Shown here one piece after another: positions 1 through 64,000 of a stretch of DNA of 64,000 bases. Below the pieces are notes generated by a model. The model had not been told where the DNA came from. It ran no database searches and worked only from the letters and a program-made list of their open reading frames with translations. The stretch covers positions 8,946,591 through 9,010,590 of the forward strand of contig NC_061776.1 in assembly GCF_022458985.1 (NCBI RefSeq), read 5' to 3'. This stretch comes from Mugil cephalus. Taxonomy: Eukaryota; Chordata; Actinopteri; Mugiliformes; Mugilidae. Made by a program: the position numbers and the translations under genes. Every line of letters starts with the position of its first letter. The first letter of the stretch is position 1.

Positions 1-1804
1 TCATCATAACATGCAGTTTAATTACTTCAAATGATAATTTCAAAATAAGGGCTGTTCATACGTGTGAATATCCTGGACATTTCTTTAGGCATCAATGCAT
101 AGAGGCAGGTTAACGACACAGGTAAGCATTTCTTTTTTTTTTTTTTGCATGTATGTGCTGAGGCAAAAAAGATAAAACATTTTCAACGTTTCCTTAGGTT
201 TCGCTTACCTGTGTTTTTGCAGCAGAACCTAAGGTGCAAGGTCTGGGATGACACTGCAAAGATCAGATATATATATGTGTATATATATATATTGCACTGT
301 TTGCCATCAGTGATAAAAAAAAAAAAGACTTCGACCTCAACATCCTTTTTTCTACCTTCTTTTTTTGTGCTCATTCAGAAATAAATCACAATCAATACTG
401 AGTCAGAACCACTACTAGCAAATCCACATGCTCATAATAGGACATTGTTTCAGAAGAAGAAACCTAAGCATGCTACACTTTAGTTTTTCTTTTCTCCTTT
501 CTAAATCAATATATAATTGCAATAAATGGCATTTTAAAAGCAAAAAACTAGACAATGGCACTCAAAGATATTCAAAGCGCAAAAAACAAAATCCCCCACA
601 TCCTTAAAAGAAACAGTTCCTACCGGCAGTGTAACAAGCACCCCCTCAGCACAGCACAGAAATCCACCTACACAACCTACGACAAGACTCAAGTCTGGAT
701 GTTATGCAAGTCAGTGGGAGTCTCAGAAACATGTGGTACAAGAGTCATCTAAAAATTTAAAAAAAATAGCACTAAAGCCTCTCCTCATGACATTTCACAC
801 ATACTTACCCAAAGGGAAGGGGGAAGGGGGGGGAATTGCAATATTTGACAATATATAGAGATACTACATGGTTTGCAGTTCATAAAGCATTTAAAAAATA
901 GGGCATGTACGACTTCAAATGTCAGGGTTTTTTCTTTGTACTTACATTACAGGAGGGCTCAACTGATGGACGAAGAGACTGCTTAGCCACCCCCGACCCT
1001 ACAACACCTACGCTCTTTATACTGGATGGACACTAATCAAAAAAAATGTTTTTTTAAAAATAAAAAATGGGCAGAGCAGCATAAATTAAAAAAAAACGCA
1101 CTTGTTGCAATGTTTTTATATTAAAAAAACATTCTTTATAATAAGAAAAAAACACAACGTATGCACTTTGGAGTTAGTTCACAATTTCCTTTTTTTACAC
1201 GAACAATGCATTATTCGATAATATACAGTGGCAAATTTTTTTTTTTTTACCCGACTGTCCTGGGAAAAAAAGAACGGCATAGAAGGGACAAAAAATAAAG
1301 TACGTTTATATATACTGTGATAACACTAAAAATACGATGCAGCATTTCTTGGAACCACATTTTCTGAGGAACATGAAGAACACTTGCTTACCGCTTTTTT
1401 TTTTTCTCTAAACTCGCCTGTGGAGGAGGAAGTGACTATATCAAGGCAGCAACAAAAAAAAAATATACAGTGAATACTAACTCAACAATGTCAGCAAACC
1501 ATGGGAAGAGCGCCACAGCAACGCAAGTTAATGCATTCGACACACAGGCAGGAGGTACCTGACAAACATTGGTCTACGGCTAAAGTCAAGGAAATAAAAA
1601 ATAACTAAGAAGAGCATCTATCAACAATTGAACCGCTCACCATCATCGCACATAATGTATCTAAGAGCCTTATAGACAGTTGGAGAGAGACAGGACAGCA
1701 CAACTTTGAGTCAACCGTTTTTTGGACAATTCACACCCCCCCCCCCTCCGCCCCCTTTTTTATATCCCACCCCTTCTGCTCGCAACCACCCCAACTTACC
1801 AACA
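1..1804. other. AT-rich region without recognisable gene (possible distal fubp1 3'UTR)
   Basis: No coding pattern is visible. The stretch holds many A and T homopolymers, a TA-rich patch at 268-292 and a poly-C/CT tract at 1735-1800. Short open frames here look like chance. In tetrapods nexn lies tail-to-tail with fubp1, so the left edge could hold its 3'UTR, but nothing in the sequence proves that. Confidence 0.4.
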
Positions 1805-2197
1805 CAGGAGGTTTCAGTTTGTTTTATTGGAAAAACACAACAGGCAATAGCATTTTTAAAACTGAGATGATTTACATGGTAATGTCTACAGTTTAATAAA
1901 CATGAGTTCTAACCACATTTAATGTAGATACAGGGCTGGAATGACCATATGTATAATTACCTCACTAAAAACAAAGCATTTACAAGAAAAAGAGAAACAA
2001 CAACAACAAAAAAAGAAAAAAAAAACAAAAAGAAAATAATAAATCAAGGAGGACGTGTTCGCCGGGTAATCTGCCATCTATGTGAAACACTTTCAAACCA
2101 AGGAAATTTAAGATCTTCATCAAGGCGTCTGCATCCAAACATTTAACAAAGGATTTTGTTTTCGACAATGTAGCATTTACTTTATGTCCACTTCACA
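1805..2197 (-). other. fubp1: fubp1 proximal 3'UTR
   Basis: Sequence downstream of the fubp1 TAA (2198-2200). On the minus strand a canonical AATAAA lies at 1823-1828, so cleavage near 1805-1815 is plausible. Longer isoforms reaching further left are possible because no other gene is recognisable there. The exact end is inferred. Confidence 0.5.
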
Positions 2198-5100
2198 TTA
2201 CTGGCCCTGTGCAGAAGAAATACATAGAAGATACATTGCATGTTAACAGCGGAAACAGTGGACTCAGCTTCCCAAAATTAAAAAGCTAAAAAGCCTGTGG
2301 GGAGGAAATGGGTTTGGTTAGGTTTGCGAGAGGCGGCTGCAGACACGGGAACCCTGTAAAAACCTGAGGAGGGAAGGAGGTCACGGCACAAAATGACTGA
2401 GCGGACAGTGAATGTGGCGGGGAGATTCTTATCAGGGGGGGTGTACCTGAGGGGCTTGTGGTGCCGCGCCCATGGTCTGAGGGTTGGCCGTGCCGTAGTA
2501 CGCCGCCTGCTGCCGGTAGTACTCCGCCCAGGCGGCGCTGTAGTCCGGCTGGCCTCCGGGCTGGGAGGCTGCAGGCGCTGCTGCAGCCTGAGGGGCAGCT
2601 TGACCTGGAGGAGGGAGGGAAGAACCAACACGGTCAAACTAGACCCCCATAAAAAAAACTTTAACATTTCTCTGGGTGATATATGCAACAGCAGTAGCTT
2701 TTTGAACCAATCAGAGCTCTGAACATGAGTCAATGCTTCATGCAGCGTGCAATTTTCATCTGATTTCATTGTCCCAAATAGATGTTTTTTGCAAAAAAAG
2801 GTTGGAATGATAAGATCTTAACCACCTCTAATAAAAAAAATAAGGTTTGTGTCATTTGTTTTGCAAGAAATAACGTTACGTGTGATTTATCATTGACATA
2901 ATTACTGTTGCTTAAATATTTAAGGAGCACAACAGATGATTTTTCAACCTGCAACTCTCCTGTAATTTACTTTTTTGGTCACAGGGGTCGCTGTTCCTCA
3001 AAGACTAGTCTCATAATTTAGGCTAACTGGTAAAAACCAGGGCTTCCCACCGATACCCCAGTCTTAATCCCTGATTTTATATACTATGAACCTTGGAAAT
3101 AAAGCCGGAAGTGGGCGGAGCCTGGAGTCACCATGTTGGATGAGATTTACTCCACCCACATTTGGACCAATCCCCCAATTTTCTGCTACCTGTTAGCTCA
3201 GGCTACCAACGGTCACTCAAAGAGGGAATGCCCTTAATTATGAAGAATTTTAAACCTTAATAAAAAATAAACGAATGATTTAGGAAAAAACATGTTTAAC
3301 AATGCAGTAAAGTTGGACTTTATAACATTGGGGTCTATGGTGATTTTCTCCATTTTGGAGCCTCAAGTGGCCACTTGATGAACTGCAGATTTTTGCACTT
3401 GGACATGGACTTGATCGCTCAGTCCCGTTGCCGCATGGTTTTAACTCTTTTTTTATCGACAGTGGATGCAAATTACTTTGAAAATTAACTGTTAGTGTTT
3501 CAGCTAAATAAAGACTTATTACTTTTACGGAGACTGGCCTCAACAAGGAACTTGTTAATGGTTGGATTGTTCTTAAATTGTCTTAATTCATTGGTTAAAA
3601 GTCTAAAGAGTACATATAAGTGTAAAAATAAGTGTTTGAAAACCTAAAAACATTCAAGACGCTGGAGCGTTTGTAAGAAGGGGAACGAACCCACCACCAA
3701 CGCCTCCGAGTGGTGGGTCAGAAACCTTCTGCTTTCCTTTTTGGGCGGCTACGAGAACAGCAACTCTACAACAGAGGGCTGCTAGTGTTAGCAACCACCC
3801 TTCATCATTCATCTGCAAAACGGTATGAAAAGCATCCAAAACAGACGCCGCAAAACTAAACAAAAGGCCCAGACGAACCTTGTTTCTTGTAATACTCCTC
3901 CCAGGCTTTCGTGTAGTCCTGAGGTTGTTGACTCTGTTGACCTGCAAAGAGAAGAAAAAAGAAAAAACGTCAACGCGAGTGTCGAATTTAACAACAGAAA
4001 CAACATTAACCCTACGTTGCTTACATCCATAAGCCACAAATCAAACATGTGCATCATGTAAGTCTACACGCATTCAAGTAGCAGTAAAGCATTCATGACA
4101 CGTGTGTGGATGAAGCCCTGAGATAGTCTAGACAAATAAGCTGCTCTGAGATCATAAAGGTGGTTCTGTGTCCACAGCTCAGTCCTGTAGATAGTCAAAA
4201 GTGTTGCAGTCTAAACAGCACAGGCATCAAGTGTCAAACCAAAGTGGAGGCGAACTGCTCCACAGCAAATGCTGACAAATACCCAGACCTGAAAAAGAAG
4301 CTGACTGCGTGTGGCCCAGTGGCTGTTTAGACTGTCTTGTGTTAATAGATGAACACTGAAACTACGTTCATATACCCATTTTCTTGTAATATTCCTCCCA
4401 GGCCTTGGTGTAATCTGCCTGTCCACTCTGACCTGCAGCCTGTGGGTCACCTGTTAAAAAAAACGGTACTTGTAATTAGTGAATCATTCGCAGCAGTTTG
4501 TCCTCCACCTGCCTGGGTTTGGTTGTCAGCCTAGGGGTGGTGGAGGAAAACTATCCTGTCCCTGGGGTTAATATATTTAAAAAAAAAAGAAAGAAAGAAA
4601 AAGAAAGAAAGAAAAGAGTTGACGTCAGTCCAATTTGTCTTCAGTTAGCAACACCAGGAAGACACGAGCACAGAAGGCTACTTCAGTAACTCTACTCGGC
4701 TACTCTGCTCTACACTGGCCTCGACAGATTTAGCTTCCGCTACTAGAAGCGCACACTTTTGCTAGCTTCGTGCTAATTGAGGACAACGTCTGTTACCTTG
4801 GCCGTTGGTTTGAGTCGTGCCAGGAGCTCCGCTGGTCGGGGTCATGGGAGCCTGTGGCTGCTGACCGTACTGAGCGTAGTAAGCCGCCCACGCTGCAGCG
4901 TTGGCATCAGCTGCTGCTTTATCTGTTACCAAACAAAGGCCAAGGTAAGAGCTATGAAAATACAGTTTAATCTATCTATGTTGTAAAGTATTATAAAAAC
5001 TCTGACTAACTGATCTCTGGCCAACTAGTCACTGATCTGAATCTCTCCCTGCAAAGACGAAAAAGATATGTGATGCAGGTACTTACTTGGATCTGGCTGT

Positions 5101-8100
5101 CCCTGCTGCCAGTGTGGGTAGCCGTTGCCCCACCCCTGAGGCTGATAAGGAGCCGGAGGACCACTGGAGTGAAACAAAAAACAAAAAAATTACCCATCAA
5201 CTCTCCACATCCTTCATTTGTGTTATTATTTACTCATAGATAAAAGTTAATAAATATAAAATGCACTTACTGTGGCCCTGGAGGCCCCTGGTTGTATGGT
5301 CCCGGGTTGTAGGGACCCATGGGAGCACCAGGAGGCCCGGGTGGTCCCGGGGGTCCGTGTGGGCCTGGTCCTCCGTGTGGACCGGGAGGACCGTGTGGGC
5401 CGCCCATCGGAGTGACGGGTCCCTGAGAAAATAACCGAGAACGAGGTGGGATGAGAAAACGTACACAGGGTTTCTGCAGGTTTGAATAAGGACGATCAGA
5501 GACCTAGAACTAATATCTACATCAACTCAGGACAATGAAACATAAGAGGCCGGGGCCACGGGGGCTCATACTCCAGACGAAGTGCAGTATTTAAGGATTT
5601 GAGACCTATAATGCAAAATAAGCTCATATTTAAGACTTTTTAAGGCCTTAAATTGTGATTATCCAACTCCAGACTTTTTAAACTCTGTCATAGACGCACG
5701 GTTTCATAAACCACAGACCAACACTCACCCCGATTTTCTCCTCCACCAGCTGCCTGGCGTAGTCAATCTGTTGAGGGGAGCCTCTAACAGTGAACATCTT
5801 TATGTTGGGGTCGGCGTTGGGCGGAGGATTCCTCTGAAGCTCGATTCTGGCTCCTGACTGCTGGCTGATGCCTTTGATTGTCTCACCGCCTGGAAAAGTT
5901 CAACCACATTGAGCAAAAAATTAAAACGAGTGACCCACTAAGCAAAAGCCTCAAGCCTGTTTTTCCTCATCGATGCTGATATTAACTGACCTTTTCCTAT
6001 GATCAGTCCGGTTTTCATGGTCGGGACTGTGAAGGTGAACTCCTGCAGACCACCCGGGGGCCCCATGTTCCAGTTGCCCTGCCCGCGGCCACGTCCTCTG
6101 CCGCCCCCGTGTCCCGGTGGTCCTCCGGCCTGGACGCTCCTCAGCAGGTCGGAAATGATTTCTGCCGCGTGCTGAGCCTGGTCGGGAGGCCCCATGATCT
6201 GTGCTATCCTGTCTGGTGTGCTGCCGTCATCTGGAGGGAACAAGCGTGGAAGGGGGGTCATTAGAAAACTACACAAACAACGTGATTACGCTAAAGGGTA
6301 GCTTCTTCTAAATGTCACTGAATGAAATACGTGGCTTTGATTGGGTCTCAGATAGTTTAGGGTTAGGGTTATACATCAGCTTTTCAGCGTGGTGCATGAG
6401 TTCTCATCATAGACCATAAACGGAGATAAAAATAACTTGTTTCTGTCTTCACCTGGTTTGAACTGAATCCTGACACCTGTGTCGTTCTGTATCTTCTTGA
6501 TCATTTCACCATTTCTCCCAATGACGATTCCCACTGCAAACCGCGGCACGGGAACCTGAACGGAGACGGGAGGAGAAAAAAAAACATAAACAGGAGACCA
6601 CATTTAAACCACCGACATAAACCCAGGCTTCTAATCTGAGAAGAAACACCAGGTGAGGAAACACTCACGTCTAAACTGTCTCCTCCACCTCCTCCGACCC
6701 TCGAACCGTACTCGCCCCTCTGCTCCCTGAAGCCCTGGTCTCTGATCAGCTCCATCACCATCTCTTTGGCTTGCTGAAGACAAAAGGAAGGACATGTGAA
6801 TACAGCACAGTCTCCAAAAGAAGAATATATATACATTTATATATAAAATTTGATAAAATCCCCCATCTACAACATTAATATATTGCACTATTTCAGAAAA
6901 AAATGTCTGTTGGTGTCGGCCCTCATAACTCTGAGGCCATGTTCACAAAAATACGATTTTTGGGTGAAACCACATGTCTTGCACGTTTCTGCTGGGCGCA
7001 CCTTTTAAACAAATCCAGGTCCCAGAGTGAAGAAGAAAAATAGAGAGCCCCAAACATGTGATGCCTGATGTGAACACGACAACAGCAATGGTGGACTATG
7101 GACAATGGTGGTCGCCACTAGGATTACAGACTGTATGTTTGTATACAGCGCACAGGGCTGATGCACATGCTTTTTTAAGGGATATGCATTACAGCCTTTT
7201 TATAACTAGGTGTGGTTTTACAATAGATCGACCTTTTAGAGAGAAATTCTCAACACAACGCCAACGTCGAGAATAAAAAGATCATTTTGCTACATGTGAA
7301 CGTGGCCGGAGTCTACCAGAGGGGTAAAAAAAAAAAAAAAAAAGAGATGTCCGTCTTAGATAAGCAGATGAAAACTCACCTGAACTTTAAAAGGTTCTCC
7401 TGAAATGCGGAGTGGCTTGTCTGCGCCTGTGTTTTGGGGTCCGTCTTGGATCATGACCATCTTCACTCCGGCTCGTTCCTGCAAATCCAGGCAAATCAAA
7501 ATTGTCAGCGTTTGTCCCCTTGTGGCTTTAAAACTTTGTCTCTAATCTGACTGGACGTTACCTGAAGGCTTTTGATCGTTTCTCCTCCTTTTCCGATCAC
7601 CAGACCGGCTTTAGAAGCAGGCACCATGATCTCCTGAACAGTCATTCCTGGACCGTCGTTGTGGTGGAACGCCGGGGCCGGACGTCCCTTCTCGACTATC
7701 TCTGTTAACAACCTCTTTGCAGATCTGTTGGGAGAACAACCACCATCACACACCGTCTGCAAACATCAATAAAGACCAGAGACGATGCTGCTCCTGGTTA
7801 GAGGAAACACTCACTGGATTGAATCTGGTGACCCCGTTAACGTCACCGACCTGTCGGGCATCCCGCCACTGTCTGCAACACAGGAAAAGGGAAGTGTTAA
7901 CACAAGTTAAAGCACCAACATCTGAGTATCAACAGTGAAACCAAACCTACCAGGAGCGATCTGTATTTTACACCCAGACTCCTGCTGGAGACGTGATATC
8001 TGTTCACCTCCTCTTCCAATAACTAGAAGAAAAGGAAATAATAAAAACATTAAATACAAAACACCACAAGCATTTAATTTTTTATTGTTTCCCATGTAAA

Positions 8101-10014
8101 TAAAAACTTACTGAATCCAACCATTCCGTCTGGAACCTTGAATTCTTCAGACGCCGACCTGGAAATTAAACAAAACAAATCAGTGTGAACATCAAAAAAC
8201 AACACAGCCAGTGTGTGATTGGTACATGCTTTTAAATGTAATTTGTATCTACCTTGGAGGACCGCCCATTCCTCCAATCGCTGAGAAGGCTGGAAAAACA
8301 AATGTGAAAGGTATAATTCAACCAGAGCATCAAACCTTCAACACGTGCAGAATTTTACTAGATGTGGGAAACGATCACAGGTCTCAGTCGCGGGCGTCAC
8401 TTACCATCGTTTGTGGCCACTTTCTTTGTCTCTGGTTGGTCTGTGACAACATAACATAATAACCAGCATCAGTACCTCTAGTTAAACTTTCTCTATCACT
8501 ACTAGGAGTGACAATCACTTCAGAACACTGAAACGGGTTCGTTAACGCTCTGAAATTTAAAATGTTAGGACGTGATGAAGCATAGTGCCCACACAGCTCA
8601 CTTCTTCTAAACATCAACAGATGAAAACACCTGGTTGTGTAGAGGTCTCAGATAGTTTAGGGTTAGGGTTATACATCAGCTTTTCAGCGTGGTGCATGAG
8701 TTCTCATCATAGACCGTACACAGGTTAAACTGAGATAAAAAAAAAAAAAGACGTCAGGTAGCGCCTCTGCTCTTTTATGACTAAAACAGGTTTGTCAACA
8801 CAATCTGAAATTTAAACGGTTAGGACACGAGAAGCACACATCAGTCTACACACGTTCAGACCTGGAGTACATGTTAATCTGGTTAAGTATTATACACAAA
8901 AAAAAGGACAAAGAGGGGCGTGGGCGCAATTTGGGAGGCTGCATATGCTTGTTTTTAACCAACAACACACTTCTCCACACTTCTAAACCAGTTTTAACCC
9001 ACTACAACCGCAGTGAATCGCTCTAGCAAAGTGAAACTGAAACAAACATCAACCCAACGCCCTTTATTATAAATTATTAGTGCGTGTATAACACTGGGGG
9101 GACTGACTTCAAAGATCTGTGAAGACAAACAGTGGGAGAAAAAAAACACATGCCAGGACCAGCACACACTGCACAGGCCACACAACTCGGGAAAATCGTA
9201 GTTAGTAGTAATGCACAGAGTGTTAGACTATCAGGTGATAATGCACGTACAAAACTGTATTATTACACATTATGTTGAGTTAGGAACACTTTCTGAATAC
9301 AATGTAGTAGTTGCTAAGACACGCAGGCAAGCATTAACTATGAAAACTTGCATTGAAATCGATTTGAGCCACTGACCGATATTCAGGTTAGGCATGGGAA
9401 AATACCCACCAGCGTCCTCCAGGGGCCTTTTCTGGCCTCCATAGCCAAACTCGCTAGACGGGGGAGCCGCAACGCCATCACCGCCGATCTTTGCTGCGAT
9501 CTGCCGAAAACAAAATAGATGGGGGGGAAGAAAATAGAAGAAAAGGCGACATTAGAGGTGTTTTCGTCTGTGGATCATGTATTCAGAGAAACGCGCGTCC
9601 TGCGGCCTACTCTTCCGTACGGAAGTCTGAACCAACAAAGGAAAGCTTCAAGTTCCACTTTACGGTAATGGTTGGTATTATTATTCCACAAAAAAAAGAT
9701 AACTGTTTTCTGAGTGTTATAATATTTGTGATCAAGTACTCCGCCAGTACTATTTTTGTTGTTGTTTTCACGTCTGTTCTACGTTTTGTAGCGTGGTCAT
9801 TATTCGTTAGCTTAGCTTAGCCTAACGTTACCGCGATCTGGTGCGACAGAAAAAGTCGCCCCTCGGCTTCCGCAAACCGAATAGTTTCACATTAAATAGT
9901 GATCGGTCGGTCATTTTTTACCTGTCGTGCTCGCTGTAAGGCGTCTTTAAAAGCATCGTTCATTCCGCCACCGGCGTTAGAGGACGGGGGAGCCACGCTG
10001 CTGTAGTCCGCCAT
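2198..10014 (-). CDS. fubp1: Far upstream element-binding protein 1 (KH-domain single-strand nucleic-acid binding regulator), 20 coding exons
   Basis: Coding exons in transcript order: 9922-10014, 9410-9500, 8405-8440, 8253-8289, 8112-8158, 7951-8022, 7815-7872, 7562-7724, 7380-7478, 6669-6773, 6453-6555, 5991-6230, 5729-5889, 5271-5422, 5087-5163, 4797-4922, 4376-4450, 3879-3941, 2447-2604, 2198-2206. All frames close, giving 654 residues (human FUBP1 is about 644). The start [12 protein letters not shown] matches the family. Four KH domains show GXXG loops: IIGRGGEQI (exons 5-6), VIGKGGETI (8), VIGRNGEMI (11) and IIGKGGETI (split 12/13). A G/P/H-rich linker follows. The C-terminal transactivation region has repeated tyrosine motifs such as [12 protein letters not shown] in exons 16-19. 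The last coding exon is only GQ-stop. The family binds single-stranded FUSE DNA (for example at MYC) and regulates splicing in the nucleus. fubp3 and khsrp are paralogues, but the N- and C-termini and the dnajb4/gipc2 neighbourhood favour fubp1. Confidence 0.95.
3040..3470. repeat. Probable interspersed-repeat remnant in fubp1 intron 18
   Basis: The long intron 18 (2605-3878) contains phrases typical of dispersed fish DNA repeats, for example a segment around AGCCTGGAGTCACCATG (near 3120) and GAGCCTCAAGTGGCCACTTG (near 3357). No complete element ends or coding sequence can be defined by eye. Confidence 0.35.
6344..6415 (-). ncRNA. Box C/D snoRNA candidate, copy 1 (fubp1 intron 11)
   Basis: Read on the minus strand, the 72 nt begin GGTCT, then C box ATGATGA, a 16-nt spacer, D' box CTGA, C'-like TGATG, a 22-nt spacer, D box CTGA and GACC. 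GGUC/GACC forms the terminal stem expected of an intronic box C/D snoRNA. It lies in sense orientation inside the 222-nt intron between exons 11 (6453-6555) and 12 (5991-6230). The spacer before D' contains CATGCACCAC, complementary to GUGGUGCAUG of 18S rRNA. The spacer before D contains TAACCCTAACCCTAA. Known function of the class: guiding 2'-O-methylation with fibrillarin in the nucleolus. I cannot assign it to a named snoRNA family. Confidence 0.8.
8644..8715 (-). ncRNA. Box C/D snoRNA candidate, copy 2 (fubp1 intron 2)
   Basis: All 72 nt are identical to the copy at 6344-6415, including both C/D box pairs and the GGUC/GACC stem, while the flanking intron sequence differs almost at once. 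It lies sense to fubp1 in the 969-nt intron between exons 2 (9410-9500) and 3 (8405-8440), about 200 nt upstream of the 3' splice site. Identity confined to the mature-RNA boundaries, in two different introns, is what duplicated intron-encoded snoRNAs usually look like and supports both copies being functional. Confidence 0.8.
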
Positions 10015-10060
10015 GTCTGCTGCTCTTCTCCTCCTCGGCGCAACAAGATGGCGGCTTCAT
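10015..10060 (-). promoter_or_regulatory. fubp1: fubp1 5'UTR/promoter edge with YY1-type motif
   Basis: AAGATGGCGGC at 10045-10055 (plus strand) is the consensus for YY1 sites often found at transcription starts of housekeeping genes. It lies 31 bp upstream of the fubp1 ATG in a locally GC-rich, CpG-containing stretch. The start site itself is inferred. Confidence 0.5.
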
Positions 10061-11726
10061 TCACCGAGGGAGGAGGGGGAATCTCGCAGCGAGGCGTCTG
10101 ATCTCGCGGTAACTGCCGCTTACGTTTTCAGATTTGACGTCCTTCCGGTTCCTGGTTAGTGGCGCTCAATGAAAACCTTTGACCGGGCTTGGAGATTCAG
10201 CCCCGGTCCCACAATGAACGCTACACAACTTTTTTATTAATTTATTTATTTTTTTATATCAAACTCTGTCCAGGTGAATAACAGTTCACCTTTTGTAATA
10301 GCTAAGCTACTATGACCAAGCAATTTCCCTTGTGGTTAATTAAAGTCTGTCTAACTCCAGATGTTTTTTATTAGTTGTGATGCATGTTTAATAAACTATG
10401 CTTCAAAAGAAAGAATTTTCTCCAGAAAAATAAGTGCAATTTGGGCTCATTGCTGTCTGCTGTTTAGTCCTGGGTCTCAGTGTCGTGTTCTGTCCACTTC
10501 TCTTGATAACACACTTTACAAAATAGGGAAAGCAATTATTTTCATTGAAAAACTGCAGTCTTCTATGTAATAACCGCACTTCGTAATCATTATATAACTA
10601 AATTGCTGTTATTGCCATTAATACGTTTAAGAAAATAATATTCTTTTTGTAAATCAGTATCTTTTGGAGGCCTTGACCCTGTACCAGAAGTTGGTCATGT
10701 AGTTTTTAGTGTAAGCACCGTAAACACATTTTAAAAGATTATTTAAATCAGTATTATTTGTGTATATGTTATATATCTCATTATAAGTCTAAGTGAATTT
10801 AATATATATGGCAAATTTAATTTGCACATCCAATACATGTTTTTTATTTTCTGAATCTACTCAGATATAATAATAATAATAAAATAATAATAAAAGGCAA
10901 TAACAGCATCAATAAATACACAGAAATTGAGTATAAAACAGTCCTAATGTTCTAGAGTAATGATTCAGGTTGAATCACAGGAAGGGTCTTCAAACTTTAC
11001 AGGAAATATTCATAGCAGATGTTTGCTTCCATCACATGTTAAATACTTACCGTCTGAATTAAGTAGTACAAAAGTATTATCAGTGCAAAGTACAGAAAGT
11101 CTCAAAAAAATAAATTAAATGGAATTTAACTATCCATTATATCTAATTGTCCCCCTTTATAGTAGTTATTCACAAAAAAAAGTTTCAATCATGATCTAGA
11201 TAAATGTTGTTTTGTAGTTTTGCATGTTTTAGGTTATATGTTCTAACTTTATTTTACAGTTTTACGTTAGTTGAAATAAATATTGTTTACTTTATAATGT
11301 AATAGGCTATAGCCCTTAAACCTTTGTATTTAGCTGCCCTACTATAATGTTGTATATTAAAAGCCAGTGCCTTGATTTATTTTAATTATGTAAAACACAG
11401 TGGTGTAAGACAGAGTCAGACCTGTCACAAGTCATATAAAATAAGCACATGAACAGTGTTAATGATAAATGGAAACCGCCTGACCTCTGTTCTGAAATAA
11501 AACTTTATTTTACAACCCACTCTACCACACATGTCCTCATTTACTCATCTCAAGTTTCCAGTTAGTACTTAGTCACAGTTTGTGTTTGAAGGCAACCGTG
11601 CAGCATTCAGCTTTATTGTAAACAGGCTGGTTTCATGTTGTCTGTCGAAAACAACAGCATAAAATCCTGTTTCACGTCACAGTTAACATTCAAAGTCACG
11701 TCTTTTGCATTTTGTTTTTTCATTCC
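10061..11726. other. Spacer between fubp1 and the SLC25 carrier, including the carrier's 3'UTR
   Basis: AT-rich intergenic DNA upstream of fubp1 and downstream of the carrier. It has simple AT-rich patches, such as an ATA/TAA run around 10868-10890. Plus-strand AATAAA-like words occur, but no coding potential is convincing on either strand. Confidence 0.4.
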
Positions 11727-14700
11727 TCAAGTCTCCATGGAAGAACACAGACTTTCAAATTTTCTTGTCAGGGTGTAGTTAATCAAGGCACATGGAATAG
11801 CCCTGACGAAGCTGGCTCCCATGCCGCTATAATATCCTCTAATTCCATGTCTTTCATATATCCCAATCAGTCCCGGTAACACACCTGAGGATGGACGAGA
11901 ATCTGACCTGAAAGCTGGAAAACAAGTTAAACAGTGAGCGAGAGGTTATGTCTGATTCCTTCATACAATTTAAAGAGTGTTAAAAAGAAACGAGGGACGT
12001 TACCCTGTGCCTGCTGCTGAGTTCGGATCACTGCCAGCGGGTAACTGGTCATTTGTGCAGAAGCAAATGCCACAAAACTAAAGAAAAACAGCTTTGAGTC
12101 GCTGTTGTAAGCAGGATCGCTCCGCGCCCAGTTCATGATGGACTGCAACGAGAGGAAAATTAGCACCTTTCAAAGCACGAGCTACGCTCTCCGCTGTTGC
12201 TCTGTCTCACCTGATGAACTGCACACTCCACCCCCGCGTAAGGGATCATGCAAAGGATGCTCGGCTTGAATCCTCTGTAAAAGGAGGACAAAGATTCTTG
12301 TCTGTAAATGGACTGAGCGCACGCCGCGACGCCGTGATAAGTGCCGGCCTGCTGCAGGTTCAGCCTCACCTTCAACACCTGCGGCACAGATCAGAGGAGA
12401 GAGGTTAACAAAGTAAATCCATAATGAAATATTTACATCTCTCATTGTTTTGGTCAAGTGGTGCATAAAGTTTTATTCAAATACTGATGACTGTATGTGA
12501 TTAGATGAAAAGTCATTAAAGTTTTCAGTTTTATGCTGACGTGATTTTGCTAAAGTAAAAGAGTAAAAAGAGTGGAAACATTCTGTCAATGGGACTGTTA
12601 CAGTGGAAACACACATTATAAATCAACAAGAATCTGCCTCTAAACATGACCTGCTATGGAAGAAACGCCCAGTTTGATGTCTGCACACTCTCTTTACAAA
12701 GTTATACTCTGTGTGTTAACCTCCTGAGACCTGAACTTTTGTTTGCAGTGCATTTTCAATATCTCGGGGGAGATACGACCTAAGACGTATAAAAAACAAG
12801 CATCATTTTGGAAAAGGAAGTAGTTTTTGAAAAAAAAAGCAATGTTGCCGAGGTGAACCTGAACATCGCTGTGCAATGACACGATTGCACACAATAAAGT
12901 CCCAATGTCCTCAAACAAGTCCATATTGACCCTTTGCTACCACTAGACGGCGAACTAAAACGTCCACGTATGAGGACAACAGGTCTAAATGAAGCAGAAT
13001 AAGATGCAACTAACCTAAAACCTAATGTCCCCATATGAGGACGCAGGGTGTCAGGAGGTTAAAATGATTTCTATAAATCATTAAAAAATCTAAATGTTTA
13101 CAAATTTCTATTAGTGAGTGTACTACTTATTTATTCATCGCATTGAACACGGATACCCAAATACATCTACAAAACACGGGAGGTTTGTTTGTGTATTGTG
13201 TGTGTGAGGGTGTGCTGTGTTGTGTGGGTGTGTATTGAGTCTGGAAGGAAGTATATGAATGTAAAGGAGGGAAAGGAAAAGAAAAAACGTAAATAAATAC
13301 AAGAAAGACACACAACAGAGGATAAACAAAGAGTATTGTGTGTTTTGTAATAATATGATGAATAAAGAGAGTGTGTGAAAGCAGAAAACTCAAGAAAGTA
13401 ATTTCTTTGTCGTTCTACGTGCAGTTGGCAATGTTTCAGCTACAAATTAATGCAAAATATAATCAGACTTGGACATGAGATTATAGATGGTTTTATAGAT
13501 TGAATGACAATAAAAAAAAGTCTGAACCCAAGGCTTCGTGTGCGTGTTTGATAGTAACACAGTGACATTTGAAACGTGATCATGTTTACGTGTTGTGACC
13601 AAACACACAGAAAGGTTAAAGCACTCGGACCTGCCACTGATACCTCTAAGGGGTAGAAGGCGGCGTGGGCAACGGCTCCGGAGACGCAGCCCAGGCCGAA
13701 GCGCTGCTGCACCGTCAGAGCCTCCCGAGTCGTGTTCTGGGTGTACACCATCATCTGTGCGGAGCAGAGCGATGCCTCTCAGTTAGAGACAAGAGACCGC
13801 TGATAAATAATTCAAATTAGGAGAGACGCTGTGCCTCACCTGGGCGTAGATAAGACACTGTAGGGTTGACTGCGGCGTCCCTTTCAGCACGTTCACGGCG
13901 TTGCCCTGCCACATGGACCGCACGCCACCCGCCCTCATCTCCTGAAAGCCCTGAGAGAAGGCCTTGGATCCTTGAACCTGTGGAGCACAGAGGAAAGAGC
14001 TTAGACTAAAAATATGTGTAACTAAGAGTTTAAATACAGACTTTTATAAAAAAAACTCTTTCCTGAAGTCACTTCATGACAAAAAACAAACAAGCAAAAA
14101 CAACACAGACCTGAAGCTGGGTTTTAAGGCGGTCTATTGGCGCTGTCACAGTCCGGGACACAGCGTCCGCCAGCCCTGCTGCCAGGACAAAAGTCCTCCA
14201 AGCACCAAAGCCAGAAGCCTCCTCCGGGAACTCGATGGGCATCGCACGACTTTCCCCCACGTCGAAAACCTGCAGCAGGACAAAAAATGAGAAATTTTAT
14301 TTCCTCTTATGATGTTTTAGAACAACGTCAGTATCCTCTGGTATAATTGGACAGAGCTTCACCCTACAACAACTTTAGTCCAAGCTAAACCAGAACTACC
14401 TCAGGATGAAAACACGGTGGAAATGCTTGAAAACATGGAGTGGACGACCCAGTCGTCTCTAGACCAGGGGTCTTCGACGTTTTTCAGGCCAAGGACCCCA
14501 AACTGATGGAGAGATTAAGTAGAGACCCCAACCTACTATATGTGATCTATATTAAACTCAGCCTGATGCTATTTATAAATATACATCATTATCATAATTT
14601 TGCATTTAATATTAAGCTATTCAAATGATACACAGGTTCAAATATTATTATTTTTTTTATTTTGAACATGTGCAACACCAGGGTGGCAGTGTAGCTGCCG

Positions 14701-16580
14701 TAAACGTAAGCATACCCGTATATATACCGTGCACTGTTAGCTTCTCTTCTGCTAATACTGCTTCTGGATTTCACCTGGGGACTGAATAGACTCTCAGCCA
14801 ATTGCGGGGAACCTGACAGAGTCGGCATGTAATACGCAGCCTCGTGATTGGCTCATTTCTGGGAACTTGTGCAACAAAACTGTGAAGAAAAATATTTGAT
14901 TTCTATTTTAGAAAGAGAGGATGACACAAGTGTGTTCACATGTTAAATCAAACAAAGATGGCTACTGTGATGAGTCCAGCGTTTAGAATATGTTCAGTTT
15001 GGTCTATGCTTTCATTTCAGAGTAAAATGAGACACTAACCTGTATACATTTCAATAAAAAAAGAGATATTGGAGTGTTCTAACACTTTTGACCAGTAGTG
15101 TAACTTTTTTATTTATTATTTATAGATGGTCGTACCAGATTGTGTTTCCATGAGGACACCAGCTCTCCTATATTGTCCACGGGGTTGAGGATGATGTGGT
15201 GCAGGAACTCGCCCCAGTCCACCGTCATGGAGCTGTCCTTGTCCATCCTGGTGTCAGAAAACACAACAGCAAATACTCTGTTTGCTAAGTACACGCCATA
15301 TGTTATGAATTTATTTTGTTGTGTTAGTTTGTCACCTCACACAATGCAAAGTGTTAATGAGTGACTAGAGCAGTAGTAATCTGTTATTAATATGATATAT
15401 AAGAAAGTCAGGTTGGCCAGGACTGAAGGACACAAAACATCCGCTCACTCCTTTGTAAACCTCAGATGTGATGGTTTGTTTCAAAGTGAAAACCTTTGTT
15501 AATGGAAGGCAGCGGATTTGTCCAATTTTGTACAGATTCAGCCAGAAAATGGCAAATTAATCTGTACAAGAACAGAAGTCTTACATAGAGATTCAGACCT
15601 GGCAACCCAAACCTTAAATTAAAACCCACATGAAAAGTTATGTATTTTTTTTTATCAGACAAATGAAACTTTCTTCAAGTTGAACAGTGAGTCCATAGTG
15701 GGCAAAAAACTCTTACATTTGTATTATTTTTTTTGCATTCGGCTTTGATATGACCACTCCTAACTCCTTAAACAAACATATGACGTCGTCCTGGTCAATC
15801 TCCCCTGATCGGAAAAGAAATGCACAGAGTTACAAACAGACACGGCCCCGGCTCGTCCCGTAACGTGTGATGTAAGGCGTCTGCGTGAGTGCAAGGGTCA
15901 CTGAGGCACTGCAGTGTTGTGATCTATAAATAAATCTCAAGTTCTCCAGACAGCTTTTTCCGTCTGACCTTGAAATGCACATTTTAAAGACAGAAAAATT
16001 ATGATCTGTTACAGTTTTTAAGGAGGAAAGGCAGGACTGTGCAACACGCTTTCCAAATAACTAAACATTGCGTTCATTTAGATGTTTAAATGACATGAAA
16101 CAGGTTGAAAACTGATGAAAAACTCATTGCATGCTGCTGCTTATTGTGTGTATTCTTATTCTGCACGCCTATTGCACATTGTAGAATTTTATCATTAGTT
16201 CTCTTGGGAAATGTAGAAAAATGTAGACGTACCACACTTGTTCCTGTCAAGGTCATGAAAGTAAATTTTCCATTTCTTCTCTCTGTCCATCATGTAGCTG
16301 AGGAACTCTTTATAATCCAGCAGGCCATCTTTGTTTTTGTCATAAGAATCAATGATATTCTAAAAAAATATATACATACATATATATACAATTTGAGTGA
16401 ATTAAATTGGATAAGCGCACATGAGTAAAGGATTTTAAAATGCAACACATCTGTTACCTGAACCTTGCTATCCGCTGATTGGATCCCATGCTTCCTCATC
16501 TCGTCGTGGAGCTCGGCCACCGTTATGAAGCCATCCTCGTTTTGGTCCAGTTTGTCAAATAGACCACGAAACTGATCCAT
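11727..16580 (-). CDS. EF-hand mitochondrial ATP-Mg/Pi carrier-like protein (SLC25A24/SCaMC type), 10 exons
   Basis: Exons: 16458-16580, 16233-16359, 15717-15804, 15136-15247, 14111-14269, 13840-13977, 13644-13754, 12211-12378, 12004-12142, 11727-11902, giving 446 residues in frame (human SLC25A24: 477). An in-frame TGA two codons upstream fixes the ATG at 16580. EF-hand loops are at residues 12-23 (DQNEDGFITVAE), 48-59 (DKNKDGLLDYKE), 79-90 (DRNKCGEIDQDD, Cys at position 5) and a degenerate fourth at 115-126. Three mitochondrial-carrier repeats follow with PIDRLK, PLEVLKVR and PLAVIRTQ signatures; the third lacks the acid, as in SCaMCs. The family exchanges ATP-Mg for phosphate across the inner mitochondrial membrane under cytosolic Ca2+ control. 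The protein is clearly divergent from SLC25A23/24/25, so it is probably a fish slc25a24-like paralogue; the substrate is inferred. Confidence 0.88.
12717..13062 (+). mobile_element. TTAA-flanked miniature DNA transposon, copy A
   Basis: Located in intron 7 of the SLC25 gene. Ends are TTAACCTCCTGAGACC and the inverted GGTGTCAGGAGGTTAA. The interior has GGTCTAAATGAAGCAGAATAA and TAATGTCCCCATATGAGGAC, shared with copies at 30069, 37692 and 42632. TTAA at both edges suggests piggyBac-type target duplication. There is no coding capacity. Confidence 0.75.
14322..15102. mobile_element. Tc1/mariner fragment in SLC25 intron 4, interrupted by another repeat
   Basis: 14322-14461 (CAGTATCCTCTGGTATAATT, CAAGCTAAACCAGAACTA, CATGGAGTGGAC) and 14850-15102 (CATTTCTGGGAACTTGTGCA, TGTTAAATCAAACAAAGATG, ending ACTTTTGACCAGTAGTGTA) are collinear with the uninterrupted copy at 53246-53692. 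A 388-bp block separates the two halves. Confidence 0.75.
14462..14850 (+). repeat. Unclassified interspersed repeat inserted in the Tc1 fragment
   Basis: Contains AAACTGATGGAGAGATTAAG and a GACCAGGGGTCTTCGAC start. Inverted copies of the same sequence occur at 39700-39880 and 55888-56146, and a partial one at 24296-24440. The Tc1 halves on both sides delimit this copy to about 388 bp. Confidence 0.7.
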
Positions 16581-17108
16581 GATTCACTCATATATAGAGA
16601 TATACATACAAAATGCTAAGTTGCTGCTGCTAAAACCGCCGTGTTTCCCTTTAAAGCGGACGGATTAATGCATCGGTTATCACCGGAGACTATTGACCTG
16701 CAGCCCTGCACACGAGCTGACTCATCGCCAGAGCTCAGAGGCAATGCAGTGAAACAGAGAGAGCTCCTATCTCTGAAGATGGGAACTCGTTTTTCGCCTG
16801 TTGGACTGCAGGTGGCGCTGTGGCTGCAGGAGAAACCACCATCGCTCTCGATCATCGTTGTGGCCTCTGGTGACTGTTCGGAGATGCACTGACTGTGGGG
16901 TTTAATAATGGGATAATTAAGTGTAGGGTCATTTTTAATGCATCAGAAATATAAGTAAAGGGTTAAATGTGTGACGTAATGTAGAAAAACACACGCACTC
17001 TCCTTTACTCGGCCTCCACTGGTGTCTGGTTTGCTGCATGTTTGTAATACAAGTTTTTACTGTATTAATCAGATTGTGTTGTATTGTGTGTGAGTCCACA
17101 AAATGATG

Positions 17109-17109
<1 letters not shown>

Positions 17110-17160
<51 letters not shown>
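17110..17160. repeat. (TAA)n microsatellite
   Basis: About 17 uninterrupted AAT/TAA triplets in the spacer between the carrier gene and dnajb4. Confidence 0.95.
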
Positions 17161-17163
<3 letters not shown>

Positions 17164-17731
17164 AATGGCCTGTAATAATCTCTTATAACATGTCAGATTC
17201 ATCCCATATTCACATCAGCACATTTCAACTTTAATATTGAAATAAATTTGTCCTCAGCTTCAGAATAGCCGCTTATGGTATATTACCATTTTATATAATA
17301 GGGATTCATATAAAATAATAACAAATAGTCTTACAAATCTAAGATTCCACATGTTGAATTACACTCAAAACATATTTAACATGCATTAACTTCAAATAGC
17401 GCTGTTTGGAGACAACTCAGGTCAACATTTATGTCTCTGTTTGTATCTTTTTTAGTTTGTAACGCGACCCATCTTCAGTATTTATATATTTATGAAATTA
17501 AAAAGTGAGTTGTAGTCCATAAAAGTATCAAATATTCACGTTTGGTCCTTAGTTTGCTGTTGATTTTATTTTGAAAGGGTGCGTATCCAGGTGTCAGGTT
17601 TTGGTCGTGACGTCATGTCTATAAATTAAAGCGTGATTGGTTTATTTATATGTATAGATGTATATTTTTTTCCACGTCTCACCTGGATGATGTGGAAAGG
17701 ACCCCTGAATAGCCAATGACGAACTCTGGCT

Positions 17732-17739
17732 TTCTAGAA
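17732..17739. promoter_or_regulatory. Heat-shock-element-like inverted repeat upstream of dnajb4
   Basis: TTCTAGAA is a perfect head-to-head TTCnnGAA pair, the core of an HSF1 site. A third TTC occurs at about 17752-17754. It lies roughly 0.5 kb upstream of the predicted dnajb4 start. HSP40 genes are commonly HSF1-induced, so the position makes sense, but two-unit elements also occur by chance. Confidence 0.45.
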
Positions 17740-18194
17740 AGAGCCGCTTGATTCCAGCTCAAATTGTCGAGAATGAGCGAAGTACACCGGAAGTCCGATT
17801 TCAAAATACAAGCTTTCATTTGTAGTGCAAAATATTCAAAAGCAAATAAACCCGTTTTTTAAAAAAAAAATAAATAAATAAATAAAATAAAGTTTTAAAC
17901 ACAGTATTTTCTACATTTTTTTTAAATCGTATGAAAAATATGTAGGAGTCTAATAAAGAAAGTTAAATATGTTTCATATTTTGGATTCCTTGTTCTGATT
18001 TCAGTATGAAAAAAATCAGGTTATAACCTTGATATCAGAGCTCAGAATGTTTCGATTTGATGTCCTCTCTCTTTTAAATCGTCATGTTGAAATTGTGCAG
18101 CTCATTTGTAAATTCAATCACACCGGAAGCAGAATTATCTATTGGGTCTAACTTGACTGTGGATGGCTGTGGATGCAGGGGAGGGAGCTGTGGC

Positions 18195-18202
18195 TATTTA
18201 AA
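18195..18202 (+). promoter_or_regulatory. dnajb4: TATA-like box of dnajb4
   Basis: TATTTAAA sits about 270 bp upstream of the ATG, in a GC-richer stretch followed by a plausible 5'UTR (about 18225-18467). A TATA box suits a heat-inducible gene. The start site is inferred. Confidence 0.5.
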
Positions 18203-18467
18203 GAGGGTCGTCCAGTCACGGAGAAATAACACGGGGTCCACGGCGTTGACTAACCGCCTCTAAATGGTCTTCATCCCGCAGCGTGTGTCCGTCTGCGGCC
18301 GCTTTGTGTTTATCAGTCTGCTGTGACAACCATCCGTCGACCAGAACCAAACCAGACCAGACCCAGGCCGGTCTACCACCTCTTCCCACCTCCTTTATTT
18401 ATTTATTTATTTTTTAATTTTATTCCTCGGATATTTTACTACTAATAATAATAAAAAATTAAAAACA

Positions 18468-21400
18468 ATGGGCAAAGATTACTATAAAACGCTTGGCATC
18501 TCTAAAGGAGCCACGGACGAGGACATAAAGAAAGCTTACAGAAAACAAGCGCTGAAATGGCATCCGGACAAAAACAAGTCTGCAGCCGCCGAGGAGAAAT
18601 TTAAGGAAATTGCCGAAGCATATGAAGTCCTCAGTGATCCGAAGAAGAGGGAAATTTATGATCAGTACGGAGAAGAAGGTAATGTGTATTTTTTTTTCGT
18701 CCCTTTTGTTTTTCCCCTCTTACTTGTTTTATTTTATTTCTTTATTGGCTTTAAATGCAGCGCTGTGAAGCTGGAGGACAGAACACTGGATGGATGTAAA
18801 ACACAACTGGCTTTAATTCAAGTCACACACTGTAACAGGGAAAAGCAGCAGGGCCCAGGAAACAGCTGTTCATCCGATCATGGGCCCGCGTTTCTGTGCA
18901 TTAGCTTGTTTTACACTATAGCTGCAGTCAAAAGCCCCTTATACAGTAAGGGCATCAGACATTTATGCACAAATGATGAAAACACACCAACAGCTTTCCT
19001 GGGCTCAGTGTTGCTTATTAGTGTGTGGACATTAATGGATTTTCAATCCAGATGTCTGTGGATGGGAACCAAGTGGAAGAGAAAATAGACCCATCATCTA
19101 TTCTAATTCCTTTTTTATAAATAAAAACAGAATCAAACAAAAAATAAATGATTTTTATGGATACTGGGACAAAGTTTAGTTTAAAAAATGTACTAGACGC
19201 GCCTGTGTGATGGTGTTCACTAAATTTAACACAAAGCTGTAAGTGGGAGAGGATGTCTTTTTAGATTAAAGCAAGGCAAAGGGGGGAAAAAAAGTCCCAT
19301 GACCTCTTAAAGACATAAAATCGAAAGCGACTATAATTGTGTGCTTTATTAGTGATTAAATCCAAGTTTCTTAAATATCTAAAGGGATATGATTGTCTGT
19401 AGAGTCTCTTAAAATGTTCTTTTTTGTTGAACAAACTTGGACAAACTTTTCCTGTCTTGAAGTTGTTTGATACCTCAACTCGGTGCCAAGTTCTGGCCTT
19501 TTCAGTCCAGTGCCCTTTCCAAATATAAAACCAGTCTCGCTAGCTAGCCAGGGATTTTCTAGCATCTAGCGTCATGACTGAAGGAATTTAAGCCAAAGTG
19601 GATTTTATAATTAGTCCGGAAGCCAACTTCCCCCCACAGATACATTACTTGTGGAGGATGGAACAGAAACAGAGATGTATTCATCTATGGAGTTGAGTTT
19701 GTTACAATAAAATTGCTCTGATTGGTGGTTGGACTATTGATGTATATCATGCATTTTTTGTCATTGTTGCTGGAAACACGTCCTCATAATGAAATGCTGT
19801 GTTATCCGACTTATATTCTGATTTAATGTGGCTACATGTCACTCAGTACATTTACATGCACCTGAAAAAAAAAAAAAAAAAAAAAAAAATTATTGCCATA
19901 ATCCGACTTTAACTGGACAACTTAAGTTTTCCTTATCTGATTAAGACACCCAGGAAATTCAATTGGAAATTGATTTTCTCTCATGTATACACTTAATAGG
20001 ACTTTAACCGGACAACGTGTGTGTGTATGCACCTTCTAATGTTGATGGCTAATTAGGTATTTCTGTTGCACCCCAGGTCTTAAGGGAGGAAGTGGGCCCA
20101 CTGGAGACGGACAGGGCACCACCTTCACCTACACCTTCCACGGGGACCCCCACGCCACCTTCGCCACGTTCTTCGGGGGCTCCAACCCCTTCGAGATGTT
20201 CTTCGGGCGCAAGGCGAACGGACGGGACGACGAGGACATGGAGGTGGACGGGAACGACCCCTTCGGCTCCTTCACCAACTTCAACCTGAACGGCTTCCCC
20301 AGGGACGGCCACATCGGGGGCCCCGGGGGGCCGCAGCGCCGGAAGCAGGACCCGGCGATCATCCACGAACTGAGGGTCTCCCTGGAGGAGGTCTTCCATG
20401 GCTGCACCAAGAGGATGAAAATCTCCCGCAAAAGGCTAAACCCGGACGGCAGGACCATGCGCGCCGAGGACAAGATCCTCACCATCGAGATCAAGCGCGG
20501 CTGGAAGGAGGGAACCAAGATCACTTTCCCGCGAGAGGGGGACGAGTCACCCAGCACCATTCCTGCTGACATTGTTTTCGTCATCAAGGACAAGCCACAC
20601 CCTCACTTTAGACGGGAAGGCTCCAACATTGTGTATCCTGTTCGGGTGAGCTTACGACAGGTGAGGCCTTTTTCTGTTACGTCACACACTCTGACCACAG
20701 TCGTGTTAATAGAGGCTGATAGATGGAGACCAGCTTGGTCACTGTCGATAAAACTGTAGGTGCTAAATGAGCATAGTACCAAACAGTTTGACTTATGCAA
20801 ACTGGATCATCAAGATTGAGAAATCTGAGCTGTATCACAGTTGAGGGCGGAGAGCCGGCGGCCGCCCACGTGCACACGGTGCAAGATGTACTTATACAGT
20901 TCCTCCCACTCTTGTCAGCACTCAGCGTTAGATCTCAGCTCTTCATCATCTCGGCAACGGTATGCAAACAGCAGCAGATCAGCTCCGGCTGACTCACGCA
21001 ACAGAAATCAAAACATATTTGAACTGTCCTTTTAATGAGCTTCCAATCGCAACGATACATTTTCCTGTCAGCAATCACACACTCGACCTCTTAGCTCTTC
21101 CAGAGCTCTTCATCTCATCTCAATGGAGAAAGACGAGAGATAGATCAACTAGAAATCCACAACTGAGGACTTAGGTTGTAGCTGAAAGTTCTGGAGAGCT
21201 GATGTCATTCACCTGATGTTAAGATTACTTTGTGTTCCTGTGTAGGTCTGGTTAAATTCAAAAGCTACTAGCTCAGTGACTGCCTAATCTGAGAAATCCC
21301 TTTAAAAATAAAAAGCTCAGAGTCTGAGTCAGACATGTTTGGAGTAATGTTAACTGTGCACTTTAGTGAAGAACTGCAGATGGCTGATGGTGGTGCATCA

Positions 21401-22953
21401 TCTGCAGAAGTCTTGTTATGCAGGAATTGGAGCACCCTGTACTCTACTACCGATACAAAGCCAATGGGAGCGTATATCAGATGGTAAACGGTCTGCACAT
21501 ACACCAATCAGCCACAACATTGACCGCAGAAGTGAATAACACTTAAACCATCTTGTGACAATTCAGTGTTCTGCTGGGAAACTTTTGGACTTGGAATTCT
21601 TTCATGTGGATGTTACTGAGACATGTAGCACCCACCTAGACCAGACCAGACACCCCCACCCCATAGCAATGACACTCCTTGATGGCAGCAGGATGAAGCC
21701 TGACACAGACACACACAAACAGTTTAGGAACAACTCAAAAAAAAAAACAGAAGATCAGCACAAGGTGTTGCCCTGGGCTTCAAATTCACTCATCTGTGGG
21801 ATGATCCACAGAGGCCCCTCCCTTCAACACATAGGACCCAAAGCCCCCCCCCCCCCACCAACAACATCCTTTTCTAGACACCATAGGACATGTCCATTCT
21901 CTGATGAGTCACAACTGTTTTGGAGGCAAGAGAGACCTACGCAGTATTAGGAAAGTGGTCATAATGTTATGCCTGATCAGCATATATTGAGCTTTTCTAC
22001 CTCAGCGGTTCAGTGCCTTGCACATGGACACTTGGGCCAGCCTTTAGAGATTGGCCAGGGATTAAATCACCCAAACCCTGCAATTAGTCTGTGCCACCAT
22101 CTGAACCAGGGGGCGACCCTGCAGATATTTTACACTGACACATAATTTTGCTGAAGACAAAAAAAATAAAAAATAAAGGAAACTGCAGTGATGAGATACC
22201 AAACTGATGCCACTATAGTGCTATAGTCACTCTACCTCCTCCTCCTCTTGTCCTCCCTTCTCCCGTCAAATGAGCTTCTCAAGGTTTCTTTCGGTTACTA
22301 GGGAGTTTTATGTCTTTCCACAATCACTCTTGGAGTTTCACATGATCCTAGATCCTAAATAGACACATTTAGTTTATTAAATGTTATGTGATCATATACA
22401 GGCATCAGGTTACATGTTCTCAACAGACCTCACTAATAATCCAGAATTTTATGGACTTTCCCCTGATTATATCCTGCTGCCGGGATCATTTGTTGTGAAA
22501 ATCAAATCAGATAAAGCTGTGATTACAATAGCACAACATGTGATTATTTGTGTAATCGTTTTATATTTGCAGATTAATGATATAAATACGTGTCGGGAAA
22601 AAAATATCCTCATGGCAAATATCTCAGCCAGTGAACAGATTAATGTGTTATTTCTGGCCGCGGTGGATCACACGTGGGTTGCTGTTCTCCTCACTCGCAC
22701 CTCTCTCCTCCTGTCTCCCCAGTCGCTGTGCGGATGCTCCGTTACCGTGTCGACGATAGACGGGAAGACGTGCAACATGAAGATCACGGACGTCATCAAG
22801 CCCGGCATGAGAAAGACTGTCGCCGGGCAGGGCCTCCCCTTCCCCAAAAACCCCGAGCAGAGAGGAGACCTGGTGGTGGAGTTCGACGTGAACTTTCCCG
22901 ACACGTTGCCAGGCAACGCCAAGGACGTCCTGAAACGGCACTTACCTACTTAG
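18468..22953 (+). CDS. dnajb4: DnaJ (HSP40) homologue subfamily B member 4, 3 coding exons
   Basis: Exons 18468-18678, 20077-20660 and 22723-22953 join in frame to 341 residues (human DNAJB4: 337). J domain: residues 1-70, with HPD at 32-34 and [20 protein letters not shown] closing it at the first splice site. A short G/F-rich stretch follows, then the two beta-sandwich C-terminal domains ([61 protein letters not shown]). It is a co-chaperone that stimulates HSP70 ATPase in cytosol and nucleus. The three-exon structure and position between fubp1 and gipc2 favour dnajb4 over dnajb1. A TATA-like box and an HSE-like motif lie upstream. Intron 2 carries a Tc1 remnant. Confidence 0.94.
19790..20045. 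repeat. Interspersed repeat (AATCCGACTTTAACTGGACAA family), copy 1
   Basis: Located in dnajb4 intron 1. It contains an A-homopolymer at 19865-19889 followed by ATAATCCGACTTTAACTGGA and, further on, TAGGACTTTAACCGGACAA. The same core recurs near 40935-41060 in gipc2 intron 2. It is probably a non-autonomous DNA transposon; its ends are not defined. Confidence 0.6.
21501..21983 (+). mobile_element. Internally deleted Tc1/mariner remnant in dnajb4 intron 2
   Basis: Left end ACACCAATCAGCCACAACAT and right end AATGTTATGCCTGATCAGCA are imperfect inverted repeats of a common fish Tc1-like element. Between them survive transposase-like pieces (a GTTCTGCTGGGAAAC segment, TTCATGTGGATGTTACTGAG, AAGGTGTTGCCCTGGGCTTC) with indels and stops. 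It is non-functional. A poly-C run at 21845-21855 lies inside. Confidence 0.8.
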
Positions 22954-23440
22954 GACCAAACACACAAAACACACGAGGACAGCTCTGACAGCTCACAGAT
23001 GGATCCCCCCCCCCCTCCCCCCTGCAACCAACGAATGTGCAATTTCTATTTTTGAGCTCTCCAGTGCTATTTCTCTTCGTTTTTTTTTTCTTTTTTTAAA
23101 TGCCGTGCATGCTGCCAAGGCGACACAAGTGCAAGACTCTGTGGATTGCTGATATCTGAAAGTACACATTTCATGTTATCTTTGTTTGTTGGAAATATTT
23201 GGCTGTGAATGAGTCTAGAGTTGCCAAAAAAAAAAAAGAAAATGAAAAGAATCCCACAGATCTTCAGACTTCATTACAAACTCTTTATATCGTCACCAAT
23301 AGACACAAGATTTCTGAGCTGGACTTTGTGGCCGAGAGCAAAGAGAGTGTGTGTGAATGAGCCGGCGTAAACGTGTGTAGAGATTTTAACCTGTGAAGAT
23401 ACTGAACTTGAATTTTAAAAAATAAATATTTCCACATGAA
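22954..23440 (+). other. dnajb4: dnajb4 3'UTR with polyadenylation signal
   Basis: GC-poor sequence follows the TAG at 22951-22953. The first good AATAAA is at 23421-23426, so cleavage around 23440 is expected. A poly-C/CT stretch follows the stop at about 23006-23022. Confidence 0.6.
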
Positions 23441-25400
23441 CTGATCGTGAGCTCTTTCAGTCACGGGAGCAGATGATAAACACGTGTTTTTTTTTTGTTG
23501 TTTGTTTTTTAAATGCTTATAGAGTCGTTCATAGAGTCCAGGGGGAGCTATGAACTTTAAATGAACCTCTATTTTGATAGTCAGATGTGAATATTTTGCT
23601 GTTGTAAAACTGAAACGGTTAAATTCCTGATGTGCAAAGAGCCAAATTAAAAATATGTTGACTCAGTTTAATGCTTTAAGTTACTAATGGTGGAACTATA
23701 TGACTGTGTAAATATAGCCGTCTGCCCTCAGCTGCTCTCGATTTCAGCTGCCAACACAGAGGCCTTTACATTTTCCCACCAGGGGACGCCACATCACTCA
23801 CCGTGAGGCAGGGCCCCACGAAAAGGGGAGCTCCATCCATCCATCTATCTATCCATCTACCCATCCATCTGAAATTCTTGCACGTACGTCAGCATGTGTT
23901 GAGCTGAGATTTGTGCGAGCGATGAGTCACTGTCGTCCATCGAGGCTGGAGAGTAAACACACCTGCTCCAGCTCATGTGGGAGTTCAGCAGCCGGCAGCG
24001 ATCCTCTCTGCAAAAAAAAAACGTTGTAAAACTGTTTGGGAACTGGAAAAGTGTCAGTTTTTTCACGTGGGGAAAACACCGTGAACGCTCTTCTAATCGT
24101 GACTCACCCGCTGATGAGAGGATGTCGTTTAGGGTAACCATCCAGAAAACTGCAGACCCATCATGTTCATGGTGTTGAGATCGTGTTTTAATCAGATTTA
24201 CGTCATTTTTTGTTTCAATGTGTTGAGTAATTAACACAAAAAAACACCAAAAATCTTAAAAAACACTCAGATTTAAAAGCTTTAGAGCACTTTCTTCAAC
24301 ACCCCTAGGTGGTCCGTGGAGGTGTTGCACATGTTTGAAATAAAAAGAATGAATATTTGAACCTGTGTATTATTTGAATAACTTAATACTGAATGCAAAA
24401 TTATAATAGTGATGTATAGCTGTAAATAACACTAGGCACTCCATTTCCCCTGATTGTTTCCACGCTAATAATTAACACCAACAACTCATGGAAAATTAGC
24501 AAAATTACTAAAAACAATAATAAAAAAAACATGCTTAAACTAGCAAAAATACAAAAAAAAAGATTTAAAGTCTATAGCATTTCTATATTTGTCAAATTAC
24601 TATTTTTTCTACATGTCAAATAAAGAATGCACAAAAAAATCAGATGCTAGAATACTTAGAACAATATTTAAAGAATTTAGAGTTTCTGAAGCAACAAAAT
24701 GTGTTAATATCTGCTTTTAATTTGTGTTTTTCTCCATTTTTCATTATTGTTTTCCCACTTTAAGTAACTAACTCGCAGAATAAGACTGGAAACAAGCAAA
24801 AAATATTTAAAACAAGATGATTTACAGATTAAAGCGTGTTCGTATGTGTCAATATGCTATAAGGAAACAAGCAAAAATACTAAAAACAAAGAGTTGAAGT
24901 CTATAATGTTTCTTATTAAATATGAATATCTGGTATCGGTTTAGTTTTTTGTCAAAGAGTTTCTGAAGCCACAAAATGTCTTAATATCTGCTGTTAATAT
25001 ACGTCTTTCTCTGTTTATATTCATTGTTTTTTGTTTGTTTTTTTACATTTCAGTGAATTTACTCATTGAAAAACTGAGGAAACAAGCAAAGCATACAGAA
25101 GACAAGATGATTTAGAGACTAACATGCAAACATTATAACATTTATTGGCATCTTCTGTATCTTCTTTTGTACCCGCCACATTATGCAACGCACATCTTAC
25201 TTCAGTCTCCCGTACTAAGTGTTTTATGTTCCCATTTATTGTCTCCTTTATCTCAGATGTTTAAATGGTTAGTGTTAGCTTTTTGCACTGTGCAATGCAA
25301 TTTAAGTCCTCTGCATGTGCAATAAACCAGGCTCTGAGCGTCTAAAGGTACGAAACAATGCGTCAATATTCAATAATTAAGTTTGTGTTATGTCATCTTA
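23441..25400. other. Spacer dnajb4-gipc2, repeat-rich
   Basis: No gene is seen. It holds a CCATC/CTAT-type simple repeat at 23832-23872, a partial copy of a dispersed repeat at 24296-24440 (shared with 14462-14850, 39700-39880 and 55888-56146), and a diverged tandem duplication with about 281 bp period between 24480 and 25140, marked by TTTCTGAAGC(A/C)ACAAAATGT at 24681 and 24962. Confidence 0.6.
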
Positions 25401-25534
25401 TAGCTTATAATTGTTTTACAGGTTGTGCTCTGTGGTGCTCTGGGCCTCTAAAATCACATTCACTTTTAAACTTTTCATCTGTTCCTAAAAGGTGGGAAAA
25501 AACAATGAACTAGCGATGTACGAGTGTTGGGTTC

Positions 25535-28500
25535 TGGTGTTAAAGCTTGATTTTACGTAGTGTACTTGAAGTATTCAGACAGATTAGTTCCTGTACTTCA
25601 TACAAATGAGTAAACACTGTTGTAAACTTGTCTAATATTATATTTATTATCTTCTGAGCTTTTTTTAATGTCTTTTTGTACGTCTGTAGACGTAACTCAG
25701 TAGTTTAGCAATACGAGGTCAGTTCTCCTACTTTATACTTTTTGTTGAACTTTGTGTTGAATTCAAACACACACAAAGGCTCTTGTAGATAAAACTAGCT
25801 TTTAATTTTCACAATAAAATGAAAGAAACTTTATCTAGGTGGACGTTTTTTCCTCCTTTCCTACTTATTTTATTTATCTCGTGAGTCTTTCTGTACGCCT
25901 GTAGACACAGTTCAATAGTTCAGAGCGTAACAGAGCAATAATGAGGTCAGTTTTCATCCTCAATACTGTCAAATGTGTAAAAACAGACGAGGCTTTTAGA
26001 GTGAACCCAACTTAGAGTTCACCTGTTGTTCAAGGTGGAGAAAAAAACGACAGACAGATTAGGTCCTAGACTTCATGCAAATGAGCAAGAACAGAGCAGA
26101 ATAGAATAGAATAGAATAGAATAGAATAGAATAGAATAGAATAGAATAGAATAGAAATTAAGATGAGCTAAGCCCCCATCACAGCTGTAGAAGTAGAGGA
26201 ATAAAAATAAAAAGGTACTACTATTTCTAATAGTGCATTTATTGACTTTATTACTACTTTATTGTGTGTTTTTACTCATTCACATTTATTTAACTTAATA
26301 TTTATTAATATTTACGCTTAAAAACATAATAGGCAGACAAATGGACCTTTAATCCCCTCAATTGGAGGCCCAAACAATGTAATAATAACTTAAATCCTAA
26401 TGCTTAATATGTTAAATGTGAAAACAAACGAGGCTTTTAATATAAGACTAGCTGAGGTAGGAGTTCACCTGTCATTAAAGGGGTGATTTCTGTACAGGTG
26501 CGCTCCCTGGTGCTCCGGGTCCGGGTCTGGGTCTCCTGCCCCTCCTGAGCCCAGGTCCGCCCTACTGCGCCTGCGCCGCACGGCACGCTGAGACACCAAC
26601 AGAGGAGCTATTGTTAACGAGGAGCGGACCGGGCTGTGTCCCGGTTTAATGCGCTTCACTTAGCACCCTACCCTTACCTGTTCAGTAGACTATCTATTTA
26701 TTTCCACGCGACGGGCCCGGACACTGTCGAAGAAAGTCAAATCAGGTGAGGAAAGGAAAAAGCGTCCACGGAAGGAAGGAAGGAAGAAGGACGGAAGGAA
26801 AGAAAGGAGGAAGTAGTAATAAGGAAAGCTGGGAACTCAACAGGTCAATGTTTTAGCTTCGGAGTTGTTTATTTTTTTGCACGCACCGGGAAAAAACTAC
26901 ACGCCGAGAAAATGCCGCTGGGACCGTGGAGGAAGAAAAACAAGTCGACGAAGGAGCAGCTGGTGGACAATGAGGAGGTCGGCGGCGGACACGCAGGTAC
27001 CGGGAGCCTCGGCAAATCCTCCGTGAACGGAGCGGGGCTCCCGGCTCCACCTGCCAACCTGCGGCCCAAGCTGGTCTTCCACACGCAACTGGCCCACGGC
27101 AGCCCCACGGGCAGGATCGAGGGATTCACCAACGTGAAGGAGCTGTACGTGAAAATAGCCGACGCGTTTAATATAAGCCCACCTGAGGTAAGAGCTCACC
27201 TGTGGTTAAAAGGCAGAAAAACAAATGCACAGATTAGTTCCTAGACTTCACACAAATGAGTTGTAAGCTGTACTTATTGTCTGCTGCTGCTTCTAAAACT
27301 GTATTTGTTGGCTTTATTAGTACTTTATTATGCAGTTTTTACTCATTTAATCTATCTTTATTTGACTCGTTTTGGTTACTTACTTGTAAATATTAATATT
27401 TGCGCCAAAATACATAATATGCAGAAAAATTGACCTTTAAACCTCTTAAGCCGAGGACCAAACATAAAGATAACTTTTATTATTCGCAATCAAAGCTCAC
27501 ATTAGAAAAAAAATAGAAACTTTATCTAGCCGGGCGTTTTTTTTTTCTTTTCTTTTCTTGCTGTCCTACTTATTTTATTCATCTTATGAGCTCTTTTTTC
27601 AGTAGTTCAGAGCGTAACAGAGCAATAATGAGGCCAGTTTTCATGCTTAGTACTGTTAAATGTGAAAACAGACAAGTCCACCTGAGGTAGGAACTCAGGT
27701 GTGGTTAAAACGTGGAAAAGTACAGATAAGCAGTAACAGTGTTGCATTCAGGTGTTGAAGCTTGATTTTACATAGTGTCCGTGAAGTGTTCAGACAGATT
27801 AGTTCCTAGACTTCATACAAATGAGTGCAACACTCGCTGTACTCTAATATTATGCTTATTGACTTTATTACTGCTTTATTGTGTGGTTTTTACTCCTTTA
27901 TATTTATTTGACACATGACGTTACTTGTAAATATTAATATTTATGCTTAAACACATAATACTCGGACAAATTGACTTTAAACAGAGCAATCAAAGCTCAC
28001 ATTACAAAAAAATAATAGAAACTTTATCTTTTTTTCTTGCTGTCCTGCTTATTTTATTTATCCTATGAGCTCTTTTATTTTTCTTCATGTACGTCTGTAG
28101 ACATAACTCAGCGTAACAGATAGTTATTTATACGTAAAAGTTACACTAAAACGTGTAAATAGCCAACGTTTATAGAGTAAGCCCACCTGAGGTAAGACAA
28201 GAGCTCACGTGCTATTAAAATCTGGGGAAAAACAAGAAATAAGCCATGTACGAGTGTTGCGTTCAGGTGTTAAAGCTTAATTTTACATAGTGTACGTGAA
28301 GTATTCCGGCAGATTAGTTCCTAGGCTTCATGCAAATGAGTAAACACTGTGTTTTTTACTCATTTACATATGTCTGACGTATTGTGGTCCCTTGGAAATA
28401 TGAATGTTTTCACTAAAACACTTCATACACAGACAGATTGAGCTTTAAACTTCCCACATGTTTAATTCAAATACATACAGAGACTCTTATAGATAATTTA

Positions 28501-28620
28501 TGTTTTTCTGTATGTAGTCATAATTTAGTAGTTTAGAGTGTAATAACAATAATAAGGTAAACTCTCCTTATTAATACTTTTACTTTTACTGTTAATTCCT
28601 AAAGAAACATTTAACTACAA
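25535..28620. repeat. Degenerate tandem array (~500 bp period) enclosing gipc2 exon 1 boundary
   Basis: Blocks recur in the same order: ACTTTATCTAG..., TTCAGAGCGTAACAGAGCAA, a GTGAAAA...(C)CACCTGAGGTA block, AGATTAGTTCCTAGACTTCA, CAAATGAG and TTATTGACTTTATTACT. The CTGAGGTA block occurs at about 26451, 27183 (the true exon 1 end), 27682 and 28187; the last three are 499 and 505 bp apart. The first interval is longer because the unique GC-rich promoter and exon start sit there. A pentanucleotide run interrupts one unit at 26100-26155. Confidence 0.75.
26100..26155. repeat. (AGAAT)n microsatellite
   Basis: About 11 copies of the pentanucleotide in a row, inside the tandem array upstream of gipc2. 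Confidence 0.95.
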
Positions 28621-31600
28621 GGCTACAAGGTATTTAATTATCTTCCACTTCTGCAATGCTGCCGTTAAAAAAAAAAAAAAAGGTTTGGGGTAAACAGCTT
28701 TATAAGTAGCTTCTCTAAGAGATTAGTCCCGTGGGGTGCCATTAAAAGTCAGCTCCACTAGCCTCTCATGTTTTGTCCCGACACGCCCTGCAGACTCTCT
28801 GCGAACCTGCAACACCTTCGGCCGCTGCAGTGTGCGCAGAAACGTCTGTGGCCTGACTTATTAATACGGCTCTATTTTTAGACACTGTCTATCGTGCCAA
28901 TTCAGCATCGAATTCCACCGGGGAGGCGGTCTTAAAACGAGAGCTTGCAGGTGTAGGACGCGCGGAGGTCCTGGCTACACAAAAGCAGGTTTTTTGAGCC
29001 TTCCTCCGAGATCAGACTGTTTAAGCTCCTCTTTTCAGAGGGAAGTGTGAGTGGCGTGCTTCGGCTTTTTGTCGGCACGAAGGTGGCTGACCTCCTGAAG
29101 CTCGGAGATGCAGTCATCGCATGCAAAAAGGGCGATGATTGGAAAGAAATGAGCCTTCACGTGTAGATTTACGTCCCTATTAGCGGAGTTATCCTTAATT
29201 ACACTGAAACTATTCATCTGAATGGGACACGGGCTGAGTTTCTGCTGGTATTTGTTCCATCACGAACACTCATTAGTGTTGTTCTGTCTCTGTCTCAACT
29301 TGTTTTATAGCTGAATTTGCCTCACAGCGTGTCCTCTTTCCAACAACGCGCTCGGTGCTACAGCACTAATCACACCGGTGTTTATTTTGATAGCTGTGGC
29401 GCTGAGAGAAAATAAATCATTTCCTGCTACGGTAATGCCTCAGCGCCTGCCCGACGGGTATCAAAGGTAAAATAACTCAAATGTCAACATATCAAGCCCC
29501 CTCTGTGAAGCCATTATTACACATTCAGCTCTGGTTTACTTCTGTTGGAGTGTGAGGAAAACCAGTTTATAATCACACGTCAGAGAAACTTTTGTCCTAT
29601 TGTCATTGTGTGTGTGTAAACGCCAACCTCTTTCAGGACAGATAAACCGACACAAAGACAGACAGTTGGACAGGGTGTGATGTGATGTTGTTAGTTGTTG
29701 GACTCCACGGTTTTTACCACAGGAAGTCCCTCACGTCCGCCACAGTGGGCACAGCCTCAAATCGAACCAGATAACCCGTCCCCAGAGGAACCCGGGGGAA
29801 CCAGCCCTGCCCACGGCCTCCTCTCTCTGCAAACACCGCCACACCTTCACCGTCCTGCCCACTGAACGTGACCTGTGTCAGACGGGACAAAAGATAGCAG
29901 TGCTGTCTACGTTATGACCCCTCCCACCCTTTGAACACAGTGTTCTACATGTGTGCGCCTATAGATTTTAGTCGGTATGTTGCTTGAACTCACTTTCCAC
30001 TTCATTAAGTAAACTTCAGTGATGTTGGAACCAAACCCTCAAAATTAAAACACAGCTGAACTGAACTTTTAATCTCCTGAGTCCCGGCGTCCTCATATGG
30101 GGGCGTTACGTTTTAGGTTTGTAGGCTGTTGTCCTCTTAAGGAGAAACTTTTGTCTGCCATGCACTGGTAGCGAAGAAGGGTATACTGAGCTTTTTTTTT
30201 TTTTTACATGAAAATTTAACAAACTCCTAAGGACTCGTTTGAGGACGTAACCTCTTGAGACCCTGCGTCCTCATATGGGGACATTAAGGTCTTAAATTTA
30301 ACAAATTTTAACAACAGCAGCGAGCTACAACGTTGGAAATTAGCAAGTACTTGTTTAAGGATGTTGGGACTTGCACAGCAATGTTCAGATATTAAAATAT
30401 ACATTTTTGTATTTTGTTACACATTGGGTGTCTTTATCATAATAAAAATATTTGAATCATCCCAGTGTCCACATATGAGGACATTGATGTTTTTACAAAA
30501 ACTACTACTTCCTGTTCAAAGATGATGCTTATTTTTACGTATTATATATTTTAATGTCTAAAGCTCGGGTCTGTGAAATTATAATAACCCAGTGTCCACA
30601 TATGAGGACATTGATGTTTTTTGAAAAACTCACTTCCAGTTCAAAGATTTCTTAGGTCCTACTAATCCCAAATACCAAAAGATCTTAATCTTATCTTAAA
30701 GAAATTCCAAAGAAATGCTTGGGTCTCAGTTATTTTAAACAAAAATTAAGTTTTTATGTAGGACTGTTATATTGGAAGTGTACCTAATGAAGTGGCAAAT
30801 GAATGTATATCGTTATTTGTGTAAAATATATATAGAAACGTTAAGGCTGGGTCTCACTACAGATTTCTTGGATTCATTTATAGAGATTTCAGTTTGGAAA
30901 CTAATGATTTTTGGAGATTTGAGGTGTTTTACCTGTAGTTGTCGTGGCTTTGCTTTTCTCCAGCTCTAATCTGTCGTCGTACTTTCTACTTTCAGGCCTG
31001 GTGGATTGAGTTGTAGCTTCTCTGTCATATTTTGGATCAGTTAGTCGCATTAGTTCTGGATTATTTCAAGTCTCGTGAGATGATGCTGGAAATGGCATTT
31101 TAAAATATGCAAAGACAGATGCAAGGATTTCGTGAATTGATATCAGATCTTTTAAATGTTCATCACAGTTGGGACAAAAAGGAACGACTCCATGAGGACA
31201 TTTCACTGTTAAAAAATCCAGGTGTTAGTTATCTTAAGTGAACAGTGTTGGACATTAAACCTTGGTTGGGGGTTTTCTCTTTTCTTTATCCCCTTTTCAA
31301 TTTTTATGAAAACAATACATGAATAAAACTAAATTCTAATATATTAACTTACCATCTTCTTCTGTAAATGTGAAACTTGTGAACTTGGCCAAATATTTGC
31401 TATATCTGGTCATAAATACCACAAAAAAAGATGATGGACTTTCCTTATAAACTTTATATGGTACTTTACCATCTCACTGGAAAACTGACTCACAAACGTA
31501 TCTTTTAAACTAACAAACGTCTGTAATTCATGACTCAGTTCATGTTCACTAGAAGGAGCAGCATTGTACCTCTTTTTATTTTATTATTTTATCCCTCTCG

Positions 31601-34600
31601 ATTCAATTAGTGCCAAATGCGGCCCAGAACCAATCCCCAATTGGCCCAGCCCGTGAATTGAATTTAACTGATGCAACGTGTAGACATTCCTACAGTGTTT
31701 CAGACAAAAATATGTCCTTTTAAACTCTGAAATGGAGAATTAACAATAAACTGTCGACTTAACCCTGTTTGGATTGACAAATACTTGCTTATTTTATCAT
31801 CAGCTTCAAACACCAAACCTACTTTATGGCCTTAATTTAATTTAACTGCATATTTCTACTAACATTTATCTGTATTGATTTAAAATTTATTACCAGCTGC
31901 TTGTCTGGTTTGGCTGCATTTCTTTTTTTAATTGAAGTAAATGGTACAATCTCACCAGTGTAAGTTGTTCAGCCAGTTTTGATGATTTCAACTCTGGACA
32001 TGATTGATGGGTCTGAATACTACAATACCCACGAAGCTCTGCTGTGTCAACGCTTCTTATGTAGCTGCCCCTGATTTCCATTAAAACAAGTGGTTTTGAA
32101 AACTGAAAATGACCTGTACCTTTAACTTTTTACGAAAGCACCTGAGTTGTTAATCATTTTTGACTGATGACTAAACCGGGAGAGTAGAAGTGTTTAAACT
32201 GTGAGTCATTGAAAAATGAATCAGAAAATGTAGATTTATAGCAGAGCTGGCGTCTCCTTTTCGTTTTAGCCGGTTGTGCTGAGGGGATGAGGCGAAGCTG
32301 TTCAAGACATGTGAGAGTTTATTAACAGGGGAAATAAAGGGCTGGAGATTATATTCATCACTGAACTGTCAGATGCAGCCGCACTCAATGAAAGACACTG
32401 CATCTTAGCATCAGATGCTACTGAATGAGCCCTCTGCTCTGTTGTTGTGCTCTCGTTTTATTCTGTTTGTGCATCGTTGGCTGTAGTCGGAGCTCTGTCA
32501 GCGATCGGCCGATTAGCTAATCAGCTTAGAAAACCAGCGCACGAGAGGAGAGAAACGGACGCAGTGAAAATAAACTTCATCTTCATCTGTGCATGTAGAT
32601 GCTCAGATCTAGATCTAGAAGGACTAAACCGTAGACCAGCTGATCAGCAGATTCAGGAGAAGCTCTTCCTAACCTCCTAATTTATAGTGTCTTTCCTGGT
32701 TTCCTCTTTTCAGACTGATCGTTACTGATGTTCTCAGATTTAATGTGGATTTCTTTCAGCTTCTTTACAGTTTTACCTCCAGTTTTGAGACGTTTCACAT
32801 GTGTCTTGTGGCTTTTTAGTGCAGCTCCTCTCCGTCGTCAGACTTTTTCTTAAATCCACTCAGATTTTAGTACAGATTTCTACGCTGCAAAGACAGCATT
32901 ACTAGAAAGAAGCAAAACATTCTTATATTCAATCAAACCATCTTGCATTAAAGCGATGTTAAATCTTTTTAAATCAAGACTTGAACCGATAAAAAATGAA
33001 TTACTGCCTATTGATTGTGTGACGTACCGGCTCAGTGAGGTCACAGTCAAACCTAACTGCTGTTTGTTCTTTGACGTGGGTTCATTGTGTCCATCCCTTT
33101 TAGCCACGCATGTGCATTTTTTAAATGTTTTTTGTAATATTGTCATTGTGATTTTTGTGATTCTCCCTCACTGACCATGACTGTGCTTGTTTGTGGACCA
33201 GTGGCTCAGTTAGATAGGAGTTATGTAACTAAACGGTGGCGTTGTCTTCTTTGTGCTCGCTGCCTTTTAATTCCCTCCGAACAGACGTCACGTCGCTTTA
33301 AGGCACGTCCGGATTCACCGTTATTGTTCGTCGATTGTGCGTCATTAAATGTCACTTTATTTAAAAAGCACCATCAGCAAAGCAAACAGCTTTTTAATGT
33401 GTCTGTCGCAACACATTCAATGTAATGTCACTTCAGATAAAGAACGGGGGATCTCTTAAATGTTCTCTCAGCGCTCAGGTCAAAGTCTTGTTATTGGCTT
33501 CGCCGCTGCAGGTTTTTCAGGTGTGGCTCTGTGACTTTGCCTCTTGTCCACCTGATCGCCTGAAAGCACGCGGCCATTTGCCTACAGGTTTGAATATCTG
33601 GGCTGCGGCCCGAGTGTGTTTTTGTTTCCAGGAGGTTGCAACGTCCACATTCGCAGACAGATATTTCTTAATCGGGAGGGGAGGGGAGATGGGAGGGGGG
33701 AGGGGGAGGATTAGTTCAAAACAATCTGATTTGATGGTGCTTTAGTCTGGTGTTTGTATTAGCCGGGCTCCTGCATTCACTTCCTAAACATTGTTAGAAA
33801 CAAGTCGGGGAGGGGGGAGAGTGAGCTACAATTATGGTTATACAGGTGTATACTGCATGAGGCATGAGGTGGTTTGTCTTGATTGGTGGGTTGGATCCCT
33901 TGGTTTGTTGTTGTGCAGAGAATAATACGTGAAGGCCGTTACTGTTCATGATGATATGAACATTAAGAGGCTGCTGATAGAGACAGATAGATACACTGTG
34001 GTCAAACGCTCAGTTTGTACAGCAGCCTCACCTGATTGGTTCATCGTTGTTCTTTTTTTTTTCTCCAACTTTGCTTGGTTTCCCCTTTGACAACAGTGCA
34101 ACACTATATTTCACCGTATTTCTTTGTCTACGTTAGAGAGGCGCTGTTTTAAACATCGTAACGTCCTCAATAATTAAAGAAATAAGGAAGAGATGAAGTG
34201 ACACAACGGAGAATTGGCGAAACTGTTAAGAAGATTATTTTTACTTAATGTCAGCTACAGTCTGATTAAAAAAAGAGTGGAAGCATGCCTTCCCTTATCC
34301 TCCATTAGAAAACGCCACTGGCGAGCAAAGCTGGTTGATGCACGTGGGAATAGAAGGTCGTCCCTTGGGGCCAGATCCAACAACAGACGAGCTGCTGTGC
34401 CTCAGATTGCTGTAAAAAGTGAATGCACAGTGGATCACAGTCTATTTTGTTTGAGGCTGACTGGCTACAGACCAGTCAGGGTGAACATGCTGACCCTTGT
34501 CCACTGATGAAAGCTCCTACAGCGGACACATCAGAACTGGACCGCGGTGGAAGGAGGAGGTCTGGTCGTGATCCAGGCCTTTTTAGATGATCCGACTGGA

Positions 34601-37600
34601 TCGCTATCTGCAAGCCGGATCCTTTGTAGTTATTTATTTTAGGTTTGCCGTGAATCAAAACCACGCCGCTTGTGCTTCCAAATGTCTTCCTATTTGTTGC
34701 CTTGTGTTAAAACTGCCAGAAAAAATAAACAGAAGAAGACGAGTTGCACAAGACTTCTTCTTCTGTGTTCCTCAATGTTTTGACTCTGGAAAATGGCGTC
34801 TGGTTGGCGAGGTCGTAGCAGGAGATCGTCCTTCAAGGCTAACAACTTGATTTGCCACTAAAAAAAACAAAAACAAACTACGACATCCCTGAGGTCGTGT
34901 TTGGTTCGTATCAAAGTAGCATCCACATAAAAACCAAGACCCAGGTTTCCTAAAAGAAAATAATGTTGACAACATTGTTATTAGTCCCAAGTGTAATCTT
35001 GATTTGTCTTGTAATATTAAACCGACCCACTGAGTTTTAATAACACGTTGTGCAATTATCCTGTAACATGATTCCACTGAGCATGTGGTTACTGGAAATT
35101 GTGCTTTATTACACCTGCAACAAGCTACTGAGAATTACCCTCTGTGTGTGTTTTTGTGTGTTGTATGTGTTTATATACGTGTGTGTGTGTGTGTCTCACG
35201 GCCGTGAGAAACAAAAGTGATGCTAACGAGGAGCGAGAGCGCGCGTGTGCTCGCCACTAAACGGACTGGATGTGGTTTCGTGGTTATTTAAGTGGCCGTT
35301 TACCGGCAGTGATGCAGACGGAGGTGTTGTCACGGCAACGGTTCGTCAACAAAAGGGTTTTCGGGGAACGACTTCAGGTTTCGGTCTCTTGGAGGATGGA
35401 GACTTCAGACAGACTCTCTGCTACGTTAATGGTTGGAAAATAAATGATGGCAGCATTTGTTTTGGAAGTGAAGCTTTCAAGCGTCACCTCAGGCAAATGT
35501 TTGTCTTTCCTAGGGATCTGTATCACGGCCGATCCAGGCATTTTTTTAAACAACTGGATCGATTTCGAGCTTTGGCCAAGCCCAGTCATTTGTAGTTATT
35601 TATTTGCCATTAATAGAACTACATCTCTGTAGCATCAAAAAAGGACCTTCCTCTTCGTTTACCGAAATTTACCACAAAAAAAACCCCCAAAAAACAAAAA
35701 GAACTTCCTCTACTGTGGAAATGGTTGCGTAGGGTCAAACCTGCAAGATGAAGAAGAAGAATCCTGTTTCTAAACATGCTGCGTGGAAGAACAATGGAAG
35801 ACCAAAAAATACGTGATCCCTAATCATTAGTGCTATGAGCATGAGTCAGTTAACACTGCATGCAAAATAATAACAAAACCATTTTTATTATTCACCTAAA
35901 ATCTGGGCTTTCTAGATGTGATTTAACAGCTTGATGAGTCAAAATGTAAAGATTTTGACACATCAAGCTAGGCCATCTGTTTGGTGTTAGGCCATCTGGT
36001 CATAGGTGACGTACACCTGTACTTTCCCTGCTGTGAAAGTCTAAATACTAATTAGAATAAAGCTGATGGATATCTCACCGTTGGCAGCAGGTTCAGTGGT
36101 CAGTCAAATAACAAGGAAGTATAACTTAAAAGGAACAGGAATCCTAACGTAGGATTCCCTCCTACAATAGTAGATATGTTGTTGTTTCTTGAGATTTGCT
36201 GGTGCTGGAGTAACGTCATCAGACTCCATCACTGTCCTCGGTTCAAGCAGATGGGCCTGGTGTGTCCAGTCGGGTGGACTAGGGATCGGGTGTGGAGTTG
36301 ACCATGATAACATGATTAACCAATGATCCAACTTTTGATGTCTGTGATTCAATGTTATTACCGAAATATTTTTAGTTTGTTATCATTAGGGGTGGGAAAA
36401 ATGGGATGGGTGGGAAAAATGGGTGAGTGGGTGGGTGTGTGAGATAGTGAGACGATAGTGAATGACTTTCACATCCACGTCAGACAATTGTGAACTGTAG
36501 TGCAATAAACTGGATAAGTTGAATTAATATACTGTATATATATATATATATTTATATTTTTACTCAGTTTGTCCAGTGAATTATGATGTTAATCTTTACA
36601 ACTTGTATTTTAAGCTCCTTAAAATTCTCAGTGAACTATGTAGAATACTGCAATATATCGCAGTATCATAATATCGCAATAATGTATCGTATCGTGACTC
36701 AAGTATCGTGATACGTATCATCAAGTCCTTGCCAACATCCACCCCTAGTTATTATACAGCACTTTACTTGGTAAATGAACTTTTAGCATCCATCATTGAA
36801 AGAACAGTTGCACTGTGACAAACTAAGCCATTAAGATTGTTTACTTAAGTTTATTGGTGTACTCTGTGGCTCCACATTATGTTTTAAGACTCCCACCTCT
36901 AAGGTTTCGTCTTTATGAAACAGAAAGATCTTGCTTCAGCTTCTCATGATCTTTTCTGAAGCTTTTTCGGAGCCACCTTTTATGAAAACCATCACCATCG
37001 TCGCCCTGCAGAGACTAACGAGTGTGGGTCAATGATTACAGAGGCCTGAATGCTGATGAATGTGATTTCCTGTTGAAAAATGCAGCCACGCCACAGCACA
37101 CACAGCTTACATCAGCATTCCCTCTTAACTACTGAAACTTTAACAGTGTGAAGGTGAAAAGTGGGAAACATAAACAAGCTTTTACACATGAGTAAGTGGA
37201 GGCTTGGTGTTCCCGGTTTAATCGTCCTGACCCTCTTTCCTGCCGTTAAAGGACGGTTTGAAGAGGCTGCGAATTGACACCTGTTCAGGTGCCAAAGAAA
37301 CTGGTTTCCTGAGCTTTCAGTCACTTCAATGCCGGGCATATTTCATTTAGAGGCTGTATTTATCCAGCTTTAACTGTCTTCAAACAGAGGCAGGAGCAGC
37401 GATCGCTCATTTAACAGCTTTAGAGAACACATGCAGGTGGAGGTAATGCAGGAAACATTCACGGCCTCTATGTGTCTAATTATCCTAAGTGTGTACTTGA
37501 TAGATCTATCTCATTACTTTCACTTTGAACTGTTTCCACCTACGTTAAACACACAGAACTGAATTATAAGGCTTTCATTTGACGTTAAGCTGGTGCATTG

Positions 37601-40600
37601 TTCAGCGGTGAAATCAAGATCCGGCGCTGATTCATAAAATCTTTGGATGGATTTATATATTTATTTTTAAGATTTATTATTTATATTTCTTTTAAATTCT
37701 GAGACCTGAGCTTTAGTTTGGTATGCATTTCTAATTTCTACATTTCTCTGTAGTTAGTAGGATTACAAGACCTATAGAAACTAAGCATCGTTTTTGAACA
37801 GAAGTAGTTTTTGGAAGGAATAATGTCCCCATGTATGGACATGGGGATTATTTCAGTCAATATTATAATAAAGTCACCAAAATATGAAAACAAAATATAA
37901 AACTGTCAACTTTCATTTGAACTTTGATGTGCAAAGACATGATTGTAAATAATAAAGTCCCAACATCCTCAATCGAGTAGTTAGCGAAGTTATAGCTCGT
38001 TACTACTGATAGAATTTGCATGTTATATTAAGATAGAAAAGTTAATAATTATAAAGAAATTAGTTTAAACTGTAAAATTTGATGAGGTTTTGCACCTTGT
38101 CCACTTTGATCACGTGATCGGCTGCAGAATGAACGCCCGCTATCATGGTTTTACACCAGCTAGTATCTAGTTACGAGGACAAAAGTTTAAATGAAGCAGA
38201 ATTAGAAGCTGACACAAACCCTAAAACTTAATGTCCCCACATGAGGACGTAGGGTCTCAGGACAAATCTTTGACACATACAAGATGTAAAACTAGAAGTA
38301 AAATATTGTGGAAATACCACAAATCTATGAAACCAGTGAGTAAATTAGTTTTACTTTTAAGTATAATTGTTTTAAATATCTCTAATTGACTTGTTATTGA
38401 ACCGTATTGATGAAGGAGCTCTCTTTTAAAAGCATTAAATAGCTCTTTCCCCGGGTTGATACTGAACAGATGGCAGGTCCTTTTGGCTTGCCCTTTTTCC
38501 ATGTGGGTATCAAGGCTTTTGCTCAGTGGGGGGTGTCGTATCCGTTGGCGTGAGTCAGGGGCATCAGAGGCTGTCGGTGCAATCTTTTGACACCGCTCTC
38601 TGCTGCCAAGCTACACCCTCGGTGTGAACGCCTGGGAGGGAGCTGCGTCGAAAGGGAAGCAGCTTAAAGCGGCCGGCAGCCTTGGTAACCGGCCGTAGGC
38701 GTCTGTTGCTGTTCCTCCCACACCGCTCTTGGGTAATGCAATGCCCTGAGTGGAGGGGTTTGTTATGGAAAAAGAAAGAAATGAGAGTGAGCATAGACAT
38801 CAACCTCCTCCTCTTCTTCTTCTACTAATTGTTCTTCTTCTACCTCCTTTCACTTCTGCCTTCTCCTGCAGTGGCCTCCCTCTATTATAATCTCCTTCTT
38901 TCATAGTCTGGTAACCCAAGGCAACCAATGAGCAGCTCCCGTTTGTCCTCAGTGGAAAATGGAAAAAAAAAAAAAAAAGGGCCCAAACAAGAGAGGAATC
39001 GCTGCCAGAAGCTGATTGGGTGCACAAAGGTCATCCGCCTGATGAACCAGTACGAATCAGTGTGCACAGTGCAGCCCGGAAGTCGGCCGTTAAATCCTGG
39101 ATCAGTATTTTCTCAAAGCCCTCGTAGGAAGCTTGATCCCCTCCCAGTAGAAGCTGGAGGCACGACGGCGACAAGAACAGCACGAGCTTAGTCCTCAGTT
39201 AGTAAATACAAAATTAAAGTAGAAATTATTAATAGAGTCCTCCGAGATGAGCAGAATAAATGATTCACGGCCTTCAGAGCCCCCCCCTCTCCCCTGGTCT
39301 GTGTTCAAAGTGCTGTTAAATCCGTCCACTTGTGTATCGAGTTCATGTGTATCACGTTTCCCTCGAGTCTGGTTTATGCAAGACGCCACAAGGTGTGGAG
39401 TCAGGTTTACTAGGGTGACCAGATTTGTGACAAAGAGGAATATTCTCCTTTTTGCTATGTATCTGGTGTCATTTCTATCTTATGTTGAGGTCGCAAAATC
39501 TTTGGTTGATTAGACTTTTTTTTTTTGTATTTTTTAAAGTTTCCCACACAAATTTAAATATCTTTATATATACATCAACAAAATTCAGCATGTTTTCGTA
39601 TGTTAGTATTTTAGCTACGTTTAAAGTTAAAGCTGTCAACAAAATAATTATATGTATATAAAATAGAAAATAATTGACATTTTTAACTTTAAACATAATA
39701 TTTGAACCTGTGTATTATTTGAATAGATGACTATTGAATGCAAAATGATAATAATAATGTATATTTATAAATAGCACTAGTTTAATATAGAACACATATA
39801 GTAGGTAGGGGGTCCCTACTTAATCTCTCCATCAGTTTTAGGGTCTTTGGTCTGAAAAACATTGAAGACCTCTGGTCTAGATGTTCATTTAATGAGTGGC
39901 TTCTACTTTAGCTAATAGCTGGAAATGTCTGCTTTTTTCCCAGTAAGGGTCCTAGGGTGGTTGGGTTTTTTTAATGGTTTAATGATAAAAATAAATAAAC
40001 AAATCCTGGAAAAGTTTGAAATTCAGCCCGGACACATTTTTAGGTCTCAAAAAAAGAGGACATGTCTGGGAGAAGGAGGACGCCTGGTCACCCTAGGTTT
40101 GCACATTTCAGGCAACAGCTCCGCTGAATGCACCGACACACTCACACTGGGGACGCCGTGGGGTGGGAGAGGACAGGACCGAATAACTTAGCTGCTGCAA
40201 TAAAAAGACAGAGCTTCCTGGTGATTCCTGTTTTTAGCAGTGTGACACAGCACTCTGGTGTCTGCATCTTTTTTTATTTTTGAATCAGGCTCCATTTATA
40301 TGCTGTTGCTAAAAACACCAGTCGTTTTTTTTTTCTGGTGGCGTTTAAAAGACATGGATTCTTCCGAGTGTTTCTCTCAGTTTAAGAGCTATTTTTATAC
40401 TTACTTATTAATACTTAAATACCTATTTAAAAGCTTTCGTGTTGATTCATCAAATAGTAATTCTTCATTAAGCCTCATGTACTTTACTTACCCGCTGCAT
40501 TTCTTTCGTACAGATCCTGTTCTGCACCCTCAACACTCACAAGATCGACATGGAGAAGCTGCTCGGGGGTCAGATCGGCCTGGAGGATTTTATCTTCGCC

Positions 40601-43600
40601 CACATTAAAGGGATCAAGAAGGAGGTGGAGATCTATAAAGCTGAAGACGCCCTGGGCCTCACAATCACCGACAACGGAGCAGGATATGCTTTCATAAAGG
40701 TGAGGAGGAGAGGGCACGTTTCACGCCGAAATAGCTCAGTTGGGAGAGCGTTAGACTGAAGATCTAAAGGTCCCTGGTTCGATCCCGGGTTTCGGCAGGT
40801 TGAAGATCTTTTTGGGAGGTCGTGGTTAAGGCTCTCATGGGCAAGTCTGAATATACACACTTTTGGGGGAACAAATTGAAAGAAAATGTTGAGAAACGCA
40901 TCATACATGCATGTGGAACAAAAATAAATAAAATATTACCTTAATCCGACTTTAACTGGACAATTTAAGTGCATGTAAACACGTTAGTCGGAGTTCTCCT
41001 TAGACACCCTGATAATCTGTTTGGAAATGATTTTCTATGGCATGTATATGCCTAATCGGACTTTAACAAGTCTAACAATGGTGTGTGCTTGCTCCACAAG
41101 CCCGTCAAAGGCAGAAGAAGGTAGAAGAAGAAGGTGAACAGAGTCGGTAGCAGGACCGTCTCAGGGATAGTGCATATCTTATCTGCACCATAAGCATCAC
41201 ACGAGATTAAAAAAAGCTTGTTTGAAATGCAGGTCTACCACAATATCGACTCCAGTTCTTTATTATATGATGTAATAACCTCCTGAAAAGACACATATCG
41301 CCACCTAGTGTGGAGGAGGAGGACATGTTCCCGTCAGATACTTGATTTTCTCTGTTCCATGTAAATTTGGACAAGGACCACGTTCAGAAAGTCGACTCCA
41401 TTAAGCTGTATCATAACATTATGATGGTAATGCAGTCATTTGCCACTTCATGAGGTACACTAGTGAAAACTAATGTATTATAATATAACAGTCCTGCATT
41501 AAATCTTAGCTTCATGAAAGATGGACTTAGCGTTTTATAGTTCAGTGTTAAATTGACGCAGAATCTACTCCGATAGTTCAGCCCCTATGCAGACCATAAC
41601 ACTGTAACTAACGTCCACCTCCCCAGAAATGTAACTCAAGAGTTGTGACTGGTCCCCTTGCTAGTAGCACTTTCATATTTCCGGCTGCTTCTCCATCTCC
41701 GCAAGTTTCAAATTGATTGAAGATGAAACACGTTGAGGAAAGTTAAACTGGGGAAGTTTGAAGATACAAACATTTGTACAAATCGTCCTCGGCAAAATTT
41801 TGGCAAAAGCAGGAAGTAGAAACAAACATGAAGCTGACTGGTTAAAAAAAAAAAAAAAGACACAGCGCTAACTAGTGTTTGGGTGGTGTTATTACAGAGT
41901 GAACCAGACTGAGGAGCACACAAGTATAAATGTTTCACACTGGCGTAGGCTACGTGGGTAAGTTACAGTGTCTGTGTCTGGCATTATCCTAAAGGAGTCT
42001 TTAGTCTTACACTATTGATCCACAAGGGAAATTTATTGACCCCAGTAGCTCAGTTGCACATAGAAACACTCTTGAAATCCACTATAATGTTCTGTATTTG
42101 TTCAAAATAAGTGAGAAAGCTGTTAACAGCACCACAAACTACATCCTCCAAAATGATCACACTGTTAAATTACCACCTTTCTGACGCTATTTCAACATAA
42201 ACTATAAACACTATAGAGATTTAGTGAGTTTAGTCAATAAAATACAGGTTATGTGTCAAAATCAGACAATCAGATGTGCTTTTATTCACCAAGAAACTTT
42301 CTAATCTCGCTGACCTTCTTCCACTCCATTGACTACATATTCAGTCTCAGTCCATAGTTCAGTGCGGTATGTAGCGGCGTGTGTTGGTGGATCCTGCTAT
42401 AATAATGAGCTCATCAATTTACAGTCTCTTGTAATGTTGCCTCTTGAAACCAAACTGCTCACATGTGCCATCCTGTGATGCTGAACCAGCACTGCATCCT
42501 GATCACCTGACCCTCTCTGAAGGGTTCTGTTTAAGTGTCTCTTAAACTTCTTTAAGACATGCTTTATTTTAGTTGAGTCAGTTCAGTTGAGTCAGTTCAG
42601 ATTTAATTGTTTCCTCCTCTCACGTCTTCATTTATCCTCCTGAGACCTGAGCTTTTGTTTGGTATGCATTTTTAATTTCGCTTTATTTACGATTAGTAGG
42701 ACCTAAGAACGATAAAGAACTAAGCATCGTCTTTGAGCAGGAAGTAGTTTTTGGAAAAAATTATGTCCTCATGTGTGGACGCTGGGATTATTTTGTATAA
42801 TATTATTAATATAAATTTAACAGCAATATTACAATAAAGTCACCAATGTGTATTGAAATATAAAACTGTTACTCTGTAACATTGCAAATAATGAAGTCCC
42901 AACATCCTCAATCGAGTTCTTGCTAATTAGCGAAGTTATAGCTCGTTACTATTGACAGAATTTTTGGTCATGTTAAATTAGAAATGTTAATGAGCATAAA
43001 TAAACTGTACAATTGAGGTTTTATTACCTTTTATACTTTTATACCTTGATAAAAGTCTAAATGAAGCAGAATAAGCTGCCATAAACCTAGAACTTAACGT
43101 CCCCATATGAGGACACAGGATCTCAGGAGGTTAAACCTTCAGCTTGTGAAGTCTAAATCGGGACCTACACTACAAAAAAGTCATTTTAAGATCCTTGTAT
43201 CAAAGAAATACATCTTATATTTTGTTCTAGAGACTACAACTTGGTGCTTTTAGTGCTCTACATTATTATGTTTTTATTGTTTTAATGTTTTAATAGTTTT
43301 TATTGTTTCATAGCTTTTAATTGTTTTGTGTCTTATGCTCTTATTTTACCCATGTTCAGCACTTTGTCTCGGCTGTAGTCATCGTTTAAAGTGCTATATA
43401 ATTAAAGCTGAGTTTAAGTTGAGAACTTTGTGCTTATTTTAAGAATTTTTTGGCAAGTTTTTTTTCTGTACATTCTTAATAATTCTTTACTCCTTCTGTG
43501 CAATAAATTGTTGAACAGAGAACTTTATATAGTTTTAAAGAAGTGGGAAAGTTTTAAAATGATCAGCAAAATACTGTTTTGTTTTTCAAAAGCAGAACAA

Positions 43601-46567
43601 TTGTTCAAAAGGTTGCATTTGCATCACAAATGTTTCCTCCCTTCCTTAAAGCTCTTGAAGGTTCATTCATAAACTCCCTCTGTCTCCCTCAGTCCTCCTT
43701 TTAAAGGCTTTCTGCCGTCTTGTAATTCGTTCTTTCCGTCTTTATCTCTCTCCGTGGCAGCGCATCAAAGAGGGCAGCGTTGCAGACGGGGTGAAGGTGA
43801 TCTGCGTGGGCGACCACATAGAGAGCATTAACGGACGCCACATCGTCGGGACGCGACATTACGAGGTGGCCCGCATGCTGAAAGAGCTGCCCCGAGACAA
43901 ATCCTTCACCCTGAGGCTGGTGGAGCCGATGAAGGCCTTCGGTGAGTCAGAAAACCAGGTGGAAGTGAAAGTGGAGGTGATTGATGCTCGCGCTGATTCA
44001 GAGACGAATGAGCGTCAGCGTGTTGCATAACTCACCCACAGTTAGTTGGTGCAAAGTCTCTAAAAGGAAAGTGAGGGTGCGTTGGAGAGAATTACATGAA
44101 TCGTTTTCATCAGTTAAAACTTTTTCTTGTCGCTGAAGAAAGTTCTTGGTGACTTTAACTTTGTTGTTATTGCTTCCACGCACAAATTATTCATCAAAAT
44201 GGTGATCAAGCATCTTGAGTCAGTACACACAAAAGCCAACCTGCCTTTTGTGCTACAAAATATTGGAAAATGAGTGTACTTTATTAAGCGAAGCAAAAAA
44301 CCTTTCTAATCATTCATTTAGTCATTTCAATAGATTACACTTATTAAATATGATATTTGTTCACGTTTGTGTCTTAATTTATCACTTATTAGTATACGTA
44401 ACTTGAAGTTAAAGTGCGCAAATTTTAGGATTAAGTAACATTTATTGATGATTACCTTTGTCTTCAGTTCATGCCAGCTGATTGTGCTGCCTGTCGTGGT
44501 TACGGTTGCATAAGTCACCCACAGTTAGTTGGTGCAAAGTCTCTTAAAATAAAATGAGGGTACGTTCAAATGAATTTCATGAATTGTTTTCATCGGTTTT
44601 AACTTGTTCTTGTTGCTAAAGAAAGTTACTTTATTAAGACGGAAGCAAAAAAACGTTCTGCAATCATTCATTATTTTAGTCATTTTAGTAGATTGCACCT
44701 ATTAAATATGATATTTGCACATGTATGTGTCTTTGGGAGTGTCTTAGATAATAAAAAATACAGACGTTTTTGTTTGCATCACTTATTAATATACGTAACT
44801 TGAAATAAAAGTGCGCAAATTGTAGGTTATGGATTAAGTAAAACTCAGATGCTTTGGAATCAAATGACTCAGGTGTTCAAAACCTTAGTTATAGTTATGG
44901 TTGAGTTACAGTCACAGTTAAAATGACAGTTTTCTAATCTCGAAGGCTATTTTCAGATTAAATTTAAACTCTGTATTCTGTACATATGCCATAAATTAGA
45001 CCGATGCTGTGCCATGCTTTGCGCGTTTCCCCGCAGCTGACAGCACTTGCACGCTTGAAAATAAACATGCATTTATAGGACGCCTGCCTCAACCAGCTGA
45101 GCTATGGGGGCGCTCCATGAAGAGACTGTAATCCTCACTGCAGCGCTGTTTACGACCTGCAGAATCATCAGATGAAGACCCAGAAGAATGAATATATTAA
45201 TGATGTTTCTACCTATGCTTGCAGGCTTTATGTCAGTGGCTTATGGTTTACACTCAGCTGCTCTCAAATTGTAATGTTCTTCGTACTGATTTGAGATAAA
45301 AATGGTGTTTGTCGACAAATTCAGGTGGACACGGGCAGATTTTTATGCTTCCACCTCTTACAGCTTTCTTATCTTACAGAGAAAAATAAGAAAACACTTC
45401 ACTGGTTCGTTGTCCTGCTGCAGAATCAGTTTGTGTATCGTATCAGATGTCACCTCGACAGCTAAACATCTGGTGCTGTTCTGTGTATTTAAGCAAAACA
45501 GTCCACATTAATGTTTATTAACTTACAATATAGATGAGACATGAGGCGTGAGTTTAAGTAATTTCTCGGGCACAAATGTTAAATATTTCACTGATAGATG
45601 GATTTCAGTCTGGAAATTGTGTCTTCTGTGAATATTAAAGTGAAAACGACCTTCATGAAAAATAAAGCTGGTTTCGTTAAGAAAAGGATAGACTATGCCT
45701 TTGTTAAAGGAGATGGAACTTATTTTTAAAACCTTTTCAATCGTATTTTTTTAGATGAAAACACCACAATATATATTTTTTAATGGTTGGGAATTTATTG
45801 CAATCACACACAATCTGCAGGAATCTCTGATATTGATAATAAAACAGTCTTTTAGAAAATGTTCTCTGTAACGTTGTCCTCTCCTCGTTGACAGATATGC
45901 TCGAGCCGAGGTCGAAGGGCGCCAAGCCTGCTAGTGAAAACAAGGTTGGCACAGGGAAGGGGACTCTGAGACTGCGCTCCAAAGGACCAGCTACCGTAGA
46001 GGATGAGGTACTGTTCTCTGACGATGCTATCCTCTCCTGGAGACTAGAGATGAAACCATAATATATAATAAGAGGAAAGAGGGCTGATGTCGAGTTGTTT
46101 GTGTGTTTCCAGCCGACGGAATTTGAGGAGAAAGCTGTGAAGAAAGTAGACGACCTCCTGGAGAGCTACATGGGCATCAGAGACACTGAACTCGGTGAGA
46201 ATATGCAATAAACCCTGTATTCAACAGCCTTATTTACACCTGACTACTGTTACCTGGGAACCTCTAGTGATTCATAATAACCACGTGCAAATAGGGGCAA
46301 GGACTTCACGATACAATACGTATCACGATAGTTGAGTCACATTGCGATACATTGTTGTCATATTCTACACAGTTTACTGAGAATTTTTAAATGCAACCTA
46401 AAATACAAGTTATATATATATACGTCAGCCATAATTATTTACCTACTCGCTCAAGAATTGTAGAAACTGAAAAGTATGGAAAGCAAATTGGGTACAAATT
46501 TAAAAAAAAAAAAAGAAAAAGAACCTTAAAACCAAAATCTCAAAGTATGATGTGATGGATGACATGC

Positions 46568-46603
<36 letters not shown>

Positions 46604-49024
46604 CAGTTTTCCAAAGTATTGTATTGGCTTTTATTTACTGATGACGTAAATAAGCATCTACCGTAATCTGGCCCCTAGCATGAATTTTACACAGAAGATT
46701 TAACTTTCCAATGAAAATAACATCTATACCTAATTAGAATTTAGAAAGAGAAATGGACAGGACACAACACGAGACCAAGAATAAAACAGCAGACAGCAGT
46801 GAACCCAAATTCTTTTTTTTTGAAGGATAGTTTATTAAACGTGAGCTTTTTTAGTTACTTATTCTTCTTCGCACAGATTTTTAAAGCAAATGGAAAAAAA
46901 ACTAGAGTTGTCGTACTTGCAGGTCTTTGTGTTATGTTACTAGTTTGGCCCACTTCAAGATCAGACTGGGCTGCTTGTGGCCCCCTCTGTCACACTGAGA
47001 AAGGTGTAGTAGTGTAAAAGGTATAGTGTTTACCTCTGACATGCCGTGGAGGGGAAGCAGAATTCTGACATGTCTGTAATTTGTGCAACAATGTTTACAC
47101 GTCCCTTTGTTTGTCTATTCACTGTGAGTACGGCTACTGAAGTTAGGAGGTTCTGTTTCTGTGTCAGAGATCATTTTCAAGGCTGTAGTTGGCGGTGAAC
47201 CACCAACACGGATCTGTTTCTATTATGATGTAATCTGGCCTCACACAGATTAATAGAAGCACAGGTCAGTTTAATGGGAGGCCGTTGGTTAGGCTGCATT
47301 AGTGTGGCTGGATGTAAAAATGCACGCAGAGTTAGTTTCTATTAATCATCTGTACAAAGTGCCAGTAAATAGCTAATTAAGCTAATTTCCAGCTGTAGTC
47401 CCCAGCCAGGTGGTGAAGGGTTTCATAATAGAAATATTATCAACACAGGTTAAAAAGGGGAAAGCATAAAAAAGCAGCAGTAATTTACAAATACAATACA
47501 GGCCAAACAAGCACAGACGAGACACAGTAGTGCACATATAAAAAAAACAACAGCACAGAAAGCATGCATCAAGCATGGAGTTGGCCATTAGAGCCCAGTA
47601 GCATCAGAATCACACGTGCACTCCCTCGTAGCACAGCAAAATTCATGCATCAAATAAGCAGCATGTGCAATATCAAGCAGCACGAAACCATTTACAAAAC
47701 AACCATATGAGGACACAGTAACATAGATGGAAGAGCAGCAGCTAGGAACATCGTCTGCGGCCTCTCTCTAAAAACTACCCCACGATTCAGTCGCATGCTG
47801 CTGTCCACCCAAACATTTATTTATTGACTTAGTGTCCTGGCACAGTCTGTGGAAAAATTGGTTTCAGACATCGGTTCAGAGCCGAGCCAGACAAAATATG
47901 AACATGTGGGCAGAGGGGACCAAAACGTTTACATGGTCAATATTCGGTCAGAGTAGAGGTTCAATGATGAGCTGGTTCTGTTCACTGTGAGGCATCAAAA
48001 CTACTGGAAATACCTCACTTTGCACCTTGCAGTTAAATTTGTTTACAGTGGAGAAGGACTAATTGGTTGGAGGACTGTTCAGTGGGTGTCCTCAATTGAA
48101 ACATGCCCCATAATAAAACCCAAATGTGTCCAAAAAAGCCTTTAATTAAAAAAAAAAAAAGGCAACTGGACTTTTCTGAGAAGACGTTTCACTACTCATT
48201 CGAGTATCTTCTTCAGTTCTAAGGGACTCGTGGGAAGTTGAGGTTTAAATAAAAACATCTGTGGGTGTAGCCCATCAGAAACTCGCTCAACTTGTTTCTG
48301 TAAGAACCAGAAACTGGTGCAATTAGCGTCCTTCAGCAGCTGGATACTTACTACTACTTGTCCCTGTCCTCTTTCCCAATGAATTGTGATCTAGCGAAGC
48401 CATTAGCAGTCAGAGGCTCTGGTCTCAAGGTGTAAATAGAAACATCTTCGGGACAGAAGTTAAGACTGTTTTGTAAATTAATCTCAGTCCACCTCTTGTT
48501 TAGAGAAACAATTTCTAATCTGACATAGGTGGCTTCCTTTACTCATGGAACCATGTTCTCTGGCTAAGATTTGGACGTTGTGTTTATTTTCATATTTTTT
48601 AGTTGTTCCTAAACCTTATTTGTGTGCATGCTAGAGATTCTTCCTTTTATTATTTTATTATTTAAAACATATATATATACATATTACCCATACTATCTCA
48701 GGTGCTACATGTCTAACGAATAAATGCCAGGTCCAAAAAGTTCCCCAGCAGAACACTGACTTGTCACAAGATGTTATTTACTTCTCCCGTCCCGTGGTCA
48801 TAATTTTATGGCTGGTTAAAGATCTGAGGATTTTTTTTAAATGTCTGATGAAACTTGCTCTTTCCCCTCCAGCTGCTACGATGGTCGAGGTCGGCCGTGA
48901 CAAGAAGAACCCAGATGAATTCGCCATGGCGCTGGACGAGACCCTCGGAGACTTCGCCTTTCCCGACGAGTTTGTCTTTGACGTCTGGGGGGCCATTGGA
49001 GACGCCAAGCAGGGGAGATTTTAA
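26912..49024 (+). CDS. gipc2: GIPC family PDZ-domain adaptor 2, 6 exons
   Basis: Exons 26912-27187, 40514-40699, 43761-43941, 45895-46007, 46113-46194 and 48873-49024 give 329 residues in frame (human GIPC2: 315). Start [12 protein letters not shown]. The N-terminal GH1 region contains [19 protein letters not shown]. The PDZ domain (about residues 125-210, exons 2-3) has [18 protein letters not shown] and [17 protein letters not shown]. The C-terminal GH2 region, known to bind myosin VI in this family, has [23 protein letters not shown] and [23 protein letters not shown] proteins link receptors such as GLUT1, integrins and neuropilin to endosomal trafficking. Intron 1 is 13.3 kb. The dnajb4 neighbour favours gipc2 over gipc1/3. 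A GC-rich promoter precedes the ATG (26480-26800). Confidence 0.95.
30069..30690 (-). mobile_element. TTAA-type miniature transposon, copy B (inverted, rearranged)
   Basis: Starts with TAATCTCCTGAGTCCCGGCG and runs in inverse orientation. The motif GACCCTGCGTCCTCATATGG occurs again from 30259, and CCACATATGAGGACATTG appears twice near 30471 and 30596, so this is a composite or internally duplicated copy. Confidence 0.6.
34214..34560 (+). pseudogene. Tc1/mariner transposase fragment
   Basis: The frame starting at 34214 encodes [20 protein letters not shown], then [18 protein letters not shown] and [13 protein letters not shown]. These resemble the DNA-binding domain and linker of fish Tc1 transposases in order. 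The rest of the transposase, including the catalytic DDE region, is absent, so it is a dead fragment. Confidence 0.75.
35168..35194. repeat. (GT)n dinucleotide run
   Basis: A short, slightly interrupted GT repeat in gipc2 intron 1, preceded by other TGTGTTT-rich sequence from about 35140. Confidence 0.8.
36387..36747. mobile_element. hAT-like miniature element with near-perfect 8-bp target duplication
   Basis: Inverted ends TAGGGGTGGG / CCACCCCTA are flanked by GTTATCAT (36379-36386) and GTTATTAT (36748-36755), a 7-of-8 match as expected of hAT target-site duplications. The interior has a TA run (36534-36554) and ATCGTATCGTGA-type palindromes. Non-coding. Confidence 0.75.
37692..38262 (+). 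mobile_element. TTAA-type miniature transposon, copy C
   Basis: Begins TTAAATTCTGAGACCTGAGC and ends ATGTCCCCACATGAGGACGT then AGGGTCTCAGGAC. The interior matches copies A and D (AAGTCCCAACATCCTCAATC, AATGAAGCAGAATTAG). Longer than copy A, so it is closer to the parent. Confidence 0.7.
39700..39880 (-). repeat. Unclassified interspersed repeat, further copy
   Basis: TTGAACCTGTGTATTATTTG through AATCTCTCCATCAGTTTTAG and GAAGACCTCTGGTC is the reverse complement of the family seen at 14462-14850. It lies near the end of gipc2 intron 1. Confidence 0.7.
40725..40797 (+). tRNA. tRNA-Phe (anticodon GAA)
   Basis: A complete 73-nt cloverleaf: acceptor GCCGAAA pairs with TTTCGGC, discriminator A, D-arm GCTC/GAGC, anticodon stem TTAGA/TCTAA with loop CTGAAGA (GAA at 40758-40760), T-arm CCTGG/CCGGG with loop TTCGATC. 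A and B boxes are intact, no CCA is encoded and there is no intron. A T5 run at 40809-40813 fits a Pol III terminator. It lies in gipc2 intron 2, same strand, starting 25 nt after the exon 2 splice donor at 40699/40700. Confidence 0.97.
40809..40813 (+). terminator. Pol III terminator of the tRNA-Phe gene
   Basis: TTTTT begins 12 nt downstream of the tRNA 3' end, the usual distance for RNA polymerase III termination. Confidence 0.75.
40915..41060. repeat. Interspersed repeat (AATCCGACTTTAACTGGACAA family), copy 2
   Basis: ACCTTAATCCGACTTTAACT and CTAATCGGACTTTAAC match the copy in dnajb4 intron 1 (19790-20045). It begins about 120 nt downstream of the tRNA-Phe gene. Confidence 0.6.
41061..42631. 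other. gipc2 intron 2, remaining sequence without gene
   Basis: No coding or RNA gene seen. A piece near 41447-41500 (GAGGTACACTAGTGAAAA, ACAGTCCTGCATTAA) recurs near 52784-52826 and, inverted, near 30756-30800, so a further low-copy dispersed repeat is present. Confidence 0.45.
42632..43134 (+). mobile_element. TTAA-type miniature transposon, copy D
   Basis: Located in gipc2 intron 2. Ends are TTATCCTCCTGAGACCTGAG and GGATCTCAGGAGGTTAA. The interior is collinear with copy C, for example GTCCCAACATCCTCAATCGA and ATAGCTCGTTACTA. Confidence 0.75.
44022..44842. repeat. Diverged direct tandem duplication in gipc2 intron 3 (period ~483 bp)
   Basis: GTTGCATAA(C/G)TCACCCACAG begins at 44023 and again at 44505. 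Collinear matches follow, such as AGTTGGTGCAAAGTCTCT, TATTAAATATGATATTTG and AAAGTGCGCAAATT. It starts about 80 bp after exon 3. Confidence 0.8.
45071..45117 (-). repeat. tRNA-derived SINE head or tRNA-like fragment
   Basis: On the minus strand, GGAGCGCCCCCATAGCTCAG followed by CTGGTTGAGGCAGGCG resembles a tRNA 5' half with an A box. No matching T-arm/B box is seen, so this is not a functional tRNA. Confidence 0.45.
46293..46420. mobile_element. Truncated copy of the TATCGTGATAC hAT-like family
   Basis: ATAGGGGCAAGGACTTCACG followed by ATACGTATCACGATAG is the inverse of the right half of the element at 36387-36747. Only one end is visible. In gipc2 intron 5. Confidence 0.6.
46569..46603. repeat. 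(CAG)n microsatellite
   Basis: About 11-12 uninterrupted CAG triplets in gipc2 intron 5, non-coding. Confidence 0.95.
46604..48872. other. gipc2 intron 5, mostly unremarkable
   Basis: No gene is seen. A teleost-type dispersed repeat lies at about 48145-48560 (AAGACGTTTCACTACTCATT, CGAGTATCTTCTTCAGTTCT). Several 60-90 codon open frames lack recognisable features. Confidence 0.45.
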
Positions 49025-49560
49025 TTCTTAGACTGACTTCCCCCATGCACGTTCCGATACATATATACACTCACACAGACAACACTACTTCCCCAGATTA
49101 CCTCTTAAAACCCTCAGAAGCAAACTGGACAAACTTCAAGATTAACTTTTTACCATCACTTTGTCTAAAATATATATTTTTTTTGGTGTAATCTTATTCA
49201 TGTGGAATGTAGCTTTCGGACACTGGACCTTCCCCCCCAGCAAGCTGAAGAGTTGGTGATTCATTCCAGATGTTGTGTCTGAGACAGAAAAGCTTAATTT
49301 AAAAAAGCTCATAATGTAGAAAACAGGCGTCTGTCACACTGGTTATTAACATTAATGGTACGTGCACAACCTTAAATTTTTACAATCAGATTTTATAGCC
49401 GTGCAATTTTTAAATATACAGATGTATCTCAGATTTTTATAGACTTTTTGTTTTTATATATACACACATATATATATAAGTATATATATATAAATGTGGT
49501 GGCGCTGCTCATTTTATAGCAGCAGCAGCATTGTGTAATTAAAGTGATTGTAGCAATATA
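49025..49560 (+). other. gipc2: gipc2 3'UTR
   Basis: Sequence after the TAA at 49022-49024. The first plausible polyadenylation signal is ATTAAA at 49538-49543, about 515 nt downstream. TA-rich runs lie near 49456-49495. Confidence 0.5.
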
Positions 49561-49632
49561 TAACCTTCTTATTTTTCAGATCTTTTTAAATGTTAAAGAA
49601 GTCAGCTGTGACTCTTTAAAAAACCTCTTAAG

Positions 49633-50940
49633 TAGGCCTGTCTGGATAAGAAATATATTGTCACACAAATTATTGCCGATAAACGATATTATCGTTATCG
49701 ATAGTATATGGCATAATAATGCAAGTACATCCTTTAAAAGCAATATTTCTCAAGATCATTTAACATTGTAATTGCAATGTCGACAACTTTTAAATATCCT
49801 AAATAAATAAATAAATAAAATACACATGAGCTAACTCAGCTCTCTGTGTGTGCGCACCATTTTGCGCTGTTTCTTTTATACTTACTTCGGTGACCAAACG
49901 CCTCAGTGAGTGTTGATTGTCGTGATGAAGGCTCCTCTTCGTCTCCATTTGCATTTTTTCCCCCCTAGCTGTGAAAACTGGACCGGATGATTGTGTTTCA
50001 GGTGCGCGTGCAAGTTGGTTTAATTGGCTTTTTTCTTTGCCTCTACTTCCAAACTAATACAATAGACTGTGTCGTCCGTGTCAGTGGGTTTACTTTGCTC
50101 ATTCCGCTCAAATCCGAAATATTCCCACACTGTGGCATTCACCTTTGAAATCATTCCGTTTGTTCCTACAAATTTGTACTCGCGTTACCTTGCTCTGTAC
50201 TCCTCGTGAGGTTCACGTGCTGCTATAAAGAGCCATATAGTAGAGACAGTCTGGTCAACGGGAATGGACCGTCTTAGCTATCGCTCTATGCTGATTGGTT
50301 CTGAGCTGGTCACGTGTTTCATGAGCGCTATGTTAGATACATCTTACCAACGTTTACCTATAGAGAAGTGGCAATAACAGATAATAAAATTGGATTGAAA
50401 GTTAAAATATGCCACAGTGCTAAGCCTTCGGCTCCAGCACAGGATCAGGGGGAAAGTTATGGGAATAGAAAGGGGTAAATGTCTCTCTCTTGATGTTTGC
50501 TAAGATTTTAAATAGGAAAAAGTCATACCATCAAATTTAAAGTAAGTCGACGCTGAGATATTTAAGTGAGGACCTTTTACATATTGACAGACTTTGGCAA
50601 TAACATTTATAGGCCCATTAATGGTGGAAATAAGACATTTATTTCAACATAGCACATCCGTCCCATAGGGTTATACAGTAGAATCTTCCCTCTGACGTAG
50701 CAAACATGGCGCCCGTGATTTGAGTTGGCCAGACTCTCTCTAATATACGGCTCTGGAACCAACGCCCCCTGGTGTTGACACCGATACACAGAATGAACCC
50801 TCCTGTCATTTAGCCTCTTTGGTAGAGACGAGGAAAACAAAAACGCATGCGCAAGGCAACATAGCGAGGCTGGCAAAATTATCAAGATCGTTTTCATTTA
50901 TCGCGATTAATTGATTTATTGATTATCGTGACAGGCCTAC
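49633..50940. mobile_element. ~1.3 kb putative DNA transposon with GTAGGCCTGTC inverted ends
   Basis: Begins GTAGGCCTGTC and ends GACAGGCCTAC, with subterminal TATCGTTATCGAT / TTTATCGCGATTAATTG palindromic sequence. I found no clear target duplication and no transposase frame. Located between the gipc2 and txndc12 3' ends. Confidence 0.6.
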
Positions 50941-51380
50941 AAGATCTCAAACATCTCGCAGAGTCTCGGGTCAGAGACTGAGCAGGGGTTTGTTTTTCCT
51001 GTAAAATGCCTTTTTAGCCAACTTGACGACACATTCCTCAAATGTTCTTAGAGATGCACACTTGTTGTCATTTTATTTTTTTTCTCCTCCTGTAATTTAT
51101 TTCATCACGAAAAATCAATAATGCTGTAAGACTTTTTATGACGGTGGAAGCCGTTGTGAAGGCAGCGTCTGGAACGGCATCAGTTGCAAATCTCAGATAA
51201 ATGCACTCCGTCACCGTCAAACCTGAATTTAAAAGAGCGTCTTGATTAATGTCTGGTATCTGCTGATGTTTGACAAACCATAAGGGATCACTGCTGTTGT
51301 TGCATAGACAATAAATAAAAAAAATCTTGACATACTGTTAATTGCTGTTTTTGTCATGAATGCTCCTGGCTCACAGACAA
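50941..51380. other. Short spacer between the element and txndc12 3' end
   Basis: AT-rich sequence without recognisable gene; gipc2 and txndc12 converge here. Confidence 0.4.
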
Positions 51381-51384
51381 GACA

Positions 51385-52062
51385 CACGTCAGTACAACAA
51401 ACTTTTATTTTTGCACACTTGGCCGTGCACATGTATAAAATACATCAAGACACTTAACCAATGTTCCCACCCCCCTCATTTAAAGCGTTTTAACAAAGCC
51501 AGTAGAAAGAAAATATAATCACTTCACAATAAACTGGCAGGATTAAACGAAGAACGTAAATCAGAAGTAGTCACGGATATAATTAACGTACTGTAGAGGA
51601 TGTGTGGAAGCACATAAGGGATCTTTTTGCCATTAAAAAGGGGGTTTCAACTGATGTCATATTGCTCGACGTGTGTTTGTGAATCTCTGGGAAGTTTCCT
51701 TAAAAACCTCAGCACACTTCGTATCAAGCGTGTGAGAGTTCGTAGCAGACGGAGGCTTAACGTGGCTTATAGCTCGAGTGGGTTATTACATCCTCTACAG
51801 ACGGTTTATGGCATTCAGTTAACAAGCGTACAAATACACTGTACACGGTTTAAAACGGGAGACAGGGAAATGAGTAATAACGGGGAGAAATCATACGGAA
51901 TCAAAAAAAAGAAGAAAGAGAGTGAGACGGACCCCAGCGTGATGTGTATAAATAGAGTAAGGGTTTTTTTTGTTTGTTTGTTTGTTTGTTTGTTTGTTTT
52001 TGTCTGTAGTGGAGGAAGTGTAGCCCTTACAGCCGGACGCCCGTCTCACAGCCTCCTCCTCC
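51385..52062 (-). other. txndc12: txndc12 3'UTR
   Basis: Sequence downstream of the TGA at 52063-52065. The minus-strand AATAAA is at 51404-51409. It includes a (TTTG)n run at 51967-52001. Confidence 0.55.
51967..52001. repeat. (TTTG)n microsatellite in txndc12 3'UTR
   Basis: Seven or so TTTG/GTTT units, read as CAAA repeats in the txndc12 transcript. Confidence 0.85.
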
Positions 52063-55000
52063 TCACAGCTCGTCTCCGGTGTGACCCTGCTTGAAAGCGT
52101 CGCCCGTCAGTGCGTCCTGCGCCTCCTTCATGCCGGACAAGACTGTGTGGGACGGAGGACAGAAAAGGAAATGTCCTGTTAGCAGGTAAAAAGAGCCCCC
52201 ATATATATTATAATATATATATATTTTATAACTCCCCTTTTACTACACACAGTTGATTTGGGAAAAAGTCATTAGTGTAAAGTAAGAAAAAGGAACTCTG
52301 ACATGAACACCATGAGGAGTAATTTAGACGGAGTATAGAAAAGAAACTGTAACAAAATTATCTCATATCACACTGGTATCGATCAGATACCGATACTAGT
52401 CTTGTTATCGATATTTAGATCGATACCCAGCCCTGTTGTGCTGTGAAGACCTACTGTTGGTTTCTGTTCTACTATTAAAACTTTAAGTTTGTTTGTTTTT
52501 GCATCAAACAGGCTCTGTCTTGCTACCTTTTCTTAAAAGTTTTAAATGACACTTTTTTCCCCCAGTCATCTTTTTACCAGACTACCCTCATTCTAGCTCA
52601 GAATATCCCAACTCCTCGTACAGCTTCGTTTCTCTGAGCTCATTGGACGTTACCTTGCTCTGCGCTGCTGTAGAAGTACTTGTAGTTGGGGTTCCCGTTT
52701 TTGTTGGTTATTTCAGGGTGAACTTTGCCGGTGGGGTCTGTGAGGAGAAACAAAGAATTAATTTAAATTCAAACAGTTCATTAGGGACACTAGTGAAAAT
52801 CCACTGTAATGCAACAGTCCTGCATTCATGATTCTTTTGCGATAGAAGCTTCAGAGTCTTTGGTCTCTTTCAGAAGAGACCAAGACCATAGATGAGCTCC
52901 AAACTGTTCATGAACAGCATTCAGTTTCCTTTCAGTATGTCCTAAATAGGTGTTTTTTGTTTGTTTGTTTGTTTTGTTTTGTGCAAAAAGGCTGTAATGA
53001 TAACCCTAATTAACCCAAAAAGATTCTGGGACTGAATGTGAACATCAAGAGTTTGCATGCTCTCCCTAAGGCTTCCGGGTTTTTGTCTGGGTTCCTCCTT
53101 CCCTGTGACAGACTAATGACCTGTCCAGGAGATATCTCACCTCATGTCCAGCGCCAGCTGGAACAGCTTCAGCCCCAACTCCACCCTCTACTGGAAAGAA
53201 TTTTGTTTTCTTGAACACCAGATATACCCCCCAAAGTATTGAAAGTACACTACCAGTCTTAAGTTTTAGAACAGCACACAGTATCCTCTGGTATAGTTGG
53301 TCAGGGCTTCATCCTGCAGCAAGATAATGACTCAAAACTATAGCCCAAGCTAAACCAGAACTATAACATGGAGTGGACCACGGCCCAGTGTCTAGACTTT
53401 AGCCTCATGGAGCTGGTTTGTGATGAACTAGACCCCACAAGTGACACACATTTCTGGGAACTTCTGCAACAAAACTGGGAAGAACTCTGAAAAATATCTG
53501 ATTTCCATTTTAGAAAGAAAGAATGTGTGTTCACATGTTAAATCAGACAAAGATAGTTACTGTGATGAGTTTAGAAGTTTAGAATATATTTTGGGATATA
53601 TTTTGTTGTTTATTTGGTCTATGTTTTAATTTCAGAGTAAAGTGAGACATTAAACTGCATATATTTCAATTAAAAAGAAAAAAAAAAGATATATCAGGGT
53701 GACAAATGGATAAATCAAAGCAAAGCTGCAAATATTCCTACCTTACAAACTTTCACTGATAATATCATCAAAATATAAAAACTACTGAGTAGATTTATAT
53801 CATGTGGCCACTTGAGAAATAACCTGTAATGATTTAATATTATCCAGGTCATGAAATATCTGGAAATGCTGCTTCGTGCTCTTATTCATGGAGAGTAAGA
53901 GCTCGATCGGTCTCTGCACAGGAATCTGAAAAGGTGTTTACACGTCCAGAGACTCGACCCGTCTCCTACCCCCCCCCGTCTCCTACCCTCCCGTCTCCTA
54001 CCCCCCCGTCTCCTACCCCCCCGTCCCCCCGTACCGAGGAAAAGAATCCGAGGAATGTATCCACCATCTGGGCTGAAGGCCTCGTCCTTGGGCTCCTCCT
54101 CGTCCTGCTCAAACGGGAGACAGCGGTTCAGCTACTGTGTCACAGCTCAGTCGATTCAAATGAATGAATCAGTGGATTAATTAATAAGTAATAAGACGCG
54201 TCCTCGCCTCCAGGTTGACCATCACAAAGTTGTGCGCCAGTTCAGCGATTTCCTTGGATTCAGCAAATTTGGGCTTCAGTGCTGATTGTAAGAACAGATC
54301 AGTTAATTATTACCCTGATAGTGAGCTTTTAAATTGAGAGAAATAGCAGTTATATACATGTCTCCTTTTTTACCTCCATGAATTAAGACATTTCTAAAAA
54401 AATAAATAAATAAATAAGGAAATGAGGAAAGTGAAAGTTCAACAGAGTCTCTTTAGCTTTCCCTGCCCAGAGCTTTCCTTCCAGCTTTGATAATCACTTC
54501 CTGTTTGTATTGTTTTTCTTGCATTACAGGTTCAGGTTAAAGCTTCAAGTACGCTGACCAGCTATAACATTATGACCACCTTCCTAATATTGTGTGGGTC
54601 TCCCCTTGTGCCTCCAAAACTGTTGTGACTCATCAGAGAATGGACATGTTGGTGTCTTTCTGAACGGGTGTTCTCTGTGAGTTGTGCTCTGGAACTACAG
54701 GGATGTGGGTTTGTGGGGTGGCTTTGTCGGGTCCTATGGGTTGCGGGAGGTGCTCTGTGATCATGCCACAGATTACTTATCAGTATTGGGATCAAGTGCA
54801 GTTTGACATAGACAGTTGTCAAGAAAAAACGCATATTTACTTTCTGTCAGTGTATAATGTTGTTGGTTGAACGTATGTTACTTATGATCTATATGAGGGA
54901 GGTTGCTTTAGGTTTATTCAAGGCTTTAATTTAATGGTATTCACATCCAAACAGGAGGAAGTGTGCAAAAAAAAAAAACGCATATGTTTTTATGTCTAAT

Positions 55001-57895
55001 CTGTTGTAATTGTAAAAAACTAAATAAAAAGCCTTTGATCAAATAGGAGGAAGCATTTAGGATTTACAGCTTTTTAATATGCAGCCACATGGAGACCTTT
55101 TTTAGAAGTCCAATTATATTTTAGCATCTTGATTAAAAACAGTTTTCCTCCAATTTGGATGTGAAACCCATCAAATTAAAGCTGGGAGGCTGCACTTTTA
55201 TGCTTCCTTGTAAATGTAATTAGGTATGTTTTGGTAAAATGGCAAAAAATTATGACAGTTTATAAACTGCTGCCTTTATTCATCTGCTTCGAAATTATTT
55301 ATTTGATTTCAAAAATGATCGCTAATGCTTTTTTAATGAGTGGACATCCTGAGCTTTGTCTCTTGTCATTTTTACCTTTGCAGGCTCCACACCAGCTCTT
55401 GTGGATGATGACCATCATGGGCAGGCCGCTGTCGATCCAAACACATGAGAGCGTGTATCAGTGCCTGAACTAAACACATTCAGCAACTCCTGCTCTATAA
55501 ATAACCGACACCAGCTCATCAGTCCTGCTCCAGTCTTCAGGGGATAAGGGGGGAGTTCTTTTGAGCTGCTTTCATGTTTGTAATATTTCCTCTCACCTGG
55601 CCTCGGCCTCCTTCTTGCCATCGTCCAGCGTCCTCCAGTGGATCTTATCTCCAAATCCTGCCGGGAGGAGGAATCAGTGAGGACACCAGCATTGTGTTAC
55701 TTTGGTTTTACGTTCCATGCAGCAGGGCGGGTCTGCTCTAAATACACAATCAGTAGAAAAGAGCTGAGAGGAAACTGTGATACACATGACTGAACGGAAG
55801 TAACTCAATATCAGTCTGTAAATACAACTACTCAACTAGAGCCTCGATTATTAGTCCTAAACACAACTCATAAACCTTTTAAATCATAGCTCTTCAACCA
55901 AGGGTTTCACAACTTCTAGTGGGTCCGTGGAGGAACTAATAATAATTTATATTGCCTTATCCCTTTATTTTAGTAAAGGGATAGGGCATAGCTTAATATT
56001 GAATACGAACTGATAATAATAATGTATATGTATAAACAGCACTAGGCTGAGTTTAATATAGAACACATATAGTAGGTAGGGGGTCCCTTCTTAATCTCTC
56101 CATCAGTTGTGGGTCCTTGGTCTGAAAAACATTGGTTTAAATAACTAAACGTCTGTCTAAGAAAGCTTTTAGTGATTCAAAATTCAAATGTGGCAATTTT
56201 GAGGCATTTTATATGCGTCACCTTGTTCTGCAGGATGACGTGACAGGAGATTTTCACCATTTTCTAATGTTTTATTTAATACAAATAAAGATGGCTCATT
56301 GATCCAGTTTTCAGATTTCAGGTATTATTTATGTCGTTAAACTCTCTGTGTGTTCATCAGCATTAGAAAGGGACATTTCCTGGTGCACACATACATACAA
56401 GTTCACAAAAATATAATTTTCTATTCTAATTCACGTGGTTCTGGTGGATTTGGGGATTAATGAATTACAATGAGGCTCAAAAAGACTTAAATGCAAAGCA
56501 ATCACCTTTGGGTCTTCTGTTTTAAAGGTTAAAGAAAACTGCCTTAGTTGTTCATTTGTTCATACGACTAATTCTGTAATTAGCATTATTATTTTACTAG
56601 ATAATTTTAGATTATTTTATTCTAATCTTAATTTATCTTTCTTTTTACTTGTGGTTTTTAAGAGTGTTTTTATGTGCAATAAGCTACTTACTAAGTAATT
56701 TCCCTTGTGGATCATTAAAGTCTATCTAAGTCTATCCTCAACAACATGTGTATTGCAGATAATCCTAAAGCTGATCATGAGCTGCAGTGTAAGGATACTC
56801 TCATCATCTTCTGACACAACCGCATAAATTTTTTTAATGTTGTTGTTTAATGTTCTGCAGGAACACCTTTCAAAATACAAGAGGTATTTTTTCATCCTGG
56901 CTGTATCAACTTTTAGTTTTGTTTTTATTTCCATGTTTAAATCAGTTGATCTGATCCTATACCCAGGGAAATATGGGGGTTTCATATTTTGTCTTTTATG
57001 TAGAGTTAATTATTCAATCATCTGTCAGCTACGTTCAGAATCAGGTCATTGTTAGAGTTAATCTTTGATCAAAACTCAAACATAGTCTCGCAAGACTTGC
57101 TCCAGTGGGACCATGATGTCACAGACATTTAACACCAATTCCATAATTAAAACATCAACATAATAATTTATAGCATCAAGCTGTTTGGTTTTAGCACATT
57201 CTCTGTTTGCAACCTTTAACACTTACGTTTTCCCATTCATATTCTATTTCTGTGTTTAATTTACAAAGTATTTTTGTGTGCAGGGTTTTTTTCAGTTACA
57301 TAAATGCACCTTTAGGCAGTTTTTAATTGCAGTTTCAATCCCTTGCACATTAGAGGTGGGGAAAAAAATATCGCGATACTTTTTCACAATATCGCTGTCT
57401 TATTATCGATTATAAAATTGCAATAATATAGTCCTCGCCAATATCCATCCCTATTGCACATCCATTGATACATAGTCATTTTATTTTTTACTTTCCGTTT
57501 ACATTAAAGTGACCCTGGAGTCACTTCCTCCTGAGAGCAACTTTAAGTTCTCTGAGTAAAATCTGCAGAAATAATCACATTTAAAGCAGATCAATTGAAA
57601 ACCTGAATAAATTATATTTTATTTGTCGGACAAATAAACAGTCTTCCTTCATTAAAGAGTGAAACACTTGTTCCAGGACACAGACTTTATGATCCAGGAT
57701 GCTGACACAAAGACAAATGGCTCTCCTCTTTCAATGAAGCAACACACACATGTCCTCCCTTAAAATCACAACATTTCCTCTCATTATAAACTCACCTCTT
57801 GCGCTGGCGTCTCCGGCGACCTCTTGAAAACAAGACAGCGACAATAAAACGTGCAAAAATGAGAAAATGGCGAGATTAGCTAGGGATGTTTGCAT
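52063..57895 (-). CDS. txndc12: Thioredoxin domain-containing protein 12 (ER thioredoxin ERp18/AGR1), 7 exons
   Basis: Exons 57796-57895, 55597-55657, 55376-55428, 54208-54281, 54035-54104, 52654-52737 and 52063-52142 give 173 residues (human: 172). The N-terminus ([20 protein letters not shown]) is a hydrophobic signal peptide; an in-frame ATG at 57982 would add 29 hydrophilic residues and bury it, so it was not chosen. The thioredoxin fold has the active site WCGAC (Cys67, Cys70). Family landmarks are [39 protein letters not shown] and GNPNYKYFY. It ends in GDEL, a KDEL-type ER retrieval signal. It acts as an ER oxidoreductase. The intron after exon 4 starts with GC instead of GT. It is head-to-head with btf3l4, as in human. 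Confidence 0.95.
53246..53692. mobile_element. Deleted Tc1/mariner element in txndc12 intron 5
   Basis: Left end TACACTACCAGTCTTAAG resembles a Tc1 inverted repeat. It continues into transposase 3'-part sequence (CAGCAAGATAATGACTCAAA, CATGGAGTGGACC, TTTCTGGGAACTTCTGCAAC). Collinear with the interrupted copy at 14322-15102. Non-coding. Confidence 0.75.
53955..54034. repeat. C-rich minisatellite next to the txndc12 exon 5 splice donor
   Basis: Four clear units of CCGTCTCCTACCCCC plus a degenerate fifth, ending at the donor dinucleotide of exon 5 (exon edge 54035). In the txndc12 transcript this reads as repeated G5-G9 runs separated by TAGGAGAC. Confidence 0.9.
54553..54780. mobile_element. 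Tc1/mariner end fragment in txndc12 intron 3
   Basis: GCTATAACATTATGACCACC, then TTCCTAATATTGTGTGGGTC and CTGTTGTGACTCATCAGAGA match the inverse of the right end of the element at 21501-21983. Non-coding remnant. Confidence 0.7.
55888..56146 (-). repeat. Unclassified interspersed repeat, further copy in txndc12 intron 1
   Basis: Shares AATATAGAACACATATAGTA and TCTTAATCTCTCCATCAGTT with the 39700-39880 copy, same orientation. Confidence 0.7.
56147..57342. other. txndc12 intron 1, AT-rich without gene
   Basis: No coding or structural RNA signal recognised. Two small hAT-like or unclassified repeats flank it (55888-56146 and 57351-57453). Confidence 0.4.
57351..57453. mobile_element. 103-bp hAT-like miniature element with perfect 8-bp target duplication
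   Basis: Inverted ends TAGAGGTGGG / CCATCCCTA are flanked on both sides by TTGCACAT (57343-57350 and 57454-57461). The interior has ATCGCGATAC and TATCGATTAT. Same family as 36387-36747. Located in txndc12 intron 1. Confidence 0.85.
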
Positions 57896-57963
57896 TTTGT
57901 CCGGCTTTTTTCCTTCTACTGCAGCTTGCAGGTAATGGCAGTGACTCCTCGATAACCGGCCAC

Positions 57964-57971
57964 CCGGAAGT
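57964..57971. promoter_or_regulatory. txndc12: ETS/GABPA-type site upstream of txndc12
   Basis: CCGGAAGT about 70 bp upstream of the chosen ATG, a common core-promoter element of housekeeping genes. Function is inferred from position. Confidence 0.4.
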
Positions 57972-58253
57972 TCAAGTAACATTTTTTTTTCTCAAACTTT
58001 ATTAAAAAATACAATTACAATCCAGTGAACAACCGCCAGGGGGCAACAAACATTTCAGAGACGGTATTTCAGAGCATCATATTTCACAAATACATTGAAA
58101 AGAGCACATAAGTCTTAGTGGCTTTCTTATTAGTGGAGTGTCTGATTGTTTTTAATATATTACTTGACCTCATTTTCAAAGATGGTGAGGAGTGGTTTTT
58201 GATTTGTGTGACATTTATGGATGTGCCATTTGGCTAAATGTATAATAAGATTA

Positions 58254-58307
58254 ATCATCTCATCTCATCTCATCTCATCTCATCTCATCTCATCTCATCT
58301 CATCTCA
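58254..58307. repeat. (CATCT)n microsatellite
   Basis: About 10 copies of the pentanucleotide in the txndc12-btf3l4 spacer. Confidence 0.95.
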
Positions 58308-58520
58308 TTTTCTACTTGCTATAATATGCTCACTAGGGTCACGGGGATAGATGATATAGAACTGTTTTGTTTTTGTTTTTTTCGCTGATGGATCGTCAAT
58401 AAACCCAAACATCTTCTTGTAATTTGGTAGAAGAAGGGCAAAACCAAAATAAATGAAAAACATCTTCAGGACCTGCTTCACAGAAAGAGCAGTTTACATT
58501 TATATCTAAGAAGAAAAAAA

Positions 58521-58671
58521 TTGCAAAAACACTCTGTGGTAGAAAAGGTATTAAAAAAAAGGCTTTATTTAAATATAGCATAAACACGTGGGATCAAGTG
58601 CTTTTAATCAGTTTTGCCATGTTTAAATAAAAGTGTTTTTATACTTTTTCTACCACAGAGTGTTTATGCAA
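58521..58671. mobile_element. Foldback (long inverted repeat) element, ~150 bp
   Basis: The left arm starts TTGCAAAAACACTCTGTGGT and continues AGAAAAGGTATT...TTTATTTAAA. The right arm is its near-perfect reverse complement, ending ACCACAGAGTGTTTATGCAA. Arms are about 45 nt with a loop of roughly 60 nt. No protein is encoded. Best read as a miniature foldback transposon. Confidence 0.8.
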
Positions 58672-59340
58672 CTTTTTCTGTTTTGACCTTTCACTTAACC
58701 CATCCCGAATACAGCTGCAGAGGAATTTATTTTGAAATCTCCTGAGCGCTCTGAGCCCTTTGTGTCTTCTTACATGCATATCTGTTTTGAATCGTTGAAA
58801 AACAACTTTAGAATCAGAATCATACATTTTTATTGCCTTTGTGTCAAATGGTGTCAAACTAAATTTGCGTGTACAACACCTAAAAGACACTAACATCTAA
58901 AAGAAACTAACCTGCACACACACTCACTACATACCCATCTATAATCACACTCAGTTCATTTAATAAGTTAAAAGAGCATAAAAACAGGCATCAATAATGT
59001 CCACAATAAAAATATTTGTATGAAAATATCAGTTAAGGTCATATTTTGGCTTAACTTTGTGAGTTATTTTAAAAGGTACTTCTTTGACCTTATTGTTTAT
59101 AATATATCTAGCAGGCAAATCTTTTTTTCCGGTCAAGGTTATTAATAAAGTTGTTCCAATAAGCTACAACATATGGAATTAATAAGACTTATTTTTTAAT
59201 AAAATGAGCGAATACCACTATTGCGTGTTAAGGAGAATAAAAATTTGACCAGTTTCAAGTTTGCTCGGGTTAATGGGTATTTCCATGGACATATTATTAC
59301 GTCTATGGGTATTTCACTCTCTCCACTCATAAAGTGGGAA
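58672..59340. other. txndc12-btf3l4 spacer, AT-rich without gene
   Basis: Nothing recognisable beyond low-complexity AT-rich DNA. Short open frames have no family resemblance. Confidence 0.4.
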
Positions 59341-59355
59341 CAGATGGTGTGGGTC

Positions 59356-59366
59356 TGCGCATGCGC
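59356..59366. promoter_or_regulatory. NRF1-type palindrome upstream of btf3l4
   Basis: TGCGCATGCGC matches the NRF1 consensus. It lies in a local CpG-rich patch (59350-59480) about 0.4 kb upstream of the predicted non-coding first exon of btf3l4. It could serve as part of the btf3l4 promoter. Confidence 0.5.
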
Positions 59367-59719
59367 GCTCGGGTGTCCTCCTCTTGCTATTGGCCAGAAG
59401 GGACTGGTCCCTTGACGTCACATCCACAAAACCGCGTGCTCCCCTCCGTAGTGTCGGATTGGTCAAGTTAAACAGCGGAATGGCGACACCAGACCGGAAA
59501 TTGACACGGAAATACCAACCTAAAAGCCATCAAACGTTTGCAATAAAAAACGAATCAAATCATTTACGCTTCAGTTCCGTTCCAAATATATCTTAGCTCC
59601 GTATTTTTTTTTAATAATTTTGCTATATTTCACTATATTTCACACAATAGTTAAAAATGTTGAGTAATTATGGTTATGAAGCTTTTATTGTGGAAATCTA
59701 CGTCGGAAATGGTGTTTAT

Positions 59720-59807
59720 TTCCGCGATCTTGTCGCTAGTTTAAGCTGTGCTGCTTCATTAGTAGCGAGAGCAGTTCAACGGGCTGACAATTAACACCGT
59801 ATAACAG
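59720..59807 (+). other. btf3l4: Putative non-coding exon 1 of btf3l4
   Basis: A short GC-containing stretch ends ACCGTATAACAG followed by GTAAAAA, a good splice donor. The next exon begins after a T-rich tract and ACAG at 60281-60284, just before AACACT and the ATG. The transcription start is approximate. Confidence 0.5.
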
Positions 59808-60290
59808 GTAAAAAAAAAACAACAATAATTACATTTTGTCGTGAGCTTCAGAGACGATTTCTTTTATCCTTTGTTTTTAACGTAGCTGTCGGCGTAAAAG
59901 TTTGGTTCAGCTTGTTTCTTCAGTCGCAGTGCTAGCAATAGCACGATTAGCCTGCTAGGTAGCAACTAGCTACTGCATGTTAGGCTCGTATGTCATTGTA
60001 AAATTACCCATCCTGCATCGTTTTCGTCATTATATTTGGTTTGTGTCCGTTATTGTTCTTGTTGGTTTCTGTCCAACTGTCTACTGGTGCGTTAGCAGCC
60101 TGTTGGCTCATTGCCGATGTGTGAAATTGAGTATTATTGCCCAACTTTTAACTATTTGACAACCACATGCGACTCTTGAAACTCGTTTTTCAACCGTTGA
60201 AACATGTGTTTGTGTGTTTCTTTTCGACTAAATCATTAAGTAATGTTCAATGTGCTTTTTTTTTTTTTTTTTTTATCCCAACAGAACACT

Positions 60291-62999
60291 ATGAATCAAG
60301 AGAAGCTCGCCAAACTTCAAGCTCAGGTCCGGATAGGTGGAAAGGTAAAGTCCAGCACCATGACTTATCTTGTCCTTTTGTCATTACAAATGTTCTGTGT
60401 ACGTTTGCTGGTTTTGCTCCGTTGTTTGTTCAGTTGTCGCCCATTTTTAAGGACTCTGATGGCATTCAGCACCTGCCAGGTCTTTCCTCCTGACCTCAGC
60501 ATTCCCTTTATGGGGTGAAGCATTGGGCCCCTTCATCTGTGGCTTTGTTCCGTTTCACTGTGAGGTGCTCGGTCGCACACTAGGTGGCGTTATTTGTTAT
60601 TTTTGCTGAGGGAGGAACTTGTGCTTCCTCTCCTGGATTGCTCCACACTGACATTCTCAAATACAATCACATATGCTCCGCTGGTATTTTTTTCCAGAGC
60701 TGACAGGAAGGAGTCGGCCCGCGCAGAGTTTCAGACCTGAGGCGTATTATCAAAGTGTCTTCTTCTTTTTTAGTGGTCGTCAAACAACGTCAAAGCAAAG
60801 CTGCAACGGGAGACCATCAATCATTACCACTGACACAATACAACAACTAATCGCAAAACAGAAAACAATGTATCTGGCCCATTTCTGTAGGAGAGGACTC
60901 AGATTTTTTGAAGACAACGAGTGCGAGTTACCCGCTCAGTGTTTCATCAACTTTGACAGCGTTTATGAATCACCAGGGGAGGAAATCTTGCTTATTTGAG
61001 ATCAGATTGAGGCTCGGGCAAAAATACTTGATTGGGAAAACCCTATTTCAAATTAATGGTATGTAAGTTTTTAAAGTCCGTGTGCAAAAATGTGCATTAT
61101 TGTAAAATTTATGTGCGTCTAACTGATGGCTCAGAGCAAATACAGTTGCGTTGCAAAACGTATCGCTCATATTTGCCAACTATACATGTACGCACACATA
61201 AGGAGTTTGTTCTCCGCACTTAACCCGTTCAAATGAGCCATGAAAGACGGCCTAATCGCTAGTGTCTTAACACAAACCGTTTGCTTTATTCCCCTCGTAG
61301 AAAGCGTCCCTTCATGCAGCCACGGTTAAACTACTTTAATGTTTTTCTCCCAAGTGCCTCAACGGTGCCTTAGATGAGGAGGAGGAGGTTCATTTACCTC
61401 TACAGAGAATTAATAGCGTAAACTGGATGAATGTATCCAGCTGCACAACATCTGTAATTGATTTGGTGTCAATAATAGTGAAGAATTTAGAGCTAAAACG
61501 AAGTGTTCTGAGTATGTTTAATTTAGATGTTGCACTTGTCCTCAGAGCAGCTTCTTCAGTTGTAAGTGTCTGGCTTGAATTACATGGTGTAGGATGCAGA
61601 TGGAGTGACCCGGTGGTATTTCTCTGCGTTTGACATCCTGGTTCACTGAAGTTTTCGAATCCCTCTCATGGCACCGACGCCTGTTCTCTCCTCAGGGGAC
61701 GGCCCGCAGGAAGAAAAAGGTTGTTCACAAAACAGCAACAGCTGATGACAAGAAACTCCAGGGCTCGCTGAAGAAACTGGCTGTGAACAACATCGCAGGA
61801 ATAGAGGAGGTGAGCTGTCAAAGGAGAGCTAATGTCACTTTTGTGACATGGTTTTATTTATTTTTTTTTTTTGTCTGAGAATACTGAATATTTGATCATT
61901 ATAAGGAATGATTAAAGAAAGGTTGCTGTACTCAAGTAGCTGAGAGAAATGTTGATTTAATTCTTTTATTATTTTGGAGGCTGTGTTTTGTAGTACAGTT
62001 TAATTGTGTCATATTGTACCTGATATATTTTTCTATTTTGTTTAATTATTTTTTTTGTTTTACAATTACCATTATAGTTGTAAAAGACTAGTCAGTGAAC
62101 TAAATAACAGAACATACATCCTCCATAATGGTCATACAGTTAAATTGTCTTAATTTATTTCAACATGAACCTTCATGAAGCTAAATCTTGGCTCAATCCA
62201 GGACTATTAAATTGAAATGCATTTGTTTTCATTTATTTACGCAATGAACCTGCAAATCAGTCTAATTTCTCTAAATACGTGTTGTTTTCTGGGCTTGTTT
62301 TATTCCACCGATGCAAACCTTTGATTTTGAGTTATATTTCTGATTATTCGCCCCTTTTTTAAAATTGATGCATAGCTGTTTTTTTTGCACATGAATTTCC
62401 TCAGGGAATTATCTATCTTTTTTTTTTTATTTTATATTCTCCTTGATCACATGTGCACAATGCAATTCTGTGTAGAGCAATAAACCTAAGAAATCTCTCA
62501 AGCTTAATGGATGCATTAAGAAAAAAAATACCGCAGATATAGATATTTAAAGATTTTCATTTGCTTTTACAACAGCTGAAACTTCATCGTACAAAATAAG
62601 TAACGGTAAAGAAACTAAAAGTATATTGTCTATTATCACAAAACAGTTTAGAGTAGGACTTATTTACAAAATGTGACAACACTAAATAACAATGGTTTGG
62701 TTTTTATCGGCCGTAAAACGAATCCGAAAGATGCAGACGACATTTCTGATCCGTCCAGAGAGTCTCATCCAGACTGTGGCTGCTGTTTTCCTCTCAGGTC
62801 AACATGATAAAAGACGACGGGACGGTGATCCACTTCAACAACCCCAAAGTTCAGGCGTCGCTGTCTGCCAACACCTTCGCCATCACGGGCCACGCCGAGA
62901 CCAAACAGCTGACGGAGATGCTGCCGGGCATCCTGAGCCAGCTGGGAGCCGACAGCCTCACCAGCCTGCGCAAGCTGGCCGAGCAGTTCCCACGGCAAT
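60291..62999 (+). CDS. btf3l4: Basic transcription factor 3-like 4 (BTF3/NAC-beta family), 5' part; gene runs off the window
   Basis: Coding exons 60291-60344, 61696-61809 and 62798-62999 give the first 123 residues plus one base. Start [20 protein letters not shown], then [20 protein letters not shown], the NAC domain core [20 protein letters not shown] and [19 protein letters not shown], then [20 protein letters not shown]. Near-identical to vertebrate BTF3L4 (about 158 residues), so the acidic C-terminus (PDLVENFDEASKNEAN in the family) lies beyond 64000. NAC-beta proteins pair with NAC-alpha at the ribosome exit; BTF3L4's own role is less defined. The RRKKK ribosome-binding motif is present. 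The last donor is AAT|GTGAGT, phase 1. Confidence 0.95.
60345..61695 (+). other. btf3l4 intron 2, no further gene
   Basis: The intron between the first two coding exons. A few open frames (for example 60673-60999) show no family resemblance. No RNA gene recognised. Confidence 0.5.
61810..62797 (+). other. btf3l4 intron 3, AT-rich, no gene
   Basis: AT-rich intron without recognisable features other than T homopolymers. Confidence 0.5.
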
Positions 63000-64000
63000 G
63001 TGAGTACACAAAGACACACACACACACACGGGCTTAAAGGCCGGCACAAACTCGGGGTTTCTCAGGATGAGAGATGTTGTTCAGATCAGATCATTTTATT
63101 AATATTTACACGAGACGGAAGAGAAAAGACAAATCGAACCCACTTAAAACACGGAGGAGTGTTCTGTGTTCTACGTTGGTGTGTTCTCACGCAGGTTTTT
63201 TTTTGTGACAGGTTTGTTCAACATTGTTTAGTTAAGAACCTGTGGGGATTAGATGTTTTTTTTAAATGTGACCTCAAGAAAACCGGTTGTAGCAGCGAAG
63301 AGAATGAAGTGAACGAGAAGTCGGTGTCAAAAGAGCACACGGGAAAAATGTGAGCGTTCAGAGGCCGACTCATCATCCACAATATAGTCACCTAGATGAA
63401 ACACGGGAGATCAGAGCAGCTTTTTCACTTTGAAACACTATTAATTGTGTTGGGGAACTACTTTCTAAGACTGTCTCAACACAAGGCGCTGTTTGACTGC
63501 ACAAGTTTGTGCAGTTGTAAAGAAATGACAGATGCTGACCTAAGGCTGGGCGGTATGAACAAAAATGTGTGTCACGGTATTTTTCAAAATTCTGACGGTA
63601 TCACAGTTTTTTTTTTTTTGTTTTTTTTTAATAATCACTTGTTCACAACATTTTCTACTGGTTGAGAGAGAAATTAATGCTGTAGATTAAGGATGAACTA
63701 TTTTACTGTGATGATGAGTAAATATTGTAGAATAATCCCACATTGATAATAAAACAGGTTTCATGACCCTGTGTTGGCACTGACTGCTGATGTGGAAATC
63801 TGGGGACATTTACAGCTCAGAGATTAAAAAAAATGTTATCAAGATGAAATAGAGACGATTATAAGACAAACTACTTGTTAAGATGATGTGTGGAGGATCT
63901 TGTTTTTTTGACTCGGTTAAAAGATATGTTTAGGTTTTAGTTGGATTCCTTCTTATTCTACACTGCCTGCCCTCATTATTAGGTACATGTTGTTAGTAGC
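63000..64000 (+). other. btf3l4 intron 4 (incomplete)
   Basis: Begins at the splice donor of the 62798-62999 exon. Holds a short CA run (63015-63031) and, at about 63541-63640, a segment with GGCTGGGCGGTATGAACAAA and CACGGTATTTTTCAAAATT, typical of the ends of fish hAT elements. The next btf3l4 exon is not found before 64000. Confidence 0.5.

Follow-up and report, generated by a model that had tools for sequence, protein, structure and literature searches.

Twin box C/D snoRNA genes in two fubp1 introns of Mugil cephalus, predicted guides for the 18S G1328 equivalent within a six-gene family

Two introns of fubp1 carry the same 72-nt box C/D snoRNA gene. We are highly confident, going by sequence, that the two form a cis-duplicated, intron-encoded pair with a guide for the 18S G1328 equivalent, and that they belong to a six-gene family in this genome. 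Spliced fubp1 introns would be debranched and trimmed to a 72-nt RNA, which would then bind the C/D proteins and fibrillarin; the stretch 5' of box D' would pair with 18S rRNA and direct 2'-O-methylation of the equivalent of human G1328. The features in the window, meaning the whole 64,000-nt stretch of DNA that was analysed, are as follows.

6344..6415, minus strand: snoRNA copy A, in fubp1 intron 11, fubp1 sense
6410-6404, 6387-6384, 6378-6374 and 6351-6348, minus strand: boxes C, D', C' and D of copy A
6403-6388, minus strand: D' guide of copy A
6231..6452, minus strand: fubp1 intron 11, host of copy A; 113 nt from the snoRNA 3' end to the 3' splice site
8644..8715, minus strand: snoRNA copy B, in fubp1 intron 2, fubp1 sense
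8710-8704, 8687-8684, 8678-8674 and 8651-8648, minus strand: boxes C, D', C' and D of copy B
8703-8688, minus strand: D' guide of copy B
8441..9409, minus strand: fubp1 intron 2, host of copy B; 203 nt from the snoRNA 3' end to the 3' splice site
8636..8722, minus strand: copy B with a predicted extra flanking stem (UGUGUA/UACACA), a stem not predicted for copy A

A preliminary description had proposed two identical 72-nt snoRNA genes with all four boxes and GGUC...GACC ends in host sense, and the sequence backs that identity. The copies agree at 72 of 72 positions, with 0 mismatches and both on the minus strand, and none of 100 shuffles gave such a match. In each, C reads ATGATGA, D' CTGA, C' TGATG and D CTGA. 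The C (RUGAUGA) and D (CUGA) boxes lie near the ends and are joined by a GGTC/GACC terminal stem, while internal C' and D' boxes accompany an antisense element directly 5' of D' (11 bp with human 18S). Folding of the 72-nt core gave a z of -3.25, and 1 of 200 shuffles folded equally well. A DNA search of the species' own genome (634.8 Mb, 24 contigs), which scored 2 candidates and did not reach the diverged relatives described below, returned copies A and B and no further such copy. The host gene, fubp1, was placed by tblastn with the human protein and extends along the minus strand from about 10014 down to 2447. Introns were numbered from 12 exon segments delimited by splice sites, with some bounds 1-2 nt off and exons 3 and 4 placed by splice-site reading; this exon count bears out the assignment of the copies to separate introns, 11 and 2.

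The predicted target is most likely Gm1328 of 18S rRNA, in human numbering. The comparison was made with human 18S; searches of the species' own assembly gave only partial rDNA pieces. Starting from position 2, the fubp1 D' guide forms 11 bp with that sequence, and 0 of 200 shuffled guides did as well. The fifth nucleotide 5' of the D' box falls opposite human G1328. One partial 18S copy from the species itself, on C18, retains the target GTGGTGGTGCATGG; in a second piece, on C1, the target is altered by an extra C (GTGGTGCCATGG).

The same guide occurs in four further C/D genes of the genome, three in kpnb1 and one in ccar1. All six genes, spread over three hosts, have a common C-to-D' module; the D-side spacer differs between hosts, and the fubp1 sequence is distinct from those in kpnb1 and ccar1. 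With 10-12 bp each, the guides of the remaining four distinct sequences in the family are directed at this same 18S G, a result equalled by 0-3 of 200 shuffles. A broad pattern, CATGCACC[AG]C.?CTGA, occurs at 32 sites of the genome, its reversed control at 15. We read 31 of the 32 (30 loci and the C23 site), all but C21:2781251, and a C box ([AG]TGA[TA]G) stands 12 nt upstream in 6 of the 31: the two in fubp1, the three in kpnb1 and the one in ccar1. The site C21:2781251 comes after two near-identical neighbours with similar spacing. Two candidates whose C-like boxes lie farther upstream, at 47 nt (L055) and at 93 nt (L052), were dropped, L055 looking coding by eye, as was C7:14863183 (L034), which fits the loose pattern and by eye has no closing stem like GGTC/GACC. 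The other two hosts do not look like paralogues of fubp1: searched by tblastn with the FUBP1 protein, they returned fragments no better than chance (best E 0.25). Among viral contigs the D'-guide pattern TCATGCACCACNCTGA occurs in 27 stretches, and TGATGA lies 2-30 nt upstream in 0 of the 27.

For both fubp1 copies the best Rfam match is RF00300 (snoZ221_snoR21b), but at 36.4 bits it falls under the cut-off of 44; the four relatives in kpnb1 and ccar1 score 29.7-37.3 bits with the same model. Because all six genes match RF00300 best and yet stay below its cut-off, annotation based on cut-offs would overlook every one of them. RF00133 (SNORD33/SNORD32) is unlisted at either fubp1 copy up to E 10, short of its cut-off of 44, and reaches 30.9 bits at one kpnb1 relative. 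At the ccar1 member SNORD45 is a further, weak match, with 28.9 bits against 42. Genome-wide, RF00300 gave 0 matches with 52 of 74515 candidates scored, a search that missed the six known genes and so does not show absence; the same reading applies to RF00565, with 0 matches and 41 of 47404 candidates scored. A covariance model made from the five distinct sequences gives the six genes behind it 78-93 bits, as it would by construction, and the next match, in rpl13a, 18 bits. With RF00133 the genome search (59 of 82457 candidates scored) found 2 matches, both in rpl13a. Both of these SNORD32/33 genes are of the U33 type, whereas human RPL13A houses U32A, and the broad pattern together with RF00133 found no SNORD32-type guide outside rpl13a, although a diverged one may be missed. 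Since the rpl13a genes found are U33-type, the six genes may be the main suppliers of the Gm1328 mark in this genome.

The preliminary description held that similarity ends at the snoRNA boundaries, and here the flanks tell otherwise. The 5' flanks of the fubp1 copies align at 17 of 19 positions after a 9-nt indel, while for the 3' flanks the figure is 30 of 40 alignment columns. In tests at two lengths, each with two scorings, shuffles reached the 5' score 0, 1, 1 and 5 times per 1000 and the 3' score 0, 0, 11 and 2 times per 1000; a second comparison gave 0 of 500 for each flank. The contrast drawn between diverged flanks and a perfect core is thus correct in the main, but the flanks share an origin, so the pair is an intragenic duplication between introns of one host. 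When flanks were compared across the six genes (15 pairs, two flanks per pair), low shuffle counts also appeared for a few pairs beyond the fubp1 one, with a minimum of 1 of 500 for the 3' flanks of fubp1 intron 2 and kpnb1c; these may reflect chance or old kinship. Because the flanks of the fubp1 copies are more alike than those among the kpnb1 genes, a younger duplication alone could account for part of the core identity.

Recent duplication or conversion also raises the possibility that the fubp1 copies are silent by-products with their letters still intact, and that the kpnb1 and ccar1 copies carry the methylation. The guide is indeed redundant, being present in four other genes. A distance of 70-80 nt from snoRNA to 3' splice site is favourable, and the 113 and 203 nt found here exceed it; copy A, moreover, is without a predicted external stem. 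However, boxes and terminal stem are whole in both copies while the best flank stretches match at only 75% and 89%, and the external stem predicted for copy B may aid its processing. We consider silence unlikely.

The spacer on the D side is probably not a guide. As a second rRNA guide, which we regard as very unlikely, its best 18S pairing is 9 bp including one GU, at U1728 of human 18S, but 19 of 200 shuffled spacers pair as well; on a 358-nt piece of 28S it reaches 7 bp, equalled by 48 of 200 shuffles, and it is unconserved across the family. The spacer also holds a perfect telomere-type repeat in each copy.

6357..6371, minus strand: perfect 15-nt telomere-type repeat TAACCCTAACCCTAA in the D-side spacer of copy A
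8657..8671, minus strand: the same 15-nt repeat TAACCCTAACCCTAA in the D-side spacer of copy B

A dual-function snoRNA, in which the spacer would bind TERRA or the G strand of telomeres, would draw on the 15 contiguous bp that can form with (UUAGGG)n, beginning at the sixth position 5' of box D, and on a spacer that is equal in both fubp1 copies despite their diverged flanks and differs between the two closest kpnb1 copies. Yet position 5 is mismatched in this 15-bp register, so that canonical methylation of a telomeric target is not expected, and no kpnb1 or ccar1 member carries the repeat. Across the genome the 15-mer matches 2859 times and its reversed control 16 times; the matches listed are internal to C1, so gain by chance or insertion is plausible. 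We therefore hold this reading to be extremely improbable and the repeat probably incidental; a two-headed RNA, methylating 18S Gm1328 through D' and using its D-side antisense to anchor the snoRNP at TERRA or at the G strands of telomeres, is just as hard to credit.

For the fubp1 guide pair, the function appears mostly ordinary, since snoRNAs of this type have been described before in other vertebrates and in plants. What the genome points to is a change of host for an ancient rRNA guide, the 18S Gm1328 guide being found here in kpnb1, ccar1 and fubp1. The suggestion of a fish-specific or unannotated host stands in that fubp1 as a snoRNA host was not found in the published literature searched; it does not extend to the snoRNA type and its guide site, which PMC2653536 and PMC8053127 describe from chicken, yeast, plant and human.

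Among known systems, PMC8210301 gives SNORD32A in RPL13A, a D guide, as the snoRNA for human G1328, and PMC2653536 terms U32, which guides from its D side, a double guider. The methylation site is common to both systems, whereas the fubp1 copies guide from the D' side and show no evident second target. Yeast snR40 is named in PMC2653536 as the equivalent for the Gm1328 site, a likeness by description and not by sequence. Arabidopsis SnoR21 guides 18S G1275, according to PMC8053127; SnoR21.1 belongs to a polycistronic cluster of snoRNAs, and the fubp1 genes lie in introns. With snoR21/snoZ221 (RF00300) the copies have in common the D' guide core UCAUGCACCAC, as aligned by Rfam, and an equivalent target, although the Rfam model is 19 positions longer and scores them below its cut-off. 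Chicken GGgCD25, according to PMC2653536, occurs as two copies in KPNB1 introns 4 and 7, has a 5' guide for 18S-G1286, and is equated with yeast snR40, plant snR21 and human U32A/B. The likeness, drawn from description and not from letters, covers intronic C/D genes, two copies per host, a D' guide and an equivalent 18S site; the chicken RNA differs in its length (89 nt against 72) and in its host (KPNB1 against fubp1). That KPNB1 host nevertheless matches the three kpnb1 genes of this genome.

The two fubp1 copies differ at none of their 72 nt, and 100 shuffles yielded no match; a DNA search of the Mugil cephalus genome (634.8 Mb, 24 contigs) listed the 72-mer at these two places only. Their assignment in the preliminary description to introns 11 and 2 agrees with the splice sites, and both are host-sense as described there, lying on the minus strand with the fubp1 exons (about 10014 to 2447, by tblastn in the window with a provisional human protein sequence as query). 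All four boxes were read in the 72 letters, with C, D', C' and D used in their standard sense.

Window 6344-6415, minus strand: copy A, C/D snoRNA gene in fubp1 intron 11.
Window 8644-8715, minus strand: copy B, C/D snoRNA gene in fubp1 intron 2.
Both copies, 5' to 3': GGUCU, C box AUGAUGA, 16-nt D' guide, D' box CUGA, AAAGC, C' box UGAUG, 22-nt spacer, D box CUGA, GACC.

The core folds with a terminal stem (z -3.25; 1/200 shuffles equal or better). Adding 10-nt flanks gives copy B an additional stem (z -4.51, 0/200 shuffles equal); in copy A no such stem forms (z -2.00, 6/200). Judged from sequence, the pair are well-formed snoRNA genes. We infer that the two fubp1 genes would be expressed, processed and active in methylation, and would supply the 18S mark. 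Two further features lie in the same window.

Window 3670-3802, minus strand: H/ACA-type candidate, oriented as its host fubp1 and placed in one of the late introns.
Window 40725-40797, plus strand: tRNA gene (69.8 bits).

The H/ACA-type candidate has a hairpin-hinge-hairpin fold with ACA near its 3' end (z -3.43, 0/200 shuffles equal). Its match to SCARNA3 is below threshold (30.3 vs 47 bits, E 0.017), and an RF00565 genome search gave 0 matches at E 0.001 among the candidates scored.

Against a provisional human 18S sequence (1869 nt), the D' guide forms an 11-bp duplex with one GU that sets its fifth nucleotide opposite G1328; none of 200 shuffled guides did as well. The D-side spacer reached at best 9 bp on this 18S (19/200 shuffles equal) and 7 bp on the 358 nt of 28S scanned, likewise provisional (48/200). 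Searches for rDNA in the fish assembly returned partial, diverged pieces only: 18S pieces on contigs C18 (L043 3477-4496), with the target letters kept, and C1 (L046 2827-4186), with an extra C within them, and six 28S pieces over five contigs.

The pattern C box, CATGCACCA and D' occurs at six places in the genome (reversed control 0). Besides the two fubp1 copies these are two sites on C20, a C13 site and C7:14863183, the last of which was dropped as no fitting stem was seen by eye. Importin beta-1 TPR domains mark the C20 host as kpnb1. The C13 host, with SAP and LAIKA domains, is presumably ccar1. A SNORD98 match there (49.5 vs cut-off 50 bits) fits this naming, since PMC2653536 and PMC8210301 give CCAR1 as the host of HBII-419/SNORD98. 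As judged by tblastn, neither host is paralogous to fubp1. A second pattern gave 32 sites (reversed control 15); 6 of the 31 inspected had both C box and D' guide, and these were the five genes retained above together with a third copy in kpnb1 (two in fubp1, three in kpnb1 and one in ccar1). Their five distinct sequences all aim at G1328 of the provisional 18S (10-12 bp, 0-3/200 shuffles).

L045 6805-6871: third kpnb1 copy, C box GTGAAGA.
L045 5952-6095: SNORA79 (78.8 bits), among the three kpnb1 C/D copies.

Similarity was described as ending at the snoRNA boundaries. This is wrong: aligned without the snoRNA, the 5' flanks agree at 17/19 positions past an indel of 9 nt, and 30/40 columns match between the 3' flanks. 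Depending on flank length and scoring, these scores were reached by 0-5/1000 (5') and 0-11/1000 (3') shuffles; a second test gave 0/500 for each flank. A segment exceeding the snoRNA was therefore duplicated between fubp1 introns. The contrast drawn earlier between a perfect core and diverged flanks holds insofar as the core is identical and the outside has drifted, but the flanks are still related. Selection on guide and boxes would explain part of the core identity. The 22-nt spacer, identical in copies A and B, differs between hosts and even between the two closest kpnb1 copies, suggesting that gene conversion homogenised the copies recently, that the duplication is fairly young, or that a constraint of another kind acts. 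The fubp1 flanks, being more similar than those in kpnb1, would fit a young duplication.

Window 8527-8641, minus strand: 3' flank of copy B.
Window 8780-8889, minus strand: a diverged repeat of this flank, lying upstream of it within intron 2.

These two score 71 (0/500 shuffles), and each has by eye a splice-acceptor-like TCCTAAC...TTTAAATTTCAG; no snoRNA was recognised beside the upstream repeat.

The spacer of both copies contains TAACCCTAACCCTAA, a 15-nt stretch that matches the C strand of the telomere repeat perfectly, and telomeric 12-mers in the window lie within these copies only. Genome-wide there are 2859 matches, with tandem runs counted several times (reversed control 16), and the matches listed lie inside C1, between 0.7 and 31.3 Mb. 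From this count, the odds of a random 72-nt stretch carrying the 15-mer are by hand roughly 4e-4 at most, and the spacer may have acquired the repeat incidentally. With (UUAGGG)n it pairs over 15 bp in register from position 6; position 5 is mismatched, so methylation of a telomeric partner is not expected. A second role, in which the D side would tether the snoRNP to TERRA or telomeric G strands beside the predicted guiding of 18S Gm1328 by the D' side, is improbable.

Was the host relation fish-specific or unannotated, as proposed? FUBP1 as a snoRNA host was not found among the titles and abstract starts listed by a full-text search, although a zebrafish methylation study (RNA 2020) may list it. 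Neither PMC2653536 nor PMC3349704 mentions 'fubp1' in its main text, and a phrase search that included fubp1 introns and GGgCD25 returned the chicken GGgCD25 paper (PMC2653536) only. The proposal may stand for the host but not for the guide, whose type is known from chicken, Arabidopsis and human. The pair's predicted guide is thus of an already known type, and its duplication sits within a host not found in print.

In human, G1328 is assigned to SNORD32A in RPL13A (PMC8210301). The 6001 bases examined at the fish rpl13a locus hold two SNORD33/32-family genes, both with ACAUGCACUACCAU before D (13 bp, two GU, to U1326).

L047 2019-2102: U33-type gene in rpl13a.
L047 2291-2373: U33-type gene in rpl13a.

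An RF00133 genome search found only these two among the candidates scored. At the rpl13a locus, one SNORD34 and two SNORD50 matches also exceeded the cut-off, and no U32-type guide was seen in the 6001 bases. On their letters, the two family genes in rpl13a are shown to be U33-type.

Arabidopsis 18S G1275 is assigned to SnoR21 (PMC8053127). According to PMC2653536, chicken KPNB1 carries GGgCD25 twice, in introns 4 and 7, with a 5' guide to 18S-G1286. The kpnb1 copies here seem to lie in late introns, and the intron numbers may differ. The same paper equates GGgCD25 with snR40, snR21 and U32A/B, describes human U32A/B as double guiders and their functions as separated in chicken, and attributes almost all chicken snoRNA paralogues to intragenic duplication.
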